In this document: positions 1-64,000 of the stretch, one piece after another
Position numbering within the stretch: the stretch's first letter is position 1
Layout: every line of letters starts with the position of its first letter
Assembly (NCBI GenBank): GCA_907163375.1
Contig: CAJQUW010007240.1
Location: forward strand, 558,001-622,000
Length of the DNA: 64,000 nt
Direction of reading: 5' to 3'
DNA from: Prostheceraeus crozeri
Lineage: Eukaryota; Platyhelminthes; Polycladida; Euryleptidae
Notes under the pieces: generated by a model
The model's input: only the letters and a program-made list of their open reading frames with translations
The model's database searches: none
What the model was told of the DNA's origin: nothing
Program-made: the position numbers and the translations under genes

Positions 1-961
1 CAGAAATGACTGCTGCTTTATTTCTTAAATTTTTCGGAAGTTTAAAGGAGCCTCGTCCAGAGTAGTTTTCTAATAAAGTGATTTTAAATAAGGCGGACTC
101 AATACCATCAAAAACGAGACCGCTATCGCGCTCGTTAAATTTATCTATGTTTAATTTTAATCCTTGGATATGAAAATTTATCCAAGACTAATAGTCTACA
201 ACTTCGGTTGCAGGAGAGGAGGGTATGTGAAACTCCAACCTCTCTACTATTTGACCAGTATGGTGGTCGATTTTTACATATTTTATTTTAAGATAGATGA
301 GCGCCTTCATCCTAAAACTGTCTAAATTGTTGAAGAGCGCTTCTATCAATGATGAATTTTGATGAAACCATTCCTCAAAGTTAGCAATGGTTTCTGAGGA
401 GTCCATCTGGTAGTTCCTCACTAAATTATTTATGGACACTTCAGTGAGTCGGATAGAGGAGGTGCTGTTAGTATAACTATCGTCACTGTGTGTATGTTGA
501 AGTCTGTGCGAAGATAGTTCAAAACGTGTCTCGAAAGACTGAGCGCACAAGTCGCAAGAAATGGAGACGACGTTAACAGAATCATCCCCACCTTCGGAGA
601 TTGATGCCGGCTTAGGTCGACAAACACCTCGCTTGATGTGTCGGGTGAGATCCCGCTTCCTCGTGAAGATGTGTCCACAGTCAGCACATTCCCGATCGTT
701 GCATTCCCGCGACAATGTTGACATGGAGTCGCTGTTGTTATCCAACTCGCTCGAGATGGGACTGGTATCACCTGAAAGAGAAATCATTCTATCATCTCTG
801 TTCAAGTCTCAGTGTATTGTTACAACCTACCTTGACTCAATAACTCTAAACTTTCCTCGAGAAGGGAGGGTGTTGGTGATGAAGTTGATGCCTGAAATTG
901 AGGAAGATGCTATTAGCCACACGTTTGAGGGAGATGAGAGAGGAAATTTTCAACTTACCAT
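1..961 (-). pseudogene. polB: Family B DNA polymerase (protein-primed, Polinton type), 5' end, broken
   Basis: Predicted exons on the minus strand are 961-959 (just the ATG, followed by GTAAGT), 891-831, and 771 running off the window. The last exon encodes two C2H2-like fingers and the N-terminal domain found in the intact copy at 52648-56622. The frame is closed by a TAG at about 186-188 where the intact copy has Glu (the codon after VVD plus one residue); homology continues beyond the stop to base 1. The two upstream mini-exons and introns are nearly identical to element C, whereas the exon-3 protein is clearly diverged from C. Family role: replication of the element from a terminal protein primer. 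Confidence 0.8.
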
Positions 962-1232
962 TTCAACGAAATCAAGTTTAAGGTTGATACTTCAGTCAAA
1001 TAATACGTCTCAAATTTGGAATTCACTATAGAGCAGTTCACTTGTACGCCTCAAATACAGAATTCGCTAGACAACAGTTCACTTATGCGTCTCAAAGACA
1101 GAGTGAAATGATACGGATGTCACTTTGCATATATACTTTCATATTCATCATTCATTGGCTGTTCATTCTGATTGGTTGCTTGTTGATACTTAAGAATTAG
1201 AAAACATTTCAAAGTCATTATTCACAGTCAAC
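962..1232. promoter_or_regulatory. Divergent promoter region between polB (-) and the 149-aa gene (+)
   Basis: The 271 bp between two start codons on opposite strands contain two ATTGG (inverted CCAAT) boxes at 1154-1158 and 1171-1175 and an alternating TATATA stretch near 1130-1136 readable on either strand. The same arrangement is found in element C at 56623-56861. It probably serves both genes. Transcription start sites are not determinable from sequence alone. Confidence 0.55.
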
Positions 1233-1682
1233 ATGACAAGCCCTCCGACAACACCAAACACAAAATTCTCTTCTCCATGCTCAACACCAAAGGCGCTCGT
1301 TGCACCAAACGCACCAACGAAGGGGAAGGTAGAGAAGGTGTACCGACTGGACAATATCAGAAAGTTGTCATTACCAGCGGACGACGAAGAGGAGAGTGTA
1401 TGTGAGAAGGAGTGTCCCGACTTAACAGGCGTGAGGTGGAAGTATCTCCAGTACGATACTGACGATGTGATGGAGATCACCAGCACGAAATTCCTCCACC
1501 AATTATGGGAGTGGTACACCCCTAACTCCCAGCCGCGAACTATGGAGGAGTGGGAGTATATTGACAAAGTGAGGCTCGCAGTGGAAGAACGATTAAAGCA
1601 ACTGAACTGTTCTTGTTATCTATGTGAAGCCAGACTCTGGGACGATATTGACGATGAAGACCTTTTGAAATACATGCCATAA
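1233..1682 (+). CDS. Polinton hypothetical protein, 149 aa (copy in element A)
   Basis: Single open exon starting MTSPPTTPNTKF, about 95% identical to 56862-57311 in element C, so it has stayed open in two copies. The first 40 residues are Pro/Thr/Ser rich and probably disordered. The middle is acidic (ADDEEE). The C-terminal half is rich in Trp and Tyr and contains a CxC...C pattern (CSCYLC) and an acidic tail. The TAA stop is embedded in CATAATAAATT, so the AATAAA polyadenylation signal overlaps the stop. It is divergent to PolB. No family recognised. Confidence 0.7.
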   Translation: MTSPPTTPNTKFSSPCSTPKALVAPNAPTKGKVEKVYRLDNIRKLSLPADDEEESVCEKECPDLTGVRWKYLQYDTDDVMEITSTKFLHQLWEWYTPNSQPRTMEEWEYIDKVRLAVEERLKQLNCSCYLCEARLWDDIDDEDLLKYMP

Positions 1683-1734
1683 TAAATTTTTATTTCATAT
1701 TATCTTTGCTTTCATACTGAATTATTTGAATGGG

Positions 1735-2764
1735 GCTTCAGTGGATGATTTAACCATGTATACATTTTCATTTGGAAATAGTAGCACGCTTAGTCTAACT
1801 TGTAAATCTTAAAACATTTCATATGGATGATGATGATAGATGAAATAGTGTCAAATAAAATTAAGATAGCTTACACTTCTGATACAGGGATAGCAATCGA
1901 CTGCGATCCATGTGTAAAGAGCTTGTTAGACTACGGATGGGCTTAAGTGGATGATTTAACCATGTATACTTTTTCATTTGGAAATAGTAGCACGCTTAGT
2001 CTAACTTGTAAATCTTAAAACATTTCATATGGACGATGATGATAGATGAAATAGTGTCAAATAAAATTAAGATAGCTTACACTTCTGATACAGGGATAGC
2101 AATCGACTGCGATCCATGTGTAAAGAGCTTGTTAGACTACGGATGGGCTTAAGTGGATGATTTAACCATGTATACATTTTCATTTGGAAATAGTAGCACG
2201 CTTAGTCTAACTTGTAAATCTTAAAACATTTCATATGGATGATGATGATAGATGAAATAGTGTCAAATAAAATTAAGATAGCTTACACTTCTGATACAGG
2301 GATAGCAATCGACTGCGATCCATGTGTAAAGAGCTTGTTAGACTACGGATGGGCTTAAGTGGATGATTTAACCATGTATACATTTTCATTTGGAAATAGT
2401 AGCACGCTTAGTCTAACTTGTAAATCTTAAAACATTTCATATGGACGATGATGATAGATGAAATAGTGTCAAATAAAATTAAGATAGCTTACACTTCTGA
2501 TACAGGGATAGCAATCGACTGCGATCCATGTGTAAAGAGCTTGTTAGACTACGGATGGGCTTAAGTGGATGATTTAACCATGTATACATTTTCATTTGGA
2601 AATAGTAGCACGCTTAGTCTAACTTGTAAATCTTAAAACATTTCATATGGACGATGATGATAGATGAAATAGTGTCAAATAAAATTAAGATAGCTTACAC
2701 TTCTGATACAGGGATAGCAATCGACTGCGATCCATGTGTAAAGAGCTTGTTAGACTACGGAAGA
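1735..2764. repeat. 206-bp tandem repeat, five copies
   Basis: GGCTTAAGTGGATG recurs with exact 206-bp spacing (phase points 1735, 1941, 2147, 2353, 2559); the last unit ends near 2764. Copies differ by only a few bases. Each unit contains GATACAGGGATAGCAATCG and ATGATTTAACCATGTAT. Element C has the same array at 57363-57765 with two copies. It lies in the 3' flank of the 149-aa gene, before the stem-loop of the opposing coiled-coil gene. The 76- and 70-aa open frames at its end are not supported as genes. Confidence 0.95.
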
Positions 2765-2899
2765 GAGAAGTGTGTTATGTTGCGTGTGGCGCGTGAGTGT
2801 CCTCCCATTTCATTCCATTCATCATTTTTCTTCCCCTCTGCATTCCATATCCGAGGATATGTGGCGGGCTTGGGACTGCTTTAGCTGCATTAGAAGGTT

Positions 2900-2915
2900 G
2901 GCCCTTAAAAGAGCC
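2900..2915 (-). terminator. Histone-type mRNA 3' stem-loop after the coiled-coil gene (A)
   Basis: On the minus strand the sequence reads GGCTCTTTTAAGGGCC: a 6-bp stem (one G-U pair) and a 4-nt loop UUUA, agreeing with the metazoan histone consensus GGYYCUUYUNAGRGCC class. It starts 30 nt after the predicted stop of the coiled-coil gene. The identical 16-mer is in element B at 24297-24312. In histone mRNAs this element replaces the poly(A) tail and binds SLBP. A purine-rich downstream element is not obvious here. Confidence 0.7.
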
Positions 2916-2944
2916 CATGGGTCGTTCTCCGTCCACCTACACTA

Positions 2945-4088
2945 CTACTGCAAACACTCTGAAAGAAAAATAATAGGAGATTAGATGAGCTACAAAAATG
3001 ATTATGTTGAATAGACTTACTGGGAACCTTCTTTCTAACTTTTCTGACGAAGAAGTCATCAAGCTCTCCATTGATGTTCATCGTCATGTGGAGGCAGCGA
3101 ACTCCATCCCCCTCATAACACAACTGTGTTTCATTTAAGTCTCTGGAGATTGTAGGGGCATCACATACGTTATTCTCAAAGAGGGGAAGATAAACTTCAT
3201 ATACTCTCCTTTTTCGACACTTCAAACGCTCATGCAGTCGCTCCACTTCACCGTCAACCTCTTATTAATAACCTTCACCTCCTCCGTCTCCTTCACCACG
3301 CTTCGAATCCGCTCTATCCCTTCATCCTTCCTCGACACACTCGCCTGCAAACTCTCCACCAAACCTGTCTTCCTCATCAACTCGCTCCTTTCCGCCATCC
3401 ATTCCTTCTCCTTCTTTCTCAAGCTCTCCAACTCTTCCCTCGTTGCCCTATACCCCTCAACCTTCACCTTCAGCTCTTCATTCTCCTTCAAAACTTTTCT
3501 ATTATTACTTTCCAAAGCCATCACACGATCCTTCATTCTCACAAATACCTCCGTATCATACGCCTCTTGCTGCCGTGGCGATGACGCTGCCATCGGCTTA
3601 GCCACTTCCTCCCCCTCCCACTCTTCCTTCAAATCCGCTATATCCCCAAACAAATCTTCCATCACCGCATCCAAATCAACATCATCCTGCTTCTTCATTT
3701 TCGCTCTCAACTCAACTTCCTCACTCGAACTCCCATCACTCGAAATCACATCACTCGCATTCCTCACCACTTTCTCCCCAATCACGTCCTGAATCGTTGC
3801 CACCGCCTTTCTCACCTCTTCCCTTTCCAACAACTCTCCCACAAACCATGCCTTGAACCCCTTCTCTCCGATTTTCCCACTCTCACACTGCAAATGCGCC
3901 TTCATAAATTCCTTCTCATCCCCCATCACAGATTTCCGACAAGACACACACAACCTCAACATCACTTTCCTCTCATGGCCCATCGTCCCCTCTTTTTCTT
4001 TTAAATGCTTCTTCAGTTCGCTACCTCTCGCAATCTTGCCACAACTACACTTGCCAACCAACATCTTTGCGTTATTCGGTTTTGTCAT
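2945..4088 (-). pseudogene. Zn-finger/coiled-coil protein (A), frameshifted
   Basis: The start is ATG at 4088, a few bases after an intron acceptor (TTTACAG). The N-terminus has paired CxC and CxxC plus His motifs (CSCGK, CVSCRK, HLQC), a likely zinc-binding module. Residues about 190-290 are heptad-rich and charged. The frame shifts near 3235; the C-terminal part continues in another frame (KRRVYEVYLPLFENN, then CYEGDGVRCLH). A donor at 3020 joins to a tiny last exon 2958-2945, as in element B. It is homologous to 24342-25444 (closer) and 59344-60522 (more distant). Function unknown; a structural or DNA-organising role is only a guess. Confidence 0.7.
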
Positions 4089-4194
4089 GATAATTCTGTA
4101 AAGACAGAGTAAAATTTGATAGCAAGTGTTTATAGGATACTACTTGCTGATATGCATTGAAAGACTAAGTCACCAAACATTTGATAGCAAGTCA

Positions 4195-4400
4195 GCAACC
4201 GTTTGGGTGTTAAGCTCTTGAATCCGTTACAGGCATTACTCAGAGGGGATCTTATCCCAGCTCCAAGGCCTCGACCCACAAATCCAACCTCGATCGGACA
4301 GAGCGTGCGTCATATCACTGTGTTGGTATCCGGGCCCCAGTTTTGACATGAAAACCGGTGGAGTTATTTACAAGAGGAAACGACCCAAGTCACAGAGACT
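4195..4400. ncRNA. Conserved structured non-coding block in 5'-UTR intron (A)
   Basis: About 200 bases, GC-rich compared with the surroundings, are about 96% identical to 25975-26175 in element B although the adjacent protein genes are only moderately similar. It contains short self-complementary segments (GGGATCTTATCCC). It sits between a GTAAGT donor (minus, at 4712-4717) and the CTTTACAG acceptor before the coiled-coil ORF, so in the minus sense it is intronic. No open frame spans it. It could be an intron-encoded RNA, an enhancer, or an origin/packaging signal; sequence cannot decide. Confidence 0.4.
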
Positions 4401-4711
4401 CATAAACGACTGCTTTTTATTCAAAAACTTTAATTATTATCATTAAATATGAATTTAAATTTTTCAGTACTTTAGTACTACTCATAAAACGTTTATAAGT
4501 AGTCTGTCACCTTCAGCATAGCAAACGCTGTCGAATGTTTTTTGAATCAAGTCTAAAGGACTTGTAGAAGCAAAGTTATAGCCGTTTGAAATTTCGGCCT
4601 ACTATCATCAAATGGTCAGTCATGCTATACTGACTAACCTATAAGTCTGACACCTTAGCTGATATCAGCAATGTAAAGTCAGAAGTCCGATATCGGACCT
4701 CAAGAGAAACG

Positions 4712-4775
4712 ACTTACCTGTAGTCAGTTTCTCAACTTAGTGAAATTCCTCTCCCGATCCCGTTCTTATATACCC
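4712..4775 (-). promoter_or_regulatory. TATA promoter and 5'-UTR exon of the coiled-coil gene (A)
   Basis: On the minus strand TATATAA (4772-4766) is followed about 50 nt later by a CAG|GTAAGT donor (GTAAGT at 4717-4712). Element C has a matching TATATAAA at 61152-61145 and donor at about 61093. The transcript therefore starts just inside the subterminal repeats and reads inward. Confidence 0.55.
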
Positions 4776-4798
4776 TGTGAATATGCAATCGATAACAG

Positions 4799-6840
4799 GG
4801 AGGGGAGGTCAGTGAAATTTGAAAATTTGATGAAAAATGTTTTGGTGACGGTCCCAGGTCGAAATTCCACACTTTGGAAAATTTTCAAAATTTTACCCAT
4901 ACAAAGCCACTCTGACACTTAGGATTTTTTCAGGTGAGCGAGCTCCGACCTAAAATCTTGTAACCGCTCTAACTTTTGAACGAAGACAGATATGAACAAG
5001 CCGTTTCTTTCACTGAATTTGTCTCACTCTTAGCTTTCAAACGAGCTATGACACGACAAAATCCGTCCACTGGAAGCCAAAATTGAAGCGAGCTGTCCAG
5101 AGGGGGGGGGGTCAGTGAAATTTGAAAATTTGATGAAAAATGTTTTGGTGACGGTCCCAGGTCGAAATTCCACACTTTGGAAAATTTTCAAAATTTTACC
5201 CATACAAAGCCACTCTGACACAGGATTTTTTCAGGTGAGCGAGCTCCGACCTAAAGTCTTGTAACCGCTCTAACTTTTGAACGAAGACAGATAGGAACAA
5301 GCCGATTCTTTCACTGAATTTGTCTCACTCTTAGCTTTCAAACGAGCTATGGCACCACAAAATCCGTCCACTGGAAGCCAAGATTGAAGCGAGCTGTCCA
5401 GAGGGGGGGGAGGTCAGTGAAATTTGAAAATTTGATGAAAAATGTTTTGGTGACGGTCCCAGGTCGAAATTCCACACTTTGGAAAATTTTCAAAATTTTA
5501 CCCATACAAAGCCACTCTGACACTTAGGATTTTTTCAGGTGAGCGAGCTCCGACCTAAAATCTTGTAACCGCTCTAACTTTTGAACGAAGACAGATATGA
5601 ACAAGCCGTTTCTTTCACTGAATTTGTCTCACTCTTAGCTTTCAAACGAGCTATGACACGACAAAATCCGTCCACTGGAAGCCAAGATTGAAGCGAGCTG
5701 TCCAGAGGGGGGGGAGGTCAGTGAAATTTGAAAATTTGATGAAAAATGTTTTGGTGACGGTCCCAGGTCGAAATTCCACACTTTGGAAAATTTTCAAAAT
5801 TTTACCCATACAAAGCCACTCTGACACTTAGGATTTTTTCAGGTGAGCGAGCTCCGACCTAAAATCTTGTAACCGCTCTAACTTTTGAACGAAGACAGAT
5901 ATGAACAAGCCGTTTCTTTCACTGAATTTGTCTCACTCTTAGCTTTCAAACGAGCTATTGCACGACAAAATCCGTCCACTGGAAGCCAAGATTGAAGCGA
6001 GCTGTCCAGAGGGGGGGGGACGTCAGCGAAAATTTTTTCTCTCCGATGGCGTTCAAATTCACCAAACCGATGCAGAATTTCACGCTGAATCCGAATCTGG
6101 CCTCCGTTTTCTCATCCGATGGTTCGTTTGGGCGCTACACACCAAAACGTCCCAAATTCTAACTCTGTCGTTTTTTCGAAAAATGTTGAAAATTTTTTCT
6201 CGCCGATTGACTTGAAACTCACCTTACAGATAGAGAATTTCACGCTGATTCCAAATCTGAAATCCGTTTTCCAATCCGATGCTTCGTTTTGAAGCTACAG
6301 CCCAAAACGTCCCAAATTCTAACTCTGTCGTTTTTCGCCAATGTCCCAAAATCTTAAATGGCGTTTCACATCTAAACGAAGACAGATAGGAACAAGCCGA
6401 TTCTTTCAGTGAATTTGTCTCACTCTTAGCTTTCAAACGAGCTATGACACGACAAAATCCGTCCACTGGAAGCCAAAATCGAAGCGAGCTGTCCAGAGGG
6501 GGGGGACGTCAGCGAAAATTTTTCTCTCCGATTGACTTGAAACTCACCCTACCGATGCAGAATTTCACGCTGAATCCGAATCTGGCCTCCGTTTTCACAT
6601 CCGAGCACTCCTTCCACTCGAAACAACCCATTTTACAACCCAACATTCAGCAGATTGCACGAAAAACATCACACACTATAGCCTCAAGACAAAACCTGGC
6701 GGTCGCCCAAGACCACCACGACACTCTGTCGTTCCAGAGGGGGGGGGAGTCAGACCCGAAGCACCACGGCGGCCGACCACGACACTCTGCCGTTCCAGAG
6801 GGGGGGGCGCCGGTCGAGTGTTCGCCGTTTTCTTACTACT
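4799..6840. repeat. Right subterminal repeats and terminus of element A
   Basis: About 305-bp units (phase points near 4805, 5111, 5411, 5716) each contain a run of 8-10 G within CCAGAGGGGGGGG, the motif TTTTCAGGTGAGCGAGCTC, and a TTGAACGAAGACAGATA block. Later units (6000-6540) share the same G-run but diverge. The last 120 bp carry two shorter G-run units and finish TTACTACT at 6840. The same units, inverted, make up the left ends of B and C. Open frames inside are repeat artefacts. Confidence 0.9.
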
Positions 6841-7611
6841 AATGGAGGTATTAAAGCTGGGCCTTCCAATGTACCGAGTGTATCCGGCCTCTTGACTACA
6901 TTCTTTTTATGGAGAGATTAGAATAGCAAGATAATTTCTTCGCGTCAAATAACTCTATATGCTCGATATGCTGCTGACATATTTGTCATAACCAAGTTTC
7001 GAGAAGAATCGTTATCCATTCTTAATTCTATGGACAATCTTTACCAGAATATCAATTTTACTATTGAGCACCCTGCGGAACTAATGATGAATCTTTATCA
7101 TTATCAGATTTCTCCATCACTATCTGAAATGGTAACGCCAATTACAATTATTATCAGAAAATCGCTAAAAAGTTCTTGTCTGTCAATTACAATTCTGTAT
7201 TACCTATGCATCAAAAATAAATATTGCAAGAAACGAAAAACATAGAAGATTAATAAGATGCAGAGACATGAAATCTCAACACAAGCGTCTTCAAGAGTTT
7301 GAGGACTATAAATGACTATCCCAAGATTTTTTTAGATCAGAAAGTTTCCTCGAAACTCCCACCTTATAGAACACAACCTCAGGAATATTATTATTTTCAA
7401 ATTCCTTTTATCTCTGATGCATTTGATATTAAAGTTTTAACAGTTTTTCGATCTGAATTTACTTGCAAGAACATCACATCGCTCACTTACTCTCAGCACA
7501 TCATTCTATAGAAAACAACTCAAACATCTTCATTAAATATTTGTACTATATCTGATAACAAACTCATCTCATTTTTCTCATTTTAATCCACCAAAGGGAC
7601 TTAATCATAAA
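6841..7611. other. Flank between element A and the Penelope-like RT
   Basis: AT-rich sequence with scattered short open frames (60-70 codons) and no recognisable domain. It probably holds the decayed 5' part of the Penelope-like element that follows. No promoter or RNA gene was seen. Confidence 0.4.
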
Positions 7612-9214
7612 TTGGATACTCTCATCGACATTACTATGGACGAAATTGGAAATTTAAGAAATCGTTGCATTCAACCGAAATACAATTTAACTAAGTCTGA
7701 AAGAAACAGCCAAAAAATTTTGAAAGAAAATGATTCACTTCATATAACTAAGGCTGACAAAGGTGGAACAATGGTAGTACTAGACTACTCATTTTATAAA
7801 AATAGAATGTTAATGGAACATCTTTGTGACACGAGTACTTATATTCAAATTGAAAATTATAGCGTTCACAACACTCTATCTAGGATAAAAAATCTCATTA
7901 ATAGCTTTCAAGTCTGTAATTTTACAAAAAATGAGGTAGAATATCTCAGTCGTTTCAATTGCAAATTACCATACATATATGGTTTACCGAAGATCCACAA
8001 ACATGAGGAGGATTTTGATGAGTTGCATATTGACGAGTTTGGATGTGCAACGGTTGAACCACCGACAAATCTTGCATTCCGTCCAATCATATCGAGTACT
8101 TTTGCCCCTACAAGCCATCTAAGTGCTTTTATTGATGATATTTTAAAACCTATAGTACCTCTCTTACACAGCTACTGTAGAGACACCTATGATTTTTTGA
8201 AAAAACTGGAAGACTTCAAAAGAAAAGGATGCAATGCTAATAATGTTATCCTAGCCACTTACGACGTCACGTCACTCTATACTAATATTCCTTTATCGTT
8301 AGGAATGGATTCGATAGACTTCTGGTTAACTGAGAAATGCATGTACATACATGAAAGGTTCTCAAAAGAGTTCATTTTATCTGCAGTAAGACTAGTTTTG
8401 GAAAATAATTTCTTCTCATTCGAAGATCAAGTATATTTACAAATATCTGGAACAGCTATGGGTACAAAAATGGCCCCAACATGCGCCATCTTAGTCATGG
8501 GATACTTAGAAGAAAGAATGTACAAACTGGTCAGAAATTCCTTCCATCATGATATTGCAGATGTCATCAAAGACAGGTGGATTCGTTATATAGATGATTG
8601 CTTCATTATTTGGGATAAGAGTTTCGGAGACATAGAGGTTTTTAACGAAAGTTTGAATAGCCTCCATTATAATATAAATTTTGCTACCAATCAAAGTCTA
8701 GACAGAATAAGTTTTCTAGACGTGCTAATTTACAAAGACAAAATTTTAATGCAAAATTTAGAGACGGATATTTACCGAAAGAAGACTGATACCCAAAATT
8801 ATGTACATTTTCATTCGAATCACCCTAAACATGTTTTGAATAATGTTCCATGTGCGTTAGCGAAAAGAATTCTCAACATTGTCTCAAAAGAAGCTAACCA
8901 AAACAAATAGCTATCAGAATTAAGAGTAAAACTTTTAAAATTAAAGTACCCTCATGGTGTAATCCAATCTGGCTTCGATCGTGCTAGACAGCAAAGTGTG
9001 AATCCACGTATCTCGACAGCATCTCCGATTACAACTGATATTATTCCTTTTGTAAGCACATATAACAAGAACAATCCTGACGTCTTCAATAATGTGATTA
9101 AACCTGTCAGCAACAGCTTGAAGTTATGGATCCCTCTCAGAGGTATAAGATCATGAGGTCATGGAAACAACCTCCCTCACTTTTAAGCCTCCTAAGCAAA
9201 AGTAACCGACCAAC
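7612..9214 (+). pseudogene. Penelope-like element reverse transcriptase, truncated by Polinton B
   Basis: A 432-codon frame carries the Penelope RT landmarks: LPKIHK near residue 126, an aspartate motif in ATYDVTSLYTNIP, GTAMGTKMAPTCA, and YIDDCFIIW. After TAG at 8908-8910 the homology continues (IPFVSTYNKNNP) and then, in another frame, reaches a KQPPSLLSLLSK segment that runs up to base 9214, exactly where Polinton B begins. The GIY-YIG endonuclease that should follow is missing. The reading is that B inserted into, or replaced, the 3' part of this element. Confidence 0.85.
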
Positions 9215-9249
9215 AGTAGTAACCTCATTGCAGGCGCAAGGACAAAATG

Positions 9250-11245
9250 TGAAATGCTGACTCAGCCCCCCCCCTCTGGAAGGAAATGAGGGACATGGCC
9301 AAGGATATGCTGGGAGGAATGGGTCCGTGAGGAGAAAACTGTTCCCCCCCCTCGGCAGTGATCTTCCAGGTTTGGTTGTAGAGATGGTAGAAAGTGGTGC
9401 AATAGCTCATTTGAAAGCTAAGAGTGAGAAAAAGGCAGTGAAAAGCTCAGTTTGGGTTAATTTTCTTGGGTTTAGGGAGGAAAATGGCAGGAAACTGTCA
9501 GAGTTGGAAAAAGTCAGCTTTTGGAGGTTTTGGGATGAGAAAAGTCGTTTTTTGGGCAGAAGGAGTGCTCGGATGGGAAAATGGAGTGAAGATTCGGACT
9601 CTACGTGAAATTTTGGGTTAGGAAGGATGTTTCCAGCGACATTGGAGAGAAAAAGTTTTGAAGACCTACCCCCCCCCCTGCCAAACTTCCAACTTTGGTT
9701 GTAGAGATGGTAGAAAGTCGTGCAATAGCTCATTTGAAAGCTAAGAGTGAGAAAAAGGCAGTGAAAAGCTCAGTTTGGGTTAATTTTCTTGGGTTTAGGG
9801 AGGAAAATGGCAGGAAACTGTCAGAGTTGGAAAAAGTCAGCTTTTGGAGGTTTTGGGATGAGAAAAGTCGTTTTTTGGGCAGAAGGAGTGCTCGGATGGG
9901 AAAATGGAGTGAAGATTCGGACTCTACGTGAAATTTTGGGTTAGGAAGGATGTTTCCAGCGACATTGGAGAGAAAAAGTTTTGAAGACCTACCCCCCCCC
10001 CCCCTGCCAAACTTCCAACTTTGGTTGTAGAGATGGTAGAAAGTCGTGCAATAGCTCATTTGAAAGCTAAGAGTGAGAAAAAGGCAGTGAAAAGCTCAGT
10101 TTGGGTTAATTTTCTTGGGTTTAGGGAGGAAAATGGCAGGAAACTGTCAGAGTTGGAAAAAGTCAGCTTTTGGAGGTTTTGGGATGAGAAAAGTCGTTTT
10201 TCGGGCAGAAGGAGTGCTCGGATGGGAAAATGGAGTGCAAATTCGGACTCTACGTGAAATTTTGGGTTAGGAAGGATGTTTCCAGCGACATTGGAGAGAA
10301 AAAGTTTTGAAGACCTACCCCCCCCTGCCAAACTTCCAACTTTGGTTGTAGAGATGGTAGAAAGTCGTGCAATAGCTCATTTGAAAGCTAAGAGTGAGAA
10401 AAAGGCAGTGAAAAGCTCAGTTTGGGTTAATTTTCTTGGGTTTAGGGAGGAAAATGGCAGGAAACCGTCAGACTTCGAAAAGTCAGGTTTTGGAGGTTTT
10501 GGAGGTTTTGGGATGAGAAAAGTCGTTTTTCGGACAGAAGGAGGCCTCGGATGGGAAAATGGAGTGCAAATGCGGACGTTTTGGTCAAAGTTGGGTCTAG
10601 GAACTTCTTCCCAACTCAATCGGAGAGAAAAAGTTCTGACCCCCCCTCGGGAGACCTAGCTTCGATCTTGGCTTCCAGTGGACGGATTTTGTCGTTCCAT
10701 AGCTCGTTTGAAAGCTAAGAGTTAGACAAATTCACTGAAAGAAACGGCTTGTTCATATCTGCCTTCGTTTAGATGTGAGACGTCATTTAAGATTTTGGGA
10801 CCTTGACGAAAAACGACAGAGTTAGAATTTTGGACGTTTTGGGTTGTAGCTTCAAAACGAAGCATCGGATGGGAAAACGGATTTCAGATTTGGAATCAGC
10901 GTCAAATTCTGCATCTGTATGGTGAATTTGAAAGCAATCGGAGAGAAAAAGTTCTGACCCCCCCCCTCGGGAGACCTAGCTTCGATCTTGGCTTCCAGTG
11001 GACGGATTTTGTCGTGCCATAGCTCGTTTGAAAGCTAAGAGTTAGACAAATTTACTGAAAGAAACGGCTTGTTCATATCTGCCTTCGTCTAGATGTGAGA
11101 CGTCATTTAAGATTTTGGGAGATTGGTGAAAAACGACAGAGTTAGAATGTTTATGAAAATCGCTCCAGCGGGTGAAGCAAGCCTCGGACGAGTAAACAGA
11201 AACCAGATTAGGCATCAGCGTGTCATGTTGCACCTGAATGTCATT
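9250..11245. repeat. Left subterminal repeats of element B
   Basis: Four units of about 321-326 bp (phase TTGGTTGTAG at 9372, 9695, 10021, 10342) each end in a C-run of 6-13 bases. They are followed by two related units (from about 10655 and 10970) that match the 305-bp units of A and C in the opposite orientation. Length differences lie mainly in the C-runs. The 78-127-aa frames here arise from the repeats and are not counted as genes. Confidence 0.9.
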
Positions 11246-11277
11246 CATGCTATGTCTCCGAAGTCAAAGGAAGAAAG

Positions 11278-11700
11278 ATGACAAAAGCAGTAAAGTTTAC
11301 GAATGAATTTTGTTCACTACGTTTTCATCAACAAAGTCTTCGTGGTGTGATTAGGGACTACATCATCTCCTTTCATCATGAAAAGGCATACTTAGAATTT
11401 GCTATCGCTAAAGGTTACTTCGTTTTCCAACAGCTCATGGACAGTTTGATGAATAAAGATGTGAAAGGACGATTAGTTGCAGAGATTGAATTTAAGAAAG
11501 TGACTGATGAACATGCAGGTGAACGTGTAGTGTTTCATTTTGCATCCTATTCTGCAGAGACGATACATGATCCCAAAGATTTCTATCAGCGACACATGGC
11601 AAAAATTGCATCTCGACTAGATTCATTTCATGAGCATGGATCCAACTTGCTCTTATGTCGCATAAAACACATTCAAATTCAACTCAATGTGTTAAACTAG
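11278..11700 (+). CDS. Stand-alone PolB N-terminal-domain protein, copy 1 of element B
   Basis: A 140-aa intronless frame with landmarks LRFHQQSLRGVIRDY, VKGRLVAEIEF, FHFASYSAE and HIQIQLNVL. The same order (Leu-rich start, ..VRDY.., ..K.LIYLK.KY.K.., ..F.VPSS.., ..IFKISLLE) occupies about residues 80-210 of the PolB proteins in this window, so this is the PolB N-terminal domain as a separate protein. Paralogues lie at 13905-14327, 22937-23428 and 38962-39372. The role is unknown; binding the polymerase, its primer or element ends is a hypothesis. Confidence 0.75.
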   Translation: MTKAVKFTNEFCSLRFHQQSLRGVIRDYIISFHHEKAYLEFAIAKGYFVFQQLMDSLMNKDVKGRLVAEIEFKKVTDEHAGERVVFHFASYSAETIHDPKDFYQRHMAKIASRLDSFHEHGSNLLLCRIKHIQIQLNVLN

Positions 11701-11798
11701 ATTCGACTACAAGATTTGGGAAAGCATTTATGAGTCAGACGTCCGCGTGCCTCCTTTTCCCTGCCGCAACGAAGTCAGGGGAGAAACGGAGGCCTCTG

Positions 11799-11862
11799 AT
11801 TGGCTCACATAGTGTCAAATGTGGATTCGCAGGAGACTATAAAAGCAGACGTCTTCATTTCA
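11799..11862 (+). promoter_or_regulatory. ATTGG/TATA/Inr promoter of the 76-aa gene
   Basis: ATTGG at 11799-11803, TATAAAA at 11838-11844, and TCATT initiator-like repeats at about 11855-11863, about 20-25 nt downstream. The same grammar precedes 14821 and 37358. Confidence 0.6.
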
Positions 11863-11959
11863 TTCTCTTGACTTGGAAAGCGTGTGTGACTTGCTGAAGC
11901 CATTCTCCCCTCTCAACTTTGTCTGATCAATCCTGTTTGCAAATTTGCAAGTGAATGTC

Positions 11960-12190
11960 ATGACTGTTTGGCCTAAACCTTACCAGCATTTTAGAAGAGA
12001 GGCGCAGGAGAGTGTGTGGCCGATGATTGTACAAGCTTATTTTGTTGAACCATTGCCGCCACCGCCTCCACCACCTAGACGCTTTACCTTTAAGTCTTTT
12101 AGGGAATTGAAACTCAATTCGGGTCATAAGCCCAAGACATTTAATTTACTGGACGATGACGAAGACTTAGACTTTGGTGATAAGCTTTAA
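11960..12190 (+). CDS. Small Pro-rich acidic-tailed protein with histone-type 3' end
   Basis: A 76-aa frame from MTVWPKPYQH. It holds an uninterrupted stretch of eight prolines after VEPL and ends in a strongly acidic tail (LLDDDEDLDFGDKL). No domain recognised. It is preceded by a clear TATA promoter and followed 20 nt after the stop by a histone-type stem-loop, so it looks like a real, compact, monocistronic unit. No counterpart was found in element C. Confidence 0.55.
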   Translation: MTVWPKPYQHFRREAQESVWPMIVQAYFVEPLPPPPPPPRRFTFKSFRELKLNSGHKPKTFNLLDDDEDLDFGDKL

Positions 12191-12210
12191 ATCCTGTGAA
12201 CGCTCCAAAA

Positions 12211-12226
12211 GGTCCTCTTAAGGGCC
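12211..12226 (+). terminator. Histone-type mRNA 3' stem-loop (plus strand, B)
   Basis: GGTCCTCTTAAGGGCC: a 6-bp stem with one U-G pair and loop CUUA. Its flanks fit the histone consensus well: CTCCAAAA on the 5' side and ACCTCA on the 3' side. It starts 20 nt after the TAA at 12188-12190. This is the only plus-strand example that I found. Confidence 0.7.
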
Positions 12227-12313
12227 ACCTCATATGTCACTGCTAAGCTAACAATTTACTTTTCTCTGATGATCATGAATGTACTTAGTGGTATTCTTTC
12301 GTTACAGACTGCC

Positions 12314-13006
12314 ATGGCCATGAATCCTACTCCAACTGCTGCATCACTGAATCCTCAACATCTCGAGCTGTGAAATCCGAAAATTGAAAAGGTAATTCAC
12401 AGCTATCCTACCTACAAACAACAAGTGCCCTACAACGGTGTTCGACTCTATCTTCAAACGCCGGCGGTATACTTACCAAAAGTGGATACGCAAGTAAATC
12501 GTTGCAGTCAAAACCTAAGTATCCCTATTGATAATTGGTTGCGTCAGCAGCTTGACATTTTAGAAGACTTTGTGAGGCAAAAGGCTCTTATTCCTACTGA
12601 ACTATTGCAGTTGTGGCCAGAAAAGAAAACTTCTTATTATAAACCATTGTATCGCGGCACTCGCTGCTATATTTTACAAAGCAAGTATTGTAAAGTCACT
12701 TCAGGAGTGACAGTTGAACAGTCAGTTGAAACAGAATTGTCATCGCTAGGTGCTGGCTTTTATTCATTTCATATTGAGGTGCCTGTTGTTTATGTGGGAC
12801 CTCATCAATCTGACGGGAATTTGATTTCTCTCAATTTGCGCATTGCTCAAATTCATCATCAACCTGAGTTAACAGGACTTGATCACATTGAGAAAGTCAT
12901 TGATTCTTGTGTCAAAGAGTGTCAAGAACCTGTCACGAAACCTAAACGTCGTCGCGCATCAAAGAAAGATGGTGTTACCACCAAAGAGAAATCTTACGTA
13001 TTGTAA
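12314..13006 (+). pseudogene. OB-like candidate ssDNA-binding protein (B copy 1), nonsense codon near start
   Basis: ATG at 12314 starts a frame (MAMNPTPTAAS) interrupted by TGA at 12371-12373 where the element C homologue reads through. The frame is then open to 13006 without another Met. The core contains IDNWLRQQLDILEDFV, YKPLYRGTRCYI, and GAGFYSFHIEVPVVYVGPH followed by SLNLRIAQI. This G.Y.F.I.V...Y.G.H pattern resembles viral OB-fold ssDNA-binding proteins, but the assignment is weak. It ends in a basic, NLS-like tail (KPKRRRASKK). It is homologous to 14821-15390 and 37358-38042. Confidence 0.5.
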
Positions 13007-13148
13007 TCAGTTAGTATGTAGTGAATGTGGAAAACGCGGTCTTGTGCGTTGTGTTCAAATAAAACTTTGTCATCATGTTGTATGTATCTTTTGTTATGTA
13101 AAGGACAGACATCATTGTAAAGTTCCTGCTCAATGTATTATTTTGTAA
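12969..13148 (+). CDS. Small RING-like zinc-binding peptide (B)
   Basis: A 59-aa frame overlapping the 3' end of the previous gene in a different frame. Pattern: CSECGKRGLVR, then CHHVVCIFC, then two further cysteines, that is C-x2-C ... C-H-H-x2-C-x2-C ... C-x4/5-C. The same peptide and position occur in element C (38091-38291), with ECxxRGLxR and CHHxxCxFC conserved, which supports it as a gene. A mini-RING or treble-clef finger is the likely fold. Confidence 0.55.
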   Translation: MVLPPKRNLTYCNQLVCSECGKRGLVRCVQIKLCHHVVCIFCYVKDRHHCKVPAQCIIL

Positions 13149-13170
13149 TGAAGTCTTTTTGATATTGTAG

Positions 13171-13734
13171 GTTGTCATCTTCATAGACAGTGAGGGAACA
13201 CCCATGCAGGAATTGAGTGCTATTGCAATGAGAGAAAGTGAGCAAACTGTTGTTAGTGTATATCATAGATTTGCCTACTGTCCTCCACACAAAGACGAAT
13301 GGTCACGGCGTCATGTGCATGGACTTGATCCTTCTATTTTAATTCATATTGGATTTGTAAATGAAACGTATTTGATAAGTGATTTCAAACGGTGGCTGTC
13401 AGGTTTTCATATTGTTAAAATATTAGGAAATGATTCTGAACGAGAAGCAACAACACTTCAGTTGCACATTGATAATTTATATTTACCATGTTGGGTAGAT
13501 CGTGTAAGACAAGACTATCATATGCATTGTGATCAAAAGAAGTTTAGAGATGAAATGATTTTTGACATGGCAACTTGTTTCGGTGAGAGACATCACCTTT
13601 ACAGACCACCATCCCATTGTAATACTAGAAATAAAGCTACCTACATTGCAAAACTCTCTTCACGCTGGCATTGTAGTCTCTATGACGTTTATGAACTGTA
13701 TCTATATTACTGTCAACAGCATGGGTCTATGTAA
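13171..13734 (+). CDS. DEDDh-like 3'-5' exonuclease (B)
   Basis: The coding segment opens after an acceptor (GATATTGTAG at 13161-13170) with VVIFIDSEG, an acidic D-x-E motif on a hydrophobic strand. It continues with QELSAIAM and HVHGLDP, then a central Asp (LGNDSE), and ends with HCSLYDVYELYLYY, an H-x4-D motif. This order (DxE ... D ... HxxxxD) is that of DEDDh exonucleases. There is no in-frame ATG before the motif, so an upstream exon must supply the start; ATG at 13204 would remove the first strand. The homologue is at 38326-38874. The element's PolB has its own exonuclease domain, so this would be a separate nuclease. Confidence 0.6.
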   Translation, partial: VVIFIDSEGTPMQELSAIAMRESEQTVVSVYHRFAYCPPHKDEWSRRHVHGLDPSILIHIGFVNETYLISDFKRWLSGFHIVKILGNDSEREATTLQLHIDNLYLPCWVDRVRQDYHMHCDQKKFRDEMIFDMATCFGERHHLYRPPSHCNTRNKATYIAKLSSRWHCSLYDVYELYLYYCQQHGSM

Positions 13735-13904
13735 AACATGTTTTTGCTCCTTGTGAATGAATGATGATCATTTTATGAAGTGTATTCTGTACTTGTAAAT
13801 TTTGTCTGGTGTTGAATAAACTTACAGTGGAAAATGATTGTTATTTCTGTTTTATTCATAGTGGAAGTCATTGAAGCAATGTGAAATCTATAGTTACATC
13901 GTTT

Positions 13905-14327
13905 ATGATGGCGCATCGTACCTTAAGTAACCACATGTGTCATTTGACACTTGATCAACAAGGATTCGATGGATTCTTACAAGATTGGAAACTTACATTT
14001 AAAATGAAGATGAATGATATGAAAGTAGTGCTCACTGAAAGCCTTCTTCTCTTCAAAAGATTGATGGAGAGCTTACAACCTCAACATGTAAAGGGTAGAT
14101 TAGTTGCTTATATAGAGTTGAAAGATTTACAAAAACCACTTCGTTTTGGATCTTATTGCACAGAATGGATTACTCTTAGTGATCAATTTTATGGTCGTCA
14201 TATGGAGAAAATTATGGAGAGAATAGAAGAGACGTTGGAAGGAAATGCATGCGTTGTTAAACATATCATGATTCAACTGAGTGTGTTTACATCCACGACT
14301 TTGTTTGATGCGCGACACATTGTGTAG
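13905..14327 (+). CDS. Stand-alone PolB N-terminal-domain protein, copy 2 of element B
   Basis: 140 aa from ATG at 13905 (MMAHRTLSNH). Conserved features: LTLDQQGFDGFLQDW, QHVKGRLVAYIEL, FGSYCTEW, FYGRHMEKIMERIEE, IMIQLSVF. It is the most diverged of the four copies and is missing some residues around the DY motif (QDW). AATAAA follows the stop at about 14332. Same domain and same open question about function as 11278-11700. Confidence 0.65.
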   Translation: MMAHRTLSNHMCHLTLDQQGFDGFLQDWKLTFKMKMNDMKVVLTESLLLFKRLMESLQPQHVKGRLVAYIELKDLQKPLRFGSYCTEWITLSDQFYGRHMEKIMERIEETLEGNACVVKHIMIQLSVFTSTTLFDARHIV

Positions 14328-14377
14328 ATGCAATAAAGTTTTCTTTTCACTGAGTATTTTGTAATGGTGTATAGAGC

Positions 14378-14640
14378 AACATGAGTCATTGCGCTTTGTG
14401 CATTACTATCGGGCTCTTTGTTAGATAAATGAATGCGTCTTTGTTCGAGAAAGGGGCGTGTCACAACATGAGTCATTGCCCTTTGTGCATTACTATCGGG
14501 CTCTTTGTTAGATAAATGAATGCGTCTTTGTTCGCTAAAAGGGACGTGTCACAACATGAGTCATTGCGCTTTGTGCATTACTATCGGGCTCTTTGTTAGA
14601 TAAATGAATGCATCTTTGTTCGCTAAAAGGGCGTGTCACT
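14378..14640. repeat. 87-88-bp tandem repeat, three copies
   Basis: AACATGAGTCATTG starts units at 14378, 14465 and 14553. Each holds GGGCTCTTTGTTAGATAAATGAATG and ends with GGGRCGTGTCAC. The array lies between two plus-strand genes just upstream of the promoter of the next gene, so an enhancer-like role is possible. Confidence 0.9.
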
Positions 14641-14750
14641 CAAGTCTTTGTAAGAGGGAAGGTTTCCACCCACGCAGTCAAAAGTTCACGTGCGATAACT
14701 CTTTGTCACATAACAAAGACAGGGAAAACGAGAAAAGGGAAACGCATGTG

Positions 14751-14802
14751 ATTGGAGCTAGGTCTGCTTATAAAACGGACGACTGAGCGCATGGCAATCA
14801 TT
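14751..14802 (+). promoter_or_regulatory. ATTGG/TATA/Inr promoter of OB-like gene 2
   Basis: ATTGG at 14751-14755, TATAAAA at 14769-14775, and TCATTTCC with its A at 14800, 31 nt after the first T of the TATA box, the canonical spacing. This start site makes ATG 14821 the first usable start. Confidence 0.65.
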
Positions 14803-14820
14803 TCCGTCCTTGCGCTAACC

Positions 14821-15390
14821 ATGCAGTTTCTCGAAGCCATCAACGCCTCTGCTCTCGCACTGGGTACACTGAACTCCCTTACTTTAGCATCGGGTAAAAA
14901 TGCTTTCAATCAAAAGATAACTCATCATGGAGAAGCCGTAACCATAAAATCTCCAAGTCAACGGATAGATTATCTAAAGATTATGTCAACAAAGCATGGA
15001 GTGGCCGTGTGTGTGCCATTAGACTATTGGACACGGTTACAATTCAATACTCTTGAAACATTCCTGAAAGAAAATCTCACCATTCCCAAAGAAATTGTTC
15101 GGCACAATGGGAAGCGGCCACAAGTTCCCATCATGGAAAGACGATACATGTATGTGCATATGGATAGACACTGTCTCATCATCCATGAAAAGGAGGGCAG
15201 CGAATTCGACTTACTCAATTGCAAACCTCTCCCCATTTTGGGAAAAGGATTCTACTCCTTCGAAATTAAAATTCAAACCATCGACATGGGTCCTCGCAGG
15301 GACGGAAGGTTGTTTACGTTGAATCCCTATCTTGTCTCCATCACCTTTAAAAATGATGTCCATGTTGATGATGATGATCAACTACAGTAA
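14821..15390 (+). CDS. OB-like candidate ssDNA-binding protein (B copy 2)
   Basis: 189 aa from MQFLEAINAS; an upstream Met in the same frame lies before the predicted transcription start. Conserved with 12314-13006 and 37358-38042: VPLDYWTRLQFNTLETFL, RRYMYVH, GKGFYSFEIKIQTIDMGPR, LFTLNPYLVSI. It ends in an acidic tail (VHVDDDDQLQ) rather than the basic tail of the other copies; acidic tails are common on ssDNA-binding proteins. Frame intact. Confidence 0.5.
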   Translation: MQFLEAINASALALGTLNSLTLASGKNAFNQKITHHGEAVTIKSPSQRIDYLKIMSTKHGVAVCVPLDYWTRLQFNTLETFLKENLTIPKEIVRHNGKRPQVPIMERRYMYVHMDRHCLIIHEKEGSEFDLLNCKPLPILGKGFYSFEIKIQTIDMGPRRDGRLFTLNPYLVSITFKNDVHVDDDDQLQ

Positions 15391-15419
15391 CACTCTCCAC
15401 ACACTGAGAACGCACCATC

Positions 15420-15434
15420 GGTCTTTATGAGACC
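15420..15434 (+). terminator. Hairpin after OB-like gene 2, weak histone-type candidate
   Basis: GGTCTTTATGAGACC folds into a 5-bp stem with a 5-nt loop, 30 nt after the stop codon and followed by ACGG. Position and stem resemble the histone-type elements elsewhere in the window, but length and loop do not meet the consensus. GGCCTAACGGCC immediately downstream is another small hairpin. Confidence 0.3.
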
Positions 15435-15546
15435 ACGGCCTAACGGCCACCGTATCAAGAAAGAAAATGTACACTCACCATGCCACACATGAACATGACT
15501 CTCTCCTTCTTTCTTAGGCATACCCTTCTTCACTCAAGTTTTAATC

Positions 15547-16176
15547 ATGTGGAAGTTATCAGCATGGCTCCATGTATCATGGAAAAGTCAGTGTGTTACA
15601 TTTCATGATACGAAACATCAACTTCAGATAACTCTAGAACGCTTTCAACTACGAAGGTTGCATCGCGCAATCCTATCCAACTCTTGCCGTGTCATTAACG
15701 TAGGAGACGGCATTGTATTTATTCGCATTCAAGAGATGATTCTACATAATGATCACTGCTACATTGTGATTCCAAAACCCTCATGGGAAAAGTATAAAAG
15801 GGAAGTTCACTCCACCCTCATGTCATTTGTGAGTCATGCTCCCCATCCGCATCATCAACGCCATGCGCGAAATGAATCTCAGAAGAGACATCGATTTAGA
15901 ACAGTTGCATACCCATCTTCCCGATTCAGTCTATCATCGCGGTCGTCCGCAAATGTTGGTCATTCGCATGAGCAACGGTCGAAATCTTCAAATCTTTCGC
16001 TGCGGCAAAATCCAAGTCCTAGGAAACCTTTCTCATTTCGTGATGCAGTCCATGTGTTACGAAGTCGTCAAGAAAATGCGAACACTCATGCCTCATCTCC
16101 GCCTCAGTCCCCTGACATTGAAGAATATAGTAGTGTCTGTTCAATTGAAGATGTTAGTGAATCTAGCAAACATTAA
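15547..16176 (+). CDS. Conserved nuclear-type protein overlapping the TBP-like gene (B)
   Basis: 209 aa from ATG 15547. The N-terminal ~95 residues form a compact domain (VTFHDTKHQLQITLERFQLRRLHRAIL, then PSWEKYKREVHSTLMSFV) homologous to 48449-49099 and 49122-49478 in element C. The rest is low-complexity (His/Arg/Ser rich) except for a conserved PFSFRDAVHVLRSR patch and an acidic SPDIEEY..SIED tail that are also present in C, although this stretch lies over the TBP-like gene in another frame. The domain weakly recalls PC4-type ssDNA-binding coactivators; unproven. Confidence 0.6.
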   Translation: MWKLSAWLHVSWKSQCVTFHDTKHQLQITLERFQLRRLHRAILSNSCRVINVGDGIVFIRIQEMILHNDHCYIVIPKPSWEKYKREVHSTLMSFVSHAPHPHHQRHARNESQKRHRFRTVAYPSSRFSLSSRSSANVGHSHEQRSKSSNLSLRQNPSPRKPFSFRDAVHVLRSRQENANTHASSPPQSPDIEEYSSVCSIEDVSESSKH

Positions 16177-16375
16177 AACCAGTAATCATTGCATATTTTA
16201 TGAAACTGAACTCTTTCCTGCTGCTCTGATTCGGAAGTGGCATCCTGTACATATTGCAGTGTTTCACAACGAACATTGTATCATGACTGGTTTACGTGAT
16301 ATCAGTAAAGTAGCTGACATTGTTAAATCTTTAATGCGTTATCTGTATGAGTCACAGTTAATAGAATCGTGTTAA
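15836..16375 (+). CDS. TATA-binding-protein-like factor (B)
   Basis: 179 aa from ATG 15836, overlapping the previous gene by 341 nt in a different frame. Two half-repeats as in TBP: the first is reduced (RPQMLVIRM, LQIFRCGKIQVLG). The second is clear: KNIVVSVQL, then FYETELFPAALIRKW, then VHIAVFHNEHCIMTGL. These match the second TBP repeat motifs N-M-V, YEPELFP-LI, LLIF and TG. The stirrup Phe positions of repeat 2 are kept; one of repeat 1 is lost. It is homologous to 48232-48777. Likely role: recognition of the element's TATA promoters. Confidence 0.75.
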   Translation: MLPIRIINAMREMNLRRDIDLEQLHTHLPDSVYHRGRPQMLVIRMSNGRNLQIFRCGKIQVLGNLSHFVMQSMCYEVVKKMRTLMPHLRLSPLTLKNIVVSVQLKMLVNLANIKTSNHCIFYETELFPAALIRKWHPVHIAVFHNEHCIMTGLRDISKVADIVKSLMRYLYESQLIESC

Positions 16376-17535
16376 TCACATGATGCGTTTTGAATGAGTC
16401 ATCGCAATGAACTATCGTCCACACTCTTGTCGGTGAAAAGGTCACGCTGTCTGACGTGAGGCGAAATCGATGTTGAATGACAGGCCCACACACACACGTG
16501 TCGGTGAAAAGGTTGAAGAAGACTGATTAGATTCTTATCTATCTGACTGACGCCTTACCACCTCATGATTCAGAGCTATTTATAGACATGAGTCAGCAAA
16601 GTGGTTGATGTTTCCTAAGTCGAAGAAATTGTCATGATGTCACATTCGTTGGTGAGGATGATAACTTACAAACTCTGACATGGTTTTGACTTTATTTTAT
16701 ACTTTACCTATCTTGCAAGTAGTGAAATACTTATGACTTCATTTTATATCACACCTATCTTACAAACTGTACAAACAGTGAAATGATTTTAACATTAATT
16801 CAAACTTTACAATCATCAACTTTATTTTTCTAACTTTACAAACAGTGAAGTGATTCTAACTTCATTTATATTTCACCTATCTTACAAACTGTACAAACAG
16901 TGAAATGATTTTAACATTAATTCAAACTTTACAATCATCAACTTTATTTCTAACTTTACAAACGTCAACTTTATTTCTAACTTTACAAACAGTGAAGTGA
17001 TTCTAACTTCATTTATATTTCACCTATCTTACAAACTGTACAAACAGTAAAATGGTTTTGACATTAATTCAAACTTTACAATCATCAACTTTATTTCTAA
17101 CTTAACAAACGTCAACTTTATTTCTAACCCTACCCATCTTACAAAATGATCAAAACTTTTACTTCTGTCTAATGAGTGAGAATCCCATCTTTATGTCAAA
17201 GGAAAACGACACAGTCTGTACATGATATGTTATTCATCATCACAACCGATTTTCATAGCACCGCACATAGTTAATACTGATGGTAGTAGAAAACAAAGTT
17301 TTTATGGCTCACATCACCGGAGAAAACAAAGTCACTGATATGCAGGGAGAAAACAAAGTCACTCATGTGCAGGGAGAACACAACGTCAAGAAAAAACCAG
17401 TTGATATGTAAGTCATGATATGAAGTGATCAGGAGTTGGACGCATGTTCCAAGGCACTCACTCACAACACCCCATAGAAAACGCCATGGAGTAAAAAGCA
17501 AAACATCAACCACAACAGAGAGGAAGCATTCATCA
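16376..17535. repeat. AT-rich intergenic repeats between the TBP-like gene and PolB (B)
   Basis: GTCGGTGAAAAGGT occurs twice (about 16429 and 16501). From about 16660 to 17150 an AACTTTACAAACAGTGAAATG/CATCAACTTTATTTCTAAC mosaic is repeated imperfectly, with larger units of about 110-180 bp. GGAGAAAACAAAGTCAC is repeated near 17310-17370. No gene is supported. In C the capsid block lies between the corresponding genes, so this may mark a deletion scar or an alternative lineage's spacer. Confidence 0.7.
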
Positions 17536-20500
17536 TCAGACATCGCCGGACGGAGGAGGAGAAAGTTTCTGTCTCTTGGGTGGAGGTAGATGAGTGTCTG
17601 GATGGCCGTACGGTAATGAGTGATTAGGACTCATCCAGCATCGCTTGTCTTCCCAAGCTGAGAGACCTCGTTTCCTAAACTTTAAAATGGTCATTTCTAC
17701 TTTTTTAATTTTAAGTGAATCTAAGGCATCTTGATAGTCCCTATGTGTCATTTTTCTAACGATTGACTTCGAGATGCCTTTCGCCCGTTTTATAGAAAGC
17801 TCTGAGGATTTTAGCTTCATGGAGTACATCTTGGGGCGAAGCAAGATCATCTCCTCTATCTGTTTGCCGGCACACTCATCTTTGAAGCAGCCAAGCTTCG
17901 CTTTATTTGAGGTAGAGTAAAGCGGATGGTCAGTGGGATAGTTGGAACTATCAATCTTGGGTGCTAAATATTTTAAAATGTCTTCCTGCTTGACTTGGCT
18001 AGTGGTTGTCAAAGCTAGGAAGAAGCTGTCTGCATCACCTCCTACTAATTCCACACGTTGGAGAAGTGGACATGTTTTAAAAGTGTGGTAAAATAACTTA
18101 TACATTTCTAACTTGGAGTGATCCAAGACAGCTTGACCGACATAAATGGGCTTGCAAAGTTCTACTTTAGATTTTAACATTTTAAAACCAGTGATGTCTT
18201 CGGAAATGACATCATGGTGGCAAAACAACGGCGAGCGACATAACTTGATACTCGTTTCCGGATCAGTTACGATGCGATAGTCCATGCGCTTTCTTACATC
18301 CTCCATGGTTTTACCAAAGAGGGCATTATTCTAATATTTAAGGAAGTCCTTTTCGAAAGGATTCTTGGATTCAGTCCGTTTCTTACTATTAAATTCTATA
18401 TACGGTTTTAGAAAGGGCTTCTGCTTAAACTGGATAGCGCGATGGACTTTATCAAGTTGCATCCCCATACCTAGATAGAATTTGAGGATGGAATAGTGCA
18501 CGATGTAATGCTGCTTGTTCAATTGGGTGAGCAACAACTTCCTAGTGGGTTTATATTTTAAGTCATTTTCCGCCTCATACTGCTTATTGTGTTCTTCCAT
18601 AAAGGGAGAGAACATATCTGGACTGACTATGCCAGATTCGGGTGCGAGAGGAAAATCAACTGTTCTATTCTTAATACATTCTGGATAGATGAGGTCGACT
18701 TCAAATAAATAACCTATGTCGGCCTCATCTCCCAGTGCCATGATGTGTGCTGGATTGGAGAAGTATTCAATGTCATGGGGCTCTACCCATTGGAAGTCAG
18801 ACTGTGGAAAAACCTTGGATAATGCACTCCCATATAAATTATTTTGGTTTATGTACATTAAATGCGTGGTCGATCCTATGTCTTGGGTGCTGTTGACAAC
18901 ATGTTTGTTAACAAATGTTAAGCCACCCCTAATACCACGTTCAAATATCGTATACATTTCTGCATCTTGCAGTAAATGAATGCTCTCTTTCGTCATCTTG
19001 AAGGCTGACTGATAGGACAGACCCGGCAGACTAACAAAATGAATGGGGTCTAAGGCGTCCTGTTCTAATGTGACTTTCCTAAAAGTCTCAAACACGTCAG
19101 CCAACAGATAGACGTCTAATTTTAAGTAGGCAAGCATGTAGTCACCAAACGTGCAACACCTACATTCTAACCATGCTTGCTCTGCATGCCTATAATCATC
19201 CAGAGAACAGTCCTCACCCGTCAAATCATTTTTAAACTTATCAATGGACGGAAAGGATGTCTCCTTCAATGTATCCATTGAACTAAAATAACTATAAGGA
19301 AACACCCCTTTCCGTCGTATCAGACTGTCACTTATGTTGGGATAGTCTTTCTTTAAATGTTGAGTGAGGGGAAGTGCTTCTAAATTATTAGCCAACGCTG
19401 CTAAGGAAGAAGACATAAATTGACAACTATCTAGAAACTTTGTCATAGAAGACAGGCTTCCCCTCCTTCGTCTTATCTACTTGTACTTTGGCAGTGATGC
19501 ACAATCAATAAATTTTTCCTTACTTTGTGCAATCACTTTGGATGACCAGGATTTCATTTTACCGAATCCATGGCGAATGATGATGTGAGCATCATAACAT
19601 TTAAAGTTATGAAAGATGACGGGGAGCGTTCGCCGTTTGAGCCTAAGTCTCATATTGCATTTACTGCATAAGGCAGACCTAAATTTACCACTGAGATGGC
19701 AATGGTCCCTCACTTTCTTATGTTGCTGATCATCAAAGGATGAACAGCAGCGGGGACATTCAGTGGTCCTATCAAACTTGCGTTTATCGGCTTCTGTGAA
19801 GTACATGGGTTTCCTAGTCAGCTCCGTTTCATACCGTTGATGAAAACGGGCTTTCCTATCTAAAAAGTTGAGGAAGTTTTCAACGCACTCCCCGCCTTGC
19901 CACGCATGCATTTTATTTTGGTTCCTATGACATGGATGCCAAACTTCATAACAGGCAATGTCTTCTGGCTCATGACTTTGGTCTTCTTGTTCAATGCAAC
20001 ATTCAATGTCCGCATAGATGGTACATATGGGACTGAGCTCATTGCCGTTTTCCTCATACCTATAAAATTTATCTTTGGGAATGACTTCCATTTGAAGTTT
20101 ACCCCGAGAGCACCACTCATAATGCTGTTCAAAAAATGGTTTTGACCTAAAGCGCCGTGTGCAGCGATCACGGTAGTACAAATTGTTCCCATATGCAGTT
20201 TGATGATGGTATAACTTTGAAATTTTAGGAATGCCACAATAATGCCATTCTGGGTGGTTGTCGCTATAGACTAGGAGGAGATTGACAACCCGGTCGAAGT
20301 TACTTTGGCGATTATTATACCTAACGCCCTTCAGACCTTTTTCCCAGAGATGGATGACAATCTTAATATTGTTGAGTTTTTCAAATTGGGCGATGCCTTT
20401 AAAGTCTAATGTGTTGACATCTAACCCATCAAACTTAAGCTCATCCTCCCATTCACGATAGTGAGTGATTCGTTCACGATGCACCCTTATATCATTGTAG

Positions 20501-22325
20501 TGAAGAATGGAGAGGACGGCATACTTGAAACACTGGGACTGACATTCTACATTGATGACAGCCTTTTTGCTAGCCAGTGCTTTGGGGAGAGTGAAACAAC
20601 CACTCCCTTGTAAATTTTCTAAAAGATTTATTTTGATGTCTACCTTCTCTATCCCATCAAAGACCAGACCGCTGTCTCTTTCATTAAATTTATTTAAATT
20701 GCTGACGAGATAGGTCGCATGTCTCTCTACCCACTCGTTTACATCACCTATGAGATCAGCAGCACAGGAGGCTATCCTAATGGTCACAGTGGACTCTACT
20801 TCTCCCGTGCTACTGTCTACCTTATTGAAACGAGCAGTGAGATAGAACATACCCTTAAGTAAAAATCTATCTAAACTCGCCAACATTTGTTGAATTAAGC
20901 CTATATGATTCATCAAGAAAGGATGAATGTCCTGCACAGCTTCAGAGCTTTCTAACTCATAGTCGCGAACGAGCCTCTCAAGGGAAAACTTGCTCAGCCT
21001 TAGAGTGACGTTGTTGTCAGTGTAAAGCTCAGTGGAATGTGTGTGACAGAGTGTGTGCGAAGAAAGAACAAACTCTGTAGGAAAGGTCTTCTGACACGAA
21101 GAACAGGAAAAGCCGACGTGCGATGAAGGATGCTTGGTACCTGTTGTTGTCGGTGGTTGCCTCACACTGCCACAGGAACCGCCTTCGATGTGGACTCGCA
21201 AGTTGGTGCTGTTGTAGAACGTGTGTCCACAACCTTCACACTTGGGTCGTTGAGGGATCGGTCGGCGTTTTCCTCCTCTGCAGGCACGGCCAGCGGTGTG
21301 ACGTCTCAAACTGTAGGCTGAGGCGAAGACCCTGTCACACCGCTGGCATCGAAAGTCCTCCTCTTCGACTTCCATCTCCCTCTCCTCTCCGACTATCTCC
21401 AACTCCTCCAGCTCCAACAATCTCTCCACCGACTTGACGGAGAGGAGAGGGAGGTCGGCCGCTGCAGGTGGTGGTGATGCCGGGATGATGGGACGGGAGG
21501 GAACGTCGCCGTCCAGGAGGTAGGCCGCCAGATCTGTTGAGAAAAAGAGAAAAGAGATTAGTAACATGATCAACATTTCAAGTTTGAAGTCTTAGCCCCC
21601 CTATTTCCCAATCACGATTACTGACCATCTAAGGACTGTAACTCCGGCAGCAAGGATGGACGCGGAGGAGGCAGGAGAGGGACACGAGCCGAGGGTGGAA
21701 GGGTCCTGGGCTTCGGTGTTGGCGGGACGTGATGGCGAGGAGCAGGGACTGGCGCAGGTGCCGGAGCTGGTGGCGGTGGAGGTGGGGCGAGAACGATGCC
21801 AGAGAAAGGGGTCACAGCTTGGGCGGAGGTAGATGGGCGGGAAGGTACGGCCGGAAATTCCTCGCGGTATTTCCGCCTCGCGGCTTCCTCCCACTTCTTC
21901 TTCTTCGCCATATCTGTAGAGAGAAAAGAGAGATTAGATTAGAGGTTGCGGAGATAATAATGATACAGAGTAAGCTATACGGATACAAAAGTGCTAAAAC
22001 ATGACATTCCAACTCTCATAGGTGAGGATACTTACACTTTCCGAGCCGCTCATAGGCTTCCCCGATTGCTCCTTGGGGGACGGGTTCCCCATTACGAATG
22101 CATTCATGTACTGAAAAAGAATGACGGCAAAGATCAGCAGAGGTAAAATTTGGATTCGGTTTAAACATGAACAAAATAAGGGAGGGGCTCTTGATTTTAA
22201 TGAGGATGACTACCCTAATGATGTTAGTAATAGAGTCAACCTTGATACAAATACTTACATTGCTCGATGGTGGCCTTTTCCATCTCGACAGCAATGCGGT
22301 AGTTCTCAATTTTTGTCAATTCCAT
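17536..22325 (-). pseudogene. polB: Family B DNA polymerase, Polinton type (B), multi-exon and inactivated
   Basis: Predicted exons (minus): 22325-22259, 22110-22036, 21913-21626, 21533-17536; all donors/acceptors are GT/AG and phases agree. Exon 3 encodes a Lys-rich then proline-rich linker absent from C. The main exon holds C2H2-type fingers, the N-domain, a cysteine-containing QCFKYAVLSILHY domain, exonuclease motifs (YADIECCIE; YLKLDVYLLAD), and polymerase motifs. Damage: a compensating pair of frameshifts around 19440-19500 with a stop between them, and TAG at about 18328 replacing a Lys codon. Motif A reads INQNNLYG (the catalytic Asp is Asn) and motif C reads GGDADSFF instead of DTDS. 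Not catalytic as written. Confidence 0.85.
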
Positions 22326-22828
22326 GGTAGATAGTCGATTGTAGATGATCAATGGTAGACAAGTAAGACTTCAATCACTGAAAAGGAAAGATGAGAATCG
22401 TTTCATTTGCCTAGTCAACGTTTGGGAACAATCATTGAAGTTACATCTAATGAATTACATTTCCCTCTACTCCATATCATAAAGACTAACCTTTGTCGAA
22501 TGGCTAAAGTACTCTGACCTGGCGAGAGAAAGCGTCACGTTGAGTATGAAGTCGAACGCCTAACATGAGCAACGGCTCAGAGGTTTCGGTCTAACAAACG
22601 ACGAACAACCCGTGCAACGCAATCCCTCTACGGCAGTACCCGCCGTCCCGAAGGAACGCTCGAGCAAAGGAGGTATTACAGCGATGATATGTTTTATGAG
22701 CAGAAGTGAATCTCTTGATAGCAAGAGACTATTCAACTTGATAGCAAGTCAAAACAACCTGATAGCAGGAGCTCACCGACACTCACCTTGTGAAAGATAA
22801 ATGTGAAGAGCAGAGCTGGTGCACTACC

Positions 22829-22877
22829 TTTTATAAGATTTTCCTAAGTGGTGAATGGATCAGACCTCTCGTCCAAT
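22829..22877 (-). promoter_or_regulatory. CCAAT/TATA promoter of PolB (B)
   Basis: On the minus strand ATTGG (22877-22873) lies about 37 nt before TTATAAAA (22836-22829). It reads toward the first PolB exon at 22325, leaving a 5' leader of about 480 nt that contains TTGATAGCAAG motifs. Confidence 0.5.
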
Positions 22878-22936
22878 CACAGACGAGCTAGAGTTCCCGA
22901 TGTGCGTACGCACAAATGTAACGCGTTATTGAAATC

Positions 22937-23428
22937 GTGTTAGGCAAAAAATGTTGTTTAGCAATAGACTCAACCATAGCACCTGAAGTCAATACATTGA
23001 AACATGATGATTGCTCGATTCGTTTTCATCAAGAGAGCTTCGGAGGCTTAATACAAGATTACATCCTTGAGTTTCAAAGGGAGGAGACAGAATTGGAAGC
23101 ATGTTTAGACTATACACGAGAAATATTTACGGAGTTGATATCTTATTTCAAGGACAGTATCATCAAGGCTCACTTAATTGCACATGTCAATTACACTCAT
23201 TTTCCACAAGGTGAAGTAGCGGAAAGTGTTGATTTTCAATTTCGTTCCTATGGACAAGAATATGTTACTGATGCCTCTGAGTTTTATACACGACATCTGC
23301 GGAAGATTATTTCTCGTATGGTCAACTTTCATGGTTACGGCGATCATTTGCTTCTGAATAAAATAAAGCATATTGTCATTGCTATTAGTAAAGTGGGTTT
23401 CAATGATGTTAAATCAAAGACCAAATAA
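22937..23428 (+). CDS. Stand-alone PolB N-terminal-domain protein, copy 3 of element B
   Basis: Open frame of up to 163 codons with IRFHQESFGGLIQDYILEF, IIKAHLIAHVNY, FQFRSYGQEY, FYTRHLRKIISRM and IKHIVIAI. No ATG lies before the conserved part in this frame (the frame opens with GTG at 22937), so the start is either in an unseen upstream exon or lost. AATAAA overlaps the stop region (CCAAATAAAG). It lies divergently beside the PolB promoter. Same family as 11278-11700. Confidence 0.6.
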   Translation: MLGKKCCLAIDSTIAPEVNTLKHDDCSIRFHQESFGGLIQDYILEFQREETELEACLDYTREIFTELISYFKDSIIKAHLIAHVNYTHFPQGEVAESVDFQFRSYGQEYVTDASEFYTRHLRKIISRMVNFHGYGDHLLLNKIKHIVIAISKVGFNDVKSKTK

Positions 23429-23806
23429 AGTATTTTTTCATGACACTTGTGTTGTGCTAAACGTTCTAATGCTGTGGTGTACACTGTTTTCATATAACAT
23501 TCCAAACTCTCATTGCAGTAGAAAACTGCTTTTAGTAAACCTGATGAAGCGAATCTAACAGCCATGAAATTTTCTAATAGGGAAACATTTGGCAACTGTC
23601 TCCCATAAAACTTTCTAACACTGTGAAAGTAAGTTACAAGACAATCTACACTGTGCAGTAAAACCTTCTAAAACTTTCTAGTGCTGTGATGAGTTCGGTC
23701 AGTCATACAACGTCAATGATCAAACTTTATTTTCACAAACACGCGTCGCGGTAATATTATTTGACTACACTAACACTTACATTTCATGACATGTGTGTTT
23801 CATAAA

Positions 23807-24120
23807 ACATCAACCTGTGTAGCATTAAAACTTTTACAAATCATGATACACTTTCTGATGACACTCACGAATAAAGTTCGATGATCAAACTTTTCTAACT
23901 ATACATCAACCTGTGCTGCAGTAAAACCTTTGTACAACATGATACACTTGCTGACGACACTTACGAATACAACGTTGATGATCAAACTTTTCTAACTATA
24001 CATCAACCTGTGCTGCAGTAAAACCTTTGTACAACATGATACACTTGCTGACGACACTTACGAATACAACGTTGATGATCAAACTTTTCTAACTATACAT
24101 CAACCTGTGCTGCAGTAAAA
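23807..24120. repeat. 97-bp tandem repeat, about three copies
   Basis: CATCAACCTGTGCTGCAG recurs at 23904, 24001 and 24098, with a degenerate earlier unit from about 23807. Units contain GATGATCAAACTTTTCTAAC. The array separates the 3' end of the N-domain gene from the stem-loop of the coiled-coil gene. Bases 23440-23806 upstream are AT-rich with no gene seen. Confidence 0.9.
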
Positions 24121-24296
24121 CCTTTGTACGACACTGACAAGAGCCTGTTCACTAGCAAAGAGAGAAGTCTGTGATGTGTTGCGTATGGCGCATGAATGTC
24201 CTCCCTTCATTCCATTCACCGTTTTTCTTCCCCTCTGCATTCCATATCCGTAGATATGTGGCGGGCTTGGGACCGCTTTAGCTGCATTAGAAGGTT

Positions 24297-24312
24297 GGCC
24301 CTTAAAAGAGCC
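24297..24312 (-). terminator. Histone-type mRNA 3' stem-loop after the coiled-coil gene (B)
   Basis: Minus strand GGCTCTTTTAAGGGCC, identical to the element A hairpin at 2900-2915, starting 30 nt after the TGA of the coiled-coil gene. The flanks GACCCAT and AACC are also shared with A. Stem of 6 bp with one G-U pair, loop UUUA. Confidence 0.7.
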
Positions 24313-24341
24313 CATGGGTCTTTCTCCGTCCACCGACACTC

Positions 24342-25444
24342 TCACTTCTGCAAAAACTCTAAAAGAAAAGGAATAGGAGATTAGAGGCGGCAAGGAAATG
24401 ATCATGTTGAAGTAACTTACTCGGCTTTTTCTTTACAACTTTTCGGACGATAAAGTCTTCCAAATCGCCACTCATTTTAATGGATAGGTGGAGACATCGC
24501 ACACCTTCGCCTTCATAACATGTCTGTGTCGAATTGGGGTCGTCTGTGAGGGTCGGCACATCGCAGATGTTGTTTTCAAAGAGGGGAAGTTGGACCTCAT
24601 ACACTCTCTTCCTCTTCACTCTTCTCTCAACCTCTCGCAACTTTTCCACTTCATTCCCCAACCGCCTGTTGATCACCTTCGTCTCTTCCACTTCCTTCAC
24701 CACACCTCGCATCCACTCCACCTCATTCTTCTCACACAGCAACTCCGACTCTAAGCCCTCAAGCGCCTTCACTCGCTTCATCATACCACTCCTTTCCTTC
24801 AACCACGCCTGCTCCTTCACTCGCATCTCCTCCAACTGCTCCCTCATCACCTTTATACCCTCAACCTTAGCCTTCAACTCATCATTCTCCTTCAAAACTT
24901 TTCTATTTACACTCTCCATATCCATCATACGATCCTTCAATCTCACAAACGCCTCCGTATCATGCGCCTCTTTCCTAGGCGATGATGTCGCTACAGGCTC
25001 AGCCACCTCACCATCCGACTCATCAGCAAACTCACTCCCAAACAATGAGACCATCAACTTCCTAGTCTCATCACTCGCTCGCTCAATCACTCCTTCTACC
25101 TCTACTTCCTCTTCACTCACCACTACCTCACGATCCTTCGCTACAGCACCCTCAATACTTCTAACTGCTGCATTCAACTCCTCCTTCGCCTTAATTAATT
25201 CATTCATCCACTCACGAAACGACTGCGCTCCAATGTTTCCGGATGGGCAAGATTCATGCGCCTTCCGGAAACCCTCAACATCATCCTCATCACACACCAC
25301 CCTATGATGAACACAGACCTTAAAAACATGCACTCTCTCATGTTGATCCAGCGTCCCCTCTTTAATATGCTTACGGTATTCGCTGCCCCTTGCTAATCTA
25401 CCACAGGAGCATTGAGTAACGATAAAGCGCGGAGTTTTAGTCAT
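24342..25444 (-). CDS. Zn-finger/coiled-coil protein (B)
   Basis: Predicted CDS: main exon 25444-24421 and last exon 24358-24342 (ends FLQK, then TGA), joined by a GTAAGT donor and a TTTTTAG acceptor. N-terminus: CSCGRLARGSE, H..H and CPSG motifs, a likely zinc module of about 80 residues. Residues about 150-270 are long charged heptads, a probable coiled coil. The C-terminal domain has VYEVQLPLFENN, CYEGEGVRCLHLS and FIVRKVVKK. Frame intact. The 5'-UTR intron acceptor lies 8 nt before the ATG. Related genes are in A and C; function not recognised. Confidence 0.7.
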
Positions 25445-25449
25445 GATAA

Positions 25450-26900
25450 TTCTGTAAAGATAGAGTAAAATTTGATAGCAAGTGTTTACAGGATACTACT
25501 GGCTGATATGCATTGAAAGACTAAGTCATCAAACATTTGATAGCAAACGTTGGAATAAAATCGTCAACCAAAGTTAAAGAGTATGATTCCTAGCTTTATC
25601 CTAAATCCCAAAGTTTGATAGCAAACCTTGTCAGAGCACTCACCGTTCGTCTTGCAACTTGAAACAGGAGTGAAGACTAGAGAAAAGTCGCGGTTTATAT
25701 ACCCGGCGAGCACAAAGCCATGATTCAGACCTTCCTTATTAGGCCATGCTTTTAACTTGACAACAGCAGTTTTACCATATATGGGCATTTGCAGTCACCG
25801 TGCTTTCTGTTACCAACTCCCAACACAAAGACGGATTCCCCTACGACGCGAAAAGGTTTGACGTCAATGCTTGCAGTAACCGCCCCATTTTTACCAAGTT
25901 ACAATGACAAGCGATAGACGTTGCCAAGCCTGAGTTACTGAGGCTAGACAAAAAAAGGCCTGATAGCAAGCCAGCAACCGTTTGGGAGTTAAGCTCTTGA
26001 ATCCGTTACAGGCATTACTCAGAGGGGATCTTATCCCAGCTCCAAGGCCTCGACCCACAAATCCAACCTCGGGCGGACAGAGCGCGCGTCATGTCACTGT
26101 GTTGGTATCCGGGCCCCGATTTTGACATGAAAACCGGTGGAGTTATTTACAAGAGGAAACGACCCAAGTCGTTGGTTTGATCAGCTTGATAGCAAGCCGT
26201 AGAGAGCTTGATTCAACAGCGTTTTGCAATGGAGATGTTTAGAGGCCACCCATGACAAGATAGCTAAGACTCAACCGATTGGTGTTCAAAGTGCTACGTT
26301 GAGAACTGTGTCAAATGCCCAACATGAGACATGAGTTGCCCCAGCGGTTTCGGTTTAAACTATGACACACTCCCTTGCCACACTTATCACTACGGCATCG
26401 TCCGCCGTCCCGAAGGAACACCCTGTCAGTGGAATATTACAGCAAAACTCTCCGTGTCTTGCTCGCTTTCAGTGAAAAGCCGCTTAGTCCATGAGAAGAC
26501 AGGCTCAGACATCATTAAAAATGCTTTCATTGACTTCAGCAGGGTCGAAAACCCCAGAAAATCTCCAAAAATAGTGAATTTAAATTTTTCAACTTTTTAT
26601 CACTACTTATGAAATTTTATAAGTAGTCTATCACTTAGGGCAGGTCAATAGCAAACGAACCTTTTTTGAATCAAGTCAAACGGACTTGTAGAAGCAAAGT
26701 TACAAGCCTTTAAAGTTTTGGAGTCTTTTATGGCCTGGAGACGAAGGCCATCTCCTGGCGAACCTCTAAGTCTGACGCCTTAGCTGACTTCAGCAATGAA
26801 ATTTTCTAAGTCGGTTTCTTTCAGAAACCCGGAATTTGGAATGTCCGAAGCTATCATCGTAGCTCAGAGAGACGACCTACCTTTGACAATCGCTCTGGTC
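25450..26900. ncRNA. 5'-UTR intron of the coiled-coil gene (B) with conserved block 25975-26175
   Basis: Between the acceptor at about 25452 and a GTAGGT-type donor near 26881 (minus) there is no convincing gene. It holds five TTGATAGCAA-type motifs (for example 25470, 25537, 25617, 26189). It also holds the ~200-bp block that is about 96% identical to 4195-4400, and a second stretch (about 26600-26720) similar to A 4490-4600. Expected TATA just outside the donor is degraded (ATAGAG on the minus strand), consistent with truncation of B near 26910. Confidence 0.45.
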
Positions 26901-26989
26901 GGGCTCTATCTGAACATTTGTTGGGTTTTCCTTTTACTTTCTACGTGTGATTTAATTTCATTTTACAGTTTTCTCCATTTTCAATTACA

Positions 26990-27009
26990 TCTATTATTTA
27001 TTTTATATA

Positions 27010-27063
<54 letters not shown>
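26990..27063. repeat. (TA)n microsatellite
   Basis: About 60 bp of alternating TA immediately before a mariner-like element. A short TATATATATATG continuation follows the element at 28474, so the transposon inserted into a TA tract, as expected for TA-targeting transposases. Confidence 0.95.
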
Positions 27064-27066
<3 letters not shown>

Positions 27067-28473
27067 GGTGTCCGTAAATTCGCTTGACTTTTAAATTGAA
27101 TATCTACATGAGAAAGCAATAAACTTTTTTATCACAAGCCATGTTATATTGCGCAACATAAAGGGGAATTTACGAATCTAACAGTAAGAAGCCAATATTT
27201 GATGATTAAAATGTTCAAATCAAGTGTTCGAAATGATTGCCATCGCAATCAATCACTGCAGTCAATCGCCGAATAATATCGAAAACACAGCGGCAAATTC
27301 TTCGCGTGTTACTTCATTGCAGATATCAGTGATCTTCTCACTCAACTAGTCCAGGCTTTGTGGCTTACCATGATGGTATATCTTCGCTTTCATCCATCCC
27401 CAGAACCAAATGTCGAGAGGATTCAAATCAGGTGAACGTGGAGGCCACTCTCGGTCACATCCTCGACTTATCACGCGATCACCAAATGTCTGGACGAGGA
27501 AGTTTCGCACCTTTGTTGCAAAGTGGTGGGGCACCCTCTTGCATAAATATACAGGAGGACAATTTGCGCTTTTGCGCAAGTTGAGGACGCACGTGCTCCT
27601 TAAGCATCTGGAGATAGGAATCAGCTGTCACTGTGTTGGAGAAGAAAAAGGGTCGTAGTCCAAACTTAGCAGAAAATCCCATCCAGACACATAACTTAGG
27701 TGAATGAAGGGATTTTGAGATGCATGTTGATGGCTTAACATCTGACCAGATACGGTAATTGTGCGTGTTAACGATCCCATCGAGTGAAAATGCGCCTCGT
27801 CAGACCAGACAATGTCATCGATTACATTCTGATTGTCGAGAAGCCAACTCGCACTGAACTATCTCTATCCGAGTCTGAAGATCCATTGTTAATAAGATAG
27901 GCAGCGATCGTACCACTTCACATTGAGATTTCGAACATAGCATGAGGAAACACTATGATGCAGACTTAAACTATTGGTTGACACACGCGTCTTTGTCATT
28001 GGTTAGCGAAAACATCACGTCATAGATATGTGATATGGCAATTCTATGCCATGAAAGCTGATTAATTTGACGTTATCAATTGAAGATGATACGATATGAA
28101 TCAATCAATGACTTAGCATGTCGTCATGGCTGGTGATGAAAGCTTCATAGAATTGAATAGGGAAAATTTTGAGCTATGGCCCTAGGTAAGGTTAATTGAC
28201 ATAATTAACAGCACAGCTTTAACATTTACTGAAACTGAAATGAATTCACCGAAGCTTAAGAACTATAATTGCACATACAATATTCATTACAAAAATGACT
28301 ACATGCAGAATGTAAAATTTAAGCAGTTAAATAATCGAATATTCATTTCTTATTGCTAGATTCGTAAATTCCCCTTCATGTTGCGTAATATAGCAGGGCT
28401 TCTGACGTAAACGTTTATTGTTTACTCATGTAGATATTCAATTTAAAAGTCAAGCGACTTTACGGACACCCTG
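27064..28473. mobile_element. mariner-like DNA transposon, long TIRs, decayed
   Basis: 1410 bp from CAGGGTGTCCGTAAATTCGC to its inverted copy ending at 28473, flanked by TA. The inverted repeats extend well over 100 bp with a few mismatches. On the minus strand, transposase remnants are split over at least two frames between about 27340 and 27800: DREWPPRSPDLNPLDIWFWG (third catalytic region) and QEGAPP (second). It lacks an intact ORF. Confidence 0.85.
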
Positions 28474-28544
28474 TATATATATATGTATATAACAAAATTT
28501 CAGCTAGATCATTTATTGTTGCTACTTAAAGTTTCACGGATGAC

Positions 28545-28990
28545 ATGAATGCCACCGATCATCAGACAACATTATATAAAAAGGACGTCAATTTACAAAA
28601 TCATGGTTACACAAAATTTGAATCTTTATCTATAAAGGTCTATGATGTAAGAGAAGACAACAGAAACTTTCGTCGATGTCTGCATTTTTATATTATTTCA
28701 GTTTTCTTGTTTATCAATGTTTCAGAATTGGCAGTGATGATGTGATATTTTTCTGATAGACATAGACTGCAATATCGGCTTCCACATGAGTATGGGCTTG
28801 TTTGTTGGACTATGCTCCATTTGATATTATATGGAATATTTATGTTTTTCAGTGACCATATGTATTGTGACAGCGACGTTTTATTTTTATATTGTATGTT
28901 GTTAAATGAGTTTTTGTAATTATTATGTTGGCCTTTGAAGTCACCCCTTGAAGTCAAATGTAACAACAATCTTAAACCAAGCAAAAAGCA
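28545..28990 (-). pseudogene. Penelope-like GIY-YIG endonuclease C-terminal fragment
   Basis: Minus-strand frame from 28984 with YKNKTSLSQYIWSLKNIN, YNIKWSIVQQ, and CGSRYCSLCLSEKYHIITA, characteristic of the C-terminal half of Penelope-type GIY-YIG nucleases. The catalytic half is absent. Confidence 0.65.
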
Positions 28991-29239
28991 AAGAAGCTAT
29001 ACTTCATTTCGTCATTTGGATTGAAAAATACTTTTGTCGAAAGCTTTCCAATATATGTTTTTATTGACCTCGTCTTCTTTTTCCTTAAAATATTTGTACA
29101 ATATATTTATTTATTTGAAAAGAGAAACAAGACCAGACCAATTAATTAAAAATTTTATCAGACGATATTTCGCATAACACTTGATTACATCTAAAATTTC
29201 ATATGTATATATAACAAAAATAATCCCACCATCTATGCT

Positions 29240-29760
29240 AATGTAGTGCAGACTGTAATGCATCGTGTAACAGTCTGAAGTTATCTTCACCTTTTGATGA
29301 GTACAAGTTTCGCTGGTCTTATCGTCAACCTCTGCCTCTCCTGAAGATTCTGAGTCGCAACTATCAACCTACGGTTTTTGATATCACCAAATTTAATAAA
29401 CCAAGATGCGCAAGCTGTGACACTTTGACTCCTGGCAGGTCCATTACTGCTAAGTTCGGTAACATTGGCGCCAAAACCTTTTCAATGATAGAAATCTAAG
29501 CTGCACAACCAGTAATATGATTTGTGTACTCAGATGTAAGTCGCGCGGTGATTTCTATGTGTGTGAAACCGGGGGAGTTTTCAGGAATAGACTGACCGTC
29601 CATCGAGAACAGCTTTTTCAATCTACATGTAGCTACAGAATTCTAGACGTCAGCAAACACATAGGAATTTGCGCTAAAACCATGTGTCCAATCTTTGAAG
29701 CTGCCCCTATTTACCAGCTGCATCCAAATGCTAATCGCATAGAGCGCGAAATCTGAGGGA
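29240..29760 (+). pseudogene. Penelope-like GIY-YIG endonuclease fragment
   Basis: Contains a linker with FNKPRCASCDTLTPG and then MICVLRCKSRGDFYVCETGG..RNRLTVHR. In family members the second motif carries YVGETG; here Gly is Cys. Frames change between segments, so it is a remnant. It overlaps in content with the 3' end of the RT at 7612-9214, hence a different copy. Confidence 0.65.
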
Positions 29761-30407
29761 AGTCCATCAAACTTCTCCAACTTAGTTTGAATTAACGTTG
29801 TATTTGAGTTCACTTCTATGAGCAAAAATGTATATCTCTTGTTTTTTGTTGTTTTTTTTAATTTTCAATGGGCCTACATTTCCCATGAGCAGCCTGCAAA
29901 AGTAGGCTAAACCGGTCGGGAAGCAACATAGAAATTAACAATACCATAGAAAGTACTAGTATCTACCTCTATGGGAAGTAGTGACTTTTTCCTTGAGTCT
30001 CTTAATTTATGGTATTTACTATAGAATCATAGAAATCATAGAAGTCCTACGTTTTCACTTAGGACCAGAATGGATAACAACTGCTCGTTGATGGTAATTT
30101 CAGCTGCTACGACAACGAATGTTCACGACTTAAGCTTCGTTTATACTTATGCTGTACAGCATGTTGTATGACGCATATGCTGTACAGCATGTTCCAGATG
30201 CTGTACAGCAGAAAATAGTGACATGCTGTACGACAAATGCTGTACAGCATGTTTGACGAATCTATAAAGTTTGCTTGACTGGTTGTTGAATAGTACTCTA
30301 TTGACATATTTCTGATGCACGCAACGGAACTTGACAGCAAAATGGATCCAATCGGGTTGATGTACATATATCGCAAGAAGAAGATGAGACAAGAGCAATG
30401 ATGGTAC

Positions 30408-31755
30408 GTGAGGCCACTGAACGTACCTCGAAACATCAGGAGTGAGTGCAACCTTGTAGATGAGATGCGGAAAATGGATCCACAGACTCATTTTGAGTAT
30501 TTTCGAATGTCAAAGGAGAGGTTTGACGAACTCCTCCGGAAGGTGCAACCATTGATTCACCATGAACCTATTCATCGTTTTCCCATTTCCAGTCAGATGA
30601 GACTAGCAGTCACACTGCGTCTTCTAGCTACAGGCAACTCACAGAAAGCGTTGGACATAGTTTCCGCATGGGAAGGTCTACCGTAAATAAAATATTTCGT
30701 GAAACGATAGTATCAATCAGAAAGGCTCTACAAGAGGAATTCATTTCTCCTCCATCTCCAGATGATTTGAAGGAGATTGCGAAAGACTTTTGGCAGTATT
30801 GGAATTTCCCATGCTGTCTTGGGGCTTGTGATGGGAAACACATCAATATAACTGCTCCTTCAAACTCCGGCAGCAATTTTTATAATTATAAGAATACCTT
30901 CTCAATCGTGCTGATGGCCATCGTTGATGCAAAATATCTTTTCCGCTTTGTCACCATTGGTAGAAGTGGAAAGAAAAGTGACGCTGGAGTATGGGGTGAT
31001 TGGGATGTTGCCGAAGCACTTCACAAGGAGAATCTTGAACTTCCGCCACCAACCAATCTTCCTGGTGCCAACGATAAAGTTCCCCATATTTTCATAGGAG
31101 ATGACGCATTTCCTTTGAGACCATACTTTATGAAACCTTTTTCAGGTAGTAGTCTAACTGATGAAAAACAGGTGTTTAATTATCGTCTCAGCAGGGCTCG
31201 ACGCATTGTAGAAAATGCATTTGGGATATTGTCTGCAAGGTGGCGAATATTCAGGCGACCCATTGAAAGCACTGTCGATGTTGATTCTATTGTATGGGCC
31301 TGTGTTTTGCTTCACAATTACGGTATCTAAAGTCAACTGATAATGTGTCTTTGCCCGAAACCAGATATTGTCCCTCAAATTTCATCGACTATGAAGATCA
31401 AGATCATGCGATTCATGGAGGAGGATGGCGTCAAATAACCGCTGAAGATGCAGGTTAGTACTGTATATCACATATTATTTTAACTTGTATACATGAAGAT
31501 GCTTCAGCGTCAACCATTTACAACATCATCTTGTTAAATTAAAGCAATTAATTTTATAAAACTCATTTGTAGTTTTATTTTTTATCTCTTTCAGGAATGC
31601 AAGATGTTTCCAATCTGTCGGACACCCATTGCTCCAAGTACGCTTTTAAAGTGAGGCAGAAATTCATGAATTTCTTCAACTCAGATGCTGGTGCTCTTCC
31701 GTGGCAGAGAACTGTTATCCAGCGTGGAACAAATTTACACTCAGCTACGCAGTGA
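30408..31755 (+). pseudogene. Harbinger transposase (DDE_Tnp_4 type), frameshifted
   Basis: The N-terminal part (30408-30686) continues after a frameshift near 30640 into 30668-31330, which carries GACDGKHINI (first Asp), IFIGDDAFPL (second Asp) and RRIVENAFGIL (Glu). Conserved WACVLLHN ends this frame; the C-terminal tail continues in another frame with an intron (GTTAGT at 31453, acceptor about 31595) to TGA at 31755. At least two frame breaks mean this copy is inactive. Confidence 0.85.
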
Positions 31756-31927
31756 ACTACACCTGTGTAGACTTTTCTTTTAATATCGCTTCCCAAGAAG
31801 ATTTGACTACATTTTAAAACATTTTTCCATGGACCATGCTAATTTTATTGATTTGTCATCATACACCGGAGACAGAAAATGCGCGTATAAAACAATGAAA
31901 AAGTACTAATTACAATTGCAACAAATC

Positions 31928-32727
31928 TTATAAGTTCACGTCATTCTCAACTTCGGCTAAATCATTTTGCTCAGCCTCAAATAAAACTTGCTGAATTCGC
32001 ATTTTCGCCCGAGAGGTTGTAGAAGGTTTCAATTTCCGTAATGATGCTGCAATGTATTCGCCAAACACACCCTCTTCGTCTCTTTTGCTGCTGCAATCCT
32101 CCATGTAGTGAAGTATCGCTTCATCAAGAGCCTTTTGTCGCTCCTTCGTCTTTGAAATGGATGTGGAAGCTGATGGGACTACCAGATGATTCTGCAGTGA
32201 ATTATTCAGATGACCATCATCTCTATCTTCAACGCTGTCCTGAGTGTCGTTCCTGAAACAAGAGATTAATGATAAATGAAAGTACATAACACAAAAAGGA
32301 ACATTGCACCAAAAACATGATGCCTAGATAGGCCTATTCCAGCGACTCAACAGTATGTTGTACACGCACTATACATTGAACTCTGGTAGCTATGTAAAAT
32401 GGTATTAGACAAAGAATAAATGTCAACAAATTGAATAGCAGGCTTGATAATTACCTTGTCATTGTTTGAGATCTCGAAATTGGATTCCGCATTCCTACGC
32501 TGCAAAACTTTCTCCGAGAATTTCATCTTCTCGTAGAACCTCCACTTCGGCTTATGTCCACCTGCATCACCACTTCTCTTCTTGGCGTTTCTTCTTGATC
32601 TCACAAAGCCATCTCGTAGTGATCGCCATCGGGCTTTCACAGTTGATGGCTCTACACCAAGACTTTGGCCAATGACGTTCCAAGAATTATTGGATTTTAC
32701 CAAGTCCTTATAGTCAGGTAGGCTCAT
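31928..32727 (-). CDS. Harbinger-associated Myb/SANT-MADF protein
   Basis: Exons on the minus strand at about 32727-32460 and 32250-31936. The first encodes a MADF/Myb-like domain (NNSWNVIGQSLG, VKARWRSLRDGFVRSRR). The second has an acidic/Ser region and a helical C-terminus (FGEYIAASLRKLKPSTTSRAKMRI) like the BESS end of MADF proteins. In this transposon class the protein helps the transposase enter the nucleus and bind DNA. The splice model is approximate. Confidence 0.65.
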
Positions 32728-33112
32728 ATCCCAAAGATGGTCACAATCCCATGGTCATTGTTGTTGTCGTACTGTAGAAAGAATCTTGCAATGATTCCTA
32801 CACGACATGGCGTACAGCTATATTTCATCTTTACTGTCACTCAACCAGCAATAGTGTCCAGTGACGAATTCATTCTATTACGCATATGTTGTTGATACAA
32901 ATTGATCATTGTGCTGTGAAACATAGAAATAGAACTTTTACAGCACCCTGTACAGCAAATAATTTATCGGCAGACAGCAGTTTTATGCTGTTGACAGCAG
33001 ATGATGTTGCAACAAATTGACCATTATGTTGCACAGCAAAAATGTACAGCATTTGCAGCTTTGCTGTACAGCACATAATTTACCGAACAGCAAAAGTATA
33101 AATGAACCTTTA

Positions 33113-34108
33113 GCATTGTTTCCAATGTGCATGACCACTCTTTTCCTATATTTCAATACAGTGTCGGATTTCTATGGTTAGAATCAAAATATTCTATGCG
33201 ATTAGAATTTAACTATATTTAGCATGCGGATTATTTGAATTTGCTTAGGTGTGATTTTATGATACACTAAATTAAGTTACATTTTTGTTTCGAATCACAG
33301 TGTAAACCTAATTACGTGAATATCTTAAAGTTAATTGCGATCATTGGCTCCGTTATTTTACTTACGAAGGAGTATCCACAATTGCTTTAAGCGATTAATC
33401 ACACTGATACATATCATTGTTTTTATCAGTCCGAAATTTATATGAAATCAATTTATATCAGTGCTCAATTGAAACTGCTCAATCTCCTGTCGAAACATTA
33501 ATTTTTGTGAACGCAATTTAAAGCAATTCTTCATATTTCACTGCCAAAAATGCTACTGATGCATATCGGTTGTACCCGGCGGTTAGCCAAAAACCGGACC
33601 GAACTCACCGTTTTTCAAAAAACCGAAACCGACCGAAAAAATCAGAAAACCATCTTTTCCATCTTCATTCTTTTTGTTTAATTTTCCAACACGTTTATCT
33701 GATGTAATAAATGACATATTCTTTGGTAATGGATTCATGTTTATCTACCTTTAGTAATGTCCCTATAATTCTCTGCTGTGAATAGAGCTTAGTTCACCTA
33801 GGCCAATCGGATGCGCTGAGCTTCTTTTTGTGCACTATGTGCTTTAACAAGCCCTTCATAGCAACATTTGATGTGGTTTACGTCAAAAATTGAAATTCTG
33901 TCTATGAATGGTTGCATCTGTTCTCCGGATAACATGCAAAATAATATGATGAATTATATTCATTGACAAATTTTTTGAAACATTTACTTCTTTAACTTCT
34001 TTCATTTTAGACTGGTATATATACATGTATGTATGATACCTTGATAATTTAGTCACAATCTCCACCAAGTCGCTAGCACAGAAAAAAACGCATGTAGCAG
34101 ATTCAACT
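33113..34108. other. AT-rich spacer without recognisable gene
   Basis: No domain-bearing frame, RNA gene or clear repeat boundary was seen. The 3' part probably contains the end of the Tc1 element that follows, whose terminal repeats I could not delimit. Confidence 0.4.
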
Positions 34109-35122
34109 TTAATAGCGCGTGTGCCCCCCTCTAGCTCCAATACATTCAGTAATCCGAGATGGCATGGATTCACAAAGTTTCTGAATGAAGGATGTTTCAA
34201 GGAAAAGCCATTGCTCTGTCAGTCTTTCAGAGAGAATCTTCAGGGACACTGGTGGAAGTGAATAGCGGTCTCTCACTCGCCGCCCAAGCTCGTCCCATAC
34301 TTGTTCAATGGGTGACAAGTCAGGTGAGCGTGCAGGCCAGTCAAGGGTTTGAATGTTCAATCTCCTAACAGTGGCAATGACAGCCGAGGAGCGATGTGGT
34401 CTTGCGTTGTCGTCTTGGAAGACGAGATCCTGCACCCTGACCACTGGGGCAATAACAGGAAGCACAATTTCATTGAGATACCTCTCTCCAGTCAACGTGC
34501 CTTTGATGATGACTGCTGTCGTTCGTCCGCCATGCCAAATGCCACCCCACAGCAAAACACTTCCACCACCATATCTGTCGTGTTCGTCAACATACAGCAT
34601 GGGGCAAAGCGTTCACCTGGAAGACGATGCACACTGACACGACTGTCATTGAAATCCAGAGTGAATCTCGATTCATCGGTCCACAAGACTTTCTGCCAGT
34701 GATGGTCATTCCATGAGCGATGGGCATCACACCAGGCAACTCGTCTTCTGCGGTGTTCAAAACTCAATGGAATTAAGACAGCTGGTCGTCGCGATTGAAT
34801 TCCAGCTTCTCGCAATCTTCGGTAAGCCGTTCGAACGCTACAGTCTATATTTGAGGCACTCTTCCAGTGTACGACTAGCTTTGGAACTGACACATCTATT
34901 CCTCTTTGCAGCTAAAACTAGACATGCGCCTGTCCTTCCTGCAGACTTTCTTGGTCGACCAGATCCCTTCTTCTTTTTAACATCTCCTTCTGCTTTCCAT
35001 CGACACCACCACCTCCAAACAACGACTTTCGATAGTTGCAGCTCTTCGGCAACACTCGCACAACTTCTACCACAACGAATCATTCCAATAGTCATACCTC
35101 TGGTAAACTGATCGTGTGCCAT
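34109..35122 (-). pseudogene. Tc1-like transposase, broken by frameshifts
   Basis: Minus-strand frames together cover a Tc1 transposase: an N-terminal HTH pair (MAHDQFTRGMTIGMIR, VWRWWCRW, GSGRPRKS), then WTDESRFTLDF (first Asp), FQDDNARPH (second Asp) and SPDLSPIEQVWDELGRRV (Glu). Two frame changes (about 34870 and 34560) disrupt it. All three catalytic acids survive, so decay is moderate. Confidence 0.85.
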
Positions 35123-35602
35123 TTTATTTTACAAAACTGGATTTCAGTTCACGTTTATGTTCAATTTGTAAAAGCAATTGTATTTCACTCTCGATGGCTT
35201 TGGAGGTCATAGAAACGATTTAAATGAGTTTGAAATGCATTATTGCCCGGTATCGGAGGGTATATAATGCACCACTATATACCCGCCAATTTTACATAGA
35301 ATTCTCACCTTACCAGATGGCCATGAACCGTCGTCCGTCACTCCAGCTTGAGAATCCATTAATGAATGAATTGGTAAACTGATGTTTCAAATCATTTTTA
35401 GATAGAAATCTGAATTTCAGATCTATTCACATTTGCAAACATTCCTAGACTTTCAAACTTTTCATGAATCAAAATCTATTGAAAGAACAAACTATCATTG
35501 ACTTCAATAAAAGTCAATCAAAGATTTCTTTATCTCTCCATTATCTGTAACAGTGATCAATAATTGCAATGTTTCATAGACTTCTCAAGAGTTACATACA
35601 AT

Positions 35603-36115
35603 AGCATTATATCATGGATACCAGCCATTGAAAAATTGGCGTGAGTCAAAATGTTGGTATAATGCTAACCTGGTCGTAGGAGCTCAAAAATTGGGCAACT
35701 TGATGAAAACGATTTCACAAAGCGCAAATTTGTCAAAATTGTACACTGCGCACTGCATTCGCGCAACTGTTGTAACAGAGATGTTCAACAACGGTGCCGC
35801 TGTTCAAGACATTCAATGTGTCACGGGGCACAAAAACTCAGATTCCGTCAAACGGTACCTGAAACGCGTTGGCGATTCCAAAAACCGGGATTTTTCGAGA
35901 ATGTTGGTGAGCAGCTTTTGCAACTCAACTTCATCAAGCGTCGGACCATCACACAGAAAGTGAGTTTGATGACTATTTGATGAAATTGCCATTTAATCAA
36001 CAAATTATTCTTTATTTCAGTACTGCGTGAAGCCCCACCTAACAAGAAGATGAAGATTGAAGCGGATGGTAGCAAAAACTTTGTTCGAATAACTTTTGAA
36101 TAAGTGACTTCAAGA
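35603..36115 (+). pseudogene. Crypton-like tyrosine recombinase, C-terminal part
   Basis: The segment YTAHCIRATVVTEMF holds the H-x-x-R box, VTGHKNSDSVKRYLKR holds the GHK box and candidate catalytic Tyr. A GTGAGT donor at about 35960 and a TTTCAG acceptor near 36020 join it to a short tail ending IRITFE-like residues before TAA at 36101. The N-terminal part is not visible. AATAAA follows at about 36197, then element C begins. It may be a fragment of a Crypton or a host gene derived from one. Confidence 0.6.
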
Positions 36116-36221
36116 CTGAAATTTTAAACATTTCATGGTTGTTCTTTGATAAGAAAACATCAAGAACTAAAGATACTTGTTTTACAACATCAACGAAATA
36201 AAGGAACTTTAAGAGGATACT

Positions 36222-36881
36222 AGTAGTAAGTAAAACTCCACTTCTGGATAGCGCAAGATGGCCGCCGTCGCTGACGTCCCCCCCCTCTGGAACGGCGGAG
36301 TGTCGTGGTCGGCCGCCGTGGTGCTTTCAGTCAGACGTCCCCCCCTCTGGAACGACAGAGTGTCGTGGTGTGCCGGCCACGTGCGTCCGTCAGGTTCGCT
36401 GACGTCCCCCCCCTCTGGCCGACCGTCGTATAGCGCGCGGTGATGTGGTGTCTAGGTTGGCGTGGTGTGCCGGCCAGGTTGGCGTGGTGTGCCGGTCAGG
36501 TTGGGAGGGTGGACTGTCGTAGCTCACCTGAAAAAATCCTAAGTGTCAGAGTGGCTTTGTATGGGTAAAATTTTGAAAATTTTCCAAAGTGTGGAATTTC
36601 GACCTGGGACCGTCACCAAAATATTTTTCATCAAATTTCACTGACCTCACCCCCCCGACAGCAATCTTCTAACTTTGGTTCTAGTGAACGGATTTTGTCT
36701 CACAGTTACTCGTTTGAAAGAGGAGAAAAAACTGCTCGACGCCATTTTTGCCGCGAGTCAATCGGACCAGCCGTTCAAAAGTTAGAGCTGTTACAAGATT
36801 TTAGGTCGGAGCTCGCTCACCTGAAAAAATCCTAAGTGTCAGAGTGGCTTTGTATGGGTAAAATTTTGAAAATTTTCCAAA
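36222..36881 (+). repeat. Left terminal inverted repeat of C
   Basis: Matches the reverse complement of 61758-62417 with few differences, mainly C-run lengths. It contains four C-runs in CCCCCCCTCTGG. The 61-aa frame beginning MAAVADVPP occurs in both copies only because of the repeat. Confidence 0.95.
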
Positions 36882-37200
36882 GTGTGGAATTTCGACCTGG
36901 GACCGTCACCAAAACATTTTTCATCAAATTTCACTGACCTCACCCCCCCGACAGCAATCTTCTAACTTTGGTTCTAGTGGACGGATTTTGTCGTACAATA
37001 GCTCGTTTGAAAGCTAAGAGTGAGACAAATTCAGTGAAAGAAACGGCTTGTTCATATCTGTCTTCGTTTAGATGTGAGACGCCATTTAAGATTTTGGGAG
37101 ATTGACGAAAAACGACAGAGTTAGAATTTCCCAAGAAACAGCTACAGCGGGCGAATGAAGGCTCGGATTGGTAAACGGAGGCCAGATTTGGAATCAGCTT
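36882..37200. repeat. Left subterminal repeat unit of C
   Basis: A ~300-bp unit with CACCCCCCCGACAGCAATCTTC and the AACGGCTTGTTCATATCTG block, inverted relative to the right-end units of A and C. No gene. Confidence 0.85.
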
Positions 37201-37211
37201 GATGTTATTGT

Positions 37212-37285
37212 CCAATGAGGATCATCATCCAATGAGAATCAAGCATTTCTATATAAATAGCGAGCCTTCCACAGTGAGAATCATT
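37212..37285 (+). promoter_or_regulatory. Two CCAAT boxes, TATA box and initiator of the first gene of C
   Basis: CCAATGAG at 37212 and 37229, TATAAATA from 37252, and TCATTCC with its A at 37283, 31 nt downstream of the TATA start. A textbook RNA polymerase II core promoter placed just inside the left repeat. Confidence 0.75.
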
Positions 37286-37357
37286 CCATCGTTGAATCGC
37301 ACGAGTGACGGACGCACATTTTCTCTCTCTAGTTCCCTGTTCTATTATCCAACTAAA

Positions 37358-38042
37358 ATGGTAAGTCGCTACTTTCCTCCCTCCCCTCCCTTGAACGTAA
37401 ACTTAATACAATCTTTTCCATTTTCAGGCATCTACTCCATCTGCTGCACTAGTAGGACAAAATGGCGGTCAAACGTTACAAGGTTCGCTACGATCAGATC
37501 ATCTACAACTGAGGCCAGTGGAAGAAACAACCAAGGTACATAATCCTACACCACTACAGCGTAAATTTAAACAAGTCTTGCGTTATGACGATCATGGCGT
37601 AGTACTCCAAACGGGAATGCTCCCTTCCACGGATGTCAAGATAATGCACAATCAGTATGGGGACTACATACTGATCCCCGTGAGTCCATACATTCGCCAC
37701 CAACTTGATATTATTGAGGAGTACGTGACATTAAATATGGACATTCCTACTCCTCTTGCTCAAGAGTGGAAGGCGAGAGATGACAAGGATACTCCCTATA
37801 GAAAGATTTGGGATGGTAATCAAATTTGCCTACCGGTATCACATTGGTGCACTTACTATAAGAAGGAGGGAGATCATTCAACACCCATCACATGCGACGA
37901 GCTCGGAGAAGGTACTTGGGATATCCTTTTCAAAGTGAATGGGTTATATTATGGTCGGCATAAGGATAATAAATTGCCTCTCTCTCCATTCATATGGAAT
38001 CCATCCTATATATTCCAAAACCATCCAACGTGGACGACATAA
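37358..38042 (+). CDS. OB-like candidate ssDNA-binding protein (C), start codon split off by an intron
   Basis: ATG at 37358-37360 is directly followed by GTAAGT. A 67-bp intron (37361-37427) ends TTTTCAG, and the second exon continues ASTPSAALVGQ. The protein has VSPYIRHQLDIIEEYV, YRKIWDGNQICLP, EGTWDILFKVNGLYYGRHK and PLSPFIW, aligning with 12314-13006 and 14821-15390. Near 38030 the frame shifts relative to the B copy: the basic tail (KSEKNAASKRKSKK) is in another frame, so the product stops early at 38042. Either a recent lesion or a shorter isoform. Confidence 0.6.
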
Positions 38043-38090
38043 TTAATCAAATCCTTAACAGCAGTGGTACGAAGCGCAAGTCGGAGAAGA

Positions 38091-38291
38091 ATGCTGCATC
38101 AAAACGCAAATCAAAGAAGGAGAATTACTAGTCCTTTCCTAACTCTACCCTATGACAATTCGCTTATGTGCTTTGAGTGTCGTAGACGTGGTCTTATTAG
38201 ATACATTTTACTTCTTCGTTGCCATCATATCATTTGTGTATTTTGTCGTGAAAAGCATCGATGTAATTCTTCATTTTGTAATATGTTATAG
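38091..38291 (+). CDS. Small RING-like zinc-binding peptide (C)
   Basis: 66 aa from MLHQNANQ, overlapping the basic-tail frame of the previous gene. CFECRRRGLIR, then CHHIICVFC, then C-x4-C, matching 12969-13148 in B. Conservation of cysteines and histidines between diverged elements supports a real gene. An alternative start is the Met just before CFEC. Zinc-binding finger; partner unknown. Confidence 0.55.
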   Translation: MLHQNANQRRRITSPFLTLPYDNSLMCFECRRRGLIRYILLLRCHHIICVFCREKHRCNSSFCNML

Positions 38292-38325
38292 AACGTTTCC
38301 TTAGATGTGTAAATTTCCGTTTTAG

Positions 38326-38874
38326 GCTTCTATCATCATTTTTATGGATTGTGAGGGTGAACCTGTACAGGAGCTCAGTGCTATTGCTATGAACAATTGG
38401 ACATATCAGATTGTCAGTGTCTATCATCAACATGCCAACTGCAATCCCAATGTTGATCAATGGGCGAGAAAACACATTCATGGACTTAATCTGAAATATT
38501 TGCAAGACTATGGCTTTTCTTGTGAGAGTGCTCTTCTTATTGACTTTAAACGATGGTTAGCTGCTTTCAATGTTATACGCATCTTTTGTAATAATCCTGG
38601 TAAGGAGAGGAAAGTATTTCCCAATCTAATCATTGATGATATTTTGCTCCCACCTTGGGATAGTAGAGTGAATCAACATTATCATGAAGTCACGAAACGT
38701 TTTAAGGATTTGTGTGTTCCTATTTTGTCTGTTCGTTGTAGTAGCTACGTTCATAACCAATGCTTCTTTCCTCCTTACCTCAGCACTGCCAAAGTCCTGT
38801 ATGGTTATCATTGCTCGCTGTATGATAGTTACCAGCTGTATCTATTTTATCTCTTTCAAACCATTGATTTATAA
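38326..38874 (+). CDS. DEDDh-like 3'-5' exonuclease (C)
   Basis: Opens after a TTTTAG acceptor (38321-38325) with ASIIIFMDCEG (D-x-E), QELSAIAM, HIHGLN, LLIDFKRWL, and closes with YHCSLYDSYQLYLFY (H-x4-D). The preceding exon is not certain: splicing the isolated ATG at 37358 to this acceptor would give Met-Ala-Ser in frame, the same trick as for the first gene; ATG 38344 lies inside the motif strand. AATAAA at about 38897. The B copy is at 13171-13734. Confidence 0.6.
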   Translation, partial: ASIIIFMDCEGEPVQELSAIAMNNWTYQIVSVYHQHANCNPNVDQWARKHIHGLNLKYLQDYGFSCESALLIDFKRWLAAFNVIRIFCNNPGKERKVFPNLIIDDILLPPWDSRVNQHYHEVTKRFKDLCVPILSVRCSSYVHNQCFFPPYLSTAKVLYGYHCSLYDSYQLYLFYLFQTIDL

Positions 38875-38961
38875 TGCATGCTTGTTACTATTATTCAATA
38901 AATGTTACTATGAGAAGAGTTGTTGTTTTCATGCAATGGATGGGTTAGATAAAGGGCGATC

Positions 38962-39372
38962 ATGTCTTTCTCAAACGACTGCGGAACATTACATTTTCAT
39001 AGGCAAAGTTTAAAAGGAGCTGTTCAAGATTATGTGATAAATTTTCATAAAGATGAGACCGACATCGAAGCATTGGTCGATGATGCTAGCACTCTATTTC
39101 TAGAGTTAATGAATACATTCTCTGATAGCATTGTAATGGCGCGATTAGTTGCGAAAATTAAGTTTAGTCATTTTGGAAAGGAAGAGGTGGAAAGTCTCTC
39201 TTTCCATTTTGCTTCTTATTCAATGGAAGTGGTAGATCACCCCGAAGAATTTTTTAAAAGACATATGATAAAAATTGCTGAACGTCTTAGCGCATTTAAC
39301 CATCATGGTAGCAGTCTAGTGATTGAAGCGATTTCAGATATTCACATTCAACTTTCCATAAAGAAAAATTGA
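38962..39372 (+). CDS. Stand-alone PolB N-terminal-domain protein (C)
   Basis: 136 aa from MSFSNDCGTLHFH. Conserved: LHFHRQSLKGAVQDYVINF, SIVMARLVAKIKF, FHFASYSMEVV, FFKRHMIKIAERL, DIHIQLSI. It matches residues about 80-210 of the PolB at 52648 in order of motifs. It starts a run of closely spaced plus-strand genes: the next ATG is 2 nt after its stop. Confidence 0.75.
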   Translation: MSFSNDCGTLHFHRQSLKGAVQDYVINFHKDETDIEALVDDASTLFLELMNTFSDSIVMARLVAKIKFSHFGKEEVESLSFHFASYSMEVVDHPEEFFKRHMIKIAERLSAFNHHGSSLVIEAISDIHIQLSIKKN

Positions 39373-39374
39373 AA

Positions 39375-39698
39375 ATGCAGTGGTACTTGATTGTAGCACA
39401 ACTGGTTTTCGAGCTATGTCTGCTCACTCTCGAAGTATATTCCTTCTGTACATGCGTCTATTATTTAGAAAAGGCTAGCAAATTCATATCTTCAAAAAGA
39501 TTTGCTATAGACATCAGTAACGGTGAAACTATGTGTTGTGATGTATGTAAGCGAAAGGATGGAAATGAAAAGCGCATCTTCAAGAGATGTAAGCACGCTT
39601 TTTGTCAACGCTGTTTCATACGTAATTGCATTCAACTTTGCAAATGTAACCACTGTGACATTGCTCATTTCGAGTGTCACTTATGTCGCAATAGTTAG
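39375..39698 (+). CDS. Membrane-anchored RING-type protein
   Basis: 107 aa. An N-terminal hydrophobic stretch (about residues 5-30, WYLIVAQLVFELCLLTLEVY) suggests a membrane anchor. It is followed by CDVCKRKDG, then CKHAFCQRC, CKCNHC and CHLC, a cysteine/histidine pattern like a RING finger. Viral proteins of this kind often act as E3 ubiquitin ligases at membranes; that function is inference. No counterpart in B. Confidence 0.55.
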   Translation: MQWYLIVAQLVFELCLLTLEVYSFCTCVYYLEKASKFISSKRFAIDISNGETMCCDVCKRKDGNEKRIFKRCKHAFCQRCFIRNCIQLCKCNHCDIAHFECHLCRNS

Positions 39699-39749
39699 TA
39701 CCTATGCAAATGTGGTAAAGATAGGTTTTAGCAAAGACTAACACGGAAA

Positions 39750-40115
39750 ATGGCGAAACGCAAAATGACGAAACGTAAAAGTCAAAAGTCTTCAATGTTT
39801 TCTTCAGCCATTCAAGCTCTCCGACGAATGAAAGCAAATCAGCGATACAATGCTATACGACATGCCAACGATAAATTCATTCGTGAAATTATTTCTCATG
39901 TCAGAAAGTTGAGGACGAAGAAATTAGCGCCAAAACAACGAAAGTTACTTAAGCGATATGCCACAAAATTGCGTTTCATCTCCAATCCTAAAGTCACCCT
40001 TCAAAGGAAGAGGAAGACTCTAACACAAAAGGGCGGTTTCCTTTCAGCAATACTTCCAATGATAGATCCTGCCGTGGGCAACCTATTGGGTAATATCTTT
40101 GGTTCTAAGCGTTAA
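39750..40115 (+). CDS. Basic virion-core-like protein (pX/pVI-like)
   Basis: 121 aa, starting MAKRKMTKRKSQKS, very rich in Lys/Arg through residue 95. It then has a short glycine/hydrophobic segment (GGFLSAILPMIDPAVGNLLG) and a basic end. The combination of a basic body and a hydrophobic GG-containing helix recalls adenovirus-type core/membrane-lytic minor proteins that are matured by the element's protease. It lies just upstream of the packaging ATPase. Assignment by composition and context. Confidence 0.5.
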   Translation: MAKRKMTKRKSQKSSMFSSAIQALRRMKANQRYNAIRHANDKFIREIISHVRKLRTKKLAPKQRKLLKRYATKLRFISNPKVTLQRKRKTLTQKGGFLSAILPMIDPAVGNLLGNIFGSKR

Positions 40116-40146
40116 TTATGCAAATGTTGAGTCTCAAAGTAATAAA

Positions 40147-40764
40147 ATGGATTTCAGACTTCAATGTGATAAAGTTCTGACTGTATCAGGTCCATCTCAT
40201 GCAGGTAAAACTGTTTTCACGCTGAATTTATTGGATAAAAGAAGGGAGTTGTTTAAGGAACCTATCAATCGAGTGATTTGGTGTTATGGTATTTATCAAC
40301 CGTCGCTGTTTCAGGAATTGCAAAGTCGCAACTTTATTCGACATGAAGGAATTATTGCAGTGGATAAACTTCAGTCTAAGGATGTTGTTGTATTGGATGA
40401 TTTATTAAAAGAAAGTAAGAATTCAAAAGATGTTACAGATATGTTCACTCGCGCAGCACATCATAAAAGGTGCTTTATCATCTATATCACACAAAATTTG
40501 TTTCCTGATGGAAAAGAAGCTCGTACACGAAACCTGAATACACACTATTATGCTATTTTCAAGAATCCGCGAGATAAAAGTCAATTTGAAATTTTAGCGC
40601 GACAAGTTGCACCCAGAGGATCAAAAGCCTTAATTGAAATTTTTCAAGCAGCTACTGAAAAACCATACGGTTACTTATTCATTGACTTAACGCAAGAGTG
40701 TCCGGAAGAATTTAGATTTCGAAGTGATATTTTGAAAACTCCCATGATTATCTACAAACTATGA
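40147..40764 (+). CDS. Genome-packaging ATPase (FtsK/HerA superfamily)
   Basis: 205 aa from MDFRLQCDKV. Walker A GPSHAGKTVF at about residues 15-24; Walker B DVVVLDDLL at about 87-95; a later YITQNLF segment fits the sensor region with a polar residue. Length is typical for Polinton/adintovirus packaging ATPases, which pump DNA into preformed capsids. The frame is intact, and its TGA overlaps the ATG of the next gene (ATGA at 40761-40764). Confidence 0.85.
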   Translation: MDFRLQCDKVLTVSGPSHAGKTVFTLNLLDKRRELFKEPINRVIWCYGIYQPSLFQELQSRNFIRHEGIIAVDKLQSKDVVVLDDLLKESKNSKDVTDMFTRAAHHKRCFIIYITQNLFPDGKEARTRNLNTHYYAIFKNPRDKSQFEILARQVAPRGSKALIEIFQAATEKPYGYLFIDLTQECPEEFRFRSDILKTPMIIYKL

Positions 40765-41453
40765 GTTCTTATTCTCGCATGATTGTTATTCCTCAGGATG
40801 AATATGTACAATTGACTGCCATGCAGCAAGTAAAGCAACCTCCTGCAAATCAAATGTATAGGAAAGAAATAGATTATCAGCAAAATGTTCACATCAAAGA
40901 TCCACATCGTGCTGTATTATTACAATCGGAAACTGTTGAGCAATTGAAAAACTTGAAGAATAAGATGCGTGACTCTGTATCGACTGCTACACCTTTAGCA
41001 TCTCGCGCACATGCCATATCTCTTTTCAACAGTATTGAACCCCATCTCAATGTAAATGATAGAGGAGAAATCATTACAGATGAAAATAAAGTGATTGATG
41101 CTTCACGTTATGAAGACTTGATTCAGTATGCGACACGTAGAAAGCGCCGTCAGGGCTATGTTCCACCTGGTTGGTCATACTTTCTTAAACTATTGAAAAA
41201 GCATAGTGTACCAAAATTTGCTTTGAATAATGAGACATTGAAAGAACTTGATCCAACAGTGGCTACTGCTCCAATGCTTCAGACGATGAAAATGCCAACA
41301 AATTGGTTTAAGACGTCACCTGCTACATCCCCTCCCACACTCACTAAGCAAACAAGAGGAAGAACTCGACGTAGATCTACATCACCACTAAAACTAGTAA
41401 AAGGAAAACGTAAAACAGCTCCTCCCAGGAAATACATGTTCTCAGACTATTAA
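40761..41453 (+). CDS. Polinton hypothetical protein, 230 aa
   Basis: Starts in the ATGA overlap with the ATPase. The N-terminal part has IVIPQDEYVQLTAMQ, and helical segments with HRAVLLQSETVEQLK. Residues about 130-150 have RRKRRQGYVPPGWSYFLKLL. The C-terminus is a basic Ser/Thr/Pro-rich tail. Position between ATPase and integrase is typical of an unassigned Polinton virion gene. A capsid-associated or scaffold role is possible; no motif proves it. Confidence 0.6.
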   Translation: MSSYSRMIVIPQDEYVQLTAMQQVKQPPANQMYRKEIDYQQNVHIKDPHRAVLLQSETVEQLKNLKNKMRDSVSTATPLASRAHAISLFNSIEPHLNVNDRGEIITDENKVIDASRYEDLIQYATRRKRRQGYVPPGWSYFLKLLKKHSVPKFALNNETLKELDPTVATAPMLQTMKMPTNWFKTSPATSPPTLTKQTRGRTRRRSTSPLKLVKGKRKTAPPRKYMFSDY

Positions 41454-41454
41454 T

Positions 41455-41670
41455 ATGAAGCAGATGTGTTGCTTGCCATGTAATGAGCCGCCAGAGGTGA
41501 ATGTCGTTGTCACTTGCACTTGCTGCGCCAGCTCTCACAATGAAACCCCTAAGCAATGTGAACACGATCGCAAAACCGCTAAAGCTAAATGCTGCAGTTG
41601 TTGTAAATGTAGAAAGGCAAGAAAACAAAAAGATGAGAAGGAGGAAAAAGAGTCAGTCGTCATCGACTGA
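41455..41670 (+). CDS. Cysteine-rich short protein
   Basis: 71 aa starting one base after the previous TAA. Thirteen cysteines occur in pairs (MCCLPC, CTCC, CCSCCKC), then a Lys/Glu-rich tail. Overlaps the start of the integrase frame. It might be a metal-binding protein, or a fortuitous frame; no homologue in the window supports it. Confidence 0.3.
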   Translation: MKQMCCLPCNEPPEVNVVVTCTCCASSHNETPKQCEHDRKTAKAKCCSCCKCRKARKQKDEKEEKESVVID

Positions 41671-42721
41671 ACGTTTGAAGTCAATCTATTATGATGTAAA
41701 ACATCCGGCAGGATTTGCATCTATCAAGAAATTATCAAAAGCGAGTGGTCTTCCACAATCACAAGTGAAACGATGGTTAAAGGGTCAGGCTACCTATACA
41801 CTCCACAAACAAGCGAAAAAGAAGTACCGCACCCGCCATTATATTGTTCATGACATCGATGAACAGTGGCAAGCAGATTTGTGTAATGTTGCCTCCATTT
41901 CAAAACATAACTCGGGCAATAACTTTATTTTAACCGTCATTGATATTTTCTCGCGTTATGCGTGGGCTCAACCTTTAAAAACTAAAGAAGGGAAAGGAGT
42001 AGCAAAAGCATTCCAAACAATTTTTCGAGAAGGTCGCATTCCAAAAAGAATTCAGAGTGATCAAGGAAAAGAGTTTGAAAATCAGCATGTGAGAAGATTA
42101 TTTGAGAGGCATGACATTGAGTTGTTTAGTGTAAAGAGTGCTTATAAAGCTGCACTCGTTGAACGTTTTAATCGCACATTAAAAAATCGCTTGTAGCGAC
42201 ATTTTACTGCCAACTTGACACAAAATTGGACAAAGGTTCTACAAGATACACTCCATGCCTACAATCACTCTATCCATCGTTCTATTGGACTCAGACCAGT
42301 AGATGTAAATGCTGACAATGTAGATAAAGTGCGCGAATCATTCCAACGTAAACGCACTCATGTGAAAAGTGATGTGAAAATTGGTGATAAATTTCGTATC
42401 TCAAAAGTGAAAAGTGTTTTTGCTAAAGGGTACCTTCCGAATTGGACAGAGGAGGTATTTACAGTATCAAGGATTAATCAAAAAGACTCTCCGACCACCT
42501 ACAAGTTGAAAGATTACGATAATGAAGAAATTGAGGGTAGCTTTTACCGCGATGAGATTGAGGTAGTCACTGAAAGTGAAACATATTTGGTAGAGAAAAT
42601 CATTCGATGTAAAAAACGGCAAGGTGAAGAATGGTGTCTTGTTAAATGGACTGGTTATCCTTCAAGTATGAACTCTTGGATGCGTCGTGCCGACATCTTT
42701 CATCTAAGTGATCGACAGTGA
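41633..42721 (+). pseudogene. int: Retrovirus-type integrase with chromodomain, one nonsense codon
   Basis: ATG 41633 opens MRRRKKSQ; upstream in-frame ATG 41501 is possible. The rve core has QWQADLCNV (first Asp), IQSDQGKEFEN (second Asp) and AALVERFNRT (Glu), so D,D,E is complete. TAG at 42194-42196 interrupts just after the core where family members usually have an aromatic residue. Beyond it the frame continues with the C-terminal region (VKIGDKFRISKVKS) and a chromodomain-like segment (YLVEKIIRCKKR, WCLVKWTGYP, NSW). Polinton integrase inserts the element with 6-bp duplications. One substitution away from an intact frame. Confidence 0.9.
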
Positions 42722-42762
42722 TTCATGCAAAGTTGTAACTAACAATGTTTAGGGTTTGAGCT

Positions 42763-43098
42763 ATGAATCCAACTGCCTCATTTTATTCACGACCCTCCTA
42801 TGTAAGTGGTGGAGGACAAATTTACATCGGCGCTCGCCGCCAACGTGGAGGTAGCATACTTGGTGCACTGAAATCTGTTGTAGCACCTCTCATATCCAAT
42901 GTCGGTAGATCTTTAAAACGAAATGTTTTAAGTAATGCCGTTGGCTTTGCTGGTGATGTTGCTAGTGATCTTTCCAGAGGTAGAAGTTTTAAGAGCAGTT
43001 TGTTGAATCGTGGGAAGGAACGCGGTTTAAAAACATTGAAGCAGACCTTTGCGGGTGTTACTCAAGGAAAGAAATCACCTAAACGAATGAATAAATAA
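42763..43098 (+). CDS. pVI/pX-like minor virion protein
   Basis: 111 aa. Contains GGSILGALKSVVAPLISNVG, a GG motif followed by a predicted amphipathic helix, then basic Ser/Lys-rich sequence. This resembles adenovirus pVI-type membrane-lytic or core proteins cut by adenain after GG-containing sites. The stop is at the exact point where the inserted LINE begins, so the original C-terminus may have been slightly altered. Confidence 0.55.
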   Translation: MNPTASFYSRPSYVSGGGQIYIGARRQRGGSILGALKSVVAPLISNVGRSLKRNVLSNAVGFAGDVASDLSRGRSFKSSLLNRGKERGLKTLKQTFAGVTQGKKSPKRMNK

Positions 43099-46000
43099 TA
43101 ATAATAATAATAATGCTTTATTGAAACCAAAATACATAGAGCGGTACATGGTTATGACTGCAAAGTCATGTAAACTGTGAAAATCTGACAAAGGAGTTGG
43201 TGTAATAAGATGGTTTCCGCAGAGGAGCTGACAGTTGCCTTTGATGTCTAACTTTGCTGATATGTTGACGGACGTTGAAAAAGGAGGACAGGCGATGAGT
43301 GTCACGATGATGAGACACTTTGCGGATGAGTTTAACGCAAACACGATCTAACATTTGTCTTAGGGATGGCTTGTTGTATATGCTGCACCAACGTTTGGCC
43401 AAACGATCCAGACGTTCAAATTTGCAAAAGTGTTTCATTTTCATAACACATACAATGGGCCAACAAAATGATAAACGAGAAAAAACAAGACCCATGTATG
43501 CCTGCCACACAACATGATCTTCATTACAACTGATCTTCAGACGCTTTACAATGGACATAATACTACAGCATTTTTTGTATAAAAACGAGACATGAGAGTC
43601 CCATGTCAAATTAGCACTAAAGAAAACACCGAGGATTTTCAAATTTACAACTTCCTCTATGACTTCATCATTGATAACAATATTAGTACATCTGGTGGGA
43701 TCAAAACGCTTAGAAAGAGTCATACATTTGGTTTTATTCACATTTATTGTCATTTTCTTTTGGGCTACCCAATTACAAAAGGTGTCAACGTCCTCTTGAA
43801 AAAGATCATTACTGGTGTTACCATTCGATAAGTGAATGAGGGTTATATCGTCAGCATACGAAATAACCTTCGTGTTAGCGAACTGTGGGACATCATTAAT
43901 CATGACAACAAAAAGTAGAGGTCCTAACACAGAGCCCTGAGGCACCCCACTGGTCACCTCTCTCCAAGGTGTGGAAATGCCATTAACGTAAACACGTTGA
44001 AAACGATTTGACAAAAAGCTTTGTATGAGATTCACTACAAGGGGATTGGAAGGGAAAAGGGTTCCAAGACTTTGGAGCAAGGTGAGGTGACTGAGTGAAT
44101 CGAAAGCCTTATTGAAATCAATGGCAAGGAGTCGACAAAAGTTTGAGGGGCTGCTAGCGATGTGTTGAAGGGAAGTGAGACGAATGGTCAGAAGGGCATT
44201 AGTGCAACCACCATTATCACCTGGGATGAAATCGAACTGTCGGCGATCGAATTTGCCTTGTAGGGAAGGTAGAAGAATAAGATCTCGAATCAATTTCTCA
44301 AGACACTTGCTCAAGAAGGGCAAAATGGAAATGGGACGATGAGCACATGAATCCTTCTTAGGGAGCGGGAGAACATTCGCTTTCTTCCAGATATCGGGAA
44401 AGATGTTGGCTTGAAGGCATAGATTAAAAATCCTTGTGATAGGGGAAGCAAGTATATCAATGAAGGAGCGAAAGAAGATGCCAGAAACACCATCTGGTCC
44501 AGTAGAGTTAGACTTGGTGTTCTTCACCATGGTAGTGACTTGTGATTCCTCAACTATCGGGAAAGAATGATCCTCACACAGAAGATTGTCATTATCGAAA
44601 AGGGAAATATCAGAAGCAAGAAAATTGGACTTGAAAGTGTCATTGATTTCAAGAGCTAATTTTTCATCGAGTTTTCTACTTTGTTTCCTCCGAATTTGTG
44701 AGTTGATGAGTTTCCAGGTATCCGAATTGGACGATCCAGCAGTAAGATTGCATAAGTAACGTCGCTTAGCTTTGTAAGACTCCTCAAGAAACTTCTCCCT
44801 CAAGTGCAAGTACTTAACCATATTACCACGGGAAAGGGCTTTATCGCGATCGTCAGATAGAGCCTTCAGGGTAGGGGTCATCCAAAGTGGGTCAGTATTT
44901 CTCATGCGAACAATTCTCTCAGGAAAAAAGATATCGTAAAAAAACTGACATAGAAATTGAAATTCAGATACAATTTGGTTGACATCATTGACAGAATCGG
45001 TTGGGCGAGAACAAAAAATAATGTTCCAGTCAACAGAGGCCAAAACATTGCGGCAATTTGCAAATGAAGATGGAGTAAATGAACGGGTTTTGACCTTGGT
45101 GGTAACAATGGGCTTGGGAGAGAGAGGTCTAGCAAAAATACCTAAATGATCAGAACGACCAAGCGGACTGAGGTATTCACAATCAGCATAAGACAGGGAG
45201 TCAGATACGGCAATCACGTCAAGAATATTTGTCCCTCGAGTTGGTTGTAGAACCAATTGTTTGAGGGAGTTATAAGCACAAAAATTAGACAAATGAGTCC
45301 TTAAATCATTAATGTCACCAGTTACAATAAAGTTCTGGGAAACACTGTCATCGATTAAATTTTGTATAAAATCTAATACACACTCATGGGCGCCTAAATT
45401 ATTCCAGTATGGGTGATATAAAAGAATGAGTGTTACATTAAAAGAATCAAAACGGCATGACAGTACATTAGATCGGGAATTAGGAATAGGACAGTTCGAC
45501 TCTAAATGCACATGTATGTCAAGTTCAGATTTAAAGTAAATTGCTACACCGCCGCCATGACAATCACGATCTAAGCGAATAATGGAGTAGCCAGGAATAG
45601 ATATCGCCAGATCGTCAATATTTTCATCAAACCAAGTTTCAGTGACACAAATGATGTCAGGTTGATGTTTATTTATACGAAGGTTAAGATCTTCTACCTT
45701 GTTGAACAGTGACCGGGCATTGAACAAAAGAATAGAGGGCGGCTTGGTAGGAAAGGACTTTGGCTTGCGCAACTTGGGAGGCTCCCGCGTATATTCTTCG
45801 GATTGGAAAGGAATATAGGGATGACGCAAGGTGTCCGGGCGTAAAATTTTGTTAAACCATAGCTTTCGACGTAGAGATCTAGTAATGGGAAATTGCTGTT
45901 GCTGATTCACCGAGAGGAGGGCCGATCGCGAATAAGTGTGGCGCATGAAAACTGAGAGGAGAGAACGACGGGAAAGAAGTGTACACGATGATGTAGCAGC

Positions 46001-46260
46001 GGCCGATCACGGATGAGATGAACAGCGTGGACCTGTGCATGGAGGTAGGTGATGACAGGGAGGCAGGAAACATGAGTCACGATGATTTGGGAGAAAAGTC
46101 ATGACAAAGAGAATTGACCAGTTGAGATGAGTTGAACAGTTTAAAAGTAGTTGTAATCGAGATTAATTGATGTAAAAAATATATCAGTCGAACGAGCAGG
46201 TACCGACGAGTCGGTGGATGTAAAAAGTTCGCATGAAATCACAGTATTTCGTCAGATAAT
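43092..46260 (-). mobile_element. Non-LTR retrotransposon (CR1/Jockey-like LINE) inserted in C
   Basis: The 3' end on the minus strand is an (ATT)n tail at about 43092-43113. The 5' end lies between 45946 and about 46260; a target duplication could not be identified with confidence. It sits between the pVI-like gene and the major capsid gene. Confidence 0.8.
43166..45946 (-). CDS. LINE ORF: AP endonuclease-reverse transcriptase
   Basis: 926 aa, uninterrupted. The N-terminal endonuclease has LLFNARSLFNK, ICVTETWFDENI, GGGVAIYFK, DINDL and GRSDHLGI. The RT has STGPDGVSG, CRLLAIDFNKAFDSL, GVPQGSVLGPLLFVV and ISYADDITLI. No RNase H domain is visible. Intactness implies a young insertion. No separate ORF1 was recognised upstream. 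Confidence 0.9.
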   Translation of the reverse strand: MRHTYSRSALLSVNQQQQFPITRSLRRKLWFNKILRPDTLRHPYIPFQSEEYTREPPKLRKPKSFPTKPPSILLFNARSLFNKVEDLNLRINKHQPDIICVTETWFDENIDDLAISIPGYSIIRLDRDCHGGGVAIYFKSELDIHVHLESNCPIPNSRSNVLSCRFDSFNVTLILLYHPYWNNLGAHECVLDFIQNLIDDSVSQNFIVTGDINDLRTHLSNFCAYNSLKQLVLQPTRGTNILDVIAVSDSLSYADCEYLSPLGRSDHLGIFARPLSPKPIVTTKVKTRSFTPSSFANCRNVLASVDWNIIFCSRPTDSVNDVNQIVSEFQFLCQFFYDIFFPERIVRMRNTDPLWMTPTLKALSDDRDKALSRGNMVKYLHLREKFLEESYKAKRRYLCNLTAGSSNSDTWKLINSQIRRKQSRKLDEKLALEINDTFKSNFLASDISLFDNDNLLCEDHSFPIVEESQVTTMVKNTKSNSTGPDGVSGIFFRSFIDILASPITRIFNLCLQANIFPDIWKKANVLPLPKKDSCAHRPISILPFLSKCLEKLIRDLILLPSLQGKFDRRQFDFIPGDNGGCTNALLTIRLTSLQHIASSPSNFCRLLAIDFNKAFDSLSHLTLLQSLGTLFPSNPLVVNLIQSFLSNRFQRVYVNGISTPWREVTSGVPQGSVLGPLLFVVMINDVPQFANTKVISYADDITLIHLSNGNTSNDLFQEDVDTFCNWVAQKKMTINVNKTKCMTLSKRFDPTRCTNIVINDEVIEEVVNLKILGVFFSANLTWDSHVSFLYKKCCSIMSIVKRLKISCNEDHVVWQAYMGLVFSRLSFCWPIVCVMKMKHFCKFERLDRLAKRWCSIYNKPSLRQMLDRVCVKLIRKVSHHRDTHRLSSFFNVRQHISKVRHQRQLSAPLRKPSYYTNSFVRFSQFT

Positions 46261-46277
46261 CAGGTTATACGGAACTG

Positions 46278-46478
46278 ATGCAGTTGTCAAACGAGCGGGA
46301 AGATGGACAACCTCTCGCTACGACGTCAACTGAAGTTGTGAAGGAAGGAGGAAACATCGCGGAGCTGGTAAGGTGCGATCTTCAGTCAAAAGGCATTCAC
46401 GCAAACGTCGCAGAGGCTCTAATCATTCATCAGGCGCTAAACGACGACGCTGCCATAACTTCTAATCATGGAGTGTAA
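46278..46478 (+). CDS. Short frame overlapping the MCP start
   Basis: 66 aa between the LINE 5' end and the capsid gene, ending 11 nt inside it. It has a helical sequence (NIAELVRCDLQSKGIHANVAEALIIHQAL) and no known motif. It may be a remnant of the gene that lay upstream before LINE insertion. Confidence 0.3.
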   Translation: MQLSNEREDGQPLATTSTEVVKEGGNIAELVRCDLQSKGIHANVAEALIIHQALNDDAAITSNHGV

Positions 46479-47745
46479 AACTTCCGGTTTTTGTTTGTTT
46501 GATCAACAAGCCATACAGACAGATATTCTTAGTTCAAGTATTGTAGATTATCATCCTCGAACAGCTGAGAATGCTGGCCCCATTGAATTTGTTATTCCTG
46601 GTGGTAGTGATGACTACATAGATTTGAGTTATGCGATGTTTGATTTGAGGTTTAGAATTCAGCAAGCAGATGGAACTGCTATTGACGATGCACATAAAGT
46701 TGGACTGAACAATTTACCATTGACTACATTACTTCGCGATGTTTCTCTAACGATTGGAGAGCAGCAGGTGGAAGGTGGTCAAAGCGATTATCCCTATAAA
46801 TCATATTTCAATCATGTATCACAGTTTCATCCAGCAGCACAAAAAAGTCATATGGAAGCCATGGGATGGTATAGAGATGAAGCAGGAAAATTTGATGTTG
46901 AAACAAACAGTGGCTTTGTAAAGCGATCTGCTATGATTAAAGATAGTAAAGTATGTCAGCTATATGGTCCGCTGAATTTAGACTTCTTTAGACAGTCAAA
47001 GTTTTTACTCTGTAATACCAGCATGCGACTCAAGCTGACATTGAATAAGCCTGAATTTGCGCTGAATGCATTTGCTAAAGTTGACAATTTTAGAATTCAT
47101 GTGGAAGATATTGCACTTTACATTCGTCGAGTAGTACCGAATCCAAGTGTCATTAGAGGACATGCTGAAGGTCTTAACCGCCAAAATGCCATTTACCCCG
47201 TTCAGCATACAAAGCTTCTCACCTTTACAATTCCGAAAGATCAAAAGAGTTTCATGAAAGATGGCCTCTTTCCATCGGAAGCACCGAAGCTCCTCATGGT
47301 GGCAATGGTTGAAAATGATGCATTTAATGGTAATATAAAGAAGAATCCTTTCAATTTTAAACACAATCAGTTAAGTGAAATTGCTTTACGTGTAAATGGT
47401 GTGAGTCATCCTGGTCCACCCTACAAACCAGATTTTGCTTCGGATCAATTTATGCGCAGTTATGTTGATTTTATGGATGTCTTTGGCTTTTACAATACGG
47501 ATGACACCAACGGACTCACTATGAAAGAGTTTAAGAGTGGATATACTATTTATGCATTTGATTTGACTGCTGACAGCGATATTAGTGCCCCCTATCGTCA
47601 AGCGAACGTGCCTCATAATATTCGTTTGGATTTGACGTTCAAAAGAACACTACCTGAGACGATCAATGTATTAATTTATGCAGTCTTCGATTCAAATATT
47701 GAAATTACAAAGTATCGTGACGTGATTCTTCAGTATAATCGTTAA
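46468..47745 (+). CDS. mcp: Major capsid protein (double jelly-roll, hexon-like)
   Basis: 425 aa, intact, from MECKTSGFCLF. Family landmarks: GPIEFVIPGGSDDYIDLS near residue 37; a following strand with FRIQQADG; LLRDVSLTIGEQQV; SDYPYKSYF; GWYRDEAGKF; and YAVFDSNIEI near the end. Order and spacing fit Polinton/adintovirus MCPs, which build icosahedral capsids. The stop overlaps the protease start (TAATG at 47743-47747). Confidence 0.9.
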   Translation: MECKTSGFCLFDQQAIQTDILSSSIVDYHPRTAENAGPIEFVIPGGSDDYIDLSYAMFDLRFRIQQADGTAIDDAHKVGLNNLPLTTLLRDVSLTIGEQQVEGGQSDYPYKSYFNHVSQFHPAAQKSHMEAMGWYRDEAGKFDVETNSGFVKRSAMIKDSKVCQLYGPLNLDFFRQSKFLLCNTSMRLKLTLNKPEFALNAFAKVDNFRIHVEDIALYIRRVVPNPSVIRGHAEGLNRQNAIYPVQHTKLLTFTIPKDQKSFMKDGLFPSEAPKLLMVAMVENDAFNGNIKKNPFNFKHNQLSEIALRVNGVSHPGPPYKPDFASDQFMRSYVDFMDVFGFYNTDDTNGLTMKEFKSGYTIYAFDLTADSDISAPYRQANVPHNIRLDLTFKRTLPETINVLIYAVFDSNIEITKYRDVILQYNR

Positions 47746-48206
47746 TGAGTTGGTTGACTGCTGACGATATTAAGACTAAAGTGCAGCGTAATGCAGACGA
47801 AGCGACGTTGAAAGCTTTCGATAATGTCTATTCACTCGATACCTTACCACCTGCAATAAATCACTATCCCATCTTTATTGTGCTAAACACTCATTCGCAG
47901 AATTTAGGCGGTGAGCATTGGAAAGCGATCTTTATTGGAGAAGACCGACGTGGTGAACTATTTGACTCTCTTGCTCAACCTCCAAATATACCAACACAGC
48001 AGTGGTTGAGAAAACATACGCGTCAATATCAGCGAAATGAACACATACTACAACATCCACTTTCATCAACGTGTGGTGCTTTTGTACTGTACTTCATCTT
48101 AAAACGTTTACATGTATCTCGATTTGCATCTGTTATTCAAAACTTTTCATGTAATCCATCCTCTAATGAAAAAATGATTTGTAAGTTCTATCATGATTTG
48201 AAATAA
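47745..48206 (+). CDS. pro: Adenain-type maturation protease
   Basis: 153 aa. Catalytic order His-Asp-Gln-Cys is visible: GEHWKAIFI (His about 58), GELFDSLA (acidic), LQHPLSSTCGAFVLYF (Gln, then Cys about 112). Short compared with adenovirus protease but typical of Polintons. It processes capsid and core precursors. It starts in the TAATG overlap with MCP; AATAAA overlaps the stop region (TGAAATAAA). Confidence 0.9.
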   Translation: MSWLTADDIKTKVQRNADEATLKAFDNVYSLDTLPPAINHYPIFIVLNTHSQNLGGEHWKAIFIGEDRRGELFDSLAQPPNIPTQQWLRKHTRQYQRNEHILQHPLSSTCGAFVLYFILKRLHVSRFASVIQNFSCNPSSNEKMICKFYHDLK

Positions 48207-48231
48207 AAACATCATGTTGGAAAATTGTTTT

Positions 48232-48777
48232 TTATTTTACAATCCGCTGGGTACGTACATACTCGATGAGATAGTCTAGGATCACATTTGCTTGTACATG
48301 AGATTTTAGTCCAGTAATGATCACTTTACTATTATGAAAGATTGCCACATGCACAGGTAACCAACAACTAATGAGAGCTGCAGGAAAAAGTTCGGGTTCA
48401 TAACACAAATTGTAACTGCTGGTACGAATCTTCAAAAATGATACACTTTCACTCAATTGAGTAGAGATCACCATATTGTCCACACTCAGATTCGACATCA
48501 CACACCTCTCCCTCTTCCATATCCGACGTAGTAGTCTCTGTAGCTCTAAGCGCATTGACTGCGCCGATGAATGAGAAAGGGCGCCCAGAATCTCTACAGT
48601 CCCATTTGGGAAGAGTTGAAGATTCCGTGAATTGTTCATCTTCACCACTAACATTTGAGGTCGGCCCGGGTAATACTTGCTGTTTGGAAGGTATTGGTGT
48701 AATGTTGTGAGATCGATTTTGGTGTAGAGTTTGAAGCGACGGAGAATGTTGACGATGGTGTAGCGATGGCGCTTCAT
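48232..48777 (-). CDS. TATA-binding-protein-like factor (C)
   Basis: 181 aa from ATG 48777 (MKRHRYTIVN); the open frame extends further up without need. The second TBP half-repeat is clear: DNMVISTQL, YEPELFPAALIS, VHVAIFHNS, KVIITGLK. The first half-repeat is shortened (GRPQMLVVKM, LQLFPNGTVEILG). Conserved with 15836-16375 in B over the whole length, including the same overlap with a second gene. AATAAA lies just past the stop on the minus strand. Convergent with the protease gene, 25 nt apart. Confidence 0.75.
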   Translation of the reverse strand: MKRHRYTIVNILRRFKLYTKIDLTTLHQYLPNSKYYPGRPQMLVVKMNNSRNLQLFPNGTVEILGALSHSSAQSMRLELQRLLRRIWKRERCVMSNLSVDNMVISTQLSESVSFLKIRTSSYNLCYEPELFPAALISCWLPVHVAIFHNSKVIITGLKSHVQANVILDYLIEYVRTQRIVK

Positions 48778-49099
48778 GATGAAAGAATGAGTAAATTGAG
48801 CGATGCACCTTCCTTTTATACTCCTCCCAACTACCTTGATGAAATGTGAAGTTAGTATGAAGTTGGGAATGATAGAGTTGAATTCGCCGATTGTTGACGC
48901 GCAGCCAGATGCGATTTCCAATACGTGAATGTCTTTTCATATAGAAGTATTTCAAATCCTTCATGATATGATGTAGAGATTGAAAATGACGATAAGATAA
49001 AGCAAACTCTCTTCTCACATTTCCAGTTGAATCTTTGAAATAGACGTTTCGATCATGATCCGTTTCAATACGTTGTAGGGAATCTAATTTCCAACTCAT
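48449..49099 (-). CDS. Conserved protein overlapping the TBP-like gene (C)
   Basis: 216 aa from MSWKLDSLQR. N-terminal domain: VYFKDSTGNVRREFALSYRH, RIGNRIWLRVNNRRIQLYH, SWEEYKRKVHRSIYSF. The C-terminal half is Ser/Glu-rich with a conserved RPFSFIGAVNALRA patch and an acidic DLYSIE end, encoded in the 329 nt shared with the TBP-like gene. Paralogue 49122-49478 lies directly upstream; the B homologue is 15547-16176. A PC4-like nucleic-acid-binding fold is a weak guess. Confidence 0.6.
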   Translation of the reverse strand: MSWKLDSLQRIETDHDRNVYFKDSTGNVRREFALSYRHFQSLHHIMKDLKYFYMKRHSRIGNRIWLRVNNRRIQLYHSQLHTNFTFHQGSWEEYKRKVHRSIYSFFHHEAPSLHHRQHSPSLQTLHQNRSHNITPIPSKQQVLPGPTSNVSGEDEQFTESSTLPKWDCRDSGRPFSFIGAVNALRATETTTSDMEEGEVCDVESECGQYGDLYSIE

Positions 49100-49121
49100 G
49101 GTGTGTGGTAGTCATGTCTGA

Positions 49122-49478
49122 TTAAGATTTGCATAGTAGGGCGATGAACTCACGACGAATAAATGTCATGATGGAGCGATGTATGTATCTTCTATACTTC
49201 TCCCAATTGTATTTGCGAAATGAGAAACAGTTTGCGGAATGAGAATGGTAGATTTGAATTTCATTTCTGTAATGTTGAAGCCAAACTTGATCACCCAAGG
49301 AGATGAATCTGAATGTTTCAAAATATTCCAAATCCCTCATGATATCATTGAGGTTGACAAATTGTCGCCATGTTAATGTAATACCTCTTGATGAATGACC
49401 ATGAGAATTTTTGAAATGTACGTTTCCATTACGATCAACTCTGATATATTGTAGAGAGTCCAAAATCCAAGTCTTCAT
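49122..49478 (-). CDS. Paralogue of the TBP-overlapping protein, domain only
   Basis: 118 aa from MKTWILDSLQY. VHFKNSHGHSSRGITLTWRQ, SLGDQVWLQHYRNEIQIYH and NWEKYRRYIHRSIMTFI align with the N-terminal domain of 48449-49099, but the Ser-rich/acidic tail is absent. The two genes are tandem with a 22-nt gap, so a local duplication is likely. Confidence 0.6.
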   Translation of the reverse strand: MKTWILDSLQYIRVDRNGNVHFKNSHGHSSRGITLTWRQFVNLNDIMRDLEYFETFRFISLGDQVWLQHYRNEIQIYHSHSANCFSFRKYNWEKYRRYIHRSIMTFIRREFIALLCKS

Positions 49479-49513
49479 GATGTTATGCAAAGCCGCAGAT
49501 CAGCAATATAAAA

Positions 49514-50910
49514 ATGTCGTTTTATCATATTTTGCTTAGCAATGCGGCTACAAAGAGATTTGCTAGTAATCGACCCGCACTCTTTTCTACTCCCATTGAT
49601 CATACACAACAGCTAAATGGAAATTGGGAAGTGGGTGTCACTCAACTTGTTTATAGCAACTGTGTCTATACTTTTGATCATGAGGTGATGACTATTAATA
49701 TGAGACGCACAGCTGCTTACCAATGTGAAAAGGGCTGCCGAGTATACATTCCACAGTGGCCAAAGAAAAATCTCTTATCATGTAAAAAGTTTATATATGA
49801 TTTCTTGAATAAAGCGTGTAAACATATTGTCCAATTTACTCCGCACAATGATGATCATAATTATGTACATCATGTAGTTGAGAAAGATTGGATTGTTGGT
49901 TTAAGTCCAAGTTTAAGAAATGACTTAGGTTACCTCGCTAGCGCCTTAACAAGCTATGATAAATTTAACGTTAATTACCACATAAGTGGTCATAAACAGT
50001 TAATATATCGAGAGGAAGCTTATTATGTAGATCTTATTCCAAGAAATGAGAAGACGTTGGTGAAGAAGATTGTGATTAAGCCAAGAAAGACAAACATGAC
50101 TCCTGAAACATTATTGAAGAAATTTAATTATCTCCTTCGAGTTGATGGTAAACAAGTGGCAACATTGACTTATATCAAATCATCTAATCACATTGCAATA
50201 AGTAAATTAAATGATGATGATCTAGTATTAGCTTGTTCAAAAGATTTTCATCAGTTCTTACGACATCGTTCTGCAGCTGTTCATGGAAAATCTGATATGC
50301 AACATTTACCATGTGAAAGGTCAAATCAATTTGATACAGAATGGACCGTATCTTTATACAGAAAGTGTGTAGAGCCTTTAGGTGGTATCTTACATGAAAC
50401 AAGAGTGTTGATGCCTCGCATTATTACTTCGGTTAAATTGGTTGTAGATTATTTAAATGAAGTGATTAATGACCAACATATTTCATTTTCTGAAAAGAAG
50501 GTGTTTTGTCTCTCACTATAAGTGGAAAAGGTATTGAACTAATTATGGATAAAACTCTAATGGACATTTTGGGTTTTGATCAAAATATCTTTAAAAGTGG
50601 TACTGTAACCAAAGCTAGTGCAGACATGTCGCTATCGCGTCGTATTAACTATTTTCAGATATATTCCAATATTGGTGAAGATGTACGTGTGGGAGATGTT
50701 GAAGCTCCATTGCTAGCAATGATACCATACCAGCCAAAAAGCTGCAGTATTTTATCTGAGCATACTTTCAAGAAAGTGCATTATACAAAGCTGAAATCAA
50801 ACTACATCCCACAAATTGATATTGCCATTTATGACGATGCTGGTGCGTTGATTCCTTTTCATAAAGATGCTGTGACAAGTATCACACTCCATTTCCGAAT
50901 GAAGAGTTAA
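49514..50910 (+). pseudogene. Penton-like minor capsid protein 1, frameshifted
   Basis: The first 335 codons (MSFYHILLSNAATKRFASNR; LNGNWEVGVTQLVY) have the signature N-terminus of Polinton penton proteins. The frame shifts by one base near 50500, at a TTTT run, and the remaining 134 codons (TISGKGIELIMDKTL, then IPYQPKSCSIL, then DAVTSITLHFR) continue in the -1 frame to TAA at 50910. Family role: pentameric single-jelly-roll vertex protein. The stop overlaps the next ATG (TAATG). Confidence 0.75.
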
Positions 50911-52468
50911 TGCAAAAGTATGCTAATATATTTTCCAATGTTAATAATATGGAAACTGAAAATAATGACTCGTTTCTAATCTACTTGCCCAGTAATGCTT
51001 CTATGAATAAATTTCCCAAAAATAAACCATCAGACTATCGAGTAGAATTAAATCGTCCACTACATTTAGAAGGTGAATGGGAGGTTGGCGTTTCTAGTAT
51101 TTGCTATGATAGCAATATTCAGAATGCGAATGATTTGGAAGAAATGATATTGACTCCTCGCACCCATGATGGAATAATGATGAATAATGCATTCCAGTTC
51201 CCATACAATTTAACATCAGATGGAAAGCGGAACTATGAATGGATTCAGATAAATCAGATTCTTATGAACCATTTGGGAATGAGAAAATTATTAAGGCATT
51301 CAATAGTGGTAATACTTCCATCTTGAAGAATAAAAATCAGAGAGCTTATGAGTTTACTATCTATCATTGGAGTGGGAGACAGTTCCTTCGCTTTCATTCT
51401 TTTACTAAAGGTCTTACACTGAGGTTGGATAATGAATTCTATCCACATCTTGGTTTTGGTCATGGACTACATCTAACGTCAATTGCTACTGCAAATGTTA
51501 AAAAAGTTTATTCAAATCGAATCAACAAATTTCATTATAGATTTAAAATATTTGATGAAGATGTTGTAGAATGCGAAGAACGCATCATTTTGAAAAAGCG
51601 TGGTGTTCAACCTTTATCACTTATTGAGTTAGTAAAACGATGGGATGAGACTGTGGGTAAGAAGTATGGAGAGAAAATTATGGCGGACAAAAATAAGTTG
51701 GTTATTCAGAAATATAATGACAAACTTACAGTTTATTTCTCTCCAACCTTGCGCCATTTTGTAAGACATTATACACCTATTATTGGAAGCGGTCTGGTGT
51801 ATGCTTCTGATGAATATCACACTAAAGCTGATTCAGTTAATGATGAATGGTGGGTGGACATCTATGGTGATCGCATCAAGAAAATTTACCAGTCTTATGA
51901 AGAATCTAAAGTTGCTATCAATATAATGCCGCGTCTATATCATACAGTTGAAAGCTTTATTCATGTAGTAAATCCTTATATACAACAGAAGTTGAAGCAT
52001 GTGATGAAAAGTAAATATGATGTAAAGACACACCACATTTCGTTTTCAATTGAAAATCAACGCGTTGTTCTGAAACTGGGCGATGACATTCAATGTCAAT
52101 TGAGTAAAAATTTGAAAAAACTCTTTGGTTTTTCAATGCTACAAACTGTGTTTACTGCTGCGCATACGATTGGTATAGAAACACCAATGACACTTGATAA
52201 ACATGAACAGCACCTTTACATTCAAAGTGATTTGATTCTACCTATTTCTGTTGGTGAGAAAAAAGAATACATTTTACGCGATTTCATTCATGATAAAGAC
52301 GCTTCATATGGAATAGTCGAGAAGATGTTTGAATCTATTTTCTATCATCCCGTCATCAAACAAACTATACCCTCTATTGCTATCAAAATTAATAATGGTT
52401 TACAAGAGTGCATCCATGTGAAAGATACTAAATCCCTCGTAACTTTAGTGTTTCGGAAAACAAAGTGA
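50910..52468 (+). pseudogene. Penton-like minor capsid protein 2, frameshifted
   Basis: The first part (SFLIYLPSNASMNKFPKN; LEGEWEVGVSSI) repeats the penton signature, showing a tandem duplication. The frame changes between about 51239 and 51326, and the larger part (YEFTIYHWSGRQFLRFHSF ... VTLVFRKTK) is in the -1 frame to TGA at 52468. Start is ATG 50910 or 50949. AATAAA at about 52491. Two diverged pentons in one element are unusual. Confidence 0.75.
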
Positions 52469-52647
52469 AGTCATTGTGATATGTTTATTGAAATAAAAAT
52501 ATGTATATGAAAAAGTCTTTTCACAGATATAGGGGGAATGAGCTGACTGTAGGCATATATTCACAAGGAAGAAACGATCTCATGCGATACATAAAACAGC
52601 AGTGTTTATCTACAAAAAGCAACATCAAAATACTGAGTTAAAGTTGA

Positions 52648-55600
52648 TTATGTCAATACATCTCCTGAATGTGGTAGCGTGAGTTTTATTCTTTTGGGTG
52701 GAGGTATGTTTGTGTCAGGATGTCCATGTGGAAGAGATGTGTTATGTCCTATCCAACACCTCTTATCCTCCCATGCTGAAAGTGCTCGTTTCTTGAACGT
52801 GTACGTTTTCACAGTATGAACTTGAGATTTTAAGATTGTCATATTGACAAACGTTATAGTTTTATTTTTATAGGCCTTCTTATAGGACCGATGTTTCATT
52901 TTATGAACAATGGATTTTGATATACCTTTAGCACGCTTAATACTATCTGCACATTCTTTTAATTTCATGGAATACATTTTAGGACGGAGGAGAATCATTT
53001 CATCTATTTCCTTTCCTGCTGTTTCATCCTTAAAACAACCAAGTTTGGCTTTATTCTGTATGGAATAGAGTGGATGAGTGGGATTGTAGTTAGATGTGTC
53101 GAAATATTTTTCTAATGACTTGCCTACTTCATTAAAATTTAAATTTTTTTGAGTGGTAATTCCTAAAAAGAAACTATCTGTATCACCACCCAGCAAGTCA
53201 ACCTCTTTTACGAGAGGGCATGGTTTTAATATTTTGTAGAAGAGTTGATACATTTCAAGCTTGGAATAATCTAAAACGGCTTGCCCAATATAGATGGGTT
53301 TGCACAACTCAACTTCTGATTTAATCATTTTAACACCTACAAGATCCTCATCGATGATGTCTCTATCAATGAAAAGAGGTGATGAGGTCAATTTGTGATA
53401 TTTTTGTTCATCAACGACTAGTTTGTAATTCATACGTTTTCTAACATCCTCCATGGTCTTTCCGAATAGACTATTATTCTTATATTTATAAAAATCCTTT
53501 TCAAAATTATTTTGGGCGAGTGCACGTTTTTGACTGTTACTATCTATGTAGGGTTTGAGGAAGGCTTTCTGTCTAAATTTGATAATGCGGTGAACTGACT
53601 TTAGAAGCATGCCCATTTCTAAGTAAAATTTTAGTATGCAGAAGTGCACGAGATAATTTTTCTTATCATATTGGGTGAGTAAAAGTTTGCGACATGGTTT
53701 GTACCTTGGCTGTCCACACTCTGTTAAGTTATTATGAAATTGTGACATGAATGGTGAAAACATATCTTCAGTCGCTTCACCAGACTCAGGTGCGAGTGGG
53801 AAATCAGCAGTTTTATTTTTAATGCTATTTGGGTAAATCAAATCCACTTCAAAATAATATCCCCAATCACCTTCATCTGGAATCTTCAGTATGTTTGAAG
53901 GGTTGGAGTAATACTCAAGCTCATCTTGATTTAACCAACTAAACTCGGAATGAGGTAGTGGTTTAGACAGTGAACTACCATATAAATTATTTTGGTCATA
54001 GTACTTTAGGTGGATATGATCATCACCTACTGTTTCAGATTTTATATGATGTTTATTTACAAATGTGAGACCACCGCGTATTCCGCGCTCAAATATATTA
54101 TACATCTCCGGGTCTTGTAAGAGATGAATGGTCTCACCAGTCATTTTAAAGGCTGATTTAAAGGACATGGCTGGTAGACTGACAAAGTGGATAGGATCTA
54201 ATTTGTCTTCTTCTAATGCCACTCGTCGAAATTCCTGAAAGACATCAGCCAGCAAAATGACATCTAATTCTAAGTAAGCGATCATATAATCGCCAAACGT
54301 TTTACAATTAAATTTTAACCATGCCTCTTGAGCATGTTCATAGTCCTCTACTGGACAATCTTCACCCGTCAAATCGTTTTTGAATTTGTCAATGGAAGGA
54401 AGGGTTATTTCATTTAGTTTAGATATTGAGCTAAAATACGCATAGGGAAAGACTCCTTTGCGAGTGATCATGTCATCCGTTAAGTTTGGATAGTGTTTCT
54501 TCAAAGTTTGACTATGGGGAAGAAACTTGAGATTTCGAACGAGAGAAGCTAGTGACGCTGACATGAATTGAAATGAATCTAAAAATTTTATTTCAAAGAA
54601 GACTGTCTTATTTTCTTTAGTTTTATCAACTGGTACTTTTGCTGTCATTGCCATGAATTTTTCTCTCGTTTGTGCTATAACATTGAACTGCCACGATTTC
54701 ATCTGGCTCAACCCTCCTTTTATGAGCATATGACTGTCATAGCCCTTAAAGTTATGAAAAATGACGGGTAGTACACGACGTCTCAACCTAAGTGAAAAGT
54801 TACATTTGGAGCAGAGTGCGTTTCTAAATTTACCAGTGATGTGATCATGATCACGCACTTTCTTAATTTTATCGTCATCAAACGTTTTATGACATTTAGG
54901 GCACGATGTGCAACTTTCAAATTTCTGTTTGTCTTCATCTGACATATGTAGTGACTTACGCTGCAATTGTGAATCATATGATTGTTGAAATTTAGCAGCT
55001 TTATCGAGAAATTCTAGAAATTTTGAAATACAATCTTCACCTTGCCAAGTATGCATTTTGTTTTGTCTATTCCTAAAGTGGTCATGCCATACTTCATAGC
55101 AGGATATGGCTGCTGGCTTGTGGATGATATCATCAATGTAGCATTCTATGTCTGCGTAAATGATACGCAGGGGACTTAATTCGTCACCATTATCCCTATG
55201 TGAAAATATTTTATCTTTGGGCATGCGTTCCATTTGTAATTTACCTCGCTTGCACGATTCATAGTGAGTTTCAAATTTATCTTTACTCCAAAAGGAGCGG
55301 ATGCAGCGGTCGCATACAAAATGTCCACCTCTTTTAGAGTGCCCCAAGTGAGTGTACAAGCGAGAGATTTTGGGAATACCACAGTAGTGCCATTCCTCGC
55401 TATCATCTTGTTTTACTAATAAGAGGTTGACTAGACGTTCATAACAAGTTGAACGTGAATTATAGCGGGCACCCTTCAACCCCTTCTCCCACACGTGAAC
55501 GACAATTTTAATCTTATTATGTTTTTCGAACGTTTCTACATCTTTGATTTTCATGTTGTCACTATCACAACCTTCAAAGTCTAGTTCATCCTCCCACTGT

Positions 55601-56622
55601 CTATAGCTATAGGTATGATTTCGATTCGCGTTGATATCATTATAGTGAAGGATGGATAGGACTGCATATTTGAAACACTGTGATTTACAATCGACATTGA
55701 TGACAGCTTTCTTATTATACAACGTTTTTGGTAGTTTAAATGTGCCTCGAGCTGCATGACTTTCTAATAGGGAAATTTTGAATATGGCTGAGTCCACACC
55801 ATCAAAAATGAGAGCGCTGTCGCGTTGATTGAATTTATCTACATTTGATTTTAAACATTGAATGTGAAAATTTAACCAAGACTCGCAGTCTACAACTTCG
55901 GTTGAGGAAGAGGAAGGAACACGAAACTGTATTCTCTCCGTCACTTGACCCGTTTGAAAATCTATCTTAATATATTTTAGTTTAAGGTAGATGAGCGCCT
56001 TCATTCTAAAATTGTCTAAATTGTTGAAGAGCGCTTCGATAATGTTAGAATTTTGAAGGAGCCACTCAGGAAAATCTACTATTTGAGTATTGGACTCCAT
56101 GCAGTAGTCGCGTACTAAATTATTATGTGAAACATTAATGAGGGAGATGGTAGAGGTACCGTTGGTGTAGTGATCATTTGCATGCGTGTGTTGAAGTCTG
56201 TGCGAAGATCGCTGAAAGTGACTATCAAAAGAAAGAGGGCACAAATCGCAAGGAAAGGAGATGTCATCGTCAGAATCAACTTCACCTCCGGAGATTGATG
56301 CCGCTTTGCGTTGACACACACGTTGTTTGATGTGTCGAAGGAGACTGTGCTTCCTTGTAAACATATGTCCGCAGTCGACACATTCCCACTCGCTGCCTTG
56401 TCGCGAGAGTCCTGAGCTGGAACTCACATCACCTGAAAGAGAAATCATTCTATCATCTCTGTTCAAGTCTCAGTGTATTGTTACAACCTACCTTGACTCA
56501 ACAACTCTAAACTTTCCTCGAGAAAGGAGGGCGTTGGTGATGAAGTTGATGCCTGAAATTGAGGAAGATGCTATTAGCCACACGTTTGAGGGAGATGAGT
56601 GAAGAAATTTTCAACTTACCAT
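52648..56622 (-). CDS. polB: Protein-primed family B DNA polymerase (C), intact
   Basis: Exons: 56622-56620 (ATG alone before GTAAGT), 56552-56492, 56432-52648; phases agree and the long exon has no stop for over 1250 codons. Domains in order: two C2H2-like fingers (CVDCGHMF..H, CDLCPLSF..H..H); N-domain (about 80-210 of the long ORF); QCFKYAVLSILHY domain; a further CxxC..H..C finger; exonuclease motifs YADIECYID, HNFKGYDSH, YLELDVILLAD; polymerase motif A YDQNNLYG, motif B NSLFGKTMED, motif C GGDTDSFF. All catalytic acids are present. It replicates the linear element from terminal-protein-bound ends. Confidence 0.92.
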
Positions 56623-56861
56623 TTCAACGAAATCAAGTTTAAGGTTGATACTTCAACAAGATAGAGACTTCACGAGAGAGCAGTTCACTTATACGCCAGA
56701 GAACACTTCACTTATATATCACAAAGACAGAGTGAAATGACACGAATATCACTTTACATATATACTTTCTTATTCATCATTCATTGGCTGTTCATTCTGA
56801 TTGGTTGCTTGTTGATACTTAAGAATTAGAAAACATTTCAAAGTTATTATTCACAGTCAAC
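56623..56861. promoter_or_regulatory. Divergent promoter between polB (-) and the 149-aa gene (+), element C
   Basis: Two ATTGG boxes in TTCATTGGCTGTTC and TGATTGGTTG (about 56783-56804) and TATATA near 56758, matching 962-1232 in element A almost base for base. Confidence 0.55.
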
Positions 56862-57311
56862 ATGACAAGCCTTCCGACAACACCAAACACAAAATTCTCT
56901 TCTCCATCCTCAACACCAAAGGCGCTCGTTGCACCAAACGCACCAATGAAGGGGAAGGTAGAGAAGGTGTACCGACTGGACAATATCAGAAAGTTGTCAT
57001 TACCAGCGGACGACGAAGAGGAGAGTGTATGTGAGAAGGAGTGTCCCGACTTAACAGGCGTGAGGTGGAAGTATCTGCAGTACGATACTGATGATGTGAT
57101 GGAGATCACCAGCACCAAATTCCTCCACCAATTATGGGAGTGGTACACCCCTAACTCCCAGCCACGAACTATGGCGGAGTGGGAGTATATTGACAAAGTG
57201 AGGCTCGCAGTGAAAGAACGATTAAAGCAAGTGAACTGTTTTTGTTATCTATGTGAAGCCAGACTCTGGGACGATATTGACGATGAAGACCTTTTGAAAT
57301 ACATGCCATAA
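56862..57311 (+). CDS. Polinton hypothetical protein, 149 aa (copy in element C)
   Basis: About 95% identical to 1233-1682. The differences are mostly conservative substitutions, and the frame is intact, so the protein is under constraint or the copies are recent. Pro/Thr-rich start, acidic centre, Trp/Tyr-rich second half with CFCYLC. Stop and AATAAA overlap (CATAATAAAT). Confidence 0.7.
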   Translation: MTSLPTTPNTKFSSPSSTPKALVAPNAPMKGKVEKVYRLDNIRKLSLPADDEEESVCEKECPDLTGVRWKYLQYDTDDVMEITSTKFLHQLWEWYTPNSQPRTMAEWEYIDKVRLAVKERLKQVNCFCYLCEARLWDDIDDEDLLKYMP

Positions 57312-57362
57312 TAAATTTTTATTTCGTATTTTCTTTGATTCCTACTGACTTACTTGAATGGG

Positions 57363-57765
57363 GCTTCAGTGGATGATTTAACCATGTATACATTTTCATT
57401 TGGAAATAGTAGCACGCTTAGTCTAACTTGTAAATCTTAAAACATTTCATATGGACGATGATGGCAGATGAAATAGTGTCAAATAAATTAAGATAGCTTA
57501 CACTTCTGATACAGGGATAGCAATCGACTGCGATCCATGTGTAAAGAGCTTGTTAGACTACGGATGGGCTTAAGTGGATGATTTAACCATGTATACTTTT
57601 TCATTTGGAAATAGTAGCACGCTTAGTCTAACTTGTAAATCTTAAAACATTTCATACGGACGATGATGGTAGATGAAATAGTGTCAAATAAAATTAAGAT
57701 AGCTTACATGATTCTGGGATAGCAATTGACTGCGATCCATGTGTAAAGAGCTTGTTAGACTACGG
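57363..57765. repeat. 205/206-bp tandem repeat, two copies
   Basis: Same unit as 1735-2764 but two copies rather than five. Similarity with element A continues to about 57828 and then stops abruptly, marking a recombination boundary. Confidence 0.9.
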
Positions 57766-58106
57766 AAGAGAGAAGTGTGTTATGTTGCGTGTGGCGCGTG
57801 AGTGTCCTCCCATTTCATTCCATTCATCAATTCGTCTCATTGATAGAGACAGGTAGAACTCATGGTTCTCATAACGTATGCAATGGAAAGTTTTAGGCAA
57901 CCTTGGACAGTTGGCTAAATGTCGCCCTGGCGCGAATGCATACTACGTTGAGACAGAGGCAATCACTTGCAAACATGACGCAGAGAGGTTAAACAAGATT
58001 GACCATTGCCGAATATCCCTTGCGGTATACATAGCTACGGGTTTCACCGCCGCCCTTTACAGGAACGCCCGTCGAAAGGAAGTATTACACCGAACTTCAT
58101 TTGCAA

Positions 58107-58247
58107 CGTTCAAGTTGACTGATAGCAGATTCAACTTAATGATAGTATTCGCCAATCCGAAGACTGCCCAGGGCAAACCGCGTGGAGGTTCTATCATGTC
58201 TTGCCCCATGGTGGCCCTTAAGAGAGCCGATGGTTCGTTCTCGGGGT
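58107..58247. repeat. 140-bp 3' module, copy 1
   Basis: Direct repeat shared with 58628-58771 and 59102-59247, beginning AACGTTCAAGTTGACTGATAG and ending with the histone-type stem-loop and CGTTCTCGGG. Each copy forms the 3' flank of one minus-strand gene. Confidence 0.85.
58213..58228 (-). terminator. Histone-type stem-loop, module 1
   Basis: Minus strand GGCTCTCTTAAGGGCC, 6-bp stem with one U-G pair, loop CUUA, followed by ACCATGGGGCAAGACATGA. The ACC flank fits histone mRNAs and GGCAAGACAUGA recalls the purine-rich histone downstream element. Starts 34 nt after the stop of the 83-aa gene. Confidence 0.7.
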
Positions 58248-58262
58248 GCGAATTTAAGTTGA

Positions 58263-58514
58263 CTATTGGCCGGAATAGTCAATGGGTATGACGGTTAGGT
58301 TGTCATAGACCCTATACCGCCGAGGTCGTGCTGGTGCATCTGGCACCTTTCGGATGCGAGTGGTATTCGGAGTCCACACCTCATCCGTCCAAACGATCCT
58401 CTTGATCTTCCCCTTATCATCCTCTTCATCCCACTCGTCGAGGATGACGAACTCGGGAATGGCGTTGTCTTCATCGATGAAGACGGGAATGCTGTTGGCA
58501 GATGTCGCTTCCAT
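58263..58514 (-). CDS. Acidic 83-aa protein in a histone-gene-like unit
   Basis: Intronless, from MEATSANSIPV. The first half is strongly acidic (FIDEDN, DEWDEEDDKGK), the second basic/Pro-rich (DAPARPRRYRVY). No known family. TATATAA lies 42 nt upstream with a TCATTCA start-like motif between, and a histone-type stem-loop follows 34 nt after the stop. The unit is tandem with the 88-aa gene unit. Confidence 0.6.
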   Translation of the reverse strand: MEATSANSIPVFIDEDNAIPEFVILDEWDEEDDKGKIKRIVWTDEVWTPNTTRIRKVPDAPARPRRYRVYDNLTVIPIDYSGQ

Positions 58515-58529
58515 CGTGACTTGAAATTG

Positions 58530-58562
58530 AATGAGAAGCGCTACAATCTTCTGGCTTATATA
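58530..58562 (-). promoter_or_regulatory. TATA/Inr promoter of the 83-aa gene
   Basis: TATATAA (58562-58556, minus) and TCATTCA about 26 nt downstream. Confidence 0.55.
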
Positions 58563-58627
58563 GGGTTTTCAACAATGAATTGCTCAACAGCGAATCAGAA
58601 TGCTTCAGGGATAGCAATCGACTGCAT

Positions 58628-58771
58628 AACGTTCAAGTTGACTGATAGCAGATTCAACTTAATGATAGTATTCGCCAGTCCGAAGACTGCCCAGGGCAAA
58701 CCGCGAGGAGGTTCTATCAAATCTTGCCCCATGGTGGCCCTTAAGAGAGCCGATGGTTCGTTCTCGGGAGT
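58628..58771. repeat. 140-bp 3' module, copy 2
   Basis: Second copy of the direct repeat, nearly identical to copies 1 and 3; it forms the 3' flank of the 88-aa gene. Confidence 0.85.
58736..58751 (-). terminator. Histone-type stem-loop, module 2
   Basis: Minus strand GGCTCTCTTAAGGGCC with ACCATGGGGCAAGA flank, starting 30 nt after the TAA of the 88-aa gene. Confidence 0.7.
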
Positions 58772-58780
58772 AACGTCATC

Positions 58781-59047
58781 TTACACCCTACCAATTCTGC
58801 TGAGAGAGTCTTTGACTCTCTCTTTGGTAGCACTGTCGACTTCCACACTAACTGGTACATTGCTAAAAAGTGGAATGTAGCGCCATTCCGTTGGATTGAC
58901 AGCAGTTGCTGTCATCGGATTGCCAATCCGAGCAAGATTATTGTGGATTCTGTCTTGCTCCTCTAGCCTGACAAACTCCTCAAATAAATTTCGCGGCCTT
59001 AACTGCGGTCCGCGAGGAGAGCTGACTTGACTGTTCGGCGTCTGCAT
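58781..59047 (-). CDS. 88-aa protein in a histone-gene-like unit
   Basis: Intronless, from MQTPNSQVSS. Ser/Pro/Arg-rich start, then a helical RNLFEEFVRLEEQDRIHNNL segment and a C-terminal helix (ATKERVKDSLSRIG). No family recognised. Upstream on the minus strand is GGGTATATAAACC and repeated TCATTTCA; downstream a histone-type stem-loop 30 nt after the stop. Confidence 0.6.
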   Translation of the reverse strand: MQTPNSQVSSPRGPQLRPRNLFEEFVRLEEQDRIHNNLARIGNPMTATAVNPTEWRYIPLFSNVPVSVEVDSATKERVKDSLSRIGRV

Positions 59048-59055
59048 GATTGAAA

Positions 59056-59086
59056 TGAAATGAAATGAGAGGCAGTGGTTTATATA
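59056..59086 (-). promoter_or_regulatory. TATA/Inr promoter of the 88-aa gene
   Basis: TATATAAA at 59086-59079 (minus) and three TCATTTCA-like repeats 20-30 nt downstream, just before the ATG at 59047. Confidence 0.6.
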
Positions 59087-59101
59087 CCCCTCTAACGCGA
59101 C

Positions 59102-59247
59102 GCAACGTTCAAGTTGACTGATAGCAGATTCAACTTAATGATAGTATTCGCCAGTCCGAAGACTGCCCAGGGCAAACCGCGTGGAGGTTCTATCATGTCT
59201 TGCCCCTAGGTGGCCCTTAAGAGAGCCGATGGTTCGTTCTCGGGAGT
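59102..59247. repeat. 140-bp 3' module, copy 3
   Basis: Third copy of the direct repeat; it is the 3' flank of the coiled-coil gene. Confidence 0.85.
59212..59227 (-). terminator. Histone-type stem-loop, module 3
   Basis: Minus strand GGCTCTCTTAAGGGCC followed by ACCTAGGGGCAAGACATGA. It lies 117 nt after the genomic stop of the coiled-coil gene, but only about 57 nt if the GTAAGT...TTGCAG intron right after the stop (about 59338-59282) is removed. Confidence 0.7.
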
Positions 59248-59343
59248 GTCGTGATGGGATGGTGAAGGCGGGCAAAGATCTGCAATGAAAATGATATGTA
59301 TTAGAATAGGATATACTATCTTATTTACTTTTCACTTACCAAG

Positions 59344-60522
59344 TTAGCCATCCTTTGGCAGTCTCGCGCGCTTCCGAATAGAGAATTTGTACAGATGGCC
59401 GCGCATTCTCAGGCTGGCATGGAGGCATTTTTTCGTCGGATGGCCGTTATAACAAATGATGGACTCGTCTAAATTTTGATTCACGAGTACTTCGCCGTCC
59501 AAATGATTATCCCGAATAGGGATGTGAAATTCAAACAAACGATCCTCATTCACACGATTCCACTCATCCCTCATGCGCTCCAACTTCTCATACGCATGCC
59601 TCTCATCACCCCGCCGAGCCACAGTCCTCTCCAACTCAACATTCCTCGCTCTCAACACACTCATCTCCTTCATCATCTCCTCAAACTTCGCTTCTGCATC
59701 TCTCATTCTTCTCTCTGCAGCACTCGCCCTCTTCTCACACTCATCATTCTTCTCTTCCAACTCTCGCGTCTTACTCTTCAAATCAGTCACACTACGCCTC
59801 ATTCTAATATTCTCATCCGCTACCTCCTTCGACTTCAGTTCCTTCTTTTTCAACTCATCCAACTCCTTCACAACTTCATCCTTCACCTTCTTCAAACTCT
59901 CATACTTATTTATCAAAAAATCATGCGGCATCACCTGCGACACATGCCTCTTCTCTTCATCCTTCAACCACCTCGCCGACTGCTTACGTATCCCACCACT
60001 CTTCACTTTTGGGGAAGATGAGCTCTTCGGGGGGTCGGTGATGACAATGTTTGACACCTCCGACGACGAAGAGCTCAACTTCCTCACACGCTTCCTCACA
60101 CGCTCCCTATCTAAATCCACATCATCCTCATCATCACTCTCAAGCACTCTCTTTCGCCCAATCTCAGCCTCCAACGACGCAACCGCTCTCGCCAACTCAT
60201 CATTCTCAACAACATTCTCAACAACGTTCTCAACCTTACCCTCTCGCTCGATCGCCAACATTCGCTCCCTCTCTTCCACAATCAACTGCGTGAATCTCAA
60301 GTCACTCACCAAACCTCCACTACAGTCAGCATGCACTCTGTAGAAACGCGCCTCATCCTCATCACCCTTCAGCACTCTACACTTCACACACGCAACCCTA
60401 TTCAGGATAATCATGTGGTCGGTGCCCGCCTTCTTGACATGAGCCTTGGCGTCCGCACTGCGATTAATTCGCCCACATGTGCACATCTTGATATGATATT
60501 TTCTATTCTTGTCATTTGCCAT
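59344..60522 (-). CDS. Zn-finger/coiled-coil protein (C)
   Basis: 392 aa from MANDKNRKYH, 8-10 nt-scale distance after a CTTACAG acceptor. N-terminal zinc module: CTCGRINRS, H..., CVKCRV, C-G. The centre (about 190-340) is a long charged coiled coil (many E/K/R heptads). The C-terminal domain LFEFHIPIRDNH and CYNGHPTKKCLHASLRMRG corresponds to the conserved C-terminal domain in A and B. Frame intact; a 3'-UTR intron and histone-type stem-loop follow. Function unknown. Confidence 0.7.
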   Translation of the reverse strand: MANDKNRKYHIKMCTCGRINRSADAKAHVKKAGTDHMIILNRVACVKCRVLKGDEDEARFYRVHADCSGGLVSDLRFTQLIVEERERMLAIEREGKVENVVENVVENDELARAVASLEAEIGRKRVLESDDEDDVDLDRERVRKRVRKLSSSSSEVSNIVITDPPKSSSSPKVKSGGIRKQSARWLKDEEKRHVSQVMPHDFLINKYESLKKVKDEVVKELDELKKKELKSKEVADENIRMRRSVTDLKSKTRELEEKNDECEKRASAAERRMRDAEAKFEEMMKEMSVLRARNVELERTVARRGDERHAYEKLERMRDEWNRVNEDRLFEFHIPIRDNHLDGEVLVNQNLDESIICYNGHPTKKCLHASLRMRGHLYKFSIRKRARLPKDG

Positions 60523-60544
60523 GCCTGATTTTATCGTTAACTGT

Positions 60545-61100
60545 AAGATAATGAAATTTTTATAAGTTTGGAATCATGTAGTACAGTCATATTCCTAAAG
60601 TATTACACTTAGTCAGGAATGATAGATTTGAGTGTAGTGAGTGGCACTGGATCCCGTCGACAGCCCGAAGGCCTTGTACTGATCACTAGGGAAGTGAGAG
60701 ATCTTCCCCGATACCCGCTCTTTACAGCTAAAGACATCATTGTCACTGCCCCGAAGTGGTAACAGGAACGCCGAGTCAAAGGTAGTGATCAGTAGCTGGG
60801 ATCTAACCCCTCAAAGCTGCCTTAGACTTAGTTAAATTTCAAATCTAATAGCAGATTTGAACTCAGCATACTTGAAAACCTTAGTCTACATGTTAAAACT
60901 TTGAAAAAACTGAAAATTAAGAATTTTTAAAAAAATCCGCATTTTACTACTCATACTACTTTTAAAAAATTTTATCAGTAGTAAAGACACTATCAAACTC
61001 TATCATACAAACTTTGAAGTAAGAAGATAGCTTGCCTACTTCAAAAGATAGAGTCCTTTGAAACACCCGATATCGGGAGCTCAGAGCGACGACCGTCGCT
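60545..61100. ncRNA. 5'-UTR intron of the coiled-coil gene (C) with large inverted repeat
   Basis: No gene. TACTGATCACTA (60677-60688) pairs with TAGTGATCAGTA (60783-60794), and flanking GATCCC/GGGATC extends the potential stem, giving a hairpin-like structure of about 150 nt. It occupies the same intronic place as the conserved blocks in A and B but differs in sequence. Confidence 0.4.
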
Positions 61101-61152
61101 TACCTCGTCTTTCGATGAAGTGATCAGACTTACGTTGTCGGGGGTTTATATA
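61093..61152 (-). promoter_or_regulatory. TATA promoter and 5'-UTR donor of the coiled-coil gene (C)
   Basis: TATATAAA at 61152-61145 (minus) and a GAG|GTAAGC donor about 55 nt downstream, equivalent to 4712-4775 in A. Confidence 0.5.
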
Positions 61153-61309
61153 TGCTCGGAAGAAAACTTAAAATGGCTCTATCTCCGAAAGTATTCATCG
61201 TAGCGACATGCGGTTTGTTGCAAACGATTTGTCTCATCATTCTCTATCATATGACACCTGAACCATTCTCATGTGACCACGGGAAGTTGGTGGGTCAGCA
61301 CATGTCCAT

Positions 61310-61757
61310 GTAACATGCCACAAGTGAAAAAATTCCTAAGTGTGAGAGCTGCAGTGTGGTGAAAATTTTGAAAAATTTAAAACTTCCGAATTTCGACCTG
61401 GGACCTTTACCAAAACATTTTTCATCAAATTTCACTGACCCCCCCTCCCCCCCTCGTTCAGAGAAATTTGATGAAAAATGTTTTGGTGAAGGTCCCAGGT
61501 CGAAATTCCACACTTTGGAAAATTTTCAAAATTTTACCCATACAAAGCCACTCTGACACTTAGGATTTTTACAGGTGAGCTCCGACCTAAAATCTTAAAT
61601 GGCGTCTCACACCTAAACGAAGACAGATATGAACAAGCCGTTTCTTTCACTGAATTTGTCTCACTCTTAGCTTTCAAACGAGCTATTGCACGACAAAATC
61701 CGTCCACTAGAAGCCAAGATCGAAGCTAGCTGTCCAGAGGGGGGGAGGTCTTTTCAG
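61310..61757. repeat. Right subterminal repeat units of C
   Basis: Units with ACCTGGGACCxTxACCAAAACA in both orientations around a C/G-run pair at 61441-61459. Related to units at 4799-6540 and 36882-37200. Confidence 0.85.
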
Positions 61758-62417
61758 TTTGGAAAATTTTCAAAATTTTACCCATACAAAGCCACTCTGA
61801 CACTTAGGATTTTTTCAGGTGAGCGAGCTCCGACCTGAAATCTTGTAACAGCTCTAACTTTTGAACGGCTGGTCCGATTGACTCGCGGCAAAAATGGCGT
61901 CGAGCAGTTTTTTCTCCTCTTTCAAACGAGTAGCTATAAGACAAAATCCGTTCACTAGAACCAAAGTTAGAAGATTGCTGTCGGGGGGGGGGGGTCAGTG
62001 AAATTTGATGAAAAATGTTTTGGTGACGGTCCCAGGTCGAAATTCCACACTTTGGAAAATTTTCAAAATTTTACCCATACAAAGCCACTCTGACACTTAG
62101 GATTTTTTCAGGTGAGCTACGACAGTCCACCCTCCCAACCTGACCGGCACACCACGCCAACCTGGCCGGCACACCACGCCAACCTAGACACCACATCACC
62201 GCGCGCTATACGACGGTCGGCCAGAGGGGGGGGACGTCAGCGAACCTGACGGACGCACGTGGCCGGCACACCACGACACTCTGTCGTTCCAGAGGGGGGG
62301 GACGTCTGACTGAAAGCACCACGGCGGCCGACCACGACACTCCGCCGTTCCAGAGGGGGGGACGTCAGCGACGGCGGCCATCTTGCGCTATCCAGAAGTG
62401 GAGTTTTACTTACTACT
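61758..62417 (-). repeat. Right terminal inverted repeat of C
   Basis: Inverted copy of 36222-36881, ending TTACTTACTACT at 62417. It has G-runs of 7-12 bases at about 61984, 62226, 62293 and 62355, facing the terminus. Confidence 0.95.
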
Positions 62418-62744
62418 GATAGTAATCACATAAACATTGTGAAATTACGAATTACACATAGTAAATAGTAATTAGTGCTTAAACAAAATAAAATGAAGAC
62501 ATTCACACATATAAGTTGGTGCTATACTAGCGTACTTACTTTAGTACACATGTACTCTGAACTGTTTTCTCCTCAGGACAAAATAAAAATGCTTGGATAT
62601 CGGACCTACGTAGATGTCTATTTCCGTCATTACGGGTGAGCTCCCGTCATTACTGGTGTGGTTTTAACATTGGATGCATAGGAGAAAATTTTTGAGTTAT
62701 CTATGGCAAAACGACATTATTGGTGTGGTATCTCATAAATAATA

Positions 62745-62850
62745 GCATTATATCATGGATTTTGAGGGCAGAAATATCAGACAGTCTCAGCTGCTAACGC
62801 AGTCTCGTCCATGTCTGATATGACTGCCCTAAAAATCAATGATATAATGC
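62745..62850. repeat. Palindromic MITE-like sequence
   Basis: Arms of about 38 bp (left GCATTATATCATGGATTTTG; right ends ATCAATGATATAATGC) with a 28-nt centre. The arm start AATAGCATTATATCATGGAT also occurs alone at about 35605, next to the tyrosine recombinase fragment. Bases 62424-62744 and 62851-63052 hold no gene that I can support. Confidence 0.6.
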
Positions 62851-63052
62851 TGCATTGTAACAGTTGTATCGACATCAAAATTTGAAATCTGACCATAGAT
62901 CTTTCTCCATTCTCTAATGTGTTGAATGGTAAAACATAGAAAGCGAGATATTGCATCACAGCTGAGAAAAAAAAGAAACAAACTTCATTCAATTCAAGCC
63001 AATGATAGTTTGTTTCATTAATTATGTCAATGAGTATATATTATTATATATA

Positions 63053-64000
63053 CAGTGCGTTCATAAAGTCACTGTGCACCTCTTCTAACTTTGTTTTGCC
63101 AAAGAAAACAGTCGTAATCTTACAATTGTAGATATCTATCACATGCACAGAGTCACTGGCTCGCTTGGGAAACGCAATTGAGTAGCTTGCGACATTCAAC
63201 ATGATCTAGAATTTGAATTTAACTTCACATTTGTCAGCTACTAACTCGGTGAAGATCAGTACGTTGCATTTCGAAGCTAAGCATGGTATGCTGTCAATGC
63301 GAGAGAAGAACTTCTTGGTCGAAAATGTTTTTCGCGCCAATGGGGAATATGCTAATGAGGTGAAGAAGGGGTTTTTAGAAAGACTTCCTACATCTGATTT
63401 GCCTCATCGAAATGTTGATTGGAGTCCAATCAGTGAGTTCAGAAAAGCTGACTCGGTGCACGATCCATCACGCTCAGATCGACCACTAATCTTAAGCGAT
63501 AAAAAGGTTATTCCTGAAAATGTTATTTCTGAAGCCATGACTCATTGCCCAAACAAGTCGATGCGTCGCTTATCCCAAGAAGTGGCTCTATCTCTCGGGA
63601 CGGCTCATCCTGCTGTAAGAAAGAACATTGGCCTATATCCGTACCGCATCTCTGGCCAACATGAATTGAATGATGCCGATCATGACAAGCGTTTGTAATA
63701 TAAGTACTGTGTTTGGTTCAAGGAAAATCTAAATGTAAATAATGTTCTCGATAAGACTTTCTTTTCTGATGAAGCTTGGTTTCATCTATCAAGGCATTTC
63801 AGTAGTCAGAGTTCCCGCATATGGTCTAGTGAAAACCCACACGAATTTGTTGAGAAGCCATTACATTCTCTTATGTCAAGACTACAAATGCTTGGGCCGA
63901 TATTCAACTACTATTGCAAAAATTATTTGACAAAATTATTGCTTCACTCGTTGACGAATTAAGTGACGATGAAAGTTTGACTACTTATTTCTAGCAAGAA
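63053..64000 (+). mobile_element. Second mariner-like transposon, right end outside window, decayed transposase
   Basis: Starts CAGTGCGTTCATAAAGTCAC after TA. The transposase frame has MREKNFLVENVFRANG, PHRNVDWSPISEFR, DPSRSDRPL and AHPAVRKNIGLYPYRI. A TAA at 63696-63698 then interrupts it. Further frames contain TFFSDEAWFHLSRH (first catalytic Asp) and WSSENPHEFVEKPLH before the window ends. Confidence 0.8.

Follow-up and report, generated by a model that had tools for sequence, protein, structure and literature searches.

How do the mRNAs of Polinton genes in the flatworm Prostheceraeus crozeri obtain their 3´ ends? The question is raised by a window, the whole stretch of 64,000 nt that was analysed (contig CAJQUW010007240.1; coordinates below are window positions), which holds three Polintons, elements A, B and C. 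The features that define Polintons/Mavericks were found: a PolB ORF of 1266 aa whose relatives include proteins with PF03175, an rve integrase (E 4e-11), terminal inverted repeats with arms at 36339-36884/61755-62300 that are 99% alike, and a protease represented by a weak Ulp1-type match (E 0.0016, under its cut-off). PolB queries found no relatives in the viral contig or genome contig collections. Six genes or ORFs concern us here.

59344..60522, minus strand: coiled-coil gene of C, 392-aa ORF, with an apparent 3´-UTR intron ahead of the stem-loop
58781..59047, minus strand: 88-aa single-ORF gene of C, TATA box at 59086
58263..58514, minus strand: 83-aa single-ORF gene of C, TATA box at 58562
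24359..25444, minus strand: coiled-coil gene of B, orthologous to that of C, with an ORF of 361 aa
3222..4088, minus strand: 288-aa coiled-coil ORF of A, 44% identical over 282 aa to the longer one of B
11960..12190, plus strand: short gene of B consisting of a single ORF, with a TATA-like site at 11838

The second and third genes of C are thus the two short, intronless, TATA-driven genes that the initial annotation described. A search that scored 8,000 candidates found two relatives of the coiled-coil protein at E 0.001. All six are followed by a sense-oriented histone-type stem-loop (HSL).

59212..59227, minus strand: HSL GGCTCTCTTAAGGGCC, C coiled-coil gene
58736..58751, minus strand: HSL after the 88-aa gene of C
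58213..58228, minus strand: HSL after the 83-aa gene of C
24297..24312, minus strand: HSL GGCTCTTTTAAGGGCC, B coiled-coil gene
2900..2915, minus strand: HSL of element A
12211..12226, plus strand: HSL GGTCCTCTTAAGGGCC with CCAAAA and ACC flanks, plus-strand gene of B

These are the 16-mer hairpins of the initial annotation, all found where it had placed them, including those behind the coiled-coil genes of A and B and the CCAAAA-hairpin-ACC of the B plus-strand gene. Membership was defined by GGYYYUHHUHARRRCC with a 6-bp stem and an AC-type 3´ flank, and strict HSLs by the consensus GGYYYTHHTHARRRCC with the full 6-bp stem. All six sites agree exactly with consensus and stem and have ACC or AACC flanks; six strict HSLs in 64 kb against none in 40 dinucleotide shuffles bears out the assignment to the histone 3´ stem-loop consensus. 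Scored against RF00032 (gathering cut-off 34), five of the six reach 17.6-22.8 bits and the B hairpin at 24297 is absent from the window matches. Related modules from other parts of the genome exceed the cut-off (L100, 35.4 bits; L103, 34.4 bits); a host H3 hairpin (C10661:124253), at 31.1 bits, itself lies under it.

Five of the six HSLs lie 20-116 nt 3´ of a stop codon. In genomic DNA the distance is 29 nt for the 88-aa gene of C, 34 nt for the 83-aa gene and 116 nt for the coiled-coil gene, where the apparent intron intervenes. The corresponding distances are 46 nt for the coiled-coil ORF of B and 20 nt for its plus-strand gene, and the stop of the ORF in A is about 306 nt ahead of its hairpin. 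The 300 nt that follow each of the three C genes and the coiled-coil ORF of B contain no poly(A) signal, which is uninformative because 8 of 13 other ORFs checked also have none. The second module of the related family D has AATAAA directly after its ribozyme.

What follows the hairpins points to an answer. The C genes had been noted to end in a common 140-bp module; the three-copy repeat is real (152 nt, 91-95% alike to the reference copy), and what had been overlooked is that, in each copy, the 69 nt after hairpin and tail can adopt the fold of an HDV-like ribozyme. The corresponding hairpins of A and B are followed by candidate twister ribozymes.

59138..59206, minus strand: HDV-like ribozyme behind the C coiled-coil gene, predicted to cut 5 nt past the stem, between 59207 and 59206
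58662..58730, minus strand: HDV-like ribozyme behind the 88-aa gene (RF00094 28.1 bits, RF02682 27.2 bits, both under gathering)
58139..58207, minus strand: HDV-like ribozyme behind the 83-aa gene
58635..58660, minus strand: inverted repeat AAGTTGA..TCAACTT directly after the ribozyme
24227..24293, minus strand: type-P1 twister ribozyme behind the B HSL (RF03160 41.3 bits, E 1.2e-5), predicted U-A cut 8 nt past the stem
2830..2896, minus strand: type-P1 twister ribozyme behind the A HSL (35.2 bits, E 6.6e-4), one non-standard pair

The inverted repeat also occurs in the other two C copies, and a similar one in family D.

HDV-like ribozymes are known from HDV, the R2 and L1Tc retrotransposons, CPEB3 and Chilo iridescent virus, and their hallmarks are a G-U wobble at the cut site, a TCCTCGC-type L3 and C-N-R-A after P4. 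The modules share these hallmarks and the nested double pseudoknot P1-P4, as judged from descriptor matches and from pairing in 68 modules; the cut-site G and the catalytic C are present, the latter occupying column 88 in 90% or more of the rows. Our HDV descriptor matched exactly three sites in the window, all 5 nt past the C stems, against eight matches in 20 shuffles of 64 kb. Scores against the family models are under gathering (RF00094, 28.1 of 50; RF02682, best 27.2 of 44 in the window and 28.9 of 44 for the L110 module), and the same is true of the B twister (41.3 of 67.2, RF03160). The B module nevertheless keeps most RF03160 core residues and has no non-standard pair. The U-A cleavage dinucleotide is that of twister ribozymes (PMC5408937); the A and B modules differ from that type in lacking a P3 stem and in standing behind a histone stem-loop. 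Folding energies of two whole modules were ordinary (z -0.13 and -0.53) in a minimum-energy program that does not model pseudoknots.

This arrangement extends far beyond the window. A pattern search of the 2.05-Gb host genome gave 12,393 HSL+HDV and 1,300 HSL+twister matches, with none for the reversed-pattern controls. At the first 100 sites chosen by ribozyme alone, a strict HSL stood in register at 88 and an altered hairpin in the same place at 12; since copies are related by descent, this linkage at 100 of 100 sites does not represent 100 independent cases. Among 73 HDV modules, the tail from stem to predicted cut measured 5 nt in 52, 4 nt in 18 (together 70 of 73) and 9 nt in one, and two had no perfect hairpin. 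In the twister modules the predicted cut fell 8 nt past the stem in 12 of 12.

The helices were examined in an alignment of 68 distinct modules, 5 of the 73 having been left out for indels (some copies are damaged). Rows were chosen by hairpin patterns and a P1´ filter, and pair 3 of the D hairpins was fixed by the search pattern, so part of the hairpin pairing follows from the selection, and the invariance of the HSL within the alignment is no test of it. Of 1,904 cells, 97.7% were paired, compared with 92.9% after shuffling and 32-47% when strands were slid; for P1-P4 the values were 96.4-97.9%, with the P1´ strand itself among the criteria by which rows were filtered. Compensatory double changes occurred in the HSL (two pairs), P1 (one), P2 (two) and P4 (one) and support all four helices, with the qualification that neither the number of pairs with a double change (6 vs 5.1 in shuffles; 49/500) nor that of pair types (20 vs 20.7; 494/500) beat the shuffles. 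These data bear on the idea that the module is a DNA-level repeat, serving binding or recombination and multiplied along with the element, and that its RNA folds arose by chance. The 91-95% identity of the C copies and the inverted repeat after the ribozyme would suit such a repeat. Compensatory changes that include G-U pairs, the strand and register kept relative to the stop codon, and the presence of two ribozyme classes in the same position speak against it, and we regard it as extremely unlikely.

A further line of evidence is the exchange of ribozyme class. Behind the coiled-coil gene, A and B have HSL-twister and C and D have HSL-HDV; behind the 88-aa gene, C and D again have HSL-HDV and another locus (L058) has HSL-twister. 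A further stretch (L060) has both classes. By the predicted folds, orthologous genes carry either ribozyme class behind the same hairpin. The ribozymes might instead serve the downstream side, freeing the next transcript from read-through RNA, with the hairpin incidental. HDV-like ribozymes do occur at the 5´ ends of the R2 and L1Tc retrotransposons, according to the part of PMC8256844 consulted, and the C modules sit between tandem genes. However, the second and third genes of C have their own TATA box past the module, in 83 of 85 ribozymes examined the predicted cut would leave the hairpin with the upstream product, at a distance of 4-9 nt, and the hairpin is retained where the ribozyme class changes. 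We therefore consider a downstream role improbable.

The hairpins resemble those of the host's own histone genes. This hairpin type, without a ribozyme, was found at 4 of 12 sampled host H3 gene ends, three of which share an unusual 5´ flank with the Polinton modules: GAACG occurs within the 18 nt ahead of the hairpin in 3 of 4 host H3 genes, 47 of 59 HDV modules and 4 of 6 twister modules, compared with 0.9% of 18-mers in the window. Histone-type 3´ ends on Polinton genes, as first proposed for this locus, thus hold up by comparison with the host. The modules are also like the ends of replication-dependent histone mRNAs (made with SLBP, U7 snRNP and CPSF73) in their short stop distance and, for the HDV modules, in their predicted tail of 4-5 nt, the distance past the stem at which animal histone mRNAs end (PMC7026596); the predicted twister tail, at 8 nt, is longer. 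They differ in that the genes are non-histone genes within Polintons and in that a ribozyme takes the place of the U7-binding element.

That difference leaves the U7 processing that the initial annotation envisaged unsupported. No U7-binding downstream element was recognised, on reading, in the HDV and twister modules; because the predicted self-cleaving fold fills its position in the C, D, A and minus-strand B modules, we set aside U7-type processing for C, A and the minus-strand module of B. More broadly, the host SLBP/U7/CPSF73 machinery might make all the ends, the ribozymes being decayed or accessory. This would be in line with the H3-like hairpin and 5´ flank and with the B plus-strand gene, which has a hairpin and no recognisable ribozyme. 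Yet the helices at the U7-element position still pair through changes, P1 starts with a G-U wobble in 65 of 68 rows, and two unrelated ribozyme classes occupy the site, all of which makes host processing of the modules an unlikely explanation. Behind the plus-strand hairpin (12211) there was no Rfam ribozyme match up to E 10, and a hammerhead or other ribozyme was dropped as a candidate on that ground. A possible 9-bp helix seen by eye there, ACTGCTAAG/CTTAGTGGT, was also rejected, as it showed no compensatory change in three related loci (L067, L072, L073) and had one pair broken in L073. This hairpin might itself be processed by the host.

Taken together, the comparisons make it likely that each module of HSL and self-cutting ribozyme forms histone-type mRNA 3´ ends on its own. 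In our model, RNA polymerase II would transcribe a short gene together with its stem-loop and ribozyme; the ribozyme, HDV-like or twister, would fold and cut its own strand 4-8 nt past the stem, standing in for the U7-guided CPSF73 cut. The resulting mRNA would lack poly(A) and finish with the stem-loop and a few ACC-type tail nucleotides, and host SLBP could bind this end and provide export, translation and turnover as for histone mRNAs. Polinton genes with such modules would then probably make histone-style, poly(A)-less mRNA ends without the cellular cutting machinery. By analogy with histone mRNAs, S-phase coupling of these genes through SLBP is possible; the ribozyme would make the cleavage independent of cell-cycle-regulated processing, and the predicted 2´,3´-cyclic phosphate end might resist 3´-end uridylation.

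In the literature searched we found no natural precedent for an HSL joined to a self-cleaving ribozyme at mRNA ends. The HDV-like ribozymes of retrotransposons lie at 5´ ends in the cases covered by the excerpt of PMC8256844, unlike the modules, which directly follow an HSL at the 3´ end of a protein gene. There is also an engineered parallel: the C3P3 system finishes its mRNA with an HDV ribozyme, and a histone stem-loop was tried in the 3´ UTR (PMC10908868). That system is man-made and encodes its poly(A) track in the template, whereas the modules are natural and apparently without poly(A). In viral contigs, HSL patterns gave five and two matches, seemingly by chance and inside phage-like sequence, and the HSL+HDV pattern gave none.

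We think it likely that these Polintons use a eukaryotic mRNA 3´-end mechanism beside poly(A) cleavage and U7-guided histone cleavage, in which a captured hairpin is combined with interchangeable ribozymes and no protein endonuclease, perhaps escaping the decay of histone mRNAs at the end of S phase through a cyclic-phosphate end. If this is true, RNA catalysis would provide a new means of completing an mRNA, and thousands of ribozymes in a single genome would acquire a function. It would also mean that mobile DNA has captured or mimicked the RNA signals of host histone genes, and would offer natural parts for protein-free mRNA ends.

All six hairpins reported in the initial annotation, which held that Polinton genes here end like histone genes, are confirmed, each following an ORF in the sense orientation. 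The strict histone-type stem-loop (HSL) consensus with a complete 6-bp stem occurs at six sites in the window and at none in 40 shuffles. Five of these lie 20-116 nt past the stop codon, and the hairpin of Polinton element A follows, at ~306 nt, the stop of a shorter, probably decayed ORF. The CTTA loop resembles those of C. elegans histone hairpins, described with CTTT and CTTA loops (PMC1924863). Scored against the Rfam model (RF00032), the histone assignment fared unevenly: window hairpins fell below the cut-off, and those at two loci (L100 and L103) of family D, a divergent module family elsewhere in the same genome, exceeded it. Across the genome at least nine matches passed, with 75 of 295,389 candidates scored; among eight of the nine that were read, six continue into ribozyme sequence of the D type, and the remaining two, L097 and L098, are not recognisably Polinton. 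The L098 hairpin has a GTGAACG flank and, behind it, a purine-rich stretch, AACAAAGAAAAA, resembling a U7-binding element; no histone ORF was found in the 360 nt before it.

Immediately 3´ of the hairpins, the Rfam scan gave HDV-type matches in element C and twister-P1 matches in B (E 1.2e-5) and A (E 6.6e-4), both classes below the gathering cut-offs. An independent HDV descriptor (7-bp P1, P2, P3, P4, L3 and a C-containing joint) found exactly three window sites, each beginning 5 nt past a C stem, and eight matches in total in 20 shuffled windows. In C the module is a single 152-nt repeat present in three copies, with P1 GGGGCAA/TTGCCCT (a G-U pair at the predicted cut), P2 TGATAG/CTATCA, P3 ACC/GGT enclosing TCCTCGC or TCCACGC, and P4 CAGTC-TTCG-GACTG (GATTG in the third copy), with GCGAA next. 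Predicted HDV products would end 5 nt past the stem in ACCUA or ACCAU, and the twister product 8 nt past it in AACCUUCU; histone mRNAs end 4-5 nt past the stem, with cuts described at 5 nt in mouse and 4 nt in Drosophila (PMC7026596). Every C ribozyme is followed by an inverted repeat, AAGTTGA/TCAACTT (58635-58660, minus strand, and copies), in a stretch 82-90% conserved with family D (8 loci). It may belong to the following gene's promoter.

Element C also contains a 926-aa ORF whose product has endonuclease and reverse transcriptase domains (43166-45946, minus strand), apparently a non-LTR retrotransposon insertion, and, near its right terminal repeat, a long hairpin (61398-61498, minus strand) whose Rfam match to MIR7533 is far below cut-off. 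Tandem repeats of ~206 and 301-304 nt lie in or beside element A (1733-2650 and 4797-6040).

The modules are abundant in the 2.05-Gb host genome that contains the window, the one genome analysed. HSL-ACCNN-GGGGCA had 12,393 exact matches and the HSL with a twister start at 8 nt had 1,300, with none for either reversed pattern. Searching for GGT-stem hairpins gave 274 matches (reversed control, 4) and revealed family D; two modules are present in 18 of the 30 loci fetched. Because most loci came from hairpin patterns, the ribozyme alone was also searched, giving 12,038 matches and none in the control. Among the first 100 matches listed, which are related copies rather than independent cases, a strict HSL stood in register at 88 (positions compared by hand), and the other 12 had a hairpin or remnant at the same place, differing in one to a few letters or in the tail. 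In a set of fetched loci with 85 distinct ribozymes, 83 ribozymes follow a perfect hairpin and two follow one with a single mismatch; tails are 5 nt in 52, 4 nt in 18 and 9 nt in one, and twister tails 8 nt in 12/12.

For covariation we aligned 68 of 73 distinct HSL-HDV modules, leaving out the indel rows L017, L091:1689, L095, L099 and L101. Paired cells made up 97.7% of 1,904 vs 92.9% in shuffles (0/500 as high), a test inflated by relatedness of the rows, which were picked with hairpin patterns plus a filter on P1´ that build in most of the hairpin's invariance and part of its pairing; slid partners paired in 32-47%. Cells changed on both sides numbered 108 vs 36.9 (0/500), and the covariation score was 0.197, above both the shuffled (0.106) and the slid controls (0.080 or less). 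Across the 68 modules, neither the number of double-change pairs (6 vs 5.1; 49/500) nor that of pair types (20 vs 20.7; 494/500) exceeded shuffles. Double changes were C-G/U-A (twice) in the HSL, G-C/A-U in P1 (20 rows), A-U/G-C (19 rows) and G-C/A-U (one row) in P2, and A-U/U-A in P4 (26 rows). The U-A at pair 3 of D hairpins was set by the GGT-stem pattern; changes in HSL pair 5, the P1 5´ strand, P2 and P4 are free of the selection filters. Between C and D (8 loci), ribozymes are 80-86% identical, coding parts 66-71%, stop-to-hairpin stretches 69-79% and one following spacer 48-61%.

The ribozyme class has been exchanged behind the same genes. An orthologous coiled-coil gene occupies the same position in A, B and C. 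It is 25% identical between B and C (393 aligned columns, E 5e-15) and 44% between A and B, and the coiled-coil gene of D is 39-58% identical to that of B over various lengths. An HSL-twister module closes this gene in A and B, an HSL-HDV module in C and D. Behind the 88-aa gene (D vs C ~50% identical in most loci), both C and D have HSL-HDV, whereas L058 (59% identical to C) has HSL-twister. At L060 a coiled-coil gene with HSL-twister precedes an 83-aa gene (88% identical to C) with HSL-HDV. That a single conserved hairpin is backed by two unrelated self-cleaving classes argues that selection acts on a cut immediately past the hairpin.

At least 150 histone-fold matches occur in the host, from 150 scored candidates out of 735. 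Four of 12 fetched H3-like gene ends carry GGCCCTCTTAAGGGCC at 26-30 nt past the stop, preceded by a flank, GTGAACGC with CAAAC or similar ahead of the stem, that recurs in the Polinton modules. Its GAACG core is found in 3/4 host, 47/59 HDV, 4/6 twister, 4/4 B plus-strand-type and 2/2 LTR-like hairpin flanks, vs 0.9% of window 18-mers; the likeness stops past the tail, at the ribozyme start. The other eight ends (L128-L130, L132-L134, L137, L138) lacked such a hairpin in the stretch fetched; several diverge at or soon after GTGAACGC. They sit on many different contigs and may be truncated copies.

Ribozymes were not recognised after an LTR-like hairpin class (L106-L108, L114) or in the following region, so the hairpin can occur alone:

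12205-12320, plus strand: hairpin region of the short B plus-strand gene, with relatives at L067, L072, L073 and L109

In L067, L072 and L073 a pair is compensated (GGTCCT/AGGACC). The LTR-like class shares the host-histone-like GAACG flank and has an ACCACC tail, an outer helix GCCAAATC/GATTTGGC that has a G-U variant in L108 and is partly broken in L114, and AATAAA 17-18 nt past the stem in 3/4; it lies in what resembles a retrotransposon LTR, ending in TAACA.

Retrotransposons, at their 5´ ends, and an insect iridescent virus are described as carrying HDV-like ribozymes (PMC8256844), and artificial mRNA ends have been engineered with an HDV ribozyme and with a histone stem-loop (PMC10908868). 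In open-licence PMC articles, judged by titles, abstract beginnings and term counts, we recognised no description of ribozymes at Polinton gene ends or of natural hairpin-ribozyme fusions. While the anatomy, register, pairing, exchange and host likeness of the modules are evident in the sequence, we infer that they self-cleave, leave mRNAs without poly(A) and are bound by SLBP. The absence of poly(A) signals after HSL genes points only weakly to such ends, because 8/13 other ORFs checked lack one too. Ribozyme cutting would remove the need for U7 processing, which the initial annotation had proposed together with SLBP and a tie to S phase. Uridylation starts histone mRNA decay, and a cyclic-phosphate end might resist it. 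Any dependence on SLBP would tie the stability or translation of these Polinton mRNAs to S phase.
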